DNA of 64,000 bases from an uncultured Flaviramulus sp. Its GTDB lineage: Bacteria > Bacteroidota > Bacteroidia > Flavobacteriales > Flavobacteriaceae. Below the pieces are notes generated by a model. The model was not told where the DNA came from. It was given only the letters and a program-made list of their open reading frames with translations, and made no database searches. Every line of letters starts with the position of its first letter. The first letter of the stretch is position 1. The stretch spans positions 104,403 to 168,402 of the forward strand of contig CANLXL010000010.1 of assembly GCA_947495125.1 (NCBI GenBank). Reading direction: 5' to 3'. The position numbers were made by a program, and so were the translations under genes. This document shows positions 1 through 64,000 of this stretch, piece after piece.

Positions 1-2
1 GA

Positions 3-707
3 CAAGCAACACTTACCAATGCTAGACCTACATTGACAGGTAGTGGAAACTGGACTACAGACCCAACAATAAATTATAACAATTCAGATTTATTTAAAGC
101 ATGGGTATTAATGCTTGAATCACCAAGTAATTCATCAAGCTACCAATATGATGTTACTAATATAGGAAGACAAGTATTAGGTAATCATTTTTTAGTATTA
201 AGAGACCAATTCACTAAGAGTTATAAGGCAAAAAATATAAATCAGCTGAAAGAAACAGGAAAGAAAATGCTTGATTTATTTGATGATTTAGATAAACTTT
301 TAGCAACGCAATCATCTTTTTTACTAGGGAAATGGCTGGAAGATGCCAAAGCTTTTGGAGTTAATAAAGAAGAACAAAAATATTATGAGCATAATGCAAG
401 AAACATTATCACTACTTGGGGTACAGCTGCCCAAAGTTTAAATGATTATGCAAGCAGATCTTGGGCCGGATTAACAAAGACGTTTTATAAAAAACGCTGG
501 GAACTATTTATTAATGATGTCATTCAGTCCGTTGAAGATAATAAAGAATTTAATGAAAAAGCATTTTATGATAAAGTAACACAATTTGAATGGAAATGGA
601 CACAAGGTAAAGAGCGATATAATGATAAACCAGATGGTAGTGCAGTAAATATCTCTAAAGAATTAATTAAGAAATATAGGAATAACTTAGAAAAAGAATC
701 AATATGA
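3..707 (+). CDS. alpha-N-acetylglucosaminidase (NAGLU, GH89), C-terminal part; 5' end lies outside the window
   Basis: Frame is open to the window edge (QATLTNARPTLTGSGNW...); NIITTWGTAAQSLNDYASRSWAGLTKTFYKKRWELF resembles the NAGLU C-terminal domain and the full GH89 at 28898-31441 (RRILTVWG...NDYAARMWGGLTRDYYRERM). Confidence 0.85.
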   Translation, partial: QATLTNARPTLTGSGNWTTDPTINYNNSDLFKAWVLMLESPSNSSSYQYDVTNIGRQVLGNHFLVLRDQFTKSYKAKNINQLKETGKKMLDLFDDLDKLLATQSSFLLGKWLEDAKAFGVNKEEQKYYEHNARNIITTWGTAAQSLNDYASRSWAGLTKTFYKKRWELFINDVIQSVEDNKEFNEKAFYDKVTQFEWKWTQGKERYNDKPDGSAVNISKELIKKYRNNLEKESI

Positions 708-2503
708 AGCTATTAAACATGCAATACATAGTTTTAGCTTTAATACTTATAGGATATGCCTGTTCAAAATCAAAAGATGATAATACCATTGATCCACCAG
801 GACCTATTCTAGAGACTAATATAGAAATAGGATATTTAGAAACTGAAAAAGGAGATTATAATGTAGGAGAACAAATTAATTTAAATACATTCAAAATAAC
901 CAACGTTTCAACTACGGCTGTTAGTATTTCAAGTGTTATTGTTAGAATAAAAGACTTTTCTACAAATGCGATTCTTCACGATTTTGAAACAGTCAGCGAT
1001 CTAAAAATTGAAATTGGTAAAGAGCAGGATATTAATTCAAATACTGTTTTTACTATTCCAGGAAATTTTCAAAAAAAATCATATGGAGTTTATATAAGAG
1101 TCATTTTTTCAAATGGTACAGCAAGAGAACTTTACAAAACTTTTTTTAGGGTTGTAGATGCTCAAACACTAACAACTTATAGAATAGATAAAGAAGATTA
1201 TAATGGATTACCTGTTTTCAAATTAAGAGGAGGTTTAAGTGCAGAGTATGCCGTACAAAAATCGGCAGCAACATTTGTATCTGGAATTTCGCATACCTGG
1301 ACTACGCCTATTGAAACTATAGCCTCAACACCAGATTTTTTAGAACGCTCTATAAACAATACAATAAGTTTTTATAATGACGCCATTGGTTCAACAACAC
1401 CAATTGAAACTGTTATATTAGCTACAGGTATTCCAGGAGTGCAATATCTGGCAAGAAACATGAAAGCTGTTGTATTACCATTGCACTATTTGGTAGCATC
1501 TGGTACTGTTAAAGAAGCACAAACTATATTAGAACAGGCAAATAATTCAGGGTATTCAACCTATGGTACTATAGGTCATGATTTTTCAATTACAAATACA
1601 CAAAGTGTAGGATGGATAAAACTATTAGATGTGCCGGAACAATACAAAAAATTCATAAACAACCACCAAGTACAAAATGTTATTCTATTAGGGCATACAG
1701 GAACTAATGATGGAGAAACTTCAGCACAAAAAGTAACAGATGCCAGAAATGAATACGAAGCAGGCTCATTGTATTTAATGCGTTTTGCAGGCGATGCGTC
1801 TGATGGGTACTTAAAACAAATATTAAGTGATTATAACACTACAAGATTATCAGCTGTTACTAAGATAGCCGATTGGGAAGCAGGTATTATTCCAGAGCAA
1901 ATAGATAATTTTACTAATACCCTTAAAACAGAAACAAGTGTATCTATAACTTCTATAACTGCGGATGATGGTGTACATCTATGGAATATAGGAACCTATA
2001 CCTCATTATCATTAATGCAAAAAAATAAATCTATTTTTGAAGTTGACGGACCAGTTTTAAGAGGAGTTTCTACAAATCAATATTTACTTGGTAATCCAAG
2101 TTATGAGAGCTATATAAGATATGTACCCTTCTTGTATTTTGCAGGGATTTCTGCTGAATTTCAATATGACAATTGGTTGAATACAAAAATAAAATCAGCA
2201 ATTAATAGTTATTTTCCAGATATTGTATTTGAAGATTTAACATTTTGGACAAATGATGCTGCTATGGATGTCTTGTTAAAATCTAAAGGATTAACAGTTC
2301 GATCAAGTAATTATCAGGAAGGCCAACTTTGGGATATTAGTAATGGTCTAAACAGCCTTACAGAAGTAAGAGCTGTGGATATTCTTCATAACAGAACATC
2401 ATCAGAATATAAGAACTGGAATCAAAGTTTACAATATTTAAACATAAATGATTTAAAAGATATATCAAGTAAATTCCCCGAAATTAAAGTTACATTAAAA
2501 TGA
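704..2503 (+). CDS. putative lipoprotein of unknown function, paralog of next gene
   Basis: Lipobox-like ILIGYAC; ATGA overlap with the upstream GH89; shares LRGGLSAEYAVQKSA..SGISHTW with the downstream paralog. Confidence 0.7.
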   Translation: MKLLNMQYIVLALILIGYACSKSKDDNTIDPPGPILETNIEIGYLETEKGDYNVGEQINLNTFKITNVSTTAVSISSVIVRIKDFSTNAILHDFETVSDLKIEIGKEQDINSNTVFTIPGNFQKKSYGVYIRVIFSNGTARELYKTFFRVVDAQTLTTYRIDKEDYNGLPVFKLRGGLSAEYAVQKSAATFVSGISHTWTTPIETIASTPDFLERSINNTISFYNDAIGSTTPIETVILATGIPGVQYLARNMKAVVLPLHYLVASGTVKEAQTILEQANNSGYSTYGTIGHDFSITNTQSVGWIKLLDVPEQYKKFINNHQVQNVILLGHTGTNDGETSAQKVTDARNEYEAGSLYLMRFAGDASDGYLKQILSDYNTTRLSAVTKIADWEAGIIPEQIDNFTNTLKTETSVSITSITADDGVHLWNIGTYTSLSLMQKNKSIFEVDGPVLRGVSTNQYLLGNPSYESYIRYVPFLYFAGISAEFQYDNWLNTKIKSAINSYFPDIVFEDLTFWTNDAAMDVLLKSKGLTVRSSNYQEGQLWDISNGLNSLTEVRAVDILHNRTSSEYKNWNQSLQYLNINDLKDISSKFPEIKVTLK

Positions 2504-4320
2504 GAATGAGAGTTTTATACCCAACAAGTTTGCTGTTGATTGTATTATTTATTGCTTGTAAATATGAAAGCAAAAACGAAATTATAAGGCAAGGGCCTCC
2601 TTTAAAAGCAAAAATTGAATTAAATAAAGGAGCTTATAAATCAGGTGATATAATCGAGTCTAAAATAACCCTTGAAAATCAAAATAGCAAAACAGTTACA
2701 ATTGAAGAATTAGGACTGAAAATTGTAAATATATCTGATGGTTCAAATGCTCAAATTAGACAATTACAGGTCATAAGAGTTAATTGGAAAAAGAATAAAA
2801 AACATGATTTTATTATAGATATAAAAACAGAGGATTTAAAAAAAGGAGCTTATGGTATTTATATTACCCAAAAAGAAAAAGGGTACAAATCGGATGAAAC
2901 ATACCATACCTTTTTTAGAATAATAGATGAAGATGAGCTAACCGTTTTTGATATTGAAACAGAAAATATTGACGATGTTCCAATTTTTAAATTAGACGGC
3001 GGTATGAGTGCCGAGTACATTGTGGAAAAATCAGCAGAAAACCTAATGTCCGGAATGTCTCATTCTTGGTATGTAAATGGCCCCGGATCAGGGCCAAACC
3101 ATGTACTGGCAACGCCAAATTATTTAGAAAAATCGGTAAACAAAACAGTAAGCTTTTATAATGAAACTTTTGGTAAAAATACTGAAATAGAAACGGTATT
3201 AATTACAACAGGGTTTCCATCAATACCGTATATTTCGAATGCTTTAAAGGCTCCTGTTTTACCTATGCATTTTTTGGTGAGTGTTAATACCGTCAAGGAG
3301 ATTCAAACCATTTTAAAAACAGCAAATGATAATAACATTGCATCGTATGCAACGTTGAGCCATGATCCATCTGTCCCGTATGCAGTATCGTGGATTAAAC
3401 TATTAGAATTGCCTGAAGCATATAAAAGTTTTATTAGGCAACATAAGGTGAAAAATGTGGTTATTCTTGGTGCAACAGGTACAAGTGGAGGCGAAACTAA
3501 AGCCAAACAATTGTTATATGATGATAGTATTGAAGGAGCATATGCTAATAGAAGTATTTACATTATGTACCCGGGAACCTCACCAGATGATGTAAAAACC
3601 TTAAATGAAAAGATTGTTGATTTAAAAGACTTTAAACAGCAAGATAATTTTATAAGAATAGCTGATTGGGAAAGTGGCATTAACCAAAGTCAAATAATCA
3701 ACTTTACGGATAATGCCAAGGGTATTGACCAATCTATTGCGGTAACAACCATAACAGCTGAAGATTTGGGTAGATTATACGCGTTAGGAGGCTATAGTAG
3801 TTTAGCATTGATGCATAAGAACAAGGAGAAGTTTAATGGCGTAAAAGGCGTAATTTTCAACCCCTACTTAATAGCACATCCGACAATTGAACTTAAAAAA
3901 GGATTTGTCCCCTTATTATATTGGCAGCTGGTGGGCGCCCAGTATACTGTTTATAATATGGAGAACGATTTGTTAAAGGCGGTTAGCCATTTTTACCCCG
4001 ATACTGATGCGAAGAAGTTGAAATTATGGTTGAATTCTACACGAAATTTTGGAGCAAAATGGTCTGCGAATAATTTAAAGAAAGAACTCACAGAAAAAGG
4101 ATATACAAACTTTATAGAAAACAATTATGAAGTTGATGAAGTTTGGGATTTATTAGATGGTGTTGATTCTCCAAGTGAGTTACTATACAAAGAAGTAAAT
4201 AGTAGTTTTGGTTTTAAAAAACTTAAAAATTGGAATAACTCTTTAGTTCCTATTACAATAGAAGATATCAAAGAATTATCCAAACTTTTTGGAGGGTTTC
4301 AGGTTGAAACTCAATACTAA
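2500..4320 (+). CDS. putative lipoprotein of unknown function, paralog of previous gene
   Basis: Lipobox-like LFIAC; ATGA overlap; LDGGMSAEYIVEKSAENLMSGMSHSW shared with 704-2503. Confidence 0.7.
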   Translation: MRMRVLYPTSLLLIVLFIACKYESKNEIIRQGPPLKAKIELNKGAYKSGDIIESKITLENQNSKTVTIEELGLKIVNISDGSNAQIRQLQVIRVNWKKNKKHDFIIDIKTEDLKKGAYGIYITQKEKGYKSDETYHTFFRIIDEDELTVFDIETENIDDVPIFKLDGGMSAEYIVEKSAENLMSGMSHSWYVNGPGSGPNHVLATPNYLEKSVNKTVSFYNETFGKNTEIETVLITTGFPSIPYISNALKAPVLPMHFLVSVNTVKEIQTILKTANDNNIASYATLSHDPSVPYAVSWIKLLELPEAYKSFIRQHKVKNVVILGATGTSGGETKAKQLLYDDSIEGAYANRSIYIMYPGTSPDDVKTLNEKIVDLKDFKQQDNFIRIADWESGINQSQIINFTDNAKGIDQSIAVTTITAEDLGRLYALGGYSSLALMHKNKEKFNGVKGVIFNPYLIAHPTIELKKGFVPLLYWQLVGAQYTVYNMENDLLKAVSHFYPDTDAKKLKLWLNSTRNFGAKWSANNLKKELTEKGYTNFIENNYEVDEVWDLLDGVDSPSELLYKEVNSSFGFKKLKNWNNSLVPITIEDIKELSKLFGGFQVETQY

Positions 4321-4334
4321 ACAGTTAAGCCAAA

Positions 4335-4622
4335 ATGGAAACAGAATTTGACGAAAAATTGTGGTTTATTTATGGCTGTTGTAAAGAAAAGCATTACTTA
4401 ATAGGAACCTCTCGTAATTTTAATGGTAAGATTTATGCTTGGTGCCCTAAAAAAAAGCTGAGTATTTTTTTATCAATCAATGAGATGTCAAAGATGTCTC
4501 TATATTGCAAATATTGGATTAATGGATATTTAAGTGGGACTTACCCTAATCTGCCTTTGAACTCTAAAGGAGAAGTAGATTTTTATGCGTTGAAATGTGA
4601 AAAATGGTCTGAGTATACTTAA
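4335..4622 (+). CDS. small hypothetical protein
   Basis: 95-aa ORF 15 bp downstream of the paralog pair; no recognised domain. Confidence 0.4.
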   Translation: METEFDEKLWFIYGCCKEKHYLIGTSRNFNGKIYAWCPKKKLSIFLSINEMSKMSLYCKYWINGYLSGTYPNLPLNSKGEVDFYALKCEKWSEYT

Positions 4623-4855
4623 AAAATTGTTATTCAGCCTACTATATTATATTAATTGCAAAACGGACTTATTATATTTTGATATACACATGAAGACAAG
4701 AGGTTTTAAGTCACAAAAATAGATTTAATTTCAAGCCCAATCTAAATAATAACAAACATACTATATTTAAAATCTAGCTTAAAATGAGGGACTGTATTGA
4801 ATAAAGATAATTTTAATGTTTAAAAGCGAAAATTCATTAATCAAAATAGTAAACT

Positions 4856-5713
4856 TTAAAACTGATTAATAGCTATTTCAACTAATGGTCCCATTATATT
4901 ATATCCTTTTTGATTTGGGTGGACACCATCAATTGAGTATTCCTTTTTTAACGCATACGTGTCATCAGCCATAGCACAAAAATAATCTACAAAAGGTATA
5001 TTATGCTGTCTAGCATATTTCTGAATAGAGGCGTTTAATGCTACTATACGCTTTGACGGTTTAATCTCAGGTACCCAAAAATAGTACCTAGTTGGTAGTA
5101 CAGAGCACATTATAACATTAATGCCATTGGTTTGAGCCAATTCAACCATAGAGAAAATATTGTTTTCAATCATTTTATTAGTTGTAGGGCCTGTGTTCCC
5201 AGCAATATCATTAGTACCTGCCAACAGAACTACAATTTTTGGTTTTAAATCAATAACATCTTGCCTAAAACGAAGCAATATTTGGGCTGTTGTTTGACCA
5301 CTTATTCCTCTATTAATATAGTCTCTGTTTTTAAAAAAATCTGGTGAGTGAACTTTCCACATTTCCGTAATAGAGTTTCCCATAAAAATGACTCGATTAC
5401 CTTTGTTTGAATCATTTTTTAATTGGCTGTTAGCTTCTTGGTAGTATGTTAAATTGGCCCAATCATTCTTTGTTTTAGACCAATGGGTATATTCTTCTAT
5501 AATTTGTTGATCTGTTTTTCCGTCTATCAATTTAACTAATTGTGCGTCTTGAACTTTAGCAGAACTACAAGATAAAAAGGTTAGTGATAAGCATAATAAG
5601 ATAGAAAATTGTTTTAATGGTATTGATATCATGATGTTATAATTTAATAAAAATTCGTTTTTTATATAACCAGTAAGCAGGGATATAACAAAGCAAGGTA
5701 TAAGCAATGGCAT
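4856..5713 (-). CDS. SGNH/GDSL-type hydrolase (secreted lipoprotein-like); true start probably internal near 5632
   Basis: GNSITEMW, GISGQTTAQILLRF, VVLLAGTNDI and DGVHPNQKGY match SGNH blocks I, II, III and V; LSLTFLSCSS lipobox after an internal ATG. Confidence 0.85.
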   Translation of the reverse strand: MPLLIPCFVISLLTGYIKNEFLLNYNIMISIPLKQFSILLCLSLTFLSCSSAKVQDAQLVKLIDGKTDQQIIEEYTHWSKTKNDWANLTYYQEANSQLKNDSNKGNRVIFMGNSITEMWKVHSPDFFKNRDYINRGISGQTTAQILLRFRQDVIDLKPKIVVLLAGTNDIAGNTGPTTNKMIENNIFSMVELAQTNGINVIMCSVLPTRYYFWVPEIKPSKRIVALNASIQKYARQHNIPFVDYFCAMADDTYALKKEYSIDGVHPNQKGYNIMGPLVEIAINQF

Positions 5714-6752
5714 ACAGAAGAGATGTTAACTTAGGAGCAACACCTAAAGAAGTAATTGTTTCAAAAAACCAAATGTTGGTTGATTGCCCGTTAATTAGTT
5801 TCCAATCTAAAAAAACAGGATGTAACACGTGAAACAACACATACAAGGTAATGGCATTAGAGCCAAAAACAATCCCCATTTTAGTTCCCTTTTTATAGCC
5901 TAAATAATCGATTAAAAAAATTGAAGCAGCCAGAGTCAACATACCAAAACCTCCTGAATACAGTACAAATGAACTAGACCAAATGTTTTTATTGAGTGGA
6001 AAGTGCCAACTCCAAACGATTCCGGCTAATAGCAAAGTAAACCCTAATAAGAATAGCCATATAATTTTATCAGAAATACTTTTTTTAGAAGTTAGTAGCG
6101 CACCTGTAAGCATTCCTAAAATGCCTGTTACAATGGCAGGGAATGAACTAAAAAAACCTTCTGGCACCCATTGACCTTCTTGAAGGCTTAATACTAAACG
6201 GTCTATGTAATGTGCTACATTTTTGCTAGGTTCTAACATGCCAGAACCTATGTCTGGTATGTAGATAAAATACATACAAAGCCAATACCCAATCAAAATT
6301 GTAATGGCAATGTATACTTGTTGTTTCCATTTGGTATGAAGAAATAATAAGGCACAAACCAAATAAACCACAGCGATTCTTGGAAGAACTCCAGTATAAC
6401 CTACTCCATACCATCCGTAGTTTAAGATATCAAATTTTGGAAAAAGGTTTAAAAGGATGCCTACGCCCATAATTTTCACAAAACGTAAGACTGTTTTGGT
6501 ATAGAAGGCTTTAGTAGTGATTCCTTTGCTTTTTTTACTTCCAAAAGAAATAGCGATAGCAATTCCTACAATAAAAATAAAAAAAGGAAATATCAAATCA
6601 GTAGGTGTAGTGTTATTCCATTCAGCATGTGTCACAGGTAGATATACATGATCCCAGGTTGCAGGAGTACTTACCAAAATCATGGCCATTATAGTATAAC
6701 CTCTCATAGCATCCAAGGCTAAAAGCCTTTTGTGTGTTTTCATTAAATACAA
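5637..6752 (-). CDS. NagX/HGSNAT-like membrane acyltransferase (DUF5009-like)
   Basis: LLALDAMRGYTIMAMILV...HAEWNNTTPTDLIFPFFIFIVGIAIA and multiple TM segments are typical of the NagX/heparan-alpha-glucosaminide N-acetyltransferase family. Confidence 0.8.
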   Translation of the reverse strand: MYLMKTHKRLLALDAMRGYTIMAMILVSTPATWDHVYLPVTHAEWNNTTPTDLIFPFFIFIVGIAIAISFGSKKSKGITTKAFYTKTVLRFVKIMGVGILLNLFPKFDILNYGWYGVGYTGVLPRIAVVYLVCALLFLHTKWKQQVYIAITILIGYWLCMYFIYIPDIGSGMLEPSKNVAHYIDRLVLSLQEGQWVPEGFFSSFPAIVTGILGMLTGALLTSKKSISDKIIWLFLLGFTLLLAGIVWSWHFPLNKNIWSSSFVLYSGGFGMLTLAASIFLIDYLGYKKGTKMGIVFGSNAITLYVLFHVLHPVFLDWKLINGQSTNIWFFETITSLGVAPKLTSLLYAIAYTLLCYIPAYWLYKKRIFIKL

Positions 6753-6940
6753 ATTTTGAATAAATTATGTATAATGAATTTACAGACTATACGTCTCATA
6801 TGAGATTAAATTTTAACCTAAAAGGTTATAAATTTCATCTTAATTTCAATAACTAAAAAAATATTAAGTAATTGTTAGTTTAGGAAAATGGACTAATTAC
6901 TAAACTTTTAAGCTGAATATTTGAGCTTAAATTTTAACTC

Positions 6941-9900
6941 TCAAAAACTTAGTTTAGCGATAATTTCTTCATCATCTTTTTTTGTAAGCCTAATGATTTT
7001 AGTTTCGTTAGTTTCATTTTTTGAACCATAATATTTATACATGGTTACTTTCATAAAGGTGGGACTCTCGACCTTTTGGTTACGATCACCATAGTATTTA
7101 ATTTTTATGTAGTAATCTCCTTTTACTGCTTGTTTTAAAGTAAATTCCTCAGGTCCAAATCCTTGTGTCATATCTGGGGACATATGGCCACCAATTTTAG
7201 TAGAAGTGTGTTTATAAAAGCATTCTTCCAGATTAGGGTCTATTATGTGTAAATCGATATCTGTATCGTTGTGATTCCAATCGACTACAACTCTAATGTC
7301 ATAAGCCACTTCCTCTAGTAATCTTTTGTCAATTTGACTTAAATCTAAATCATTCTTATACTTTTTGATTAGGTGTTTGATTTCATTTTGTGCAATTAGA
7401 GCAATCCCTTTAAAAACTCGTCTGTGATTGCCTTTATAAATCTTACCAGTAATGATACCATTATATAAATCTAAGGCTTTCTGACATCGTCCAATAGCCT
7501 CATATGCTAAGGCTAAATCTCTATAAGATTGAGAATCTTCAGGTCTTAATTCCAGAATTCGTTTAAAGATAAATACAGCTAAATCATCTTCACCTGAATC
7601 TTGAAGTTGGTAAGCAAATACCTTTAGTAATTCATAATTGTCAAAATCGGTTTCTGCGATATTTGATAATATTCTATGTGAATAGCTTAAATCATTGAAT
7701 TGGGTTTTAAAATAATTTGAAATATCTATGTAGTAAGCGGGTGTTTTAATGTGTTCTTCACGTTGAACTAAATATAAATTATAAGCTTCTTCTTTATTTT
7801 TGACTTGTCGCAGTTGAGAAATATATTTCGTTTTAACTTCACGTTTTTTTATGGTAAGCTCTCCGGAATATATCTTATAATTTGGAGTTGGTACTTGTTG
7901 TTCTATTTGCTCTACTTGAATTGTCTGCCCATTCTCTTCTAGATTAAATATGATTGGAAGTGAATATAAAACATCTGCGGGTCTATCTCTTTGTTCTCCA
8001 GGTTTCAGATGTGGTAATAATCGAATTACTCGTTTAACTTCCTCTGTTATTTTTGGATGCGGAGATCTAACGCGAATACGACTAACTATTCCTTCTGATG
8101 AAACTGCAAATAGTACATTAATACGTTGGCGCCCAGAACCAAGGCCTAAATCATTGGCAATTTCCAAATTGAAATGATTTTTAACATGATTGCTAACTTT
8201 TTTAGAAAAACAATTTCTTAACTCTTGATTGTTTCCTTCACAACCAGGAAATATAGGTGCTTTATCAATTATTGTAAAAGGGATGTCAATACTATCATTA
8301 GTTTCTAACATTAACCCAAGATGAGATACTTCAGATGATTCAATAACCTCGTCATCAACTTCTGAAAATGCATTAAGCATACCGGTGCTCTGAACTCGCT
8401 CTACAACCATTTCCTCAACCTCTACTATTTCTTCATCTTGAACTATTTCTATAGTATCTGGAGCAGTAGGAAGTGCAGGAGATTCCATAAAAAAATCAGT
8501 AGTTTCATGCCTCACATTTTTTTGAGATTCTATGCGGGCTAATATTTTATTATATTCTTCTAATAATTCGTTTGGCGGGGTAATTTTATAAGTAATATAA
8601 TCCATAACATTTTCCAGAACTATTAAGGATGTATAATCAGTTACTAGGCCATATTCGGTTCCAAGTTTTGTGATTTGTGATTTGTTCTCTTTAGATTTTA
8701 TTTCAAGGTTGTCCAATTTCTTTTGTGCCCAAATCCTTTTTACTTGCTCAAATGAGGTACTTGATTTTTTTATGTTTATAATCACCCTTTGCTTAATTTC
8801 ATTGCCATAACCAAAATTTAAGGTAATGGTTTCATTACCCTTTAAATACTTTCCAGAAACAGAAAAATCATTAGTTACACTCGTTGGAGATTTAGGGTAA
8901 ATTTCCAGATTCTTTAAGTTGGATTCATACCCTAAATATTTATAATTTTCATATTTAAAATAAGATAAAGCCTCGTCATTAGATTTAGTACTCAAATTTA
9001 TATAAGCCCCGTTAGATGATTCCGCTAAATGATTTAATACCGAATGGTTAGATTTTGTTATGCTATTAATAATAAATATGGGTTTGACAGGATCTAAACC
9101 AATCTCGCTCAATGAAGTTATCCCTTCTGAAAACAAGAGTTTAGCGTCAACTTTATTTTTTAGGTTATAAATAATGTCATAATTAGTGCCTCCATCATAG
9201 ATTGTTTTTTCAATCGTATTTTTAAGTTTATCCCAATTACCATTTACAACTTTAAATTGTTTATCTAATAGAACCGTATTACTAAATGAAACAAAGTGTA
9301 CCGTGACATTAGTTAAGTGCTTAAAATAACCTTCTAATAATTTTAATTCTTTTTGGATATTCCGGTCTTTCATGGAAAGTGAGGCATCCCAAAAAAGAGC
9401 AATTTCATTTGGTTTATCTCTGAGTCTTTTTTTAGGTTTAAGAGTTTTATAGACATAAAAGTAATTATCGTAGGTTAGGATTTTTTTAGTATCCAAAGAA
9501 ACTGGAACCTTCACTGAAATATTTTTATTGGCTATGAAATTCTTTTTAGTAACACTGGTTTTGTAGTTTTTGTTCCAAGCAGAAAATTCAAGACCTGAAA
9601 TATTTCCGTTATCTATAACTGGTTTCCCCTTCTGATCGAACACGGTAATTTCTAACCCAAAATGGTTTAACTTATTTTTAAAGCTTAGGGGTAGGTTATA
9701 ATAGTGGTCTCCATTGTTATAAGTTAGCTCTTGTTCGTATGCCAGTAAAACTCTTTTATAACCATTAGGAGGGATTGGATAAATTCGGGCCTTGTAATTA
9801 TTTCCTGTTCCTTTTTCCAAGAGAGCCGGGTCTACACCACGTCTCACAACTTGTTCGAAAGCTACTCTACCTAATTCTTTGTCAACAACAACGGCTTCTC

Positions 9901-10168
9901 TTAACCTTCCATTTACATCTAAAGCAAAACGTGATACATTGTGTCCTTCTCCAAGAGGAAATGACAATTCACCTTCCAGAACTTGATTTGTGGGATTATA
10001 GAAAAGCATATCATAAGTTGTTGTCGCTATATTACCCACAATATTAACTTGTATATCTAGCGATGATAGACCTAATTCTTTGTCTTTAACTTTTAGTTTT
10101 GGAGAGTTTTGAGTGTATCCAAATGCCATTATCAACAGCATAAGAATAAGCGGAAGTCTTGTTTTCAT
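6941..10168 (-). CDS. VIT and VWA domain protein with TonB-C-like, TPR and DUF2135-like regions
   Basis: N-terminal VIT-like segment (GELSFPLGEGHNVSRFALDVNGRLREAVVVDKELGRVAFEQVVRRGVDPALLE), VWA-like (IALFWDASLSMKDR), C-terminal VVDWNHNDTDIDLHIIDP as in DUF2135. Confidence 0.8.
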   Translation of the reverse strand: MKTRLPLILMLLIMAFGYTQNSPKLKVKDKELGLSSLDIQVNIVGNIATTTYDMLFYNPTNQVLEGELSFPLGEGHNVSRFALDVNGRLREAVVVDKELGRVAFEQVVRRGVDPALLEKGTGNNYKARIYPIPPNGYKRVLLAYEQELTYNNGDHYYNLPLSFKNKLNHFGLEITVFDQKGKPVIDNGNISGLEFSAWNKNYKTSVTKKNFIANKNISVKVPVSLDTKKILTYDNYFYVYKTLKPKKRLRDKPNEIALFWDASLSMKDRNIQKELKLLEGYFKHLTNVTVHFVSFSNTVLLDKQFKVVNGNWDKLKNTIEKTIYDGGTNYDIIYNLKNKVDAKLLFSEGITSLSEIGLDPVKPIFIINSITKSNHSVLNHLAESSNGAYINLSTKSNDEALSYFKYENYKYLGYESNLKNLEIYPKSPTSVTNDFSVSGKYLKGNETITLNFGYGNEIKQRVIINIKKSSTSFEQVKRIWAQKKLDNLEIKSKENKSQITKLGTEYGLVTDYTSLIVLENVMDYITYKITPPNELLEEYNKILARIESQKNVRHETTDFFMESPALPTAPDTIEIVQDEEIVEVEEMVVERVQSTGMLNAFSEVDDEVIESSEVSHLGLMLETNDSIDIPFTIIDKAPIFPGCEGNNQELRNCFSKKVSNHVKNHFNLEIANDLGLGSGRQRINVLFAVSSEGIVSRIRVRSPHPKITEEVKRVIRLLPHLKPGEQRDRPADVLYSLPIIFNLEENGQTIQVEQIEQQVPTPNYKIYSGELTIKKREVKTKYISQLRQVKNKEEAYNLYLVQREEHIKTPAYYIDISNYFKTQFNDLSYSHRILSNIAETDFDNYELLKVFAYQLQDSGEDDLAVFIFKRILELRPEDSQSYRDLALAYEAIGRCQKALDLYNGIITGKIYKGNHRRVFKGIALIAQNEIKHLIKKYKNDLDLSQIDKRLLEEVAYDIRVVVDWNHNDTDIDLHIIDPNLEECFYKHTSTKIGGHMSPDMTQGFGPEEFTLKQAVKGDYYIKIKYYGDRNQKVESPTFMKVTMYKYYGSKNETNETKIIRLTKKDDEEIIAKLSF

Positions 10169-10442
10169 GAAGGGTGAAAGATTAAAATTAATAGCTGTAA
10201 GATCTTAGTTACAAGTTTTATGCCGCTTTATTATTGTTTTCTTTGTAATTATATGAAAGGCCTCGTTTTTTTAATACATGTGCACCTCACACTCCTGAAC
10301 CTAGTCTGTTTTAATCTGTGGAATCAAGGGTTTAATTTTTATTTGAACTAAGGGTAACTATAAAGCTACTGATTTAAAATTTTTAAAAACGGATTTACGA
10401 AAAAAATATAAAACCAAACACGATTGAAGTCCATTAATATTT

Positions 10443-11366
10443 TTAAAGGGAGGAAGCGAGCCGGAACCCCAATGTGCCATAACCTAACCGGAAGGGGTTA
10501 CGATAGGCTACACGGCTTCTAGCGGGTTGGCTAGCCACACTACCACCTCGGAAAACACGATGCTGCCCTGTTGCAGGTCCCTTCGGATTATTTTCTGGAC
10601 TTTTACCATAATAGTTTTCATCATACCAATCGTTGCACCATTCAAATACATTGCCCGACATATCATACAATCCCAATTCATTGGCCTCTTTTTGTCCAAC
10701 AGGATGAGTATTTGGTCCGCTGTTGGCATAGGTCCAAGCTACGACATTGAAATCATTACTACCAGCATATTCAAATTTCTTGCTCTTTGCACCACCTCTT
10801 GCAGCATACTCCCATTCTGCTTCTGTAGGAAGGCGATAGTTCTTACCTGATTGAACATTCAGCTTTTTTATAAATGTCTGTATATCATCCCAGCTTACAG
10901 CTGTTACCGGGCAATCCATACAATCTTTACGACCGGAAGGATTGCTGCCCATAACCTGTTGCCATTGTGCCAACGTAGTTTCATATTTAGCTATTTTGAA
11001 ACTGCTTAGCGTAACATAATGTATTGGCTTTTCATTATTATTCTCATTGCCACCCATAGCAAACCGCCCGCCCTGCACTTTTACCATATCCGGCTCATTG
11101 ATATTTCCAGTTGCACTGAACGTCGTGAAAGAATCAGAATTAACCGCGGTTGCGTTTTCCGATATTTTCAAGTAGCTTGGCCACGACCGAATACCAGCAG
11201 CTAGTATGAGCAGAACTGTTAGTAATAGGTATTTCAGTGCTGTATTTTTTGCTGGCGGCTTCTCCATTCTTATAGTTTTCTTAATTTCTAAAGCTGCAAA
11301 AGTCGCTTTAGGTGCCGTTTCCAATTTGTCAAAATATAATAACCTTGGCATATAAATGTTTTGCAA
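10443..11366 (-). CDS. SUMF1/formylglycine-generating-enzyme-like domain protein with N-terminal TM; true start may be near 11270
   Basis: VQGGRFAMGGNENNNEKPIHYVTLSSFKIAKYETT...YRLPTEAEWEYAARGG...GNVFEWCNDWY...RVFRGGS...GFRLA. Confidence 0.85.
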   Translation of the reverse strand: MQNIYMPRLLYFDKLETAPKATFAALEIKKTIRMEKPPAKNTALKYLLLTVLLILAAGIRSWPSYLKISENATAVNSDSFTTFSATGNINEPDMVKVQGGRFAMGGNENNNEKPIHYVTLSSFKIAKYETTLAQWQQVMGSNPSGRKDCMDCPVTAVSWDDIQTFIKKLNVQSGKNYRLPTEAEWEYAARGGAKSKKFEYAGSNDFNVVAWTYANSGPNTHPVGQKEANELGLYDMSGNVFEWCNDWYDENYYGKSPENNPKGPATGQHRVFRGGSVASQPARSRVAYRNPFRLGYGTLGFRLASSL

Positions 11367-12140
11367 TGTCCCTTAATGTACCACTTTATTGGTCGCAGTT
11401 CTAGCACAAGCCTCCACCATTACCGCTAACAAATTGATAAACGCAATTGCGTTTATCTACATTAGATTTATTACAATAAAAATACAAAATATTCTTGCAA
11501 ATCGCTCTCACTCCGGAACCTATACTGATTTCTCCAGTGATATCAAGGATTTGCTTTTTAAGATGTTTAGGGTAACTAAAAGGGTAACCACTTTTTTTAA
11601 GTATCAAATGTTCTATTGTAAATAAGCAAAAATTATTTTAACAGATAAAATATTCTTTACCATTTTGATTGAATTTCATCATTATCATCGTATTTTATTA
11701 TTCTACTTGAAAAATATTAATACTTGTAGGCATCTTCTTTTTTGGATCTATTAAAACTCACTTTTTCTTGTTACCACTTGCATATCTTTAGGATAAATAC
11801 ATATTCTGCCCATTGGCTCAAAATTTAACACCTACTAACGATATTTATTTTTCAAATTGTGTAACGACGTAAGTTTGCATAGGTTTTCTTAAAGGTTGAT
11901 TTTGATTCTACATAAAATGCGATTGAATACAGACCGACTGTAAATATTCCAATTGATTCGAGTGCTTCATCACAAACAATGACTCTAGTGGGTGTGCCAA
12001 CAGGTACAGGGAATGATATTTACTTACTTTTGTTGAGTTCTTTCAATTGATTTATGATATTTGGCAATTAAGAAATAATCTCATAACTTAGATATCTCAA
12101 GTCCATCCGTTATTAAACTCGCTTGAAGTGACTGATATTT

Positions 12141-14234
12141 ATGCGGAAAATTCTTTTAATATTACTTTTGTGCTTTGTAGCAGTTTCATTTGCTCAAAAT
12201 GAGCGGAAACTAGATTCTCTGTACACTATTTGGAAAGATGATTCAAAAGTCGATTCTACTCGAGTTAAAGCATTCTATAATCATATTTACGATGGTTACT
12301 TGTTTTCTAAACCTGATAGCGCATTTATTCTAGGACAAGAATTACTTGATTTTTCGAAAAAAAACAGATATCCAAAAGGGCAAGTTTTGGGCTTAAATCT
12401 TCATGGTATTAGATATTCTATAGCCCAAGATTATGAACGTGCTGAGGAGGTGTTTTTGAGGAGTATAGAAGTTTTAAATCAAATAGGAGATGACAGAAAT
12501 ATTGCATCCACATATAACAATTTAGGTAATTTATCCAACCTTAGAACAGAATATGTAGAAGCGATAAAGTATTACAAGAATTCTTTAAAAGCAAGTGAAG
12601 AGTTAAAGGACAATAAATTAATATCAGCTTCTTTGAATAATATTGGTTCTGTTTATAGAAAACTTGGAAATTATTCTAGAGCTATTAGTTATTTTGAAAG
12701 GGGGCTCTCTATTTCAGAAAGTGAAAATGATAGTATTAGTATGGTTGCTTCATATAGTAATGTTGGAAATATTTATTTGTCTATCTCGGACAATGATAAT
12801 GCATTGAAATACTATAAGAAAGCTCTAGAAATATCTCAAAATCTAAAAAACTTTTCTGCGGTTGCTTCAATAAATGGAAATATTGGTTTAATCCATAATA
12901 GATTGGGACAATATGAATTTGCTTTGGCATCAGAAAATAACCGATTAAAATTCTATGAAGAAACCGGAGATAAAATTGGACTTACCAGCGCTCTAACTGC
13001 CATAGGAAATATCTACTCGAATTTAGATAGTCTCGACCAAGCAAAAAAGTCTTATGAAAAAAGCTTACAAATTTCAACTCAATATTCTTTAAAAACTGAA
13101 CAAAGTTTAGCAATTTATAATCTTGGAGTAGTACATTTTGAGCTTCGTAGGTATAATGAATCTATAAGAAAATGTTTGTTAAGTTACACTTTTTTTAAGG
13201 ACCAAAAAGATTTATCTTTTCAAAAAGAAGCCTGTAAATGCTTGTATGATTCATATAAAGCTAAAGGAGATACTCAGAAGGCCTTAAGTTATCATGAAGA
13301 AATGATGGCACTTAATGATAGTTTAAAACCAATAGAAACTGCAAAAAAATTGCAAAAAATGGAGTTTGAAAAACAAGTATTGGCAGACAGTTTGCTACAA
13401 GTGGAAAAAGAGTTAATAGTAGAAATAGCACATCAAAAAGAAAAAAACAAACTTACTTGGGGTTGGGGTGGTAGTTTAAGCGCCGTGTCTATACTTGCAT
13501 TTCTAGTGTTTAGAAATGTAAAACAGAAACAAAGAAAAGCAGAAGAGGAACGCCAGAAACAGATTGAAGAAAAAGAAAAAATCCTTAAAGATTTAGAGCT
13601 TCAGACCATTGATGCCATGATAGCTGGTCAAGAAAAAGAAAGACAGCGTCTAGCGGCAGACTTGCATGATAGCGTAGGAGCTACTTTGGCAGCAGCGAAA
13701 CTGCAATTCAACCATTTGATAAAGGACGAGATAGACAACAAAATAAGAGAAAAACTCATAAAAAAAACAAGTACACTTTTAGAAGATGCCTATGTAGAAA
13801 TACGTTCTATGGCACATTTGAAAAATGCTGGCGTAATAGCTAAAAATGGACTTTTACCAGCTGTGAAAAATCTTACGGATAATGCCTCTGGTATCAACGG
13901 CTTGTCTTTCGAAATCCAAAGTTTTGGATTGGAGCAGCGTTTGGATAATAGCCTTGAAATTTCAATTTTCCGAATCATACAAGAACTGGTAACCAATATC
14001 ATTAAACACGCCAATGCAACCAAAGGAATAGTTTATCTTACAAATCACGACAGCAACTTAAATGTCATGATAGAAGATAATGGCAAAGGGTTTAACCCAA
14101 AACAAATCAAAACTAACAAATCTGGTATGGGAATTTCTAGCATAGATAAACGTGTTGGACATTTGGAAGGCAAACTCAGTATAGAATCTGAACTAAATAA
14201 AGGAACTACAGTGATAATAGACATCCCCTTATGA
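12141..14234 (+). CDS. TPR-containing sensor histidine kinase (HisKA_3/HATPase_c)
   Basis: Multiple TPR motifs, one TM (GGSLSAVSILAFLVF), H-box ERQRLAADLHDSVGATLAAAK, N/G boxes ELVTNIIKHANA, IEDNGKGF, GMGISSI. Confidence 0.92.
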   Translation: MRKILLILLLCFVAVSFAQNERKLDSLYTIWKDDSKVDSTRVKAFYNHIYDGYLFSKPDSAFILGQELLDFSKKNRYPKGQVLGLNLHGIRYSIAQDYERAEEVFLRSIEVLNQIGDDRNIASTYNNLGNLSNLRTEYVEAIKYYKNSLKASEELKDNKLISASLNNIGSVYRKLGNYSRAISYFERGLSISESENDSISMVASYSNVGNIYLSISDNDNALKYYKKALEISQNLKNFSAVASINGNIGLIHNRLGQYEFALASENNRLKFYEETGDKIGLTSALTAIGNIYSNLDSLDQAKKSYEKSLQISTQYSLKTEQSLAIYNLGVVHFELRRYNESIRKCLLSYTFFKDQKDLSFQKEACKCLYDSYKAKGDTQKALSYHEEMMALNDSLKPIETAKKLQKMEFEKQVLADSLLQVEKELIVEIAHQKEKNKLTWGWGGSLSAVSILAFLVFRNVKQKQRKAEEERQKQIEEKEKILKDLELQTIDAMIAGQEKERQRLAADLHDSVGATLAAAKLQFNHLIKDEIDNKIREKLIKKTSTLLEDAYVEIRSMAHLKNAGVIAKNGLLPAVKNLTDNASGINGLSFEIQSFGLEQRLDNSLEISIFRIIQELVTNIIKHANATKGIVYLTNHDSNLNVMIEDNGKGFNPKQIKTNKSGMGISSIDKRVGHLEGKLSIESELNKGTTVIIDIPL

Positions 14235-14848
14235 TACGAGTAGCATTTGCTGAAGACCACTTAGCCTTGATTGACGGTATAAAACTTCTATTGAAATATG
14301 AAGAGGGTATAGAAATAGTTGGCACTACAAGTAATGGCGAAGATCTTCTCAATTTAGTCCGATTAAAAGAACCCAATGTGGTTATTACCGATATACAAAT
14401 GCCAAAAATGGATGGCATCACTGCTACTAAAATCATAAAAAAAGAATTTCCTCACATAAAAGTCTTGGCTTTCACTATGTTTGACCAGATAGATGCCATT
14501 AAACAAATGGTTGATGCTGGTGCCTCTGGCTATTTGCTTAAAAATTCTGCCTTAGAAGAAATACTAAAAGCCATAATATCCGTACATCAAGGTCGAACTT
14601 ATTTTGATGCTAATATAGAAGTGAATATTGATAGCCCATCCAAAAAAAAGAAAGGCATATTAACTAATCGCCAAAGAGAAATTTTACGACTAATAGGAGA
14701 AGGAAAAACCTCTAAAGAAATTGCCGAAGAGTTGTTTATTGGTGTACATACCGTCGACACGCATCGTAAAAATATGGTACGTATTCTAGGGCTCCATGGT
14801 AAAGGTGAACTCATGCGCTATGCTTTGGAAAAGAAGTATACGTTTTAA
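14231..14848 (+). CDS. NarL/LuxR-type response regulator
   Basis: ATGA overlap with the kinase gene; receiver domain VVITDIQMPKMDG; LTNRQREILRLIGEGKTSKEIAEELFIGVHTVDTHRKNM HTH. Confidence 0.95.
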   Translation: MIRVAFAEDHLALIDGIKLLLKYEEGIEIVGTTSNGEDLLNLVRLKEPNVVITDIQMPKMDGITATKIIKKEFPHIKVLAFTMFDQIDAIKQMVDAGASGYLLKNSALEEILKAIISVHQGRTYFDANIEVNIDSPSKKKKGILTNRQREILRLIGEGKTSKEIAEELFIGVHTVDTHRKNMVRILGLHGKGELMRYALEKKYTF

Positions 14849-14875
14849 TTTCTAAAAAATTTATAGAATATTTCT

Positions 14876-16063
14876 AAAAATACCTGCTATTGGGTATTTT
14901 TTTGTGTCTTCTATTTTCTGAATTTGCCATCATTATTAACCAAAACATTTAATTATGAAAACTTTAAATTTAAAACCAGCTATTGTTTTATTCGCATTAA
15001 TATCATTTTTTAGTTGTGAAGATGATTTGGATTCTAACCAGGACTTTGTTGTCCCTGGATTAGCTCGATTCAAAGATATAGTTAAAGATGAAAATGGCAA
15101 TCCGGTTTCTGGGGCTCGAGTAGTAATTTGGGCTAATGATGCTAGGCATACAGATGTAACGGATGATAATGGTGAGTATAACATGCTAATTCCTGTTGAT
15201 GAATTTCCTACATCTGGACAAATAGCAATTTCAATGTCTAAAACTGGTTATAGACCACTAATTGCTACATATTCCACTCCAGTATCAGACCAAATTTTAT
15301 ACGGCATTTCACAAGCTATTATTGAATGCCCTGGTTGTGTTAATGTAATTGGTGATGAATCCGATTTGTATCACGTTGGTGATGATAATTATGCTGGAAG
15401 TGCAAATAGTCAATTTCAAAAGGGTTCAGACGACCCTGTTGGTATACCATTTCGATTCACTCTCCCCGTTACTTCTAAATTCAGGGTGGTATTTCTTGCC
15501 AAAGGAGTTCAAAATTATGGTTCTCGTATTTATTATGGAAATAATTCATCTTATGAAATAACAGCATCTGCATCTAATGGTAATTATTCTTTCTATTCAT
15601 ACACGTTTAACACTAATGCAGGTGTGAATTTTATTGCATTACTTACAGCAGAGAACGCTTCGGGAGATAAGGATGACTGGGAGTTTGTTGGTTTGCATGT
15701 TGAGGGCATATGATTCAAGATTAATAATCAGCAATGCATATCATTCATTAGCAAATTATAGCGATAGTTATATCCATTATTGAATTCTAAAAACTCCTTA
15801 AAATTTAGGAGTTTTTCGTTATTGACAGTTCTAAGGCTTACTGGTATAGTGATCTGGAGCTACGACCTGGGCAAGTGTAACAGATGAGACTACAGGCTTT
15901 ATTCTCGTTTACTTCATTTAAATAGAACTATATTCAAAATAATTCTAAAATAGAACTCAGAACTTAAAAATACCCACTATTGGGTATTTTTTTGTGTCTT
16001 CTATTTTATGAATTTGCAAAAGGAAATAACCAATAAACCTTTAATTATGAAAACTTTAAATTT
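14876..16063 (+). repeat. duplicated terminator/leader cassette (14876-14927 and 15966-16017) preceding two MKTLN-starting genes
   Basis: aaaaatacc[tg/ca]ctattgggtatttttttgtgtcttctatttt[c/a]tgaatttgc, 49 of 52 identical; both followed by atgaaaactttaaattt. Confidence 0.85.
14955..15713 (+). CDS. lipoprotein with carboxypeptidase-regulatory-like domain
   Basis: Lipobox LISFFSC; FKDIVKDENGNPVSGARVVIWANDARHTDVTDDNGEYNMLIP. Confidence 0.65.
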   Translation: MKTLNLKPAIVLFALISFFSCEDDLDSNQDFVVPGLARFKDIVKDENGNPVSGARVVIWANDARHTDVTDDNGEYNMLIPVDEFPTSGQIAISMSKTGYRPLIATYSTPVSDQILYGISQAIIECPGCVNVIGDESDLYHVGDDNYAGSANSQFQKGSDDPVGIPFRFTLPVTSKFRVVFLAKGVQNYGSRIYYGNNSSYEITASASNGNYSFYSYTFNTNAGVNFIALLTAENASGDKDDWEFVGLHVEGI

Positions 16064-18518
16064 TAAACTTTACAGACTATTTATTATTTCTTTTCTAGCT
16101 CTATTTGCTCATACATCTTATGGACAAGTTTCACAAGATGGGGGTTTTAAATACCAAGACTATAGTATCGCAAGTAATATTTATGCTCGTGTAAGATGTA
16201 ACTATACTTATGATGATTTTGATGATGATGGTGTATTAAATTGGCATACAACGGCAAGCTTGAAAATTGTAAATAATAGTCCTTATGACATCAAAATAGA
16301 ATATGAATTTATTTATGAGCCGGAAAGGGGTAGATACTGTTCAAACAAGAATAGTATTGTTGAGTACAAAGTTTTAAAGGCTGGGCAATCTAAAGTGTTT
16401 TGTGCTTCTGGTGCAACCAATTCCTTTAATCCAAATTCTACATGGTCATTTTTTAGAAGAGTCAGAAAAATTTTACCAACTGAATTTAAACTGACTTGGG
16501 AGTACGAAATTATTCAACCTAACCAATCTACGGCTGGTTATGATGTAAAGCGTTTCAAATCATTAATACGCTCAGGACAGGACTGTTATAGTCGTAAGGT
16601 CTATTCCTGCGCCATTAATTATTTTGAACAGGCCTATAAAATAAATCCAAATTCTCAGGAAGCGGAAACGGGCTTGGTAAATGCTACGGCATTTTTGGCA
16701 GATAATTATTTTTCTAACAAACAGTACGGATTGGCGATAGAATACTTTAATAAAGTACTGAAATTAAGACCTACAAGAGATTATGCCAAAAGAAAGATCC
16801 AACAAGCCTTAGAAGCAATTGACAAGAAGAAACGGCAAAAAAATGAATCAGAAACGTATAGCTCTCTAAAGGTAAAAGCTAATAGTACAGAAAATACAGG
16901 AAATTACCAGCAAGCCCTTGATTATTATATAGAAATGAAACTAATCATACAGAATTCATCATACGATAAAGCTGGAACAACTACTTATGTAGGCTCAATG
17001 AACTTTATTAATTCTAAAATAGCAACTCTAGAGAAAAAAATTAAAAAACAAAATAGTGTACAAGCTCAGGCTAGCAAAAATTCACAAAGTGTTGCCTTAC
17101 AAAATGGAACACCCGCTCAAATCGTAACTCCTTTAACAAATAGAACAGTTTCGTCAAATATAAGTCGTGACATAAATAAAACCCAAAGTGTCTCTCGGCT
17201 AATTCAAGAAGCTAGAAATGCCTACGGAGCAGGTGATACGCAGCGATCCATTCAGCTCTTGAACCAAGCCAAATCACAAGATCCTAATAATTCTCAAATC
17301 GACAAATTATTAAAACAAAGTCGGGAATGGGAAGCATACAAAAGCCTCAGCGCTTTAAATGTTACCTCTGCTAATGCATCTGTATATTCCACAGAACTTA
17401 ATGCTATAAACACAAGTCTCGAACAATATATTTCAACGGAACTCGATCCAACTACTGTTGCGTTAACAAAAACCCTGTCATCTACGTTCTCTACTGGTGA
17501 TCAGCAGTTAGATAATTTAGCCACAAATCTAGGTTTGGCGTTAGCCGCATCTTCGGCTGCTAAAGAGCGTAGACTTGCAGCGGAACGTGCAGAAAGAGAA
17601 GCGAAACGGGCTGCAGAAAAAGCTAAAGAACAAAAAGAAATTAATTCTAAAATAAAGGAATTAATAAGTAGATATAATGATTTAAGTTGTAATGACATAT
17701 TAAAACTGTCAAAACTTTGGATAAAATCTGAGACTATGTCGAATAAAGATAAGCTTATGATATCGAATTTAAATAAACTCAATACTGATTGCTACAATTC
17801 ATTAAGTAGTGAGGATAAATGGTGGGTACATGAGCGGTTTTCAGAAATTACGACTAACAATATTGAAAAGATCGTACACATCAAGGAAGAATTGAATTTT
17901 ATACCAGAGAATATGTATAAGTTGATTTATAATAAAATGTATAGCCTTTACAACCTATTAGATGACGATGATCGAGCTAAGATGAGAAATCAACTCACCA
18001 ATTACTATTATGCATCAATTGTACCTAATAAAAAGAATATTTACAGATGGAATTATAGATCCCTAAAACAAAATCAAAAGGAGTTAAACAAGGTTATAGA
18101 CAAAAAAACATTAAAGGCTATTAAGAAGAATCCGGAAGCTGAGGTGGATTTGAGTTTTATGTTAAAACGCTATGACTATCTTAGAAAAATGAGGAAGGAA
18201 ATAGCACTTAAAAAACGCCTATTGAATGAAAATAAAAAGGAAGTTGAGATAAAAATTTCTGCGTCTACGGGGTATAAAGGTGTCAATAAAAAAGATGATG
18301 TGAGAATAGTACAGTGTTTATTAAATCAATTTAAAGCAAAAAACAACATTAAAGGTAGACTTGTGGTGGATGGGTTATACGGCAAGAATACAAGGGCTGT
18401 AATAATTAAATTTCAAAGAACACACCAATTAGAGGCCACAGGTCTTATCACACCTGATGGAGAGGAATTAAAATTATTAATTAATAAGGCAGACAATGTA
18501 TTGGAGTGTAAGGATTAA
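16047..18518 (+). CDS. secreted TPR protein with C-terminal peptidoglycan-binding (PG_binding_1) domain
   Basis: Start placed at MKTLNFKLYRLF (matches the MKTLN start of 14955); signal peptide; TPR-like repeats; C-term DDVRIVQCLLNQF...VDGLYGKNTRAVIIKFQRTHQLEATGLI. Confidence 0.8.
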   Translation: MKTLNFKLYRLFIISFLALFAHTSYGQVSQDGGFKYQDYSIASNIYARVRCNYTYDDFDDDGVLNWHTTASLKIVNNSPYDIKIEYEFIYEPERGRYCSNKNSIVEYKVLKAGQSKVFCASGATNSFNPNSTWSFFRRVRKILPTEFKLTWEYEIIQPNQSTAGYDVKRFKSLIRSGQDCYSRKVYSCAINYFEQAYKINPNSQEAETGLVNATAFLADNYFSNKQYGLAIEYFNKVLKLRPTRDYAKRKIQQALEAIDKKKRQKNESETYSSLKVKANSTENTGNYQQALDYYIEMKLIIQNSSYDKAGTTTYVGSMNFINSKIATLEKKIKKQNSVQAQASKNSQSVALQNGTPAQIVTPLTNRTVSSNISRDINKTQSVSRLIQEARNAYGAGDTQRSIQLLNQAKSQDPNNSQIDKLLKQSREWEAYKSLSALNVTSANASVYSTELNAINTSLEQYISTELDPTTVALTKTLSSTFSTGDQQLDNLATNLGLALAASSAAKERRLAAERAEREAKRAAEKAKEQKEINSKIKELISRYNDLSCNDILKLSKLWIKSETMSNKDKLMISNLNKLNTDCYNSLSSEDKWWVHERFSEITTNNIEKIVHIKEELNFIPENMYKLIYNKMYSLYNLLDDDDRAKMRNQLTNYYYASIVPNKKNIYRWNYRSLKQNQKELNKVIDKKTLKAIKKNPEAEVDLSFMLKRYDYLRKMRKEIALKKRLLNENKKEVEIKISASTGYKGVNKKDDVRIVQCLLNQFKAKNNIKGRLVVDGLYGKNTRAVIIKFQRTHQLEATGLITPDGEELKLLINKADNVLECKD

Positions 18519-18585
18519 ATATAATGTTAACATAATTAAACTCTCAATCCACCATCACCTCACCTACTTTTTAAAACAATTAAAA

Positions 18586-20583
18586 ATGAAAAAAATACTC
18601 CTATTTTTAGTAACAGTTTCCTTTAACATATCAGTATGGGGGCAAATAAGTGAATACAAAAATTTGGGCAACACCTTTGAGTTTGACTCAGGTCAAGATC
18701 CAGAATTTGTTGAATTTAACGGAAAGGTTTACTTCATCGGTGATTTTAACAATGCTAACAATGAGTTTATTTTGTCTATTGATGAAAGCAATCAGTCAAA
18801 TATAGAATTTGATCCTACTGGCGGATTTTTAACTGACCAGTTTGACATCCAAGCTCTTACAGTCTATAATAATCAACTCTATTTCGCATTGGCTAATTTG
18901 ACTACAAATCCAGGTAATTATTTCTTATACAGATTAAATGGAGGAATTGGAGAACTGGTTTCTGGGTCGGCTTTAGTCAGTGATCCCTATGAAGCAAGAA
19001 TGATCGAATATAATAATGTATTGTATTTTGCTGGTCGAGAGAATTCAAGTGTACCAGAAATTGGATTGATTAGTTATTCGCCAAGTCATGGATTTGATCA
19101 GGTTAACACAACTGTTTTAAGTGAGGATTTCTCTCCAACACGATTTACAGTGGGAGCAAACAATATCCTCTATTTTTTTGAAGAAGATGTAGACTTCCCT
19201 AATAAGTTGTACTTATTGTACAGCTTGGATACCAATTCTGGCTCTGCAAATCTTTCAACGGTAAGCACATTTAGTTGGTTTGGTGATGGTTTTAATGCTC
19301 CAGTTGTAAGTGTATTTGGTGATAAACTTATCATCATATCCAAAGATGCAGTAAACGGTATTGAGGAAATCTATCAGCTAAGCTCAAGTAATGTTATTAG
19401 CAGCATTTCAGGGTTGATTGGTATTTCTAGTGATAGTTTTGGTAATCAGATTAACTACAATACTGGAGGGATTATCTATAACGGTCAATTGGCACTTTTT
19501 AGGGCTAGTAACTCTACAATAACTACCACCGATTTTGTTGATGATAGGTTGGTGCTTCTGTCAGGAGACGGAAGTTTTGTGGAGTATGAACTACCGAATT
19601 TGAATGGAGCAGGATTCTATGGGGTTGAGAACGGGGCCCTCATTTTCTTTGCTACAGGATCAGCGGGTGAAAAAATTTACGAACTCAGGGAGACTACTAA
19701 CAATATATTTCCTACAGTTCGGGCAATTTTGCCTTTTAACACACAGGATATTAGTCCATTATTTGGGAAAATATTTAATGATCGACTATATTATTATGGT
19801 AACCCTCTGGATGCCAGTGATGGGAGTTTAAGGTCCCTTAACTATTATGATCCAAGTGTTCTGTTCTACGATCCGGTAATAAGTAATCAAGAAGAACTCG
19901 AGTTTTTTGGTGCATTGCAATTTAGAACTGTTTTACAAACATTGACATTACAAAATCCCAGTGGTTCAGGTACCTTGATAAATGATTTATTTCCGTTAAG
20001 CAGCTTAAGACAAGTTGATTACCTGCAAATTAATTTCACAGGAATAGAAAACCTTTCGGGGTTGGAAAACCTTGAACAAATTTATCGTTTTTTTGATTTA
20101 GCAGATAATGACTTACTCACCACACTTGATGGTTTAAATACCAATATTGTTTTTGATACTGAAACACCTGCTATTTTTGCTAATGACTTGCTTACAGATT
20201 TTTGTGCGCTTCAACCATGGGCAGCCAGTGCCGACCCAAGTTTTGCAGCTGATTGGGCTCCCAATAATAATGGCTATAATCCTATATGGTCAGAATTGCA
20301 AAATTCATCAACATGCGAAGTTACACTTAGTATTGATAATGACTTTGCCAATGAAGAGGAAAATATAAATATATTTCCCAATCCTGTAAATAATTTACTA
20401 TGTGTAAATTCAATGGTTAATGCTGTTTATCGAATTTATGACCTTAATGGTAGGAGAGTGGTGTTGGGTGAAATTATGATTGGTATGAATGAGATTGATA
20501 CTGCATTATTACAAAGTGGTTTATATATTTTTAATATTAGTAATGATAAGAGCTCTGTAAGTAAAAAGTTTCTTAAGGAGTAG
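18586..20583 (+). CDS. T9SS type A sorting-domain secreted protein
   Basis: Signal peptide MKKILLFLVTVSFNISVWG; C-term INIFPNPVNNLLCV...VYRIYDLNGRRV...LQSGLYIFNI...KKFLKE. Confidence 0.85.
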   Translation: MKKILLFLVTVSFNISVWGQISEYKNLGNTFEFDSGQDPEFVEFNGKVYFIGDFNNANNEFILSIDESNQSNIEFDPTGGFLTDQFDIQALTVYNNQLYFALANLTTNPGNYFLYRLNGGIGELVSGSALVSDPYEARMIEYNNVLYFAGRENSSVPEIGLISYSPSHGFDQVNTTVLSEDFSPTRFTVGANNILYFFEEDVDFPNKLYLLYSLDTNSGSANLSTVSTFSWFGDGFNAPVVSVFGDKLIIISKDAVNGIEEIYQLSSSNVISSISGLIGISSDSFGNQINYNTGGIIYNGQLALFRASNSTITTTDFVDDRLVLLSGDGSFVEYELPNLNGAGFYGVENGALIFFATGSAGEKIYELRETTNNIFPTVRAILPFNTQDISPLFGKIFNDRLYYYGNPLDASDGSLRSLNYYDPSVLFYDPVISNQEELEFFGALQFRTVLQTLTLQNPSGSGTLINDLFPLSSLRQVDYLQINFTGIENLSGLENLEQIYRFFDLADNDLLTTLDGLNTNIVFDTETPAIFANDLLTDFCALQPWAASADPSFAADWAPNNNGYNPIWSELQNSSTCEVTLSIDNDFANEEENINIFPNPVNNLLCVNSMVNAVYRIYDLNGRRVVLGEIMIGMNEIDTALLQSGLYIFNISNDKSSVSKKFLKE

Positions 20584-20781
20584 TTTCTTCATTCATATAA
20601 CCGTATTGGCTTTTTTTTAATTAGTTAAATAAATTAAAAACATGTTGATAGCCTAATGATAGTGGCGAATTCGCAGCGAATCCTTAAAAAGTAGTTACCT
20701 GGTTTGGAATCGAACCTAAAATTGCAATAGGGTAACTAAACTATGCGCTTTTAGGTGCTCTTTGAAAATAACCAAAAAAAG

Positions 20782-20816
20782 AAAAACCCTTTAAACACTG
20801 AGTTTAAAGGGTTTTT
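20782..20816. terminator. 15-bp perfect-stem terminator-like hairpin left of putative attL (candidate ancestral tRNA-Ser terminator)
   Basis: aaaaaccctttaaac-actga-gtttaaagggttttt. Confidence 0.7.
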
Positions 20817-20848
20817 GAAATTTTATGTTTCTTTTGAAACATTGTTTC

Positions 20849-20862
20849 AGCGGAGAAAGAGG
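20849..20862. repeat. putative attL core (tRNA-Ser 3'-end copy)
   Basis: agcggagaaagagg identical to 50796-50809, then diverges (aactatcc vs gattcgaaccc). Confidence 0.7.
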
Positions 20863-21156
20863 AACTATCCAGAATTTATTTTTTCTAGGTTTTGTGGGGT
20901 CTAAAAACAGCCTGAAATTTCAGTGACTCCGAATTAGCCCCTTTTTAACAATTATTTAACGATTTTAAGAGAATTTGGGGAGATTTATGCAAAATTGGTA
21001 TTTGTTAGATTCTTTAATTTTAATTACAAAAAAAAACCAACTTAGTTGAAGCTTTAAGCTCTCGATATCAATTGGGATTGTGGTTGGGCGGGCTGGGGTC
21101 ATAAACAAAGACCCAAATGCCAGTAATGGGAAGCTTTCCGAGAAACTTCACAAATA

Positions 21157-21630
21157 GTGTTGACGATTTGTAAACCTAGCTTTTATTTTAGATATGTCAA
21201 ATTAACTTTCGTTGGTGTAAATATATGAAATTTAGTTAATTAACAAAGAACTGAGTTAAAAAACTAGCATTAATTGCTGTTGCAAATAAGTTATTAAAAC
21301 AGGCATTTGCTATTGCAAAATCAGGAAGACCTTATGATGAGGATTTTGTTTCTAAATTAGCTTAATATTGCTTGTTTTTTAACTCAGTTCTTCTCTCTTT
21401 TGTTCTTTCTATTAGTTATCTAATTTAATAAAGAAACAAACTTAAGATGGTGTATATGTAAGTATAAGGAACTTGCCTATGGGGTCTGCATCTAAAAAAT
21501 GATTAAACCTATATTTGTAATGGTTTGATTATGAGATTTTTGTGTTGATTTTAAGAGTCTGTGTTGACGATTTATGAACCACACTAAATTTTAAATATAT
21601 CAGATTGACTTTCGATAATGTAAATATATA
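21157..21630. repeat. Pair of imperfect ~70-bp direct repeats (21157-21227; 21561-21630) flanking a transposase remnant
   Basis: gtgttgacgattt[gt/at][a/g]aacc...ttta[g/a]atat[g/a]tca[a/g]att[a/g]actttcg...tgtaaatatat in both copies. Confidence 0.7.
21246..21392 (+). mobile_element. IS110-like transposase C-terminal remnant enclosed by 19-bp perfect inverted repeats
   Basis: aagaactgagttaaaaaac at 21246-21264 and its exact reverse complement at 21374-21392; between them ALIAVANKLLKQAFAIAKSGRPYDEDFVSKLA*. Confidence 0.7.
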
Positions 21631-21734
21631 ACCCCTTACATATGATATCTTAAAAAGGAAATAAAAACAAGTGTAGTCACTCGGAAAAATCTAACAGCCA
21701 GAAATTAAATAAAATCAGAATAAATAATTCAATA

Positions 21735-22403
21735 TCAATATAATTTCGACACCTTCCATCTAAAATTAAAAACGAAAAATAGTATATGAACGCCTTTCTT
21801 TTTAATTCCTTGTCTGATCATGTTATAAGCCTTAGAAATATGATATTCTACAGTTTTAATGGAGATGCCCAAGTGTTCTGCTATTTCAATATTGGTAAGC
21901 CCTTCAGTCTTACTTAATAAAAAAGTTCGTCTACATTTATTAGGCAATTTTTTTATTTCATCAGAAATTAAAGCTGTTTTTTCAGCCAAAACCTGCTGAT
22001 AATCTTCTTCTTCTACTTCATCGAGAGCTTCGATATGTACTTTTTCAAGAACAGAAATGGATTTATTTATATGGTAATGTCTAACAAATTCGTTGTAAAC
22101 GGTTTTATATAAGAAGTTCTTGATTGGAAAATTACTATTTAATGTATGTCTATACTCCCAAGTTCTTAAAAATACGTTTTGGATTATGTCTTGTGTATTA
22201 GCATGGTCATTCGTAAGACTTAAGGCATATATAAATAACTTTTTATAATAAGTGCTTATTAAAAACGTATAAGCCTTTTCATTGCCATTTTTAAGATTGT
22301 CGATTAAAAACGTATTATTTTGAAAATCATTAGTCATACTGGGAGAGCCATTAACTTTGGCTAAAAGTAAATTAAAATTATAATAAACAAAGATTTTTTT
22401 CAA
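21735..22403 (-). CDS. RNA polymerase ECF sigma factor; start probably near 22337 (MTNDFQNN)
   Basis: Sigma-70 region 2 (DIIQNVFLRTWEYR) and region 4 (LPNKCRRTFLLSKTEGLTNIEIAEHLGISIKTVEYHISKA). Confidence 0.9.
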   Translation of the reverse strand: MKKIFVYYNFNLLLAKVNGSPSMTNDFQNNTFLIDNLKNGNEKAYTFLISTYYKKLFIYALSLTNDHANTQDIIQNVFLRTWEYRHTLNSNFPIKNFLYKTVYNEFVRHYHINKSISVLEKVHIEALDEVEEEDYQQVLAEKTALISDEIKKLPNKCRRTFLLSKTEGLTNIEIAEHLGISIKTVEYHISKAYNMIRQGIKKKGVHILFFVFNFRWKVSKLY

Positions 22404-22466
22404 AAAAAACCTAGGGTTTTAGAAAATGATCGGGTATTTAAAATGTAAGAACCCAATAAATAAGTA

Positions 22467-23642
22467 ATGATTCCGTCAAGAATTGAAAAATGTATCATAA
22501 AATATATTTCAAAATCGGCAACATCCAAAGATTTTGATACACTATTAAAATGGGTTGAATACCCGAACAATAGACTAATCTTTAAAGAATATTTAAAAGA
22601 CCATTATGCCATTATGTTTAGTATCAACGATCCCGATGCGAAAGATGTAACCGAGAAGGTTTTAAAAGAAATAAGGAACGAGAAATATAGAATGCATAGA
22701 AGAAGGTTTCAAAATGTATTTAAATATGCCGCCGCAGCCATTTTTATAGGACTATTGATTTCGGGTTTTTTCTTTAAAGATAAGTTTTTAAATGGTACGG
22801 AAGAAGAAACTCCTGAAGTGATAACAAATAATATTATTGTTCCGGGAAGCGATAAAGCAACCCTTACTTTAGATGATGGCTCGCAAATAGCATTGGAAGA
22901 GGGGAAATCATATGAAAAGGGCAACGTAAAGAGTGATGGAGAAAAAATTGTTTATACTTCTGGCAAATCAAAAGTTTCAAATATTGAATATCATTATTTA
23001 ACTATTCCTAGAGGAGGGGAATTCTTTTTAATTCTACCGGATGGAACAAAGGTATGGCTAAATTCAGATTCTCAACTGAAATATCCTGTGAGTTTTATAG
23101 AAGGAGAAAAAAGAAAAGTAGAGCTCGTATATGGAGAAGCGTATTTCGATGTATCGCCAAGTGCAGAGCATAATGGTTCAGAGTTTATCGTGTCGAATCA
23201 ATATCAACAAGTCGAAGTTTTAGGAACTGAGTTTAACGTAAAGGCGTATAAAGATGAATCTAATATATATACAACTTTAGCGGAAGGTAATGTTGTGGTG
23301 CATTTTGATGGATTTGAAAGACAAAATATAACTCCTGGCCAACAATCTAATTGGAATCCATATGTTAAAGAGTTTTCAGTAGATATAGTTAATGTTTATA
23401 ACGAGATTTCGTGGAGATACGGCGTTTTTAGTTTTGATGGAAAACCATTAAAAGAAATAGTAAAAACCCTTTCTAGGTGGTATGATGTGGATTTTATATT
23501 CTTGAATAAAACTATCGGAGACGTTGAATTTGTAGGCGTATTACGAAAAAACAAGAAACTTGAAGATATTATCTTAAACCTTAAGAACTTTGGAGTAATT
23601 GAAGGTTATAAAATAAAAAACAAAACAATAATTATAAAATAA
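22467..23642 (+). CDS. FecR-family anti-sigma factor
   Basis: Single TM; YLTIPRGGEFFLILPDGTKVWLNSDSQLKYPVSF...GEAYFDV...VLGTEFNVKAY; C-term DUF4974-like LKEIVKTLSRWYDVDF. Confidence 0.95.
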   Translation: MIPSRIEKCIIKYISKSATSKDFDTLLKWVEYPNNRLIFKEYLKDHYAIMFSINDPDAKDVTEKVLKEIRNEKYRMHRRRFQNVFKYAAAAIFIGLLISGFFFKDKFLNGTEEETPEVITNNIIVPGSDKATLTLDDGSQIALEEGKSYEKGNVKSDGEKIVYTSGKSKVSNIEYHYLTIPRGGEFFLILPDGTKVWLNSDSQLKYPVSFIEGEKRKVELVYGEAYFDVSPSAEHNGSEFIVSNQYQQVEVLGTEFNVKAYKDESNIYTTLAEGNVVVHFDGFERQNITPGQQSNWNPYVKEFSVDIVNVYNEISWRYGVFSFDGKPLKEIVKTLSRWYDVDFIFLNKTIGDVEFVGVLRKNKKLEDIILNLKNFGVIEGYKIKNKTIIIK

Positions 23643-23759
23643 AAAAGTATGAGTAACTCTTAATAAGAAAAAGGGACAAAGGTTTTAGCATTGGAAGTAG
23701 ATAAGACCTTGCCCCCTCAGATGTATTAATTAAATGTTTAACTAACACCAAGCAAATTT

Positions 23760-26700
23760 ATGAAAATTAAATCAACTATTCGCTGTTCTTTAATCAAAGA
23801 ACGGTTACTACACCAAATTATGAAAACGTTTATATTTTTATTATGTACAACCGTTTTTAGTTTTAATGTTGAGAATTCATTTTCTCAAGAGAAAGTTACG
23901 ATAGAACGAGACCAATTGGTCAAGATCGATCGAGTATTTAAAATTATCCAGCAACAAACAGAGTTTGACTTTATTTATCCAAAAGGGCTATTTAAAAATA
24001 AGCCTAAAGTAAGGCTGGAGAAAGGTGAAATTTTAGCAAAAGATTTATTAGAGTTGTGTTTAAATCGAGTTAATTTAAATTTTGAAGTAACAGAAGCTAA
24101 TACCATTGTTGTTAAAGAAAGTAAAATCACGCCTCCTAATAATGACAAACTTCAAGAAGTCGAATTGTCTGGAACAGTAACAGATTCTTTCGGAGCTCCT
24201 TTGCCCGGAGCCAACATTTTAGAAAAAGGCACAAATAATGGAACACAAACAGACTTTGATGGTAAGTTCTCTTTAAAAGTATCATCTAACAATGCTATAC
24301 TGGTAATATCTTATGTGGGATTTGCTACTCAGGAAATTTCAGTCAATAATCAAACAAATTTTAATATAGAGTTGGTAGAAGATACCAGTACATTAGCTGA
24401 AGTTGTTTTAGTTGGTTATGGTAAACAAAAAATATCAAGTATTACTTCTGCGGTTACATCTGTAAATGTTGAAGAATTGGGTAACATTACAACACCAAAT
24501 ATTGCAGCTGCGTTACAAGGTCGTGCAGCAGGTTTGTATATCCGCGATGCAGGTTATAATCAAGGATTAACAACTTTAGTTAGAGGGGCAACAACCATAG
24601 GTAATAATTCTCCTTTATATATAGTTGATGGAATTCCGCAGGACCTGTTAACCATAGATCCAAATGATATAGCCGCAATTTCTGTTTTAAAAGATGGGGC
24701 CGCTTCCGCCATTTATGGGTCTAGAGCTGCTGCAGGGGTCATTATTGTTGAGACTAAATCCGGAAGAAACAAGAAGGCAAGCTTCAACTTTGAGAGTTTT
24801 GTTAGCTTTAGTGATTTAACTACAACACAAAAATCTGCTAACTCCATACAATCTGCTAATATTATGAATGAGGCCTCTGTAAATTCAGGAGGACAACCAT
24901 TATTTACTGCAGAAGATATTGCTAAGTTTCAATCTGGAAACGACCCGGCATATCCGGACACCGATTGGAAAAAAGAGTTCTTAAAAACCGAAGTGGCCCA
25001 ACGTTATTTTTTAAGTGCCACTGGAGGTAATGAAAGATCGTCATACTACTTTTCGTTAGCACATAGAAATGCAGATGGAATTGTAAAATCAGGTATTGAC
25101 AGAAAACAATATAGTATAAGATCTAATCTAAAAACCAAGTTGAGAGACAATATTGATTTAGATGTTAATTTAAGTTATGTAATGTCTAATAATACAGCGC
25201 CAAATGTAAATGCTGGTTTAGACAATATTTATCAGCATATGAATTCAACCGCACCATTTTTGCCGGTTAGAAACGCTGATGGCGAATTCGAGTTTTTTAA
25301 CCAGGCCGGTGCTTATGGTAGAGGCTTCTGGAACGTGATGTGGGAGTTGGAAGCTGGTACGGCCAATACCAAAAGCAAAACGTTTACAGCCAATACCAAT
25401 TTAACCTGGGAGATTCTTGATGGTCTTGAGTTAATAGGACGTTATTCTTTGATTTCCGGAACAAGTAAAAGTGTTTCAAGTATATTTAAACGTTCAACAA
25501 CTGGTGGCCCGCCTTGGTTTTCAGATATAAATAGTTTAGGTCAAACCTGGCGGGATAATAACCAATACAATGCCCAGACATTTTTAAGTTACAATAAATC
25601 TATTGATAAACACAGTATTGGTGTTTTAGCGGGATGGGATGTTCAATTTAACAAAGACTCTTTTATTAGTGCGGGTCGAAGAAATTTTCAATTTGATAAT
25701 TTATTAACAGAGTTTAGTGCACCAAACTCCGGAGATACTGATGATATTACAGGGTTAAGTAGTAATACAGGTGAAAATGCTTTGCAATCAGCAGTTGGTA
25801 GAATAAATTACGATTATGATGAAAAGTACTTCATCGAATTAACAGGACGTTATGATGGCTCATCAATTTTTGCACCTGAAAACAGGTATGGATTTTTCCC
25901 GTCAGCTGCATTAGGTTGGATGATCAGTAAAGAAGACTTCTTTAATTCAGGTACTATTGACCAACTTAAGTTTAGAGCCTCTTATGGTACTACTGGTAAC
26001 AATAGGGTTTCAGGAAGTTATTTTTCTAATATATCGTTTGGAACATATGTGTTTGGAATGGGTGATGTTGTGGTTCCAACTGCTGCCGAAGGTGGCGTGC
26101 CTTTCAGGGATTTAAAATGGGAAACCACAAATACAACCAATTTTGGTTTAGACTTTTCATTGAACAATGGATTCTTGTCAGGATCTTTAGATTATTATAT
26201 TAAAGATACAAGAGATATCCTATTAGGTAGCCCGGTACCAGGAACTGTTGGTACAGGAAGAAGTGGGCCGGCTATTAATGCGGGTAATGTTAAAAATAAA
26301 GGATTTGAGTTAATTTTAAATCACAATAAAACACTGTCTAATGGTCTTAGGTATGGAGTATCCATCAATGGAACGTATAATACTAATGAGATTACTGAAC
26401 TTACCGATGCGTTTTCTGAATTTAGCACCTCTTATCGTGTAGGTGATGCCTTGGGTACGGTTTATGGGTATGTTGCCAATGGTATTTTATCATCACAAGC
26501 AGAGGTAGATGCCTATAAAGCTGAGATAACTTCAGGTATAAGCCCAAATACTACAATGGGAGATATTAAATATGTCGATCAAAATGGTGATGGTGTATTA
26601 AACTTTGAAGATAATGTAGCCATTGCGGAAACTTTACCAAGATTGACATATGGAATTAACTTAAATGCAGAATGGAAGAATTTCGATTTACAAATGTTTT

Positions 26701-27104
26701 TCCAAGGTACAGGAAAATCTAAAGAGCATAGGGCTAATGATTTATTTGGAAACTCCGGGTGGATTCCAGAAGAGGCTAATGATGCTTGGAGTGCCAGCAA
26801 TACAGATGGTACTTACCCAAGGTTATTATTGTTCGCTCAACAAACCTATTTCCAAAATTTCTATACAAGATCTAGTTATTGGACGTTTAAGTCAAATTAT
26901 TTTAGACTGAAGAATCTTCAATTAGGATATACGCTTCCTATTAATGAAAATAAGTACATTAATAAGGCAAGATTGTATTTTACAGGAACCAATTTATTGA
27001 CTTTATCTGATTTTAGACCTGGGTTTGACCCGGAGACAGGGGGTAATGGTTTAGTAGTTCCGCCATTGAAAACATTTACAATGGGAGTAAATATTAATTT
27101 CTAA
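23760..27104 (+). CDS. SusC-like TonB-dependent receptor with N-terminal STN domain
   Basis: STN-like VFKIIQQQTEFDFIYPKGLFK, carboxypeptidase-like domain, LVGYGKQK, plug and beta-barrel segments. Confidence 0.96.
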   Translation: MKIKSTIRCSLIKERLLHQIMKTFIFLLCTTVFSFNVENSFSQEKVTIERDQLVKIDRVFKIIQQQTEFDFIYPKGLFKNKPKVRLEKGEILAKDLLELCLNRVNLNFEVTEANTIVVKESKITPPNNDKLQEVELSGTVTDSFGAPLPGANILEKGTNNGTQTDFDGKFSLKVSSNNAILVISYVGFATQEISVNNQTNFNIELVEDTSTLAEVVLVGYGKQKISSITSAVTSVNVEELGNITTPNIAAALQGRAAGLYIRDAGYNQGLTTLVRGATTIGNNSPLYIVDGIPQDLLTIDPNDIAAISVLKDGAASAIYGSRAAAGVIIVETKSGRNKKASFNFESFVSFSDLTTTQKSANSIQSANIMNEASVNSGGQPLFTAEDIAKFQSGNDPAYPDTDWKKEFLKTEVAQRYFLSATGGNERSSYYFSLAHRNADGIVKSGIDRKQYSIRSNLKTKLRDNIDLDVNLSYVMSNNTAPNVNAGLDNIYQHMNSTAPFLPVRNADGEFEFFNQAGAYGRGFWNVMWELEAGTANTKSKTFTANTNLTWEILDGLELIGRYSLISGTSKSVSSIFKRSTTGGPPWFSDINSLGQTWRDNNQYNAQTFLSYNKSIDKHSIGVLAGWDVQFNKDSFISAGRRNFQFDNLLTEFSAPNSGDTDDITGLSSNTGENALQSAVGRINYDYDEKYFIELTGRYDGSSIFAPENRYGFFPSAALGWMISKEDFFNSGTIDQLKFRASYGTTGNNRVSGSYFSNISFGTYVFGMGDVVVPTAAEGGVPFRDLKWETTNTTNFGLDFSLNNGFLSGSLDYYIKDTRDILLGSPVPGTVGTGRSGPAINAGNVKNKGFELILNHNKTLSNGLRYGVSINGTYNTNEITELTDAFSEFSTSYRVGDALGTVYGYVANGILSSQAEVDAYKAEITSGISPNTTMGDIKYVDQNGDGVLNFEDNVAIAETLPRLTYGINLNAEWKNFDLQMFFQGTGKSKEHRANDLFGNSGWIPEEANDAWSASNTDGTYPRLLLFAQQTYFQNFYTRSSYWTFKSNYFRLKNLQLGYTLPINENKYINKARLYFTGTNLLTLSDFRPGFDPETGGNGLVVPPLKTFTMGVNINF

Positions 27105-27116
27105 AAAAAAAGTAAT

Positions 27117-28652
27117 ATGAAAAATTATATAAAAACAATTTACTTGGTAATTATTGCTTTTAGCATATTACAGAGTTGTTCAGAAGAGGATATAACTAAG
27201 TTACCGGTTACTGCACTATCGGAGGATGCCTTTTGGACAAGTGAAAATGAAGTAGAACAGGCCGCCACAGCACTGTATTTTTCTTTAGATAATGTAGGAC
27301 AGATAGAGTGGGATGCATTGACCGAGATTATGTTTAGCCAAAGTGGTGCGTCTATTCAGATTTCAACAGGAGGCATAAACCCGGGTTCTAGTCTGGTTAA
27401 TGGTTTGTGGACAGGGCAATATGCTACCATAAGAGACGCCAACTGGTTTTTGGATAATGTTGATAAGTCAGGTTTATCAGAATCAGCACTGGCGAAGTAT
27501 CGTGGTCAGGTGCGTTTTTTCAGAGCATGGGCACACTATAAACTACTATACCAATTTGGAAATATACCTTTAGTAGATCGTGTGTTGGGCGTTAATGAAG
27601 GTCAGGTAGAACCAAGCTCGAGGTCAACTGTTTTAAGTTTTGTATTGGCTGAGTTAGATCAAACCATAACAGAATTGTCATCATCCGGTTATAATCCTGA
27701 ATATGGTAGAATTACTAAATGGGCAGCGATGGCTTTAAAGTCTAGAATTCTCTTATATGAAGGTACTTTAGCATCAGATAATAGCATGCTTACCGAAAGT
27801 GCAAATCTTGCAACCCAAATTATGGGAGGTGGTTTTAGTTTGCATGATAATTACACCGAGTTGTTTAGACCGGAAGGAGAAGGCAGTTCAGAAATCATTT
27901 TAGCGAGAGTAACTGCTAATCTCCCAGGGCGTTTTCATTCATTAGGACAATGGTTGGGACCAATTAGTTTTCATGCCTCATGGACTATTTTTTCACCTAC
28001 AAGAGCCCTTGTTGACAGATACCCCGACATTAACGGCGAAGATATTTCAACAAGCTTGATTTATGATGAAAATAACCCATTTGATAACAGAGACCCAAGA
28101 TTAAACCAATCAATATTTAATTGGAATGAAGATGTAGATTATGAAGGGGCTATGTTTATTAATAATGGAACATGGTTTAATTTTAGAAAGTGGATCAACC
28201 CGGATGAACAAGAAGAACAACAAAGTCATAACGACTGGATAGTGTTTAGATTGGGAGAGGTTATGCTTAATTATGTAGAAGCGATGAATGAGGTTAATGG
28301 GCCATCTCAAGAATTATTGGACATGATTAATGATTTAAGAACCAGAGCTGGGCAAGGAGCCGCTTCAGATGGTTCTGATATGGTTGTACCGCCTATTACC
28401 TTGGCAGGTCTTACTAAAGATAGTTTTAGAGAAATTATTAGAAGAGAAAGAATCATTGAATTGGCAGCAGAAGGTGTTCTTTACTATGATTATCACAGAT
28501 GGAGATGGTTGGAAACAACAATGAACCAACCGGCAGAAGCAGTTGTTTCTTTAGAAAATCGAGTGTTTACTGCGCCAAGGGATTATACTTGGCCAATACC
28601 TGACTTTGAGTTAATCAACAATCCTAATTTAACACAAAATTCAGGCTACTAA
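27117..28652 (+). CDS. SusD/RagB-like outer membrane lipoprotein
   Basis: Lipobox LQSC; VRFFRAWAHYKLLYQFGNIPLVD; REIIRRERIIELAAEGVLYYDYHRW. Confidence 0.96.
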   Translation: MKNYIKTIYLVIIAFSILQSCSEEDITKLPVTALSEDAFWTSENEVEQAATALYFSLDNVGQIEWDALTEIMFSQSGASIQISTGGINPGSSLVNGLWTGQYATIRDANWFLDNVDKSGLSESALAKYRGQVRFFRAWAHYKLLYQFGNIPLVDRVLGVNEGQVEPSSRSTVLSFVLAELDQTITELSSSGYNPEYGRITKWAAMALKSRILLYEGTLASDNSMLTESANLATQIMGGGFSLHDNYTELFRPEGEGSSEIILARVTANLPGRFHSLGQWLGPISFHASWTIFSPTRALVDRYPDINGEDISTSLIYDENNPFDNRDPRLNQSIFNWNEDVDYEGAMFINNGTWFNFRKWINPDEQEEQQSHNDWIVFRLGEVMLNYVEAMNEVNGPSQELLDMINDLRTRAGQGAASDGSDMVVPPITLAGLTKDSFREIIRRERIIELAAEGVLYYDYHRWRWLETTMNQPAEAVVSLENRVFTAPRDYTWPIPDFELINNPNLTQNSGY

Positions 28653-28897
28653 TTTTTAAGTGTTATTGATTAAATAAATTGCAAAGCCTCGTATCAAAAG
28701 AGTTAGTTTGATTTAGTTTTTTTGATTACGGGGTTTTTTTATTTAATATTTTTATTATTGTAAATACTAAAGATTTAGTAGGTATCACAACTCTAAATAA
28801 AAGACTTTTATGCATAATTTATTGTTGGGTTAAGCCAATATTTATAAATTAATTATTTATATATGAAAGTGTTTTATCGTCGTAAGAAATTTTAAAG

Positions 28898-31441
28898 ATG
28901 AAATCATTAAAAAAAAGTATAGCTAAGGTAGGGGTATTGTTAATTTTGTTAACTGCATGTAATAAACCAACAAATGGGCAGTCATTTGAAGAAACAAAGG
29001 CCCACGACGTTTTAATTAGAACTTTAGGAGAGGATAATGCATCAAAATTTAGCTTTAGGCTAAAAGAAAATGATTCCACCGATACTTATAAAATAGAAGT
29101 AAAGAACAATAGCGTACTGGTTACTGGAAACTCAAAGACAGCCCTAACAAGAGGTGCTTACGATTATTTAAGAAATGCTACAAACTCTATGATAACCTGG
29201 TCTGGGTCTCATATTAATATTCCGAAAAAACTTCCTCAATATCAAAAAACCGTTACAACGCCTTATAAAAAGCGCTATTACCTGAATGTATGTGCATTTG
29301 GGTATTCAACACCATATTGGAATTGGGAAAGGTGGGAAAAGGAAATTGATTGGATGGCACTGCATGGAATGAACTTTCCCTTAGCATTAGTGGCTAATGA
29401 AGCTATTGCAACCAGAGTTTGGAAAAAGTTAGGCTTAACAGAAGAGGAAATTAATAAGTTTTATACGGCACCATCCTTATTACCATGGCAACGTATGGGA
29501 AATATTAATGGATTAGATGGAGACTTGTTAACTAATGAGTGGCATGAAGGGCAAATTAAATTACAACACAAAATATTGGCCAGAATGAAAGCCTTGGGGA
29601 TGAATCCAATTGTTCCTGCTTTTGCTGGTTTTGTGCCTGAAGACATTACTAGAATTAACCCGGAAAATGAACTTTTGGAAGTAAGTTGGGGTGGTCTTCC
29701 GGAAAAGTATCATGCCTTTTTATTAAGTCCGGGAACGCCATTATTTAAAAAGATAGGAAAGTTATTTATTGAAGAATGGGAAAAAGAATTTGGTGAGTGC
29801 AAATATTACCTGGCCGATAGTTTTAACGAATTGGATCTGCCAAAAACGAACCAGCCGGTTACAGAGCTTTTAGCAGATTATGGTAGTGCCATATACGAAT
29901 CCTTAAAATCTGGTAACCCTGATGCTGTATGGGTAGTACAAGGGTGGATGTTTACTTATCAAAGACATATCTGGAATAAAACGACGACCAATGCCCTATT
30001 CAGTAGAATCCCGGATGACAAAATGATGATTCTTGATTATGCTTACGAATACAATGGAATAGCCTATAAAAATGGCTATAATTATGAGGTTTTTGAAGGC
30101 TATAATAACAAACCCTGGATTTACGGCTTTATGCTTAATAGTGGAGGAAAGACAGGTCATACAGGGGTACATGATTATTATGCAACAAACCCCATAGAAC
30201 TTTTAAAATCTCCTTTTAGAAAAAATAATGCTGGTTTTGGATTCGCTCCTGAAGGTATTGAAAGTAATGACGTCACTTTTGAACTGGTCTCTGATATGGC
30301 ATGGGAAAACAAAGCTATTGATTTGGATGCCTGGTATATAAATTATTCAAAAGCAAGGTATGGTGCATGTCCGCCAGCGATGGCCGAGGCATGGCAACTA
30401 TTAAGACAAACCAGTTATGGAACCATGACCGATCACCCTCGCTTTGGTTTCCAAGGAAATAGTGGCTCTTGGTTTAAAGGAACGATAAATAAAGACCCTC
30501 GTATTTTTGAAGCCATAACTAAATTTCTATCCTGTGCGGATCAATTAAAAGATTCCGAACTTTACCTGGCAGATGCCCTTGAATTTGCGGCAACTGTTTT
30601 ATGCCATAAAGCTGAGGATTGGTTTGGGTACACCTACAGTGCACATCAAAATTTGGATTTTGAAACGAGGGATAAAGCTGGTGAATGGGCATTGCAATTA
30701 CTTTCTGATGCAGATAAGTTATTAGAAAATCACCCTACCTTGAATTTACAGAGATGGATTGATTTTGCTCGAGGATCTAGTACTAATCCAGAACAGCAGG
30801 ATAAGTATGAAGTCGATGCCAGACGTATTCTAACCGTATGGGGAGCACCTAAAATAAGATCCGGAGTAAATGATTACGCTGCTAGAATGTGGGGTGGGTT
30901 AACTCGAGATTACTACCGAGAAAGAATGGCTGGAAAATTAGAAAGTCTAAAAAAGAACGAACCCTATGATAATAGAGCATTTGAAGATGCTTGGGTGTTA
31001 AAAAAAGGTGTTAGCAAAATAACCCCTTTTTCAAACCCTTTAGAATCGGCTCAGGCTTTAGTGAAACAAGCCATAGAAAAACCAATTCCTGAAATTTCAA
31101 AGTCAGATGATATAATTGCCGGAGATTGGTCATCGAAAGATGGGATCATAGAATTACCAATAAAAAGAGAATATATCTCCAAATTAAAAGGTGTTAAGAT
31201 AGTCTATGAAGATGGGAAAACAAATGTAAGTATTGAGAAAGTAGAATTGCTCGCCGATGGTATAATCGTAGGCAATGAACAAGCGGTGAGTGTAATAGGT
31301 AAAAGAATGCCTTTTGCTTTGTACCCATTTACCCTATCAGATGTACGAGCAAACAATGGTGCGTCTATTAAAGTTTATATGTTAAACATACAAGAAAAAG
31401 AGAGTGCAAGAGGGAAAGTGGTTTTAATACTTGAGGATTAA
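28898..31441 (+). CDS. alpha-N-acetylglucosaminidase (NAGLU, GH89)
   Basis: KKRYYLNVCAFGYSTPYWNWERWEKEIDWMALHGMNFPLAL...WVVQGWMF...DYAYEYNGIAY..PWIYGFMLNSGG. Confidence 0.95.
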   Translation: MKSLKKSIAKVGVLLILLTACNKPTNGQSFEETKAHDVLIRTLGEDNASKFSFRLKENDSTDTYKIEVKNNSVLVTGNSKTALTRGAYDYLRNATNSMITWSGSHINIPKKLPQYQKTVTTPYKKRYYLNVCAFGYSTPYWNWERWEKEIDWMALHGMNFPLALVANEAIATRVWKKLGLTEEEINKFYTAPSLLPWQRMGNINGLDGDLLTNEWHEGQIKLQHKILARMKALGMNPIVPAFAGFVPEDITRINPENELLEVSWGGLPEKYHAFLLSPGTPLFKKIGKLFIEEWEKEFGECKYYLADSFNELDLPKTNQPVTELLADYGSAIYESLKSGNPDAVWVVQGWMFTYQRHIWNKTTTNALFSRIPDDKMMILDYAYEYNGIAYKNGYNYEVFEGYNNKPWIYGFMLNSGGKTGHTGVHDYYATNPIELLKSPFRKNNAGFGFAPEGIESNDVTFELVSDMAWENKAIDLDAWYINYSKARYGACPPAMAEAWQLLRQTSYGTMTDHPRFGFQGNSGSWFKGTINKDPRIFEAITKFLSCADQLKDSELYLADALEFAATVLCHKAEDWFGYTYSAHQNLDFETRDKAGEWALQLLSDADKLLENHPTLNLQRWIDFARGSSTNPEQQDKYEVDARRILTVWGAPKIRSGVNDYAARMWGGLTRDYYRERMAGKLESLKKNEPYDNRAFEDAWVLKKGVSKITPFSNPLESAQALVKQAIEKPIPEISKSDDIIAGDWSSKDGIIELPIKREYISKLKGVKIVYEDGKTNVSIEKVELLADGIIVGNEQAVSVIGKRMPFALYPFTLSDVRANNGASIKVYMLNIQEKESARGKVVLILED

Positions 31442-31504
31442 AAGGGTTTTTAAAAAAATCTTTTAACGATATAAATGCATATATAATAAATTAAATATTT
31501 AAAA

Positions 31505-33097
31505 ATGATAAGGGTACAATTGCTTAGTATACTGCTTTTAGCGACATTATTTTTTCAAAACTGTAAGTCTAAAGATAATCAAGTAGAGAGCTTACATAAT
31601 AAGCATGTATCGATTCATGGACAGAAATTCATTGACTCTTTAGGCAGAAACTTAGTCCTACACGGAATTAGTGTTTGTAACAAAGACCCCAAGACCAACT
31701 ATTTAGGACACATTACCCCCGAGGAGTTCACCATGTTTAAGGATTGGGGATTTAACGTGATTAGATTGGGCATTATTTGGGATGGTTTAGAACCCGAACC
31801 GGGAACCTATAATGAAGAATATCTAAAAGGTATAGACCAAATGATCCAATGGGCTACCGATAATGATCTGTATGTTTTTCTCGATATGCACCAAGATTTA
31901 TTTAGTGTCGAATTTAGTGACGGCGCACCATCATGGGCTACCATAACCAATAATCAGCCACATGTTACGGGCGATGTATGGAGCGAAGCCTATTTAATTA
32001 GCCCGGCGGTTCAGACCGCTTTCGATAATTTTTGGGCTAATGTCCCAGCTCCCGATGGCGTAGGAATACAGGATCATTATTTAAACCTATGGAAGCATTT
32101 GGCAGGACGCTACAAGGACAACGTAAAAGTGATTGGGTTCGATGTGATGAACGAACCATTCATGGGATCCGAGGCCAATAAAATCACCCCGTTGCTTTTA
32201 GAATCTTATGCAAAATTGATGGCTGAAAAATCGGGAGAAGCCCCGCCTTCATTGGAAGAGGTTATGCATTTATGGAATACGGACAAGATGCAGGTTTTAA
32301 GTAGCCTTTCAGATAAGGAAACCTATAAAAAATGGTTGGACGTCATTTACGAGCTCAATGCGGCTTTTGAAAGTGGGACACTAACGGCTTTTTACCAAAA
32401 AGCAAGGGACGAAATCCGCAAGGTCAATAAAAATCACATCATTTTTACCGAGCACAGCTATTTTACCAATATGGGATTGGTTGGTGCACTTGGGGAAATT
32501 GTTGATGAGCAAGGAAAAAAAGATCCATTAGTAGCCTATGCGGCACATGGTTACGATTTAGTGGTCGATACCGATGCGCTTACCCTAGGGAGCAAAGATC
32601 GTGTGGAACTCATTTTTGAACGCATCGCCCAAACAGGACAACGGTTGGATGTGCCTGTCTTAATAGGTGAGTGGGGAGCGTTGCATGGAAAATCACCCGA
32701 TTTGATCCCGACAGCCAATGTTTTGCTAAACCAATTTAACAAACATAGGTTTAGTGATGCCTTTTGGGCGTATGGAAAATTTTTATTGGAAGCCTCTTTT
32801 CTCGATGTTTTAAAGCGGCCATACCCTGTTGAAACTTCAGGGACTTTAGTAAACTATAGTTTTGATGATGAAAAAGGAACTTTCAATTGCAGATGGCAAG
32901 AAGAAGAATCAATAACCGCGCCCACACGTATTTATGTATCCGATATAAGTAAGCTCGATAAAAGTACCATAGCGTTGATGCCCGAATTGAAAGGCGTGTC
33001 TATTGAGAAAATGGAACATGAAAAAGCAGGCCATTTGGTTATTATGCCTAGTGGTAAAGATGTGGAACGGAAATTGTCGTTTACCTTATCCCAATAA
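31505..33097 (+). CDS. endoglycoceramidase-like GH5 glycosidase (lipoprotein)
   Basis: FIDSLGRNLVLHGISVCNK; FNVIRLGIIWDGLEPEPG; FLDMHQDLFS; VIGFDVMNEPF (acid/base Glu); VPVLIGEWGAL (nucleophile Glu). Confidence 0.88.
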   Translation: MIRVQLLSILLLATLFFQNCKSKDNQVESLHNKHVSIHGQKFIDSLGRNLVLHGISVCNKDPKTNYLGHITPEEFTMFKDWGFNVIRLGIIWDGLEPEPGTYNEEYLKGIDQMIQWATDNDLYVFLDMHQDLFSVEFSDGAPSWATITNNQPHVTGDVWSEAYLISPAVQTAFDNFWANVPAPDGVGIQDHYLNLWKHLAGRYKDNVKVIGFDVMNEPFMGSEANKITPLLLESYAKLMAEKSGEAPPSLEEVMHLWNTDKMQVLSSLSDKETYKKWLDVIYELNAAFESGTLTAFYQKARDEIRKVNKNHIIFTEHSYFTNMGLVGALGEIVDEQGKKDPLVAYAAHGYDLVVDTDALTLGSKDRVELIFERIAQTGQRLDVPVLIGEWGALHGKSPDLIPTANVLLNQFNKHRFSDAFWAYGKFLLEASFLDVLKRPYPVETSGTLVNYSFDDEKGTFNCRWQEEESITAPTRIYVSDISKLDKSTIALMPELKGVSIEKMEHEKAGHLVIMPSGKDVERKLSFTLSQ

Positions 33098-33156
33098 ACA
33101 ATCAAAAAAGAGCTAAATTATTTAATGGATTGTACTAAAAAAATAAAGAAAATACC

Positions 33157-36114
33157 ATGAAGAGATTAATGTTATGTACACTGACTATTTCGATGCTAAT
33201 GTTTACGGTACAGCAGCTGAAAGCACAAACTGAAACTCCATATAGCATAGCACAAACCCCTTGGGAAGCCGACTTTGGTAATCACAGAGCCGTTATTGAG
33301 GTTTCTAAAAAAGCTGATGCCGTTAAACTAGACTTCAACTGGAGGCGACATGATAAAAAACCTGATGGACGTCGGCTTTTAATAGTCAATGCCCAAACAG
33401 GAGATACCATTCCCAATATTCATAGAGTATCCGTAACTAACGAAACCTGTAAATTGGTTTTTGGACCTGTTGAAAAAGGAACCTATTACTTTTATTATTT
33501 ACCCTTTAAACCAGATAATGAATGGGGGTTTTACCGTTACGGCTATCTTAAAAAAGAAGATGCCCCGAGAAAGCATTGGATAAATGACAATAAATTGGAT
33601 GACCCCAAAAAGCTGAAAAAATTACCAAAGGCCATCTGTACAGGAATCCAAGCCAGAACAGATTTCGACTCGTTTTATCCTATGGAGGTTGTTGCAACAC
33701 AAGCCGAACTAGAAAAGCTTGTAAATAGCACAACATCAGATTATATTGCCATTGCCGAAGATAGAAAGTATCCTATTAAAATGCGGAATCATCTACCTTT
33801 AAAATGGGTAAAAAAAGGCGTAACCCATCAATTCGAAGGGAAGGCTCAAAAAGATGAATACTATGCATTTCAAATTGGTGTTTTCGCTTCCAAAAAAGAC
33901 CTTGAAAATGTAACGTTGGAATTTCACGATTTAAAATCATCTAATAACAACAGTATTCCAGCAAGTGCCTTTACTTGTTTTAACACCCACGGTATAGACC
34001 CATACGGCAAACCATTTACTAAACAAGTTGATGTTAAAAAAGGGCACGTACAACCACTTTGGGTCGGTACGGATGTTTCTGCTAATATGCCATCGGGAGT
34101 TTATAAAGGCCATTTGACCATAAAAGCAAATAACCAACTCGACCAAACTATTGAAATCACGTTACAGGTTTTAGATGAAACGATTGTCGATAGAGGCGAT
34201 AACGAACCATGGAGGCACTCCCGCTTACGTTGGTTGAATTCAACTCTGGGTATAGATAACGAACCCACAAAACCCTACACGCCTATTACCTTAAAAGAGG
34301 AAAACCAGCTCGATTTATACGGAAAACAGATTGCATTAGATGAATTTGGTTTACCTTCTGCCATTTCGGTTTGGGATACCGAAATTTTAAAAAGTTCCAT
34401 AAAATTTACCTTAGAAGGGGAAACAGTAGAGGATGCTAAAACAGAGTCTACAAATCTGGATTCAGGTGTTTTTGAAAGAACCGTTTTGGCACATTCTGAA
34501 AACTTTGAAGTACAAACCACAAATACAACTGAGTTTGATGGTCACTTAAACTATAAAATAAAGCTTATCGCCAAAGAAGATGGCGAACTCAGTAATTTTA
34601 AACTAGAAATCCCTTTTCAATCCAATATCGCAGAATATATGATGGGTATGGGCTTACCGGGCACCTTTGTCCCTCAAAAGCATTCCTCAAAATGGAAAGG
34701 CCCTCACGACAGTTTTTGGGTAGGAAACACTTATGGCGGACTACATGTAGAGTTAAGGGGCGGTAGCTACCATGGCCCGTTGCTTAATCTTTACAAGCCC
34801 GAACCACCCGAAAGTTGGGATAATGATGGCAAAGGTGGTTTTTCAATAGAAAAAGGTACTGATGAAACCACTGCAACCATCTACTCTGGAAAACGAAAAT
34901 TTAAAAAAGGAGAAACTTTGGTATTTGAAGCGTCGTTCTTAATTACTCCTGTAAGACAGATAGATTCTAAAGCACAATTCGACAATAGATACTATCATAA
35001 CGGATTGGATCCTATGCCTAAAGATGATGAAATTACCGATGGTGTTAAGATTGTAAACTTGCATCATGCTAGCAAGTATAATCCTTATATTAATTATCCG
35101 TTCATTGCTACAAAGGAAATGCGGAGCTTCGTGGACGAGATGCACGCCAAAGACCTAAAGGTAAAAATTTACTATACCATTAGAGAACTCACCAATTACA
35201 CAACCGAAATATGGGCCTTACGCAGTTTGGGCAATGAAATTTTAGGAACAGGAAAAGGAGGAGGCTATCCGTGGTTACAAGAACATTTAGTGGATGATTA
35301 CCGTTGGCAATGGTATTCACCACTTGAAAATGGAATTGATGCTTCTATTGTTAATGCTCCGGGAGATTCTAGATGGTATAACTATTATTTGGAAGGACTA
35401 TCTTGGTTGGTAAAACACATAGATATTGATGGATTGTATCTGGATGATGTCTCCTACGATAGACGTATATTAAAACGCATGCGTAAAATTTTGGATAGAA
35501 CAAAGCTAGGGTGTATGATGGATTTACATTCCAACACAGGCTTTTCAAAAGGGCCAGCAACTCAATACACCGAGTTCTTTCCGTACCTTGATAAACTCTG
35601 GTTTGGGGAGAGTTTTAGATACGATGAGATGCCTGCCGAAAATTGGCTGGTAGAGGTTTCTGGTATTCCATTTGGTCATATGGGAGATATGCTACACGCT
35701 GGAGGAAACCCATGGCGTGGCATGGTGTATGGTATGACCGTGCGCTACCCTTGGTTTACTGATGGGGTTACTTGCGATCCAAGGCAAATTTGGAAAGTTT
35801 GGGATGCATTTGGTATTGCCGATTCTAAAATGATTGGCTATTGGGAGATACAACCTGTGGTAAGCACTAGCAATCCAGCGGTAAAGGCCACAGCCTATGT
35901 AAAAGAAGGTAAAATGTTAATAGCTGTGGCAAGTTGGGCAAAAGAAACGGTAAATGTAAAATTAAATTTCGATTGGGAGGCTGTAGGTATAGATATGAGC
36001 AAAGTAAAAATGAAAGCGCCTAAAATAGAAAATTTTCAGCTAGAACAACTGTTTTCTGTAGATGATAATCTTACCATAGACCCTACTAAAGGTTGGTTGT
36101 TAATTGTTGACTAA
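33157..36114 (+). CDS. glycoside-hydrolase-domain protein (DUF6067/GH123-like)
   Basis: N-terminal beta-sandwich-like region (MPSGVYKGHLTIKANN) and TIM-barrel-like IDGLYLDDVSYDRRILKRMRKIL.., PWFTDGVTCDPRQIWKVWDAFGI. Confidence 0.65.
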   Translation: MKRLMLCTLTISMLMFTVQQLKAQTETPYSIAQTPWEADFGNHRAVIEVSKKADAVKLDFNWRRHDKKPDGRRLLIVNAQTGDTIPNIHRVSVTNETCKLVFGPVEKGTYYFYYLPFKPDNEWGFYRYGYLKKEDAPRKHWINDNKLDDPKKLKKLPKAICTGIQARTDFDSFYPMEVVATQAELEKLVNSTTSDYIAIAEDRKYPIKMRNHLPLKWVKKGVTHQFEGKAQKDEYYAFQIGVFASKKDLENVTLEFHDLKSSNNNSIPASAFTCFNTHGIDPYGKPFTKQVDVKKGHVQPLWVGTDVSANMPSGVYKGHLTIKANNQLDQTIEITLQVLDETIVDRGDNEPWRHSRLRWLNSTLGIDNEPTKPYTPITLKEENQLDLYGKQIALDEFGLPSAISVWDTEILKSSIKFTLEGETVEDAKTESTNLDSGVFERTVLAHSENFEVQTTNTTEFDGHLNYKIKLIAKEDGELSNFKLEIPFQSNIAEYMMGMGLPGTFVPQKHSSKWKGPHDSFWVGNTYGGLHVELRGGSYHGPLLNLYKPEPPESWDNDGKGGFSIEKGTDETTATIYSGKRKFKKGETLVFEASFLITPVRQIDSKAQFDNRYYHNGLDPMPKDDEITDGVKIVNLHHASKYNPYINYPFIATKEMRSFVDEMHAKDLKVKIYYTIRELTNYTTEIWALRSLGNEILGTGKGGGYPWLQEHLVDDYRWQWYSPLENGIDASIVNAPGDSRWYNYYLEGLSWLVKHIDIDGLYLDDVSYDRRILKRMRKILDRTKLGCMMDLHSNTGFSKGPATQYTEFFPYLDKLWFGESFRYDEMPAENWLVEVSGIPFGHMGDMLHAGGNPWRGMVYGMTVRYPWFTDGVTCDPRQIWKVWDAFGIADSKMIGYWEIQPVVSTSNPAVKATAYVKEGKMLIAVASWAKETVNVKLNFDWEAVGIDMSKVKMKAPKIENFQLEQLFSVDDNLTIDPTKGWLLIVD

Positions 36115-38648
36115 TGATAAAAAAAATGTTTAAAAACAAAATTAAATTAGTTGCAATAGTATGTTTAGCCCTCTGCTTTCAAAACGCATCATCACAAAAT
36201 TCGATTTTTGAAGTAGACGCCTCGTATCTCTCCAAACACGACATTGTTTATAAAACCCCTGCTTATGAGGGTTTTGAGGGGTTACCTCTGGGGAATGGCG
36301 ATTTGGGCGGCATGGTTTGGAATACCAAAAACGGACTTGAAATTCAAATTAATAAAAACGATTTGTTCGACCAGCCCAATGCAGAGTCGGAAGCTACTTT
36401 AAGAGGAGGCGCAAGATTGAGCATTGATTTGGGAGTGCCTCAATTCGATTGGCTATATCTTGATGATTTTGATAGTAGGTTGTCGCTAAAGGATGCTGAG
36501 GTGTCCATGCAATCGCATACACCATTTTCAGAGAGTAAAATAACCTCTTGGGTGTCGACCAATAAAAATGTTTGGTTTGTAAACATTAAATCGGATGCGA
36601 AAAACCCCAATGCAAAAGGCTCTAAAATACATGTTGATTTAGAGCGTTGGGGCAGTCGTGCCTTTGCAGGATGGTACGGCGGGTATTCAAAAAATACCAA
36701 AATAGGACTGGGAAATACGCAAGCATCAACCTTAAATAAGGATATTATACTGGAAGAATCGTTTGAAGGCCTTCAGTTTTCGGTAGTTTGCAGAATATTG
36801 GGAGAAGGCGTTGCGGCTCAAACCATAAGCGAAAAAAGAGCGCAACTAACAACATCCCAAGTAAAAAACCATGAGATTACTGTACTCATTTCCTTAGTAA
36901 CATCAAACGAATCAGATAACCCTACAACAGCCGCCATCGAATTATTGAATGCCGTTGAAAAGGAGACGATTTCCAAAGAAAAAGAACAACACACATTATG
37001 GTGGGACAACTTTTGGAATCAATCGTTTGTCCATTTAGGAAACGATTATATAGAAAACCTGTATTATTTCCGTCGGTATTTAATGGCAAGTTCCTCCCGA
37101 GGAAAATATCCCGTAGTGTTTAATGGTGGATTATGGACCTGGAATCACGATGTAAGAAACTGGGTAACGCCACACCATTGGAATACCCAACAACAATACT
37201 GGGGACTGGCGGCGCAAAACGATACAGACCTTATGCTACCCTATATAAACACCTATTTCAGTTTGATGCCACAAGCCGAAAAACATGCCAAAATGAGAGG
37301 TGCCGACGATGCCATTTTGTGGAGCGAAGCTCATGATTTTTTTGGTAAGATGACCTTTTGGGACAGGGGCGATATGCTCAATAACTTTACACCGGCTACA
37401 CAAATAGCGGCTATTTTCTGGGAGTATTATCAGTTTACGGACGATAAAGAATTTCTAAAAGAAAAAGGGTATCCGTTTATAAAGAAAGCAGCCGAATTTT
37501 ACGTAAAAAAATTACAATGGGATACCGATAAAAAAGAATATTTTATCTATCCGTCCCAACCTTATGAAAGCCCGAGAACGCACGATTTAAAAAATCCCAT
37601 TACCGATAGAAATATGATTGTTTCTACCATGACAGCCTGTGCTGAAGCGGCAAAAACACTTGGTGTAGATAATATTAAAATAAAACAATGGCAGCATATT
37701 ATAGACCATATTTGGCCAATTCCTTTTAGAGGCGAACCTCAAATAGGCGAAATTATGCAATTGGCATATAACCCAGATGGTTCCATCTATCCCACACCCG
37801 AAGTATATGGTAAATGGACCAATCATTTTAGTGGTAATACTTCACTGGTCTTTCCTGCAAACCTCATTGGCTTGGAAGATCATAACAGTCGGGAGTTTAA
37901 AGCAGCTTCCAATGTGGTAAAAAACCATGTTCCCGAAATGAATGCCATTTCTCCAGATGCTATTGTAGCGGCACGCTTAGGCTTGGGCAATGTAGTGATG
38001 AATCGTATGCGAAATGGTATCCGTAGGTTGCAACATTTTCCTCAAGGCTTATTTTACAACATAGACCATTGGTATAATCTATCCATTTATATGGACTCTG
38101 TTGCCAAACCAGATATAACTACCCAGCGCGATTATATTTACGATACAAGAGCGAAATATCCAAAAGGTCATCCGGCAAAACCTTTTATTCAAGCGGGAAT
38201 GGAAACATTAAGCCATTATAGTGCAGCGGTTAATGAAATGCTGTTGCAAAGTAACGAGGGCAAAATCAGGGTTTTTCCAGCAACTCCAGACGGATGGGTA
38301 CCTGCTTTTAAATTAAGAGCAAGAGGTGCTTTTTTGGTTGCTTCCGAAAAAAAGGAAGATGGTCAAGTTTCAGGAATTTGGATAAAAAGTTTGAAAGGAA
38401 ACCATTGCAAGGTAGTCAATCCTTGGAATGAGTTGAAGGTTGAGGTTTATGCCGATAAACCGTCAAGAATAAAAATAAAACACCAAGAAAAAGAGGGTGT
38501 TATACATTTTAAGACGCAACCCAACACAGCCTACATAATTATCTTAAAAGGAAGTATGCAGAATAAAAAAATGATTTTTAAGGGTGATAAAAACAATGCG
38601 CCCAAGCACTTTTTAGAAGCTACTTTGGGGAAAAATAAAAATTTTTAA
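36114..38648 (+). CDS. GH95-like/DUF5703-like (alpha/alpha)6-barrel glycosidase
   Basis: EGLPLGNGDLGGMVWNTKNGLEIQINKNDLFDQ; NLYYFRRYLMASSSRGKYPVVFNGGLWTWN; C-term VFPATPDGWVPAFKLRARGAFLVAS. Confidence 0.7.
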   Translation: MIKKMFKNKIKLVAIVCLALCFQNASSQNSIFEVDASYLSKHDIVYKTPAYEGFEGLPLGNGDLGGMVWNTKNGLEIQINKNDLFDQPNAESEATLRGGARLSIDLGVPQFDWLYLDDFDSRLSLKDAEVSMQSHTPFSESKITSWVSTNKNVWFVNIKSDAKNPNAKGSKIHVDLERWGSRAFAGWYGGYSKNTKIGLGNTQASTLNKDIILEESFEGLQFSVVCRILGEGVAAQTISEKRAQLTTSQVKNHEITVLISLVTSNESDNPTTAAIELLNAVEKETISKEKEQHTLWWDNFWNQSFVHLGNDYIENLYYFRRYLMASSSRGKYPVVFNGGLWTWNHDVRNWVTPHHWNTQQQYWGLAAQNDTDLMLPYINTYFSLMPQAEKHAKMRGADDAILWSEAHDFFGKMTFWDRGDMLNNFTPATQIAAIFWEYYQFTDDKEFLKEKGYPFIKKAAEFYVKKLQWDTDKKEYFIYPSQPYESPRTHDLKNPITDRNMIVSTMTACAEAAKTLGVDNIKIKQWQHIIDHIWPIPFRGEPQIGEIMQLAYNPDGSIYPTPEVYGKWTNHFSGNTSLVFPANLIGLEDHNSREFKAASNVVKNHVPEMNAISPDAIVAARLGLGNVVMNRMRNGIRRLQHFPQGLFYNIDHWYNLSIYMDSVAKPDITTQRDYIYDTRAKYPKGHPAKPFIQAGMETLSHYSAAVNEMLLQSNEGKIRVFPATPDGWVPAFKLRARGAFLVASEKKEDGQVSGIWIKSLKGNHCKVVNPWNELKVEVYADKPSRIKIKHQEKEGVIHFKTQPNTAYIIILKGSMQNKKMIFKGDKNNAPKHFLEATLGKNKNF

Positions 38649-38696
38649 TATTAAAAAATTATCCTTCCGATTTATAATTCAGAAACTATAATTTAA

Positions 38697-41600
38697 ATGA
38701 ATACTAAACGAATAATTTTTGTAGTACTAATTTCTATAGCCATGAGCGCTTCTACATTTTCACAAAATGCGACCATAAAAGAAGAAAAACTCACCATGAA
38801 AACGTATATGTTTTCAGACCCCAGTCCGCTGCCACAAATAGGCAGATTGTATCCTTATTTTAGGTTTGATGGCTACACAGCCAAAGGCGAAGATAAAGCA
38901 TGGAACATGGTCGTGCTGGAAAACGAGTATATTAAGGTATTTGTGTGTCCAGACATTGGAGGTAAAATATGGGGTGCCATAGAAAAATCTACCGGAAGGG
39001 AATTCATGTACTATAACCACGTAGTTAAATTTAGGGATGTGGCCATGCGGGGTGCCTGGACTTCAGGGGGACTGGAGTATAACTTTGGCGATATAGGGCA
39101 TATTCCAACCTGCGCCACACCAGTTGATTACAGGGTTAAGGAAAATGAAGACGGCAGCGTGTCCTGTATTGTGGGTGCCTTAGACTTGCCATCGCGAACC
39201 AATTGGAATGTGGAAATACGCTTGCCAAATGATAAGGCCTATTTTGAAACCAAAGCCACATGGTTTAATAACTCTAACGTACCGGTTACCTATTACCATT
39301 GGATGAATGCGGCAGCAAAATCTAAAGGCAATCTGGAATTTTTATACCCTGGGAATAAGCGTATAGGTCATGGAGGCGAAATAGGCGAATGGCCGATGGA
39401 TGATGGGCGGGAAATCAATTTCTATGCGCAGAATAATTTTGGGATTTACAAATCATATCACGTTATAAATTCCTATTCCGATTATTTTGGAGGCTACTAT
39501 CATGATGACGATTTTGGCTTCGGACATTACAGCCTTTACGACGACAAGCCCGGGAAGAAAATATGGATTTGGGGACTTTCGGACCAAGGGATGATATGGG
39601 AAGACCTTTTAACAGATTCCGACGGGCAATACATAGAATACCAATCGGGCAAACTGTTCAACCAAGCAGCAGCCAGTAGCGCCTATACACCTTTTAAACA
39701 CCGTGAATTTTCGCCACAGGATACCGATGTGATGAACGAATATTGGTTTCCGCTAAAAGAAACAAAGGGCATGGTGGCAGCTTCACAACATGGTGCTTTA
39801 AACATAGAGCAATCTGGGAATAAAGTCACCCTATTTTTAAGCGCCTTACAGAATTTAGATGACGATTTGGTCGTAACCTCACAAGGAAAAACCCTTTTAA
39901 ATAAAAAGATAAAAGCGACTCCGCTGCAATTAATTACCGAAACAGTAAGCATAGAGAATGGCAGTGATTTTGAAGTGAGTTTTGGGAAAAACAAGCTGTA
40001 CTACAATTCTAAAAACCCTAACAACAACGTTGAGAGACCCATAAAACCAAACGAAGATTTCAACTGGGAAACAGCTTATGGTTTATATGTAGAAGGCTTG
40101 GGATTAGAAAAACAACGCCGTTATCCCGAAGCATTGCAAGCCTATGCAAAAAGTCACGAAAAAGAACCAGGCTTTGTCCTTGCAATAAGCCGATTGGCAT
40201 TGGGGTATTACCGTATCATGCAGTACCAAAAAGCTCTTGAATATACCCAAAAAGCTTTAGCTGTTGATACTTACGACGGATTGGCAAACTACAATTACGG
40301 TTTAATCCATACCATTTTAGGAAACACCAATGAAGCGAAAAGCGGCTTTTCAATAGCGAGTCAAGATGTCGCATACAGGTCGTCCGCATACACCGAATTG
40401 GCGAAACTGTTTTTAAGTGAAAATGATTTTGACAAAGCCAAAACCTACCTAGAGAAAGCATTGCATTTTAACACCTTTAACATGAGTGCCCTTGAGATGC
40501 AAGCCTTTATCCATAGAAAAGAAAAAGATAATGCATCTGCACAATCCAAGTTAGAAACAATCGCTCAATTGGATGCAACCAATATATTTGTTGACGCCGA
40601 GCTGTTGTTCGTAAAACAAAAGAGTGAAGCAGAATTTAATGCACAAATTACCAACGAGCTACCTTACGAAACCTATCTCGAATTGGCTCTTAAGTATCTG
40701 GCATTAGGTGCACAAGATGAAGCCGTTACTATATTAAAATTAGCACCAAAACAACCCATCGTAGCCTTATGGTTAGCCTATTTAGATACTGAAAATACCA
40801 CTGCCCATTTACAAGAAGCGCTCAAATTACCTGTAGATTTGGTATTTCCGCATCGTGTAGAAAACATGACCATGTTAAATGAATTGATCGGCAAAAATTC
40901 CCATTGGAAATTAAAGTACTATATCGCACTCATTTACTGGAACAAAGGTTTGATTGAAGAAGCCAAAAGTATGTTTACCAAATGTGGAGACACACCAGAC
41001 GTAGCCCTATTTTATTTAACCAAAACCAAGCTGTTTGCTGATAATCAACAGGTTGCCAGAGCGGCATTACAAAAAGCCTACAGTATTGATCCTAATGATT
41101 GGCGGGTAAATATGGCGCTTATAGAAGACTATTTAGCAAAGCAGAAGTTTGAAGAAGCCGCAAAAAAAGCCAAAACCTTTTTTAAGTTATATCCCGAAAA
41201 ATCCTTATTCGGTATGCACTATGCCAAAGCTTTAATGGGACTCAAGCAATACGACAATGCTATAGATTTTCTAAATGCGTTTAACGTATTACCATACGAA
41301 GGCGCAACCATAGGAAGAACCATGTATCACGATGCCTGTGTTAAAGCCGCCTATGATGCCTTGCAAAAAGGCAACTACAAAAAAGCCATAGACTATGCAG
41401 AACAAGCCAAACTGTGGCCAAAAAACTTGGGAGTAGGCAAGCATTACGATGTTGATGAACGCTTGGATAACTTTATAATAGCATATAGTTTAGAGCAGAT
41501 GAACAAAAAATCTGAAGCAAGTAAGATTTTTAAAACCATTGCAGAGCATCGTACTCCAAAGTACCTAAACGAAAGTAGTAAATTTTACTTGCAACTTATG

Positions 41601-41852
41601 GCAATCGAAAAAACTGGTAAATCTAAAGAGGCAGAACATATTTTAAAAGAGGCTTTGCAACACTATAAAAACAATCTGTATTTAAAATGGGTCGAGGCAA
41701 TATATAAAAATAGAGATCAGGAAAAAGTAATGCAGGAAATAATGGCTACAGGAACTGAGGTGCAGGTGTACGATACCAAGTTTGTAGATACGGAATTCGA
41801 ATTGTTAATCGACTTTTTAACTATTATAAAAAACAACAATAAGACAAGATGA
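38697..41852 (+). CDS. DUF5107-like domain plus TPR protein
   Basis: MVVLENEYIKVFVCPDIGGKIWGAIEKSTGREFMYYNHVVKFRDVAMRGAWTSGGLEYNFGDIGH followed by many TPR units. Confidence 0.85.
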   Translation: MNTKRIIFVVLISIAMSASTFSQNATIKEEKLTMKTYMFSDPSPLPQIGRLYPYFRFDGYTAKGEDKAWNMVVLENEYIKVFVCPDIGGKIWGAIEKSTGREFMYYNHVVKFRDVAMRGAWTSGGLEYNFGDIGHIPTCATPVDYRVKENEDGSVSCIVGALDLPSRTNWNVEIRLPNDKAYFETKATWFNNSNVPVTYYHWMNAAAKSKGNLEFLYPGNKRIGHGGEIGEWPMDDGREINFYAQNNFGIYKSYHVINSYSDYFGGYYHDDDFGFGHYSLYDDKPGKKIWIWGLSDQGMIWEDLLTDSDGQYIEYQSGKLFNQAAASSAYTPFKHREFSPQDTDVMNEYWFPLKETKGMVAASQHGALNIEQSGNKVTLFLSALQNLDDDLVVTSQGKTLLNKKIKATPLQLITETVSIENGSDFEVSFGKNKLYYNSKNPNNNVERPIKPNEDFNWETAYGLYVEGLGLEKQRRYPEALQAYAKSHEKEPGFVLAISRLALGYYRIMQYQKALEYTQKALAVDTYDGLANYNYGLIHTILGNTNEAKSGFSIASQDVAYRSSAYTELAKLFLSENDFDKAKTYLEKALHFNTFNMSALEMQAFIHRKEKDNASAQSKLETIAQLDATNIFVDAELLFVKQKSEAEFNAQITNELPYETYLELALKYLALGAQDEAVTILKLAPKQPIVALWLAYLDTENTTAHLQEALKLPVDLVFPHRVENMTMLNELIGKNSHWKLKYYIALIYWNKGLIEEAKSMFTKCGDTPDVALFYLTKTKLFADNQQVARAALQKAYSIDPNDWRVNMALIEDYLAKQKFEEAAKKAKTFFKLYPEKSLFGMHYAKALMGLKQYDNAIDFLNAFNVLPYEGATIGRTMYHDACVKAAYDALQKGNYKKAIDYAEQAKLWPKNLGVGKHYDVDERLDNFIIAYSLEQMNKKSEASKIFKTIAEHRTPKYLNESSKFYLQLMAIEKTGKSKEAEHILKEALQHYKNNLYLKWVEAIYKNRDQEKVMQEIMATGTEVQVYDTKFVDTEFELLIDFLTIIKNNNKTR

Positions 41853-44176
41853 AATTAAGAGCTTTCGTATTTTTAATTAGTTTATGTGCATTTTCACAAG
41901 TAAACGATGATTTAAAATTATGGTACAACGAACCGGCAACAGATTGGATGACAGAAGCCTTACCTATAGGCAATGGCTACATTGGAGCCATGTTTTTTGG
42001 AGGAATATATGAAGAGCATATTCAATTTTCAGAAGGGACTTTGTGGTCTGGTGGTCCAGATTCTAACCCCAATTACAATTTTGGAATAAAGGAAGGGGCT
42101 TATAAATATTTGCCAGAGGTAAGAGCGCTGTTAAAAGAGGGGAAAACCCGAGAAGCAGACCAATTGGTTAAAGCTAAGTTTACCGGAACTATAGAGACGG
42201 GACCACGATATAATAGTGAATTTGGAGATTACGGAGCACAACAAACTATGGGTGATTTTTATATTAAAGTTGATCACTCGGGGAAGGCGTCCGATTATAC
42301 AAGAAGTCTAGATTTAAAAACAGGTTTGGCACAAGTAAGTTATAATATAGGTAATGAAGGCTATAAAAGAACCTATTTTGGTAATTACCCGAAAAACACT
42401 ATGGTATATCATTTTGAAAGTACCACACCTACCCGTTACGAAATCCGATTTAAAACCCCTCACGCAACCATTAAGGAAGGATTTGTGGATGGAAAGTATG
42501 TGTTTCAAGGAAAAGTAGCCGATAACGGCATGGCCTTTGAAACTATCCTATCCCTAAAAAATACCGATGGCAAAGTGTCTTATAAAAACGGCGTAGTTAC
42601 TGTTGAAGGCGCAAAGGAAATGACGCTTATGCATGTGGCAGCCACAGCATTCAAGTTATCTTATCCCGATTATAAAGACCCAAATTTTAAAACAAAAAAT
42701 GCTAAAACCCTACAAGGAATAGCCCATAGTTCGTATAGCGATTTAAAAGAGGAATATTTGTTGGATTATGACAAGCTGTTCAACAGGGTGTCCTTTCATA
42801 TAGAAGGTCAATCGTTTAACGATATTCCTACCAACATGCGTCTTAAAAATTATGCAAATGGTAATCCAGATGTAGGATTGGAAACACTCTATTTTCAATA
42901 TGGCCGATATTTAATGATTTCTGGAAGTCGACCAAACACCATGTCCATGCACTTGCAGGGCAAATGGAACGATTCTACCAACCCTGCATGGGCCGCCGAC
43001 TATCATAGCAACATTAATTTACAGATGATCTATTGGCCTGCCGAGTTAACCAACTTGTCTGAGTGCCACGAACCCTTTATAGATTATATAGAAAGTCTTG
43101 TAGAACCTGGAGAACTGGCTGCAAAAGCCTTCTTTAATGCCGATGGCTGGATAGTCAACACCATGTGCAATGCCTTTGGTTACACCTCACCGGGATGGGG
43201 CATCCCATGGGGCTTTTTCCCGGGAGGTGCCGGATGGTTCTCGCAACATGTATGGGATCATTACGATTTTACACAGGACAAACACTATCTAGAAACCAAA
43301 GCCTATCCCATAATGAAAGGTGCAGCCTTATTTTGGATAAGCTATTTAACCGAAGATGAAAACGGAAAATTAGTTTCGGCACCATCCTATTCCCCAGAGC
43401 ATGGCGGTATTTCAAGTGGGGCATCCATGGACCACCAAATCGCCTGGGATGTTTTAAACAACTGTATCAAAGCGGCTAAGGTATTGGGTATTGATGATGA
43501 TTTTACAAAAAAGGCGTTAGAAGCAAGAAATAATATATTACCTCAACAAATAGGAAGTTGGGGGCAGTTGCAAGAGTGGAAAGAAGATGTGGACGACCCC
43601 AATAACAAGCACAGACACGTATCGCACCTATTTGCATTGCATCCGGGGAACCAGATTTCTTCATCAAAAACACCGGAGTTGGCCAAAGCAGCAAAAGTAT
43701 CGCTTGAGGCAAGGGGAGATGGTGGTACAGGTTGGTCACGTGCATGGAAAATCAATTTCTGGGCACGGTTGAATGATGGTAACAGAGCCCATAAATTGTT
43801 TCAAAACTTACTGAAAGTGGTTGAAACAACGGGGATGGATATGGATAATTCCGGTGGCACCTATGCCAATTTATTGTGCACGCATCCACCGTTCCAGTTA
43901 GACGGTAATATGGGAGGTGTTTCCGGTATGGTAGAAATGCTTTTACAATCGCAGTCAGGTGTAATAGAACTCTTACCAGCTTTACCAGATGTGTGGCAAA
44001 ATGGTGAGGTGAATGGGTTGAAAGGGCGTGGTGGATTTGAGGTATACATAAAATGGCAAAACGGAAAAGTGGTTAGCGCTCTTATTAAAGGAAAACCACT
44101 TCAAAAAGGAAAAGTAAAAATAAACAATAAAACAAAATCCTTTAAACTGGATTCTAAAGGGGTTTGTCACTTGTAA
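41849..44176 (+). CDS. GH95 alpha-L-fucosidase-like
   Basis: LWYNEPATDWMTEALPIGNGYIGAMFFGGIYEEHIQFSEGTLWSGGP; PNTMSMHLQGKWNDSTNPAWAADYHSNINLQMIYWPAELTNLSE; NLLCTHPPFQLDGNMGGVSGMVEMLLQS. Confidence 0.95.
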   Translation: MKLRAFVFLISLCAFSQVNDDLKLWYNEPATDWMTEALPIGNGYIGAMFFGGIYEEHIQFSEGTLWSGGPDSNPNYNFGIKEGAYKYLPEVRALLKEGKTREADQLVKAKFTGTIETGPRYNSEFGDYGAQQTMGDFYIKVDHSGKASDYTRSLDLKTGLAQVSYNIGNEGYKRTYFGNYPKNTMVYHFESTTPTRYEIRFKTPHATIKEGFVDGKYVFQGKVADNGMAFETILSLKNTDGKVSYKNGVVTVEGAKEMTLMHVAATAFKLSYPDYKDPNFKTKNAKTLQGIAHSSYSDLKEEYLLDYDKLFNRVSFHIEGQSFNDIPTNMRLKNYANGNPDVGLETLYFQYGRYLMISGSRPNTMSMHLQGKWNDSTNPAWAADYHSNINLQMIYWPAELTNLSECHEPFIDYIESLVEPGELAAKAFFNADGWIVNTMCNAFGYTSPGWGIPWGFFPGGAGWFSQHVWDHYDFTQDKHYLETKAYPIMKGAALFWISYLTEDENGKLVSAPSYSPEHGGISSGASMDHQIAWDVLNNCIKAAKVLGIDDDFTKKALEARNNILPQQIGSWGQLQEWKEDVDDPNNKHRHVSHLFALHPGNQISSSKTPELAKAAKVSLEARGDGGTGWSRAWKINFWARLNDGNRAHKLFQNLLKVVETTGMDMDNSGGTYANLLCTHPPFQLDGNMGGVSGMVEMLLQSQSGVIELLPALPDVWQNGEVNGLKGRGGFEVYIKWQNGKVVSALIKGKPLQKGKVKINNKTKSFKLDSKGVCHL

Positions 44177-44327
44177 TATACATCTTATAGTGTTAAAATG
44201 TTATGACATGAATCTATAGTAATTTGGTAAATAAATCTTCAAACTAAAAAGAGAAGCCGGATAGTTTCTGTCTCTTAACAATCGCTCAATAAAAGTGTTT
44301 GGTTGGGTATAAAATAAAGAGGATTGC

Positions 44328-45020
44328 TCAGTTCGTTGTTTTTATGACTAGCGGTACCACCAGCATATAAGCAAAGCATAGCGCTATAATAACCAAACTT
44401 CCCAAAACACCTAAAGTAGTGTTTGCAAAGCCCATAACTGGAGGTAACAAAGCGCCGCCCACAATTGCCATAACCAGTAATCCGGAAATTTCGTTTGCTC
44501 TGGATGGCATCTTGTTAATGGCTATGGAAAAGATTATCGGAAAAAGGTTGCCTGCCCCCAAGCCAACAATAAAAATAGCTACGTTAGCCATAACAGCACC
44601 TGTTGAAAGTATAATGAGCGTCGTACCCGCCAGAGCAAGAAGTGCAGTAATTACCAAAAACAATTTTGGTTGTAAAAATTGAAGTAGAACGGCACCCGCA
44701 AAGCAACTTATCATTAAAGCCGTAAAGTAAATACTAATACCGTACGAGGCTTCCTCCAGAGTTAGGCCGTGGAGTTTCATTAAAAAGCCTTGTATGTTGG
44801 AGTTCATCCCTACATCGGCACCCACAATTAAAAATATGGCAATCACATTAGTCATCACAAATTTATTGCTAAGCAGTTGCATGCAGGAACGGAAAGATGC
44901 CGGTTTTTCCGATGTAATATTTTCGTCGATCTTGGTGGTATACAACCAAAGCATTGCCAATAGAGTCACTACGGCGTAAACGATAAATACCCATTTCCAA
45001 TCGCCGGGGTAAAGAATAAT
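44328..45020 (-). pseudogene. 5'-truncated FucP-like sugar MFS transporter (C-terminal half only)
   Basis: GLGAGNLFPIIFSIAINKMPSRANEISGLLVMAIVGGALLPPVMGF; frame continues upstream (IILYPGDWKWVFIVYAVVTLLAM) and then meets an in-frame TAG at 45021-45023. Confidence 0.8.
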
Positions 45021-45031
45021 CTAAGATATGG

Positions 45032-45060
45032 AAAACCTTTCTAATTATTAGATAGGTTTT
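45032..45060. terminator. terminator-like hairpin at the MFS truncation junction
   Basis: aaaacctttctaat-t-attagataggtttt, 14-position stem with one mismatch. Confidence 0.55.
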
Positions 45061-45245
45061 ACTTCGTTTAAACCTGAAATGTATTCTTTTTTTGTAACAA
45101 AGTAAAGGGTGTTTTTCTGAAAAATTGTAATAAAGTAAATAATGTTATTGAATTTGAATTTAGTTCTTTTCACTTTTAAGGATGATAAAAACAAATCTTA
45201 CTCATTTATTTCCGGGACCACCACACTTTAAATTCGTGTTATTTT

Positions 45246-45317
45246 TATTAATTGGTGTTGCGCTATTATTATTAATTGATGTTGTGTGATCATTATTTAT
45301 TGATGTAAATGTGTTGG
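45246..45317. repeat. three ~24-bp imperfect direct repeats (iteron-like)
   Basis: TATTAATTGGTGTTGCGC.., TATTAATTGATGTTGTGTG.., TATTTATTGATGTAAATG.. starting at 45246, 45270 and 45294. Confidence 0.6.
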
Positions 45318-45585
45318 TTAAACCTCGATATAAAAGAAAATTATGGATGGAATTATTCTGCCTTCCATTTGAAAAGTATAGTTTTTAAAAACTACCATGA
45401 ATAAAATATATCAATGCAATATTCTTGCAATTTAAACTCGCAAAATATTAGCATTCAAATTTTCTTCATAAAAAATCGGAACCCCCTTTAAGGTTTCCCC
45501 CAATTTTTCATTTTAAAATTTGAGACAAAATTTTGACTTCCGTATGGTAGGGCGCATAAATATTGTTTCACTAAAATTTAATATT

Positions 45586-46146
45586 ATGGAAAATCCTAAA
45601 ACCTTGCAACTCGATTTTGATTTTGAAATTAAAGCCATTCCAAAAGAAGAGGCAAAACCTATTAATGTAAAGAAAGCAAAAGAGAATTTTGTTTTTGATT
45701 TTATGGATTCCTTGACAAGCCCTGTCATTGTTTTTAAATCTGCCTGGCAGGATCCTGTACCGGCCAATGTCCTCGATAAAATTACTATGAGCAGGGTGTT
45801 GTGCAAAATGAAAGGAGAACGAATGGCCTCGTTTACCGAGGTTGTTGCTTACATGATGCCAAGAACTTTTGAAGCTCCCATGCCGTCCGAATGGGTTAAT
45901 ATCTATACATGGTGTGGACTTCAGCATACCAATTTGTTTAATAACTCCGAACAAAAAGAAGGCATGGTTTCTGCCATGCAAGAGATAGCACCAAATAAAT
46001 TGTCAGACTATGAACAGGGTTTGTTAAAACATCTAAGGCTTTGGATTTATGATAAAAGGCGTAAAGCTCTTAAAACGTCATTAAAAAATGCTAAACAAAG
46101 AACACCGGAGTCTAGCATAATCGAACAGAGAAATATATTCAGTTAA
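45586..46146 (+). CDS. conserved mobile-element-type hypothetical protein
   Basis: ORF from MENPKTLQLDFDF; genomic context with ssb, RadC and integrase. Confidence 0.55.
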   Translation: MENPKTLQLDFDFEIKAIPKEEAKPINVKKAKENFVFDFMDSLTSPVIVFKSAWQDPVPANVLDKITMSRVLCKMKGERMASFTEVVAYMMPRTFEAPMPSEWVNIYTWCGLQHTNLFNNSEQKEGMVSAMQEIAPNKLSDYEQGLLKHLRLWIYDKRRKALKTSLKNAKQRTPESSIIEQRNIFS

Positions 46147-46179
46147 TTACAATGTGTTCAAAGAAAAGATAATCGGAAG

Positions 46180-46560
46180 GACGAAACCTAAATGTTCTTT
46201 AACAGCATTATCGGCAAAACCTTCTTTGGTTTTTGCTCGACAATACTGGAACATTTAGATTTCGTCTGGACATTTTAAGGGGTTTATAATAGATAAAGCC
46301 TTTAGTTGTTTTTCGGGACAACGAAAAACAGGCAGAGCATAAGCATTTCTAGCTTAGCCCCATCTCCTTCAAATGCTTAACAACCTGTACGCATTCTCGC
46401 AAATGGTTCTAAAAGAACCTGCTAATACCCTTGTGGAACTTGTCAAGACTATACAAGTTTCAGAAAAAAATAAGGTTTCTACTGCCTTGTTTTTAATCCT
46501 TCGGTAAAAACTACGTCGCAGACACTCCTGATTTGTTTTCCAAAAGTCTTGACAAAACCC
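46180..46560. ncRNA. highly structured non-coding segment (candidate structured RNA or oriT-like region)
   Basis: At least five inverted repeats: 46180-46197/46249-46266 (17 of 18), 46214-46221/46228-46236, 46307-46315/46322-46330 (9 of 9), 46340-46348/46371-46379 (9 of 9), 46440-46450/46545-46555 (11 of 11). Confidence 0.4.
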
Positions 46561-46688
46561 ACTTTCTCTATTGGTGCTGTGCACGCAAGAAATCATACAA
46601 ATCACCCCTTAAAATTTAATTCAGATTAAAAACTAAAAGGGATTTATTAATCAATCTGCCCAGTGCAGATATTAAAAAACATTTTATT

Positions 46689-47030
46689 ATGAGTACGTTA
46701 AAAAACAAAGTACAGTTAATTGGAAATGTTGGTCAGGAACCAACCATTACAACTTTAGAAAGTGGTAAAAAAGTAGCCCGTTTGTCAATGGCTACCAATG
46801 AGAATTACAAGGACAGTAAAGGCGAAAAACAAACCGATACCAATTGGCATACCATTATTGCCTGGGGTAAGACGGCTGACATTATCGAAAAGTTTGTTAC
46901 CCAAGGTAAAGAAATAGCCGTAGAGGGTAAACTAAATACTCGGAATTATCAGGACAAAGACGGAAACAAGCGCTATGTGACCGAAGTTATCGTTTCGGAA
47001 GTTTTATTGCTTGGTGGCAATAACAATTAA
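46689..47030 (+). CDS. ssb: single-stranded DNA-binding protein
   Basis: MSTLKNKVQLIGNVGQEPTITTLESGKKVARLSMATNENY...TNWHTIIAWGKTADIIEKFVTQGKEIAVEGKLNTRNYQDKDGNKRYVTEVIV. Confidence 0.95.
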   Translation: MSTLKNKVQLIGNVGQEPTITTLESGKKVARLSMATNENYKDSKGEKQTDTNWHTIIAWGKTADIIEKFVTQGKEIAVEGKLNTRNYQDKDGNKRYVTEVIVSEVLLLGGNNN

Positions 47031-47036
47031 AAAAAT

Positions 47037-47077
47037 AAGAGGGTGCTTAATGTTTGAGAGATACATGTCACCCTCTT
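47037..47077 (+). terminator. rho-independent-like terminator after ssb
   Basis: aagagggtg...caccctctttttttt. Confidence 0.7.
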
Positions 47078-47090
47078 TTTTTAATCATTT

Positions 47091-47597
47091 ATGAAAATAA
47101 TAATGAAATCGAATATTCACGAATCCCAAAATAAATTTTCAATCATGAGTAAAGACAAAGTTAACGAAATAAGCATAAGCTATAAAGAGAAAATACGAAC
47201 CGTAGAATCGAAATCCGTTAAGAGTTCAGAAGCTGCAGCCAAACTGTTTTTTGAAAGTTGGAATACAGACACCATAGGCTTTCAGGAAACCTTTAAAGTG
47301 CTACTACTCAATAATGCCAATAAGATTAAAGGGGTGTATCAATTGTCAACTGGAAGCCTGACAGGAACCGTAATCGATATGCGTATCCTGTTTGCCGTTA
47401 TCATAAAAACCTTAAGTGTCAATGTAATTCTAGCACATAACCATCCATCGGGTCAATTGTTACCTAGTGAAGCCGATAAAAAGTTGACCCAAAAAATAAA
47501 GGGTGCAGCTCAGTTCTTTGATGTTAATGTACTGGACCATTTGATTATTACCCCAAGTGGTAACTATTATAGTTTTGCCGATAATGGGCTAATATAA
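47091..47597 (+). CDS. RadC-like JAB-domain protein
   Basis: GFQETFKVLLLNNANKIKGVYQLSTGSLTGTVIDMRILFAVIIKTLSVNVILAHNHPSGQLLPSEADKKLTQKIKGAAQFFDVNVLDHLIIT. Confidence 0.92.
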   Translation: MKIIMKSNIHESQNKFSIMSKDKVNEISISYKEKIRTVESKSVKSSEAAAKLFFESWNTDTIGFQETFKVLLLNNANKIKGVYQLSTGSLTGTVIDMRILFAVIIKTLSVNVILAHNHPSGQLLPSEADKKLTQKIKGAAQFFDVNVLDHLIITPSGNYYSFADNGLI

Positions 47598-47607
47598 TAA
47601 GCGGGTT

Positions 47608-47805
47608 ATGGTCTATTTGAATTATAATAACCTCGATGCAGAAACCCAAAATCGGTTGCTTGAAAATTCCAAGCATGATGTGGAGCAACAATGTGGAAAC
47701 GATTTGAAAGCCTATGCCATAGAAAACCATTTGGATTATGATACCCTATTGGAAGAAGAAGCGATACGAAACCTCTATAATTATAAGTATGTATTTAATA
47801 TATGA
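47608..47805 (+). CDS. small hypothetical protein of element backbone
   Basis: 65-aa ORF 10 bp after the RadC-like gene, followed by a terminator-like hairpin. Confidence 0.5.
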   Translation: MVYLNYNNLDAETQNRLLENSKHDVEQQCGNDLKAYAIENHLDYDTLLEEEAIRNLYNYKYVFNI

Positions 47806-48264
47806 TGGAAAGACACATTAATCATTTAAAACAAGGCCTTTGAATTTTCAGAGGTCTTATTTTTTTAATCAATTTTAAGGGTCTTGAACTTTGAATCTGA
47901 CGTTTCTTTTTGCCTGTTTCATGAAATCCATAAAAAATGTTTCCAAACCAGTACAATTCAGTTCAAACCACGTTTTACAATTTCCGATCAATTAGATAAC
48001 TTTAAAAGAGTCGCAGGTAATAAAAAAGCAACTGACCCTAAAGGTCATGTTGTTCGTAGATTTTTGGTCCCTGCGGGACAAAATCGGAGAAGCAAGAGGG
48101 TAACACGCTTCGCGATGTTACGATTATACGATTTTCGAAATAAACATAGTGTTTATAGGGTTTGGCATATCTTTTAGACTTTTTGAGATTTTGTTATAAA
48201 CGCTACTTTTTTACTAAAAACATTTAGTAACCACCGTAAAAAGGCAATTATTTTACTAAAAACT

Positions 48265-48681
48265 ATGGATAAAGGATTTGAAAAAGAAGAATTTGAAACG
48301 ATAAAGATCAAAAGTTCTGTTGCGATTGAGTTTAGAAAATTTAGCAAAATGCTCTCGAAATCGCAATCGATGACATTGCTTTTAATGATGGAATTTTTTA
48401 ATGAAAATGGAATTTCCCCAGCCGAGCATTTAGGACCTCGAATGGAAACTTTGGAAAATAGAATTTCTGCACTAATCAAAAAACGGATGAACGGAATGAT
48501 CGCTATTATGAAGGATATTGAGAAGTCACAAACCAAACCGACCGTGGCGATGATGCAAACTCTTTTTCAAGCAGCAGAACCACCCAAAAAGAAATTGATT
48601 TTAGCAAAAAAAATTAAAAGGGGAAAGAATAAAGTTTGGTTTCAAGAAAAGAAATATTTGAATAGTAATGATAATGAGTAA
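48265..48681 (+). CDS. BfmA/BtgA-like mobilisation-associated protein
   Basis: FETIKIKSSVAIEFRKFSKMLSKSQSMTLLLMMEFFNENGISP..LGPRMETLENRISALIKKRMNGMIAIMKDIEK plus position upstream of the integrase. Confidence 0.6.
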   Translation: MDKGFEKEEFETIKIKSSVAIEFRKFSKMLSKSQSMTLLLMMEFFNENGISPAEHLGPRMETLENRISALIKKRMNGMIAIMKDIEKSQTKPTVAMMQTLFQAAEPPKKKLILAKKIKRGKNKVWFQEKKYLNSNDNE

Positions 48682-49343
48682 TGGAAAGGGTAAACTATAT
48701 TATTCACCTTAATACTATCCTGGAAATATTCAATAATGATGAGTGCATTAAGCAAGGACATATTACCTTGTACTTAGCATTATTTCAGCTGTGGAATCGA
48801 AAGTTTTTCAAAGAGACCTTAACCATTAATCGTGAGCTAATAATGGAAAGGGCGAAGATTAAATCAAAAACGACTTATCATAATCATTTACGAGATTTAG
48901 ATACCTGGGGGTATCTAACCTATTATCCATCATACAATCCATCAAGGGGCTCTAAAATTAAGATGACCAGAGCTTATCCCAAAAGTGGGACAACTTCTGG
49001 TACACATGAGGCTCAAAATTTGGCCAACACCGTCCCAGAACCTAGCCAAAATTTGGTATCTTTTAATAAACATAAAACAAAAGAAAACTTAAATAAACAG
49101 CCTAAGATTATTTTTAATGAAAGTGAAGTCACTTTATTCTTTAAGAAAAATAATTGGCCAGAGATAGAAGCACTAAAATTTTATGCCTACATTAAGTCGA
49201 AAAAATGGAAAACAAATAATTGGCACATGATTGCGAAGGTTTTTGTGAGAAACGATTTTAAATTGAAAGAACCGAAAACTACCAGTCCAATTTCTGGCTA
49301 TGTGAATCGTATGAGGCAAATTAGTGATAAAAACAAGAATTAG
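48681..49343 (+). CDS. element-encoded hypothetical, winged-helix/replication-regulator-like
   Basis: GHITLYLALFQLWNRKFFKETLTINRELIMERAKIKSKTTYHNHLRDLDTWGYLTYYPSYNP resembles small replication/regulatory proteins of Bacteroidota islands. Confidence 0.5.
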   Translation: MERVNYIIHLNTILEIFNNDECIKQGHITLYLALFQLWNRKFFKETLTINRELIMERAKIKSKTTYHNHLRDLDTWGYLTYYPSYNPSRGSKIKMTRAYPKSGTTSGTHEAQNLANTVPEPSQNLVSFNKHKTKENLNKQPKIIFNESEVTLFFKKNNWPEIEALKFYAYIKSKKWKTNNWHMIAKVFVRNDFKLKEPKTTSPISGYVNRMRQISDKNKN

Positions 49344-49346
49344 TCG

Positions 49347-50558
49347 CTACTTAAACTTATTCCTCAAAATTTCCATATCCTTGCTTACTTTCATATCCAA
49401 TATTTTAGCATAATGCTGAGTCGTTTTAAGATTGGTATGACCAAGCATCTTACTTACTGATTCTATCGGAACGCCATTGGTAAGTGTTACCGTCGTTGCA
49501 AAGGTATGTCGAGCTAAATGAAAAGTGAGGTTTTTGGTAATACCCGCTAAAGTTGCAATCTCTTTAATGTACGCATTCATTTTCTGATTGCTTAGTACAG
49601 GTAGGACTAAATTCTTTTCTTTCAGCAGCTCGTTATCTTTATACTTTTCGATGATGACTTTTGCAATGGGTAAAATCGGGATATTACTTCTAGTATCGGT
49701 TTTAGAGCGTTTTGTTTTGACCCATTCTTCGCCATCCGCACCTAAAACGATATCCCCTCTATTCAGTTTTTTGACATCAGCATAAGCTAGACCAGTAAAA
49801 CAGCAAAAGATAAAAATATCGCGTACTTGGTCGAGTCGTTCCATCTTGAGCTCTAGCTCGATAATCTTTTGAATTTCTTCTTCCGTTAAAAATTCACGCT
49901 CTACAATTTTGAGTTTGGCTTTCCAATGCAAGAAAGGATCTTTTTCAATCCAATCGTTAGCATGAGCAATACGGATAATCTTTTTAAAATTAGTGATATA
50001 CTTAATGGCGGAGTTGTGTGCACACTTCCGAGTGGTTTTAAGGTAGTATTCCATCTCTGTGATAAATTTATGGTCTACATCTTGAACAGGAATATCATTT
50101 TTCTTGTATTTCTTCTTAATAAAGTCTGCTACGTGTTTTTTACAAGTACAGTAACGTTCAGCAGTTCCTGCGGCAAAATCTTTCCCAATAAGACTATTAA
50201 CTTTGTCATTATGTTCTTGAAAGATTTCTAGAAGCATTTTCTTCGTTTTGTCTTTACCTAGATATACATCGCGTAATTGAGAAGCGGTATACGTTGTTCC
50301 GTCTCGTTGAAACTTTTGTTCTATGGTGTAGATTTTATTTCTAATAAATTCAATTTCTCTATTTATTTCCTGATTCTCTGGTGAATTGCCTAATACATTT
50401 TGTAATCTACTATTCCATAAATCATTATCCACTTTTCGATTAATACTGCATTCAGCCCGCTTACCGTCTAGGGTTATGCGGAGATAAATATTGGTATATC
50501 CCTGAAGATTAGCCTTACTTTTTTTGATATAAAATAATATTGAGAGTTGAACTGACAC
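49347..50558 (-). CDS. tyrosine recombinase/integrase (CTnDOT-like type), GTG start
   Basis: Arm-binding and SAM-like N-terminus; HLARHTFATTVTLTNGVPIESVSKMLGHTNLKTTQHYAKI. Confidence 0.95.
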   Translation of the reverse strand: MSVQLSILFYIKKSKANLQGYTNIYLRITLDGKRAECSINRKVDNDLWNSRLQNVLGNSPENQEINREIEFIRNKIYTIEQKFQRDGTTYTASQLRDVYLGKDKTKKMLLEIFQEHNDKVNSLIGKDFAAGTAERYCTCKKHVADFIKKKYKKNDIPVQDVDHKFITEMEYYLKTTRKCAHNSAIKYITNFKKIIRIAHANDWIEKDPFLHWKAKLKIVEREFLTEEEIQKIIELELKMERLDQVRDIFIFCCFTGLAYADVKKLNRGDIVLGADGEEWVKTKRSKTDTRSNIPILPIAKVIIEKYKDNELLKEKNLVLPVLSNQKMNAYIKEIATLAGITKNLTFHLARHTFATTVTLTNGVPIESVSKMLGHTNLKTTQHYAKILDMKVSKDMEILRNKFK

Positions 50559-50698
50559 CGAATGAATTTAAAAATTACTTCAATGTAGTAAAAAATAATC
50601 AAATCAGCGTTATTTTAAATAATTGAATATCAATTATTTAACATCCATTCGGTGTCAGTTGTAGATAGTTTTTAAGTGACACCGAATTAGCCCCTTTT
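50550..50698. promoter_or_regulatory. integrase arm-site-like cluster
   Basis: aactgacaccgaatg at 50550-50564, exact inverted copy at 50646-50660, and gtgacaccgaat at 50676-50687 within the repeat shared with 20922-20945. Confidence 0.6.
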
Positions 50699-50739
50699 AG
50701 GATGATATTATTTGATATCAAATGAAATCATATAAAATA

Positions 50740-50774
50740 AAAAACCCTGTAAATCAATTATTTACAGGGTTTTT
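50740..50774. terminator. 15-bp perfect-stem terminator-like hairpin downstream of tRNA-Ser (element-borne)
   Basis: aaaaaccctgtaaat-caatt-atttacagggttttt. Confidence 0.7.
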
Positions 50775-50797
50775 ATTGCCTTTTGTAGGTCTTTTAG

Positions 50798-50882
50798 CGG
50801 AGAAAGAGGGATTCGAACCCCCGGAGGTGTGACCCTCAACAGTTTTCAAGACTGCCGCATTCGACCACTCTGCCATTTCTCC
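50798..50882 (-). tRNA. tRNA-Ser(UGA)
   Basis: ggagaaatggcagagtggtcgaatgcggcagtcttgaaaactgttgagggtcacacctccgggggttcgaatccctctttctccg: 7-bp acceptor stem, anticodon loop cttgaaa (TGA), long variable arm, ggttcgaatcc T-arm. Confidence 0.95.
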
Positions 50883-50906
50883 AGTGTCTTATGCTTTTGC
50901 CTTTTT

Positions 50907-50951
50907 GCGGGCTTGCCCGCCGAAAAGATGTATAGCATCTCGTAGGCGGGT
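50907..50951. repeat. GC-rich nested palindrome (REP-like) in tRNA-Ser leader
   Basis: GCGGGC-tt-GCCCGC and alternative CCCGCC-gaaa-AGATG-tatag-CATCT-cgta-GGCGGG. Confidence 0.55.
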
Positions 50952-51099
50952 GCAAATATAGAACCCTTTTTTATTTCTTTCAAATAAAAGGCTGATTTTT
51001 TAAAATAAATTTTTGCAACCGAAGTATTGTTTTAATTTATTTAATAACATAGTAAAAAACATATTTCAAATCTTATTTTTGTAGAAATTTTAAAACGAG

Positions 51100-51732
51100 A
51101 TGAACACCATACAACAACTGGAATGGCGCTATGCTGCTAAGAAATTCGATAGTCGCAAAATCCTTTCTAAAGATAAGTTGCATACGTTAAAGCAAGCGTT
51201 TAATTTAACAGCTACGTCTTTTGGACTACAAACCATAAATTTAGTTGTTATAGAAAGTAAAGACTTAAGAACTTCGTTGGTTGAGCATGCCTATGGTCAA
51301 AATCAGGTTTTAGACGCTTCACATCTGTTAATTCTCTGTGTTCAGGAGAACATAAAAGACCATCATATTAGTGATCATTTCGATAATATCAAAAAGATTC
51401 GCGCAACCTCCGATGAAATATTGGATCCCTATAAAAAGAACCTGATTGATATGATGAAGACCATGTCTGTTGAAGAACAGGAGCAATGGTCAAAAAATCA
51501 AGCCTATATTGCTTTAGGGAATTTAATGACCGTTTGTGCTATTGAAGAAATAGATTCCTGCCCCATGGAAGGGTTTGTTGCGGAAAAATTTGATGAGGTT
51601 CTAAAACTAAAGGATAAAGGACTAAAATCAGTGTTACTGCTTCCTGTAGGGTATCGCGCTGAAGACGATATGTTTGCCGATTTCCGAAAGGTAAGAAAGC
51701 CCATTGAAGAATCGGTTATCGAGTTAAAATAA
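51100..51732 (+). CDS. nitroreductase-family NAD(P)H-dependent oxidoreductase
   Basis: WRYAAKKFDSRKILSKDKLHTLKQAFNLTATSFGLQ; MEGFVAEKFDEVL; VLLPVGYRAEDD. Confidence 0.9.
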   Translation: MNTIQQLEWRYAAKKFDSRKILSKDKLHTLKQAFNLTATSFGLQTINLVVIESKDLRTSLVEHAYGQNQVLDASHLLILCVQENIKDHHISDHFDNIKKIRATSDEILDPYKKNLIDMMKTMSVEEQEQWSKNQAYIALGNLMTVCAIEEIDSCPMEGFVAEKFDEVLKLKDKGLKSVLLLPVGYRAEDDMFADFRKVRKPIEESVIELK

Positions 51733-51778
51733 TTGGAGAGCTAATACGAATTACATAAAATAAAGAATAAAAGAAGAT

Positions 51779-52984
51779 ATGCCTGGATTTGAATTATTTG
51801 GAAATGCTGAACGTCAAGAAGTAAACGATGTTTTAGATAATGGCGTCCTTATGCGCTATGGTTTTGATGGGATGCGTAACGGACACTGGAAGGCAAAGGA
51901 GTTGGAAGCATCTTTAGAAGATACTTTTCAAGTAAATCATGTACAGTTAGTATCTAGTGGTACTGCAGCTGTATCGGTAGCTTTGGCTTCTGCGGGCGTT
52001 GGTGCCGGTGATGAGGTGATTATGCCAACATTTACCTTTGTGGCAAGTTTCGAAGCTATAATGATGCTTGGTGCTATACCGGTTTTGGTGGACATTGATG
52101 ATACTTTAGCATTAAACCCGGAAGCCGTGAAGGAGGCTGTTACCCCAAAAACAAAAGCCGTAATGGTGGTACAAATGTGTGGCAGTATGGGAGATATGAA
52201 TGCACTTCAATCCATTTGCAACACTCATAATTTAGTTTTAGTTGAAGATGCCTGCCAGGCTATTGGAGGTACTTATCAAGGAAAACCTTTGGGAAGTATA
52301 GGCGACTTGGGTTGTTTCTCTTTCGACTTCGTAAAAACCATTACCTGCGGCGAAGGGGGTGCGGTGATTACTAATAACCGTGAATACTATACAAATTCTG
52401 ACCATTATAGCGATCACGGTCACGATCATGTGGGAAATGATCGAGGAGCAGAAAGCCACCCGTTTTTGGGGTATAACTTTAGAATATCCGAATTACATGC
52501 CGCTGTAGGTCTTGCGCAGGTAAGAAGGCTTCCTGAGTTTTTAGATATTCAAAAGAAAAATTTCAATATCCTTCGTGAGGCTTTGTCCGAAATTCCTGAA
52601 GTGGTTTTTAGAACGGTTCCGGAAGGTGGAGAAGAGAGTTGTGCCTTTTTAAATTTCTTTTTACCCGATTTAGAAGTGGCTAGAAAAGTTTCTGAAGCCT
52701 TTAAAACAAGTGGAGTAGATGCTTGTTTTCATTACTACGATAACAATTGGCACTACATTCGTAGATGGGGTCATTTAAAGGATTTGAAATCACTTTATCC
52801 GATTTCTGGAGATGTAAAGAAGGGATTGAAATATCTTCAAACCAAAACCTTTGAAAAGTCGGATGACTATATTGCCAGAAACATATCTTGTTTGATAAAG
52901 TTATCTTGGACTGAAGCGGAAATTCAGGAAAGAGCTTTAAAAATGGCAGAAATTGTAAGGACGGTGTTGAAGAAAGATCAGTGA
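51779..52984 (+). CDS. DegT/DnrJ/EryC1/StrS-family PLP aminotransferase
   Basis: VSSGTAAVSVALASAGVGAGDEVIMPTFTFVAS; LVEDACQAIGGTYQGKPLGSIGDLGCFSFDFVKTITCGEGGAV; LGYNFRISELHAAVGLAQVRRLPEFL. Confidence 0.95.
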   Translation: MPGFELFGNAERQEVNDVLDNGVLMRYGFDGMRNGHWKAKELEASLEDTFQVNHVQLVSSGTAAVSVALASAGVGAGDEVIMPTFTFVASFEAIMMLGAIPVLVDIDDTLALNPEAVKEAVTPKTKAVMVVQMCGSMGDMNALQSICNTHNLVLVEDACQAIGGTYQGKPLGSIGDLGCFSFDFVKTITCGEGGAVITNNREYYTNSDHYSDHGHDHVGNDRGAESHPFLGYNFRISELHAAVGLAQVRRLPEFLDIQKKNFNILREALSEIPEVVFRTVPEGGEESCAFLNFFLPDLEVARKVSEAFKTSGVDACFHYYDNNWHYIRRWGHLKDLKSLYPISGDVKKGLKYLQTKTFEKSDDYIARNISCLIKLSWTEAEIQERALKMAEIVRTVLKKDQ

Positions 52985-53113
52985 TTTCAGGATTCTTAAT
53001 GCCTGGATTCCTAAAGGATTAAATGTGCTAAAATAAATTTTGTTTCATTAAAGTTGATGACATCTTTAAATGGTTTCGATATAATATATATAAACCATTT
53101 AAAGCTATTAACA

Positions 53114-54220
53114 ATGAAACAGTATTTACATTTCACAGCAGTTATCTCAACCTTTTTGATAATTTTATCGGGTTATTCACAGACTTATAAAGTTGATGAA
53201 CAAAGAATTTATTCTTGGAACGGAGCTCCGGATTGGGTGCAACACACCACTGAACAATATACCTATGCTAATGGTGGCAATAAAGAGACCAGTGTATTGG
53301 GTTTAAACTTCCCTGGTTTAGAGAAATCCTATCAACACAATAAGACATATAATGCCAACAATGATATTATTTTAATTGTAAAACAAAGTTGGAATAATAC
53401 ATTAATGCAATGGGAAGATGATTCTCAAGACGTCTATAAATACTACCCGGGAACTAGTAATATAAAAGACGTCACCACTTATAACTTTGATCTGGGTTAC
53501 GATACGTTTAAAATATCTTATGAATATTCAGGTACAGATATTACTAAAATAACATTACAGGATGGCAGTTCCGGAAGTTTGGTTAATTTCGAAAAATATG
53601 AATATACCTATAATACACCGGGACAACCTTACCAAGAATTTGATAGTGAATGGAACACGTCAACCAATATGTGGGATTTAATAGAGCGAGCCACGGCCAC
53701 CTACGTGAACGGTTTGCGCACAGAACTTCTTGTTGAAAGTTATAATGGAAGTACATATGATTTATATGAAAGATATCTGTCTACTTATTCTGGTTCATTA
53801 GAAACGGAGTATCTTCAACAAAGTTGGAACGGATCAAATTATGTTAATTCGGATAGAGAGTTAAGTACTTATGATGGAAATGGTAATAAAACAGCATATA
53901 TTTTCGAAAGTTGGAATGTGGGCGCTTGGGTGCCTTATTATAAAGAAGAAAAATCTTTTTCTCTTGCCGGATCTTTAGGCACCAAATCTTTTGAAAATAG
54001 AGCAGTAAAGGTATATCCAAACCCGGTTTCTGATGTTTTAAACATATCATCAGTCGGAACGATCAACAGGATCGAAATGTTCAGCATATTAGGTGAAAAT
54101 GTATTACAGCAAATGTCCAACACTAAACAAATCAATGTAAAGGGATTAAGGTCAGGTGTTTATGTGTTAAAAGTGTTTAATAACGACAGAAGCACGACCA
54201 AAAGGGTAGTCATTAAATAG
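53114..54220 (+). CDS. T9SS type A sorting-domain secreted protein; start placed at MKQYLHFTAV
   Basis: Signal peptide; repeated SWN-containing units; C-term VKVYPNPVSDVLNISS...LRSGVYVLKVFNNDRSTTKRVVIK. Confidence 0.85.
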   Translation: MKQYLHFTAVISTFLIILSGYSQTYKVDEQRIYSWNGAPDWVQHTTEQYTYANGGNKETSVLGLNFPGLEKSYQHNKTYNANNDIILIVKQSWNNTLMQWEDDSQDVYKYYPGTSNIKDVTTYNFDLGYDTFKISYEYSGTDITKITLQDGSSGSLVNFEKYEYTYNTPGQPYQEFDSEWNTSTNMWDLIERATATYVNGLRTELLVESYNGSTYDLYERYLSTYSGSLETEYLQQSWNGSNYVNSDRELSTYDGNGNKTAYIFESWNVGAWVPYYKEEKSFSLAGSLGTKSFENRAVKVYPNPVSDVLNISSVGTINRIEMFSILGENVLQQMSNTKQINVKGLRSGVYVLKVFNNDRSTTKRVVIK

Positions 54221-54288
54221 ATTGAGCGCACTTAGGTGGTATTGAAGAATCTCTCGGCTAAATTTTGTTTGCCATGCGAGCTCCTCTT

Positions 54289-55449
54289 TTAATATTTTAT
54301 GTAATCAACAATTTCTAAACCGTAACCAATAAGGCCAACCCGTTTTGCATGCTCTTCAGCATTTGAAACCAAACGTAATTTATGGATATTTATGTCATGA
54401 AGAATTTGCGCGCCAATACCAAAATCTCTATTATCCATGTGTATCCTTGGAGCCTTAATGATTTGATTCGTTTTTTGATTTTCCTTTAAAAACGATAAGC
54501 GCTTTAAAATATTCATCGATTGTGACTCTTGATTTATAAATAAGATAGCACCTTTGCCTTCGGTATTAATAACCTTAAACATATCGTCCAATTGCTTATC
54601 TACATTATTAGTTAGCGTCCCAAGAATATCATTGTTTATAAGCGTAGAGTTGATTCGGGTGAGCACGGGCTCATCATCTCGCCATTGGCCTTTTGTTAAA
54701 GCGATATGTACTTGATTGTTTGTTGTTTGTTTATAGGCTCTGAGTCTGAAATTTCCAAAACGTGTTTCAATTTGAAAATCCTCTTTTTTATCAATTAAAG
54801 AGTCATGCTGCATTCTATAGGCTACTAAATCTTCAATAGATACGATTTTTAAATCTAGTTTTTGAGCGACCTTCATGAGTTCCGGTAAACGAGCCATGGT
54901 ACCATCTTCATTCATAATTTCAACAATAACACCGGCTGGCTTTAAGCCTGCCAATCGTGCAAAATCTATAGCGGCCTCGGTATGTCCTGTTCTTCGTAAA
55001 ACGCCGCCTTCCTTAGCAACCAAGGGAAATATATGCCCGGGTCTTCCTAATTCAAAAGGTTTTGTGTTAGGGTTAATTAAAGCCTTAACCGTTTTTGCTC
55101 TATCGCTGGCAGAAATACCTGTGGTTACACCATTACCGCGCAGATCAACAGATACGGTAAAGGCCGTTTCCATGGGGTCGGTATTATTCCTAACCATCAT
55201 GTTTAGCTCTAATTCTTTACATCTGGTTTCTGTAAGTGGTGTACAAATAAGCCCCCTGCCGTGGGTTGCCATAAAGTTGATCATTTCTGGGGTTACCATA
55301 TCGGCAGCGGCTACAAAGTCGCCTTCGTTCTCGCGATTTTCATCATCTACAACAATGATGACTTTTCCGTTTCTAATATCGTCTATGGCTTCATGAATAG
55401 AGTTAAGCTTGAATTCTGAAGTTTTTGCAGTCATAGGTTCTATAATCAT
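54289..55449 (-). CDS. 3,4-dihydroxy-2-butanone-4-phosphate synthase with degenerate GTP cyclohydrolase II-like half (RibBA-like)
   Basis: VDDENRENEGDFVAAADMVTPEMINFMATHGRGLICTPL; GRPGHIFPLVAKEGGVLRRTGHTEAAIDFARLAGL; C-terminal half lacks RibA Cys ligands. Confidence 0.92.
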   Translation of the reverse strand: MIIEPMTAKTSEFKLNSIHEAIDDIRNGKVIIVVDDENRENEGDFVAAADMVTPEMINFMATHGRGLICTPLTETRCKELELNMMVRNNTDPMETAFTVSVDLRGNGVTTGISASDRAKTVKALINPNTKPFELGRPGHIFPLVAKEGGVLRRTGHTEAAIDFARLAGLKPAGVIVEIMNEDGTMARLPELMKVAQKLDLKIVSIEDLVAYRMQHDSLIDKKEDFQIETRFGNFRLRAYKQTTNNQVHIALTKGQWRDDEPVLTRINSTLINNDILGTLTNNVDKQLDDMFKVINTEGKGAILFINQESQSMNILKRLSFLKENQKTNQIIKAPRIHMDNRDFGIGAQILHDINIHKLRLVSNAEEHAKRVGLIGYGLEIVDYIKY

Positions 55450-55465
55450 AGCGCAAAGATATTGC

Positions 55466-57433
55466 TTATTTTAAACTATCTAAACAATTTTGTTTTAAGT
55501 CTTCTTTAATTTTAGATTTTAAATAGAAGTGAGGAATCATATATAAGGGAAGCCCTATGATTAAAAGCATAATACCCGGACGTTTATTCAGTTTATGGAT
55601 ATGCTTATAAAAAACTGATAAATTCAGTAAAGATTTTATATAATAGATAATATATAAAAATAAAGACACAAAGCTCAACTGAATTGAAGCGGATTGTAAC
55701 GAGGGTAGTTTGTTGTTTTTAAATACAAAGAACAAGACTAATAATATAACACCGATGCCATACAAGGAAATGGCAAATAGGGCATGTACTTTGTAATTTT
55801 TGGAAATGGTTTCAGAGGTATCAAATGTCTTCCTTATGGCTAATCCATTAGCTCTTAGTTCGGAAGTTGAAATACCTCTGCTATTCAGGAGCTTTATAGC
55901 TTCATAACGACTATCCTCATGGTGTCCAAGAGTTTCATAGTTTTCAATAACCTTAATTAATCGTTCGTTAGTGTAAGGCTGCAAAAAAGTGTAACTTACA
56001 CTGTTCTTTTCTTTTATATTGAACATCTTCTTTAGCGGTTCAATAATACTACCGACTTCAAATAGACCTTTATCTTGGGTAGCTCTTTTGGTTAGAAAGA
56101 TACCCAGAGGTAACATAATTAAGGTTGAAAACCAAGCCCCTAATATGGGGTTTAGTGAACCATTTTCGGCACTGTTTTTTGCAAACAAACCAATAAAATG
56201 ATAGGTTAGAAAAAGTAATATGGCAATGACCATTGGTAAACCCATACCTCCCTTTCTAATTAAGGCACCTAATGGGGCGCCAACAAAAAATAAAATCACA
56301 CAGGCAAAACCTAATGCTAATTTTTGATGAAAAGAAATAATATGTTTATTAAAATTCTTAGTTTCCTGTTTTATGATCGGTAACTTTGATGTTGTAATTT
56401 GGGTGGTGCTATTTATAGCATTAACCGCAATATTTACGATTTGTAACTTGTTTTTCGTTTCAAAAAGATCGAGAATTTCCCCTTCATAAATGGTATCGGT
56501 GTCTTTAACCACTCTTTTTTTAGCGTTTAGTCTATTGATACTTGATCGTTGAAGTAGACTTTTTGAGAAAGATTCATGTTCAGTTTGACGCTTCAATGCC
56601 AACGAATCTATGGTTTCATCCAGCTGACTCATATTTAGCATATTGAATTTGTCAGTATGCGCTTTGTTTTCAAAATCGACATCATCAGTTTCAGATAAAT
56701 CAATACTGATGGTGTATTTGTCGAAGGGGCTTTTAGCAAATGGTCTTTTTTTTCTATCCTTTAAAGCTTTTGGAGTGATGTCTTCGTAATAATTACCATC
56801 AACTAAAATAAGCTTCAAAACATTAGAGTCTTCTTTGCTGGCTAACTCACCTGATTTTGCTTTAATTATTCGGGCATTAGTCCTACCGCTTTTTGCTTTT
56901 TCATGAATCGTTACGTTTTTGAAGTATTGACCACGGTCTCCGCTTTTTTCTTCTACTTTTATGTTATAAGTGTCAATCTGGTTAAACTGCCCCTCAACAA
57001 TAGCCATGGCCGGTTTCGTCTTTTTAATGTTAGTTCTTAAATTATAAAAATTGAAGTTTGCCCAGGGGATAACATTGTTTGAAAAAATAAAAGTAATAAG
57101 GCCTAAAAAGACGATAAATATGCTAAGACCTTTCATGGAGCGTTGCAATGAGATACCGGTGGATTTCATGGCAGCAAACTCATAATTCTCGGCGAAACTA
57201 CCGAACACCATGATAGAAGCCAATAGTATGGTCAAGGGAAGGATTAAGGGGATTAAGGTTGGGATGACGTATATGAGAAATTTTACAATAATCTCTACAT
57301 CTAAATCTTTACCTGCTAATTCTTTGATGTAAAGCCAAATGGCCTGCAACACAAAAATCATCATAAGAATTAAAAAAACGCTTAAAAACGTTTTTAGGTA
57401 AGAGGTTAGTATGTAGCGGTCTAGTATTTTCAC
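55466..57433 (-). CDS. LptF/LptG (YjgP/YjgQ) family permease
   Basis: KILDRYILTSYLKTFLSVFLILMMIFVLQAIW; FGSFAENYEFAAMKSTGISLQRSM. Confidence 0.9.
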   Translation of the reverse strand: MKILDRYILTSYLKTFLSVFLILMMIFVLQAIWLYIKELAGKDLDVEIIVKFLIYVIPTLIPLILPLTILLASIMVFGSFAENYEFAAMKSTGISLQRSMKGLSIFIVFLGLITFIFSNNVIPWANFNFYNLRTNIKKTKPAMAIVEGQFNQIDTYNIKVEEKSGDRGQYFKNVTIHEKAKSGRTNARIIKAKSGELASKEDSNVLKLILVDGNYYEDITPKALKDRKKRPFAKSPFDKYTISIDLSETDDVDFENKAHTDKFNMLNMSQLDETIDSLALKRQTEHESFSKSLLQRSSINRLNAKKRVVKDTDTIYEGEILDLFETKNKLQIVNIAVNAINSTTQITTSKLPIIKQETKNFNKHIISFHQKLALGFACVILFFVGAPLGALIRKGGMGLPMVIAILLFLTYHFIGLFAKNSAENGSLNPILGAWFSTLIMLPLGIFLTKRATQDKGLFEVGSIIEPLKKMFNIKEKNSVSYTFLQPYTNERLIKVIENYETLGHHEDSRYEAIKLLNSRGISTSELRANGLAIRKTFDTSETISKNYKVHALFAISLYGIGVILLVLFFVFKNNKLPSLQSASIQLSFVSLFLYIIYYIKSLLNLSVFYKHIHKLNKRPGIMLLIIGLPLYMIPHFYLKSKIKEDLKQNCLDSLK

Positions 57434-57443
57434 AAGGATTTAC

Positions 57444-58094
57444 CTAATCTATAGTGTTGATGTAATAATCTTTGTATTTGTCGGCATCAAAGGTAAATAA
57501 GGTTTTTGATAATGGCTCGTTTGTTTTAAAAGAATTAACAGTAAGCGTTGTTTTCGTACCGTTTTTTCCAATCTGAATTAAATTATAGATATGTTTGGTT
57601 TGGGTATCGACACCCAAAAGAATATGCTTTATTTCAGAATTCGAATCAATGGGAGTTAACTTTACATATTGAATTTTTCTGCCTTTAACATTTTGTTCAA
57701 TATCCATTTCATAGGTATATCCATCTTCATAAAAGGATAACATTTTACTGGGCGTTATGGCGTCTTCTTCGTCTTCACCCTCTACAGAAATCGTAACTTC
57801 TTCATCTTCGGGGCTAATATTGTACAATGTTTTACCGTTAAATATTCGGGTTACTCCAAAAATATTCAGTCTATAATTATCGCCTTGCATGACCACATCT
57901 CCCTTAGTTTCTTGTTTCATGTTTTCAGAAACATTTTCAAGAACAAATTTAAAATCTAAAGCGATATTTTCGTAGCTTTTTACCTTTTCTGAAACCTCAT
58001 TTAATAGTGCTTTTCCCTGATTTTGTCCAAAACCATTAAATGCGCCAAACGCTATGGAAAAAAATATGATTGTTATTATATTTTTAATCTTCAT
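57444..58094 (-). CDS. LolA-like outer-membrane lipoprotein carrier
   Basis: Signal peptide; SYENIALDFKFVLENVSENMKQETKGDVVMQGDNYRLNIFGVTRIFNGKTLYNISPE. Confidence 0.85.
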   Translation of the reverse strand: MKIKNIITIIFFSIAFGAFNGFGQNQGKALLNEVSEKVKSYENIALDFKFVLENVSENMKQETKGDVVMQGDNYRLNIFGVTRIFNGKTLYNISPEDEEVTISVEGEDEEDAITPSKMLSFYEDGYTYEMDIEQNVKGRKIQYVKLTPIDSNSEIKHILLGVDTQTKHIYNLIQIGKNGTKTTLTVNSFKTNEPLSKTLFTFDADKYKDYYINTID

Positions 58095-58099
58095 TGTCC

Positions 58100-60478
58100 T
58101 TATAAATTTTCATTTGCCAGATGCTGATCCAAAGCAGTTAAATCGGGTACTAAAACCTGTCTTGCTTTACTCCCTTCAAAGGGTCCTACGATCCCTGCAG
58201 CTTCGAGTTGATCAATCAATCTTCCAGCTCGATTGTATCCTAATTTTAGTTTTCGTTGCAATAAAGAGGCAGACCCTTGTTGCGCTGTTACAATCACAAT
58301 AGCCGCATCTTTAAACAACTTATCTCTATCTGAGATATCTATATCAAGACTTGTGCCACTTTCTTCACCTACATATTCCGGTAATTGATAAGCCTCCGGG
58401 TAGGCCTTTTGAGCTCCAATATATTCTGTTATTTTTTCAACTTCCGGCGTATCGACAAAGGCACATTGTACACGAATCACATCATTACCCTGTGTAAATA
58501 ACATATCACCACGTCCAATTAACTGATCTGCTCCGGAACCATCTAAAATCGTCCTGGAATCAATTTTAGAAGTCACTCTAAAAGCAATTCGTGCCGGGAA
58601 GTTTGCTTTAATAATACCGGTTATAACGTTTACTGAAGGGCGTTGTGTCGCAATAATTAAATGAATACCAATGGCACGTGCCAACTGTGCTAAACGTGCA
58701 ATAGGGGTCTCCACTTCTTTACCGGCTGTCATTATTAAATCGGCAAACTCATCAACAACTAAAACAATATAGGGTAAGAATTGATGCCCCTCATTGGGGT
58801 TTAATTTTCGAGCTTTGAATTTAGCATTGTATTCGGCAATATTTCTACAAAGTGCATTTTTAAGCAGTTCGTAGCGGTTATCCATCTCAATACATAAGGA
58901 GTTTAAAGTATTAATAACCTTAGTATTGTCTGTTATAATCGCATCTTCACTATCCGGGAGTTTCGCAAGATAATGACGTTCAATTTTATTAAAAAGCGTT
59001 AGTTCTACTTTTTTGGGATCGACCAATATAAATTTAACTTCTGCGGGATGCTTTTTATATAAAAGTGACGTTAAAACGGCATTTAAACCAACAGATTTAC
59101 CCTGCCCCGTAGCTCCTGCCATAAGTAAATGTGGCATTTTGGCAAGATCGACAACAAAAGTTTCGTTGCTGATGGTTTTTCCCAGGGCAATAGGCAATTG
59201 CATCTCTGAATTCTGAAATTTCTTCGAAGCGATGACCGAGCGCATGGAAACGATGGTTGAATTCTGATTGGGAACTTCAATACCAATGGTTCCCTTTCCC
59301 GGAATGGGTGCAATGATTCGAATACCCAGTGCTGAAAGCGATAATGCGATATCGTCTTCCAGGTTTTTGATTTTTGAAATACGAACCCCTGCTTCCGGTA
59401 CAATTTCATATAATGTCACCGTAGGTCCTATAGTTGCCTTGATACTGGCAATACCAATCTTATAGTTGTTTAAGGTTTCTACAATTTTGTTTTTATTTTC
59501 TTCGAGCTCTTCCTGATTAATGGTGATACCCTCGGTGTCATACTTTTTTAACAGATCGAGTGTGGGGAATTGATAATTGCCTAATTCTAAAGTGGGGTCG
59601 AACTGTCCAAAATCTTCAACCAACTTATTGGCTAAATTATCAGTTTCAGAAAGTTCGTCTGCTACAGTTTCGACCTTCATCTCTAATTCCGGTTCTTCAT
59701 CCTGAACAATCTCAACGGGTGTAACCTTAACCTCTAAAGGTGCTGATTCTGGTTTCTTTTCAACATCGTTATTTTCTAACGGAATCTCAAAAGCTGTTTT
59801 AATGGCTTCAGCTTCTTCAGATAAATTATTATCTAATGGTACCGAAAAGGCTTCGTTTGCTTGAGAAAACTCTTCTTTAATATCTTTTTTTGCGGATTTA
59901 AAAAGTTCTGTAATGCTTTGAAACGTGACTCTAAACCGAATGGCTAAATAGGTTATTAGCCCAAACAGCAACAGAAGAGCAGTCCCTATTTTACCAATAT
60001 AATCTTGTAAAAAGGCATTGAGCTCAAACCCAATAGTACCTCCAAGGATGTCGTTTTTGCCTCCAAAAAAACCAAAGAACACCGAGCACCAGATCATAAT
60101 CAAGATGCCCCAAAACCAATGTTGTCGCAATTTGGATTTTCCAATATCCATTAACACATAAATGCCGGATAAAAACATCAAACCGGATAGAATGAATGCT
60201 GATATACCAAACCCTCGGTGTATAAAAAAATCGCTTAACCATGCACCGGATTTATTTAACCAGTTTTTAGAAGTACTATCTCGAGAAGTGAAGTCAGACA
60301 AACTACTTTGATCTGCTTCTCCTGTGAAAAAGAAAGAGATAAAGGCAATACACAACAAAACCCCAAATATGGCTAAAAAGCTCCCTAATATGAGCTTTTG
60401 CTGATTAGATAACTTAAAACTTGGTCTTCTAAGTTTTTTTCCAGGTGGTTTTTTAGTCTTGGTTTTTCTCTTCGCCAT
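58100..60478 (-). CDS. ftsK: DNA translocase FtsK/SpoIIIE
   Basis: N-terminal TM segments; PHLLMAGATGQGKSVGLNAVLTSLLYKKHPAEVKFILVDPKKVELTLF; ATQRPSVNVITGIIKANFPARIAFRVTSKIDSRTILD; gamma domain at C-term. Confidence 0.97.
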   Translation of the reverse strand: MAKRKTKTKKPPGKKLRRPSFKLSNQQKLILGSFLAIFGVLLCIAFISFFFTGEADQSSLSDFTSRDSTSKNWLNKSGAWLSDFFIHRGFGISAFILSGLMFLSGIYVLMDIGKSKLRQHWFWGILIMIWCSVFFGFFGGKNDILGGTIGFELNAFLQDYIGKIGTALLLLFGLITYLAIRFRVTFQSITELFKSAKKDIKEEFSQANEAFSVPLDNNLSEEAEAIKTAFEIPLENNDVEKKPESAPLEVKVTPVEIVQDEEPELEMKVETVADELSETDNLANKLVEDFGQFDPTLELGNYQFPTLDLLKKYDTEGITINQEELEENKNKIVETLNNYKIGIASIKATIGPTVTLYEIVPEAGVRISKIKNLEDDIALSLSALGIRIIAPIPGKGTIGIEVPNQNSTIVSMRSVIASKKFQNSEMQLPIALGKTISNETFVVDLAKMPHLLMAGATGQGKSVGLNAVLTSLLYKKHPAEVKFILVDPKKVELTLFNKIERHYLAKLPDSEDAIITDNTKVINTLNSLCIEMDNRYELLKNALCRNIAEYNAKFKARKLNPNEGHQFLPYIVLVVDEFADLIMTAGKEVETPIARLAQLARAIGIHLIIATQRPSVNVITGIIKANFPARIAFRVTSKIDSRTILDGSGADQLIGRGDMLFTQGNDVIRVQCAFVDTPEVEKITEYIGAQKAYPEAYQLPEYVGEESGTSLDIDISDRDKLFKDAAIVIVTAQQGSASLLQRKLKLGYNRAGRLIDQLEAAGIVGPFEGSKARQVLVPDLTALDQHLANENL

Positions 60479-60593
60479 TAATGGGTTATTGTTTCAAATT
60501 CAAATCTGAGGGCAGGTCTGAGATTACATTACTTTCTTTAGCAATGCAACAAAAATACAAATTACTAACGTTTATCCTAGTGGTAATAGTATA

Positions 60594-60962
60594 TTAAAAA
60601 ATTTTTGGAAGATATATGATTAAACCTATAATTACAGCAAAAACAGAGGCTATAAATACGGCTCCGGCTGCTATATCTTTTATGAACCCAATTTTTTCAT
60701 GATGTTCCGGATGAATAAAATCCGCAATTTTTTCAACAGCGGTATTAACCGCCTCAATACTCATTACCAACGCAATAGCTAAAAGTTGAATAATCCATTC
60801 TGTTAATGAGATATGCAATGCGAACCCCATAATAATCATTGCCACCGCGATGCCAAACTGAACTTTAATACTAGCTTCAGTCTTTAATAGTAGAACAGCT
60901 CCTTTAAATGCATAACCAATACTCTTTAAGCGATTAACAAAAAAAGATTCTTTTTCATTCAT
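60594..60962 (-). CDS. diacylglycerol kinase family protein
   Basis: SIGYAFKGAVLLLKTEASIKVQFGIA...SIEAVNTAVEKIADFIHPEHHEKIGFIKDIAAGAVF. Confidence 0.93.
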   Translation of the reverse strand: MNEKESFFVNRLKSIGYAFKGAVLLLKTEASIKVQFGIAVAMIIMGFALHISLTEWIIQLLAIALVMSIEAVNTAVEKIADFIHPEHHEKIGFIKDIAAGAVFIASVFAVIIGLIIYLPKIF

Positions 60963-60982
60963 TTAAATACATCCTTTTTGCA

Positions 60983-61483
60983 TTATTTAAGAGCACTTAA
61001 TGCGGCTTCATAATTTGGTTCTTGACCTATTTCCGGCACTTGCTCTGTATATAACACGATACCGTTTTTATCTGCAATGATAATACATCTTGAAAGCAGA
61101 GCATCAAAAATGCCATTGGTCATTATGAGTCCATAATCTCGTCCAAACGTTCCATTTTTAAAATCTGATAGCATGACCACATTTTCAAGACCTTCTGCAG
61201 CGCAAAATTGTTCTTGTGCAAATGGTAAATCTCTTGAAATGCATAGTACTTTTGTGTTTTCTAAAGATGCGACCGATGCATTAAAGGCTCTTACTGAAGC
61301 CGAACATACTCCGGTATTTACGCTGGGAAAAATATTTAGAATGAGATGATGTCCATTAAAGTCTTCCAGAGTTTTTGTAGATAAGTCTGTTGCGACGAGT
61401 TTAAAATCTTTGATTTTATCTCCAATTTCCGGTAATTTTCCAGATGTCGTTACCGGATTACCTCCTAAGGTTATGTTTGCCAT
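60983..61483 (-). CDS. tpx: thiol peroxidase
   Basis: ITLGGNPVTTSGKLPEIGDKIKDFKLVATDL; NIFPSVNTGVCSASVRAFNASVA; LCISRDLPFAQEQFCAAEGLENV. Confidence 0.95.
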   Translation of the reverse strand: MANITLGGNPVTTSGKLPEIGDKIKDFKLVATDLSTKTLEDFNGHHLILNIFPSVNTGVCSASVRAFNASVASLENTKVLCISRDLPFAQEQFCAAEGLENVVMLSDFKNGTFGRDYGLIMTNGIFDALLSRCIIIADKNGIVLYTEQVPEIGQEPNYEAALSALK

Positions 61484-61634
61484 ATTGTATATATATTATT
61501 AAAATTTAAAATTACTGTTTTTAAAGGGCTTTGGCAACATTGCCCGGAGGTTATTCGTATAAAATAAATTTATTTAAATATAAAAATTATCAATTTTGAT
61601 TATAGTTGATTTAGTGCTAATTTTAAAAAGTTAA

Positions 61635-63854
<2,220 letters not shown>

Positions 63855-63883
63855 GAGAATGATTTGGGATGAATTTAAAATGA

Positions 63884-63914
63884 AAAGCCTACTAAAAATT
63901 TAGTAGGCTTTTTC
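63884..63914 (+). terminator. rho-independent-like terminator after katG
   Basis: aaaagcctactaaa-aat-ttagtaggcttttt. Confidence 0.8.
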
Positions 63915-63925
63915 TATGCTCTAAT

Positions 63926-64000
63926 TGTCCCGTCCTGAAATAGCGATACACTAAAACCTTAGTGTAATGAAAACATCAACAAATTCAGGGTATGTAAAAC
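63926..64000 (+). mobile_element. probable left end of an insertion sequence (IS3-like), truncated by window edge
   Basis: tgtcccgtcctgaaatagcgatacact, terminal-repeat-like and directly after the katG terminator, then ATG at 63967 MKTSTNSGYVK..., resembling the N-terminus of OrfA proteins. Confidence 0.45.

Follow-up and report, generated by a model that had tools for sequence, protein, structure and literature searches.

A deeply conserved folding element lies immediately before ssb in mobile islands of marine Flavobacteriaceae. The copy studied here comes from a 64,000-nucleotide stretch of an uncultured Flaviramulus sp. (contig CANLXL010000010.1, positions 104,403 to 168,402, referred to hereafter as the window), in which it separates a conserved backbone gene from ssb. 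The element folds far better than shuffled sequence, its base pairs covary among homologues, the fold is selected on one strand (the complement of the ssb message, hereafter minus), and its outer edge keeps a short spacing to the ssb start across loci. We regard it as probably a cis-acting single-stranded DNA promoter or priming site of the leading region, akin to the Frpo/ssi elements of conjugative plasmids.

A preliminary description of this DNA had portrayed a strongly structured, non-coding block of ~540 bp rich in inverted repeats, and the portrayal of its structure holds, both strands beating shuffles and homologues covarying, with the proviso that the structured part spans ~46179–46615, the remainder (46616–46688) being an ssb leader outside the conserved fold. 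The repeats given there are present (18-nt arms 46180–46197/46249–46266, 94% match; perfect 9-nt stems 46307–46315/46322–46330 and 46340–46348/46371–46379; a hairpin at 46405–46419, read directly off the sequence), as is the pair 46440–46450/46545–46555, which extends further than claimed (46433–46450/46545–46562 at 83%). A perfect 12-bp pair that had been missed (46272–46283/46604–46615) closes the core and is referred to hereafter as helix P1. The parts of the element are as follows:

46272–46615, minus strand: conserved core, comprising the closing helix and a branched interior (RNAalifold on 67 homologues, covariation); conservation ends at its outer edge
46604–46615, minus strand: 5′ strand of closing helix P1, near-invariant 12 bp, partner 46272–46283
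46272–46283, minus strand: 3′ strand of closing helix P1
46574–46584, minus strand: small hairpin, GUGC–3 nt–GCAC
46433–46562, minus strand: long rod-like arm whose internal loops are near-invariant in sequence
46334–46431, minus strand: second arm, with double changes at many pairs
46298–46333, minus strand: hairpin with the 9-bp stem 46307–46315/46322–46330
46179–46267, minus strand: separate long hairpin beyond the core, its pairing kept and its sequence variable

Under RNA parameters the minus strand of the window copy folds to −175.9 kcal/mol (z −8.7) and the plus strand more weakly, to −136.9 kcal/mol (z −6.5), and none of 100 shuffles equalled either; under DNA energy parameters the strands are nearly equal (z −7.5 and −7.1). 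The earlier statement that the block holds no convincing open reading frame stands. In homologues a small plus-strand frame runs to ~58 aa; as it stays open at just 38 of 76 loci and is closed in the window copy, a coding reading was rejected, and conservation of the fold best accounts for its openness elsewhere.

The block is single-copy within its own genome. At E ≤ 0.001, blastn matched 73 of 400 sampled Flavobacteriaceae genomes (some dozen matches short and weak, ~60 convincing), and a 21-base pattern recurs in at least 117 stretches of GTDB contigs which, among the matches listed, are essentially all Flavobacteriaceae, one MAG labelled Saprospirales being the occurrence outside the family; the same pattern is present on two IMG/VR contigs. 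A class-wide sample likewise gave block matches solely within Flavobacteriaceae and none in other families, plasmid and phage collections yielded no homologue of the block at blastn sensitivity, and Rfam returned no match to it at either gathering or permissive thresholds.

The RNAalifold consensus of 67 homologues, aligned on the minus strand, contains 156 pairs, with 92% of cells pairing and changes on both sides at 97 pairs. A structure-blind covariation analysis of 111,628 column pairs recovers exact structural pairs at 13 of its top 20 (0.03 expected) and 35 of its top 100 (0.14 expected); P1 is nearly invariant and hence uninformative in this respect. The search for compensatory substitutions suggested in the preliminary description therefore yielded strong covariation. 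Minus-strand pairs include 971 G.U cells against 129 A.C cells (9.4% vs 1.2%), from which we take minus to be the selected strand; the plus-strand consensus pairs more weakly and there G.U (2.5%) falls below A.C (3.6%). Many near-invariant unpaired bases, in loops and internal loops, sit within the branched minus-strand shape. At one locus (L109, near 8531–8780) the interior, equivalent to 46294–46596, is cleanly absent, with the outer parts kept.

The tie to ssb is close. In 126 of 138 non-redundant loci the first gene past the block is ssb, in the same direction (122 labelled automatically, plus four whose ssb-like product was identified by inspection), and at the automatically labelled loci its start lies 32–116 bp from P1 (median 53). 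Several exceptions place another plus-strand gene 21–121 bp from P1, among them RadC at 48 bp and a 72-aa gene at 21–35 bp, and the block occurs without ssb in L048, a small island, and in a few further ones. One locus (L093) has two copies ~1 kb apart (near 8285–8802 and 9684–10133), each ahead of its own gene, an arrangement that we liken to Frpo1 and Frpo2 of F. The folded minus strand is the ssb template.

Searches for promoters were negative on both strands. Conservation stops at P1, and no promoter that could give rise to a minus-strand RNA is conserved beyond it. Bacteroidota promoters follow the consensus −33 TTG/−7 TAnnTTTG; neither this nor a −35/−10 pair is conserved in the fold on either strand, and a conserved minus-strand TTGACA at 46446 is unaccompanied by a matching −10. 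The consensus shows no clear U-tract at the long hairpin 46179–46267.

The block resides in a mobilizable element of ~30 kb (20849–50809), its borders defined by repeats of the tRNA-Ser end and by an integrase arm repeat at 20923 (GTGAC[A/T]CCGAAT, with further copies at 50552, 50647, and 50676). The cargo is a polysaccharide utilisation locus encoding SusC/SusD-like proteins, sigma/anti-sigma regulators, and glycoside hydrolases (domains SusC/D, NAGLU, GH5, GH95, and GH123); at its edge lies what appears to be a truncated sugar MFS transporter gene, reduced to its C-terminal part (44328–44969, minus strand). Beyond the cargo the order is 186-aa gene, block, ssb, RadC, 65-aa gene, candidate oriT, BfmA, 220-aa gene, and integrase:

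20849–20862: left attachment repeat AGCGGAGAAAGAGG, a 14-bp copy of the tRNA-Ser end
45586–46146, plus strand: 186-aa conserved backbone gene, convergent with the minus-strand fold; no match in Pfam/NCBIfam
46689–47030, plus strand: ssb, the first gene past the element
47091–47597, plus strand: RadC/JAB-domain gene
47608–47805, plus strand: 65-aa conserved leading-region gene
48091–48121, minus strand: candidate oriT, a hairpin GTAACA..TGTTAC (48100–48121) followed by invariant CCTCTTGCT on this strand
48265–48681, plus strand: BfmA/BtgA family mobilization protein (NF041200, 9.7e-30)
48681–49343, plus strand: 220-aa conserved island gene
49347–50558, minus strand: tyrosine integrase
50796–50809: right attachment repeat, the tRNA-Ser 3′ end

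In related elements, DUF932 and ParB-like genes are present upstream, and genes for a DUF5712 protein and a type IV coupling protein lie downstream of BfmA; the location of the DUF5712 protein and its HxH motif mark it as the putative relaxase. The island in the window carries neither the DUF5712 protein nor the coupling protein and would therefore need a helper.

Upstream of BfmA, conservation at the DNA level peaks at AGCAAGAGGGTAACACGC, whose first 12 bases are present in 114 of 117 loci. The motif marks 114 sites in 69 of 301 genomes, compared with 0 for a reversed control among the matches listed, and changes in the stem of its minus-strand hairpin are compensated across relatives. It bears a likeness to the MOBV nic site (AGCGTG/TTA vs TAGTGTG/TTA), which is suggestive only because the GTG part varies among relatives. 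On the strand that a relaxase cleaves, the hairpin of its site precedes the nick on the 5′ side; by this rule the cut here should fall in the minus strand, which would then lead leftward. The layout of the candidate oriT thus suggests that minus is the transferred strand, with a predicted path along which the 65-aa gene, RadC, ssb, and then the block would enter first. In block loci the leading-region genes all point toward oriT, and those of plasmids are likewise reported to be of fixed orientation (PMC11541004). The block itself had been put forward as an oriT, a role that is unlikely given the distinct conserved motif adjoining the BfmA gene: the block is present at 35 of the 114 oriT sites (invariably on the ssb side, 0.8–1.9 kb from oriT) and absent from the other 79, and the 48091–48121 motif fits that role instead. 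The motif is usable for finding mobilizable BfmA/DUF5712 islands in Flavobacteriaceae.

Comparison with known systems points to the Frpo/ssi elements of F, ColIb-P9, and related plasmids, which share with the block a position in the leading region, just before ssb, among genes directed toward oriT. In F, early ssb expression in the recipient depends in vivo on Frpo2, which stands directly before that gene (PMC9849209), and Frpo also primes DNA synthesis in vitro (PMC7690428). Twelve Frpo homologues, passed through the same pipeline as the block, gave 155 pairs, with G.T at 8.8% vs A.C at 0.2% on the transferred strand and weaker folding of the opposite one. Frpo and the block agree in strand bias, length, and number of pairs (155 vs 156), the transferred strand being predicted in the case of the block. 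Since the single-stranded DNA of Frpo gives the same bias, a preference for G.U is no proof of RNA and fits an Frpo-like element, and we dropped it as an argument for RNA; RNase P, tried as an RNA control, aligned too poorly to serve as a yardstick (54% identity). The leading region of F also contains ssb, ParB, and DUF932, which likewise occur among the neighbours of the block. Like Frpo/ssi, the block is non-coding and occupies a leading region, where ssb or another establishment gene comes directly after it, whereas it shows no sequence similarity to Frpo (blastn, plasmid collection including F), is branched and closed where Frpo is mainly a rod, is without the recognised −35/−10 boxes that Frpo has, and belongs to Flavobacteriaceae islands rather than enterobacterial plasmids. 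Because it departs from Frpo/ssi in sequence and boxes, we do not file it as a member.

Sites at which the candidate oriT occurs without the block provide a further view of this position. We sampled 40 of the 79 (20 with ssb, 20 without; block-query matches at these sites are to the ssb start, which the query included). At 19 of the 20 ssb-positive sites a strong fold on the predicted transferred strand occupies the 420 bases before ssb, with mean z of −7.7 on that strand vs −5.0 on the coding strand (dinucleotide shuffles). This second family forms one long imperfect hairpin, or rod, of ~130 pairs; it has no sequence similarity to the block, yet a similar ssb leader, and its G.U and A.C frequencies are 12.0% vs 1.9% on the transferred strand and 3.6 vs 4.1 on the other. 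Elements without ssb are mostly without such a fold (median best z −3.1 vs −6.0), L336, L348, L354, and L364 being exceptions. The occurrence of two unrelated folds at one position, in each case on the same strand, argues for a function in cis with ssb. It is tempting, if still tentative, to view these at least two unrelated classes of transferred-strand fold (branched and rod) as box-less single-stranded promoters for Bacteroidota RNA polymerase; if so, gene expression from single-stranded DNA in the course of transfer would have more than one evolutionary origin. Members of the rod family (L330–L369, ~420 bp upstream of ssb) contain conserved GATTTACTT motifs, and an internal loop carries a TTATTTTGC-like segment.

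A working model can be proposed on this basis. The minus strand would enter the recipient first from the oriT side, and once ssb, RadC, and the block had entered, the minus strand of the block would fold into a closed, branched duplex beside the ssb start. Recipient RNA polymerase or primase could then begin RNA synthesis toward ssb from the partly double-stranded fold, such that SSB and other leading-region proteins would be made, and/or the complementary strand primed, before the island became double-stranded; conversion to the double-stranded form would remove the fold and so turn the signal off.

Selection of the fold on the minus strand, the like behaviour of the Frpo control, and the position before ssb all favor such a single-stranded DNA promoter or priming site, as do the polarity of the candidate oriT, the replacement of the block by the rod fold, the general scarcity of folds in ssb-less elements, and the want of a conserved minus-strand RNA promoter outside P1. 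The case is weakened by the absence of canonical boxes, by branched, near-invariant loops that look RNA-like, by a G.U bias that cannot separate RNA from single-stranded DNA (with DNA-parameter folds near equal), by the retention of the block without ssb in L048 and a few others, and by the nicked strand being itself predicted from the oriT layout. Among the roles originally suggested for the block, a single-strand origin comes closest to this best-supported reading, that of a leading-region DNA fold on the predicted transferred strand. A single-strand initiation site alone (sso/ssi), loading primase or RNA polymerase and owing its proximity to ssb to inherited synteny, is improbable. It would account for the strand, the leading-region position, and the absent promoter boxes, and has precedents in the in vitro priming by Frpo itself (PMC7690428) and in the single-strand origins of ICEs such as ICEBs1 (PMC4595007); against this, the first gene lies close to the fold even where it is not ssb, and oriT islands without ssb, which must become double-stranded too, are mostly fold-less. 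Like sso/ssoA and ICEBs1 sso1, the block would be a structured single-strand signal of a conjugative element, but it is larger and bound to the ssb start in the leading region.

The strongest claim for RNA is that of a trans-acting structured transcript of ~450 nt, made from the minus strand divergently from ssb and serving, as RNA or RNP, in transfer, maintenance, or regulation. In its favor are the strong covariation on the minus strand, with conserved G.U pairs and near-invariant unpaired bases, and the z of −8.7 under RNA parameters; moreover, mobilization of Salmonella genomic island 1 (SGI1) reportedly depends on a small RNA that the island itself encodes (PMC9299015), and this sgm-sRNA resembles the block in lying near the oriT of a mobilizable island, where it is reported to be essential for transfer. 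However, sgm-sRNA derives from a messenger 3′ end and the block has no visible promoter, conservation ending at P1; the block is tied to the ssb start, an unrelated same-strand fold substitutes where it is absent, and it matches nothing in Rfam. The last point also sets it apart, even at permissive thresholds, from OLE, ROOL, and GOLLD RNAs, which it recalls in running to hundreds of nucleotides, being branched, and having conserved loops. We judge a trans-acting RNA less probable than the single-stranded DNA reading, of which it is the main rival. An autoregulatory or attenuator RNA in the plus-strand ssb 5′ leader, also suggested at the outset, is very unlikely: the block adjoins ssb and its plus strand too beats shuffles (z −6.5), but the selected fold sits on the complement of the ssb message, with G.U tolerated on minus, weaker pairing on plus, and A.C exceeding G.U there. 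Least credible of all is a decayed gene or a chance collection of inverted repeats. The former, named as an alternative in the preliminary description, could draw on the ~58-aa frame that is open in half of the homologues; it is not open in the window copy or in the other half, and covariation with conservation across many genera refutes both.

Single-stranded promoters have been studied mainly in enterobacterial plasmids, and the main text of a recent survey of leading regions makes no mention of Bacteroidota (PMC11541004). If the preferred reading as a single-stranded promoter or priming site is correct, early expression from entering single-stranded DNA would be a general strategy of mobile islands, and the Flavobacteriaceae counterpart, with its two unrelated folds at one site, would offer a system for testing how folded DNA is read by a polymerase with different promoter preferences; were the block an RNA instead, it would represent an undescribed class of ~450 nt found in ~1/6 of Flavobacteriaceae genomes. 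As the island carries a polysaccharide-degradation locus, the element may help such traits to spread at sea.

The island contains a second strongly structured stretch, between the integrase and tRNA-Ser (50559–50796, z −6.4), which holds integrase arm repeats and a 15-bp perfect hairpin resembling a tRNA terminator.
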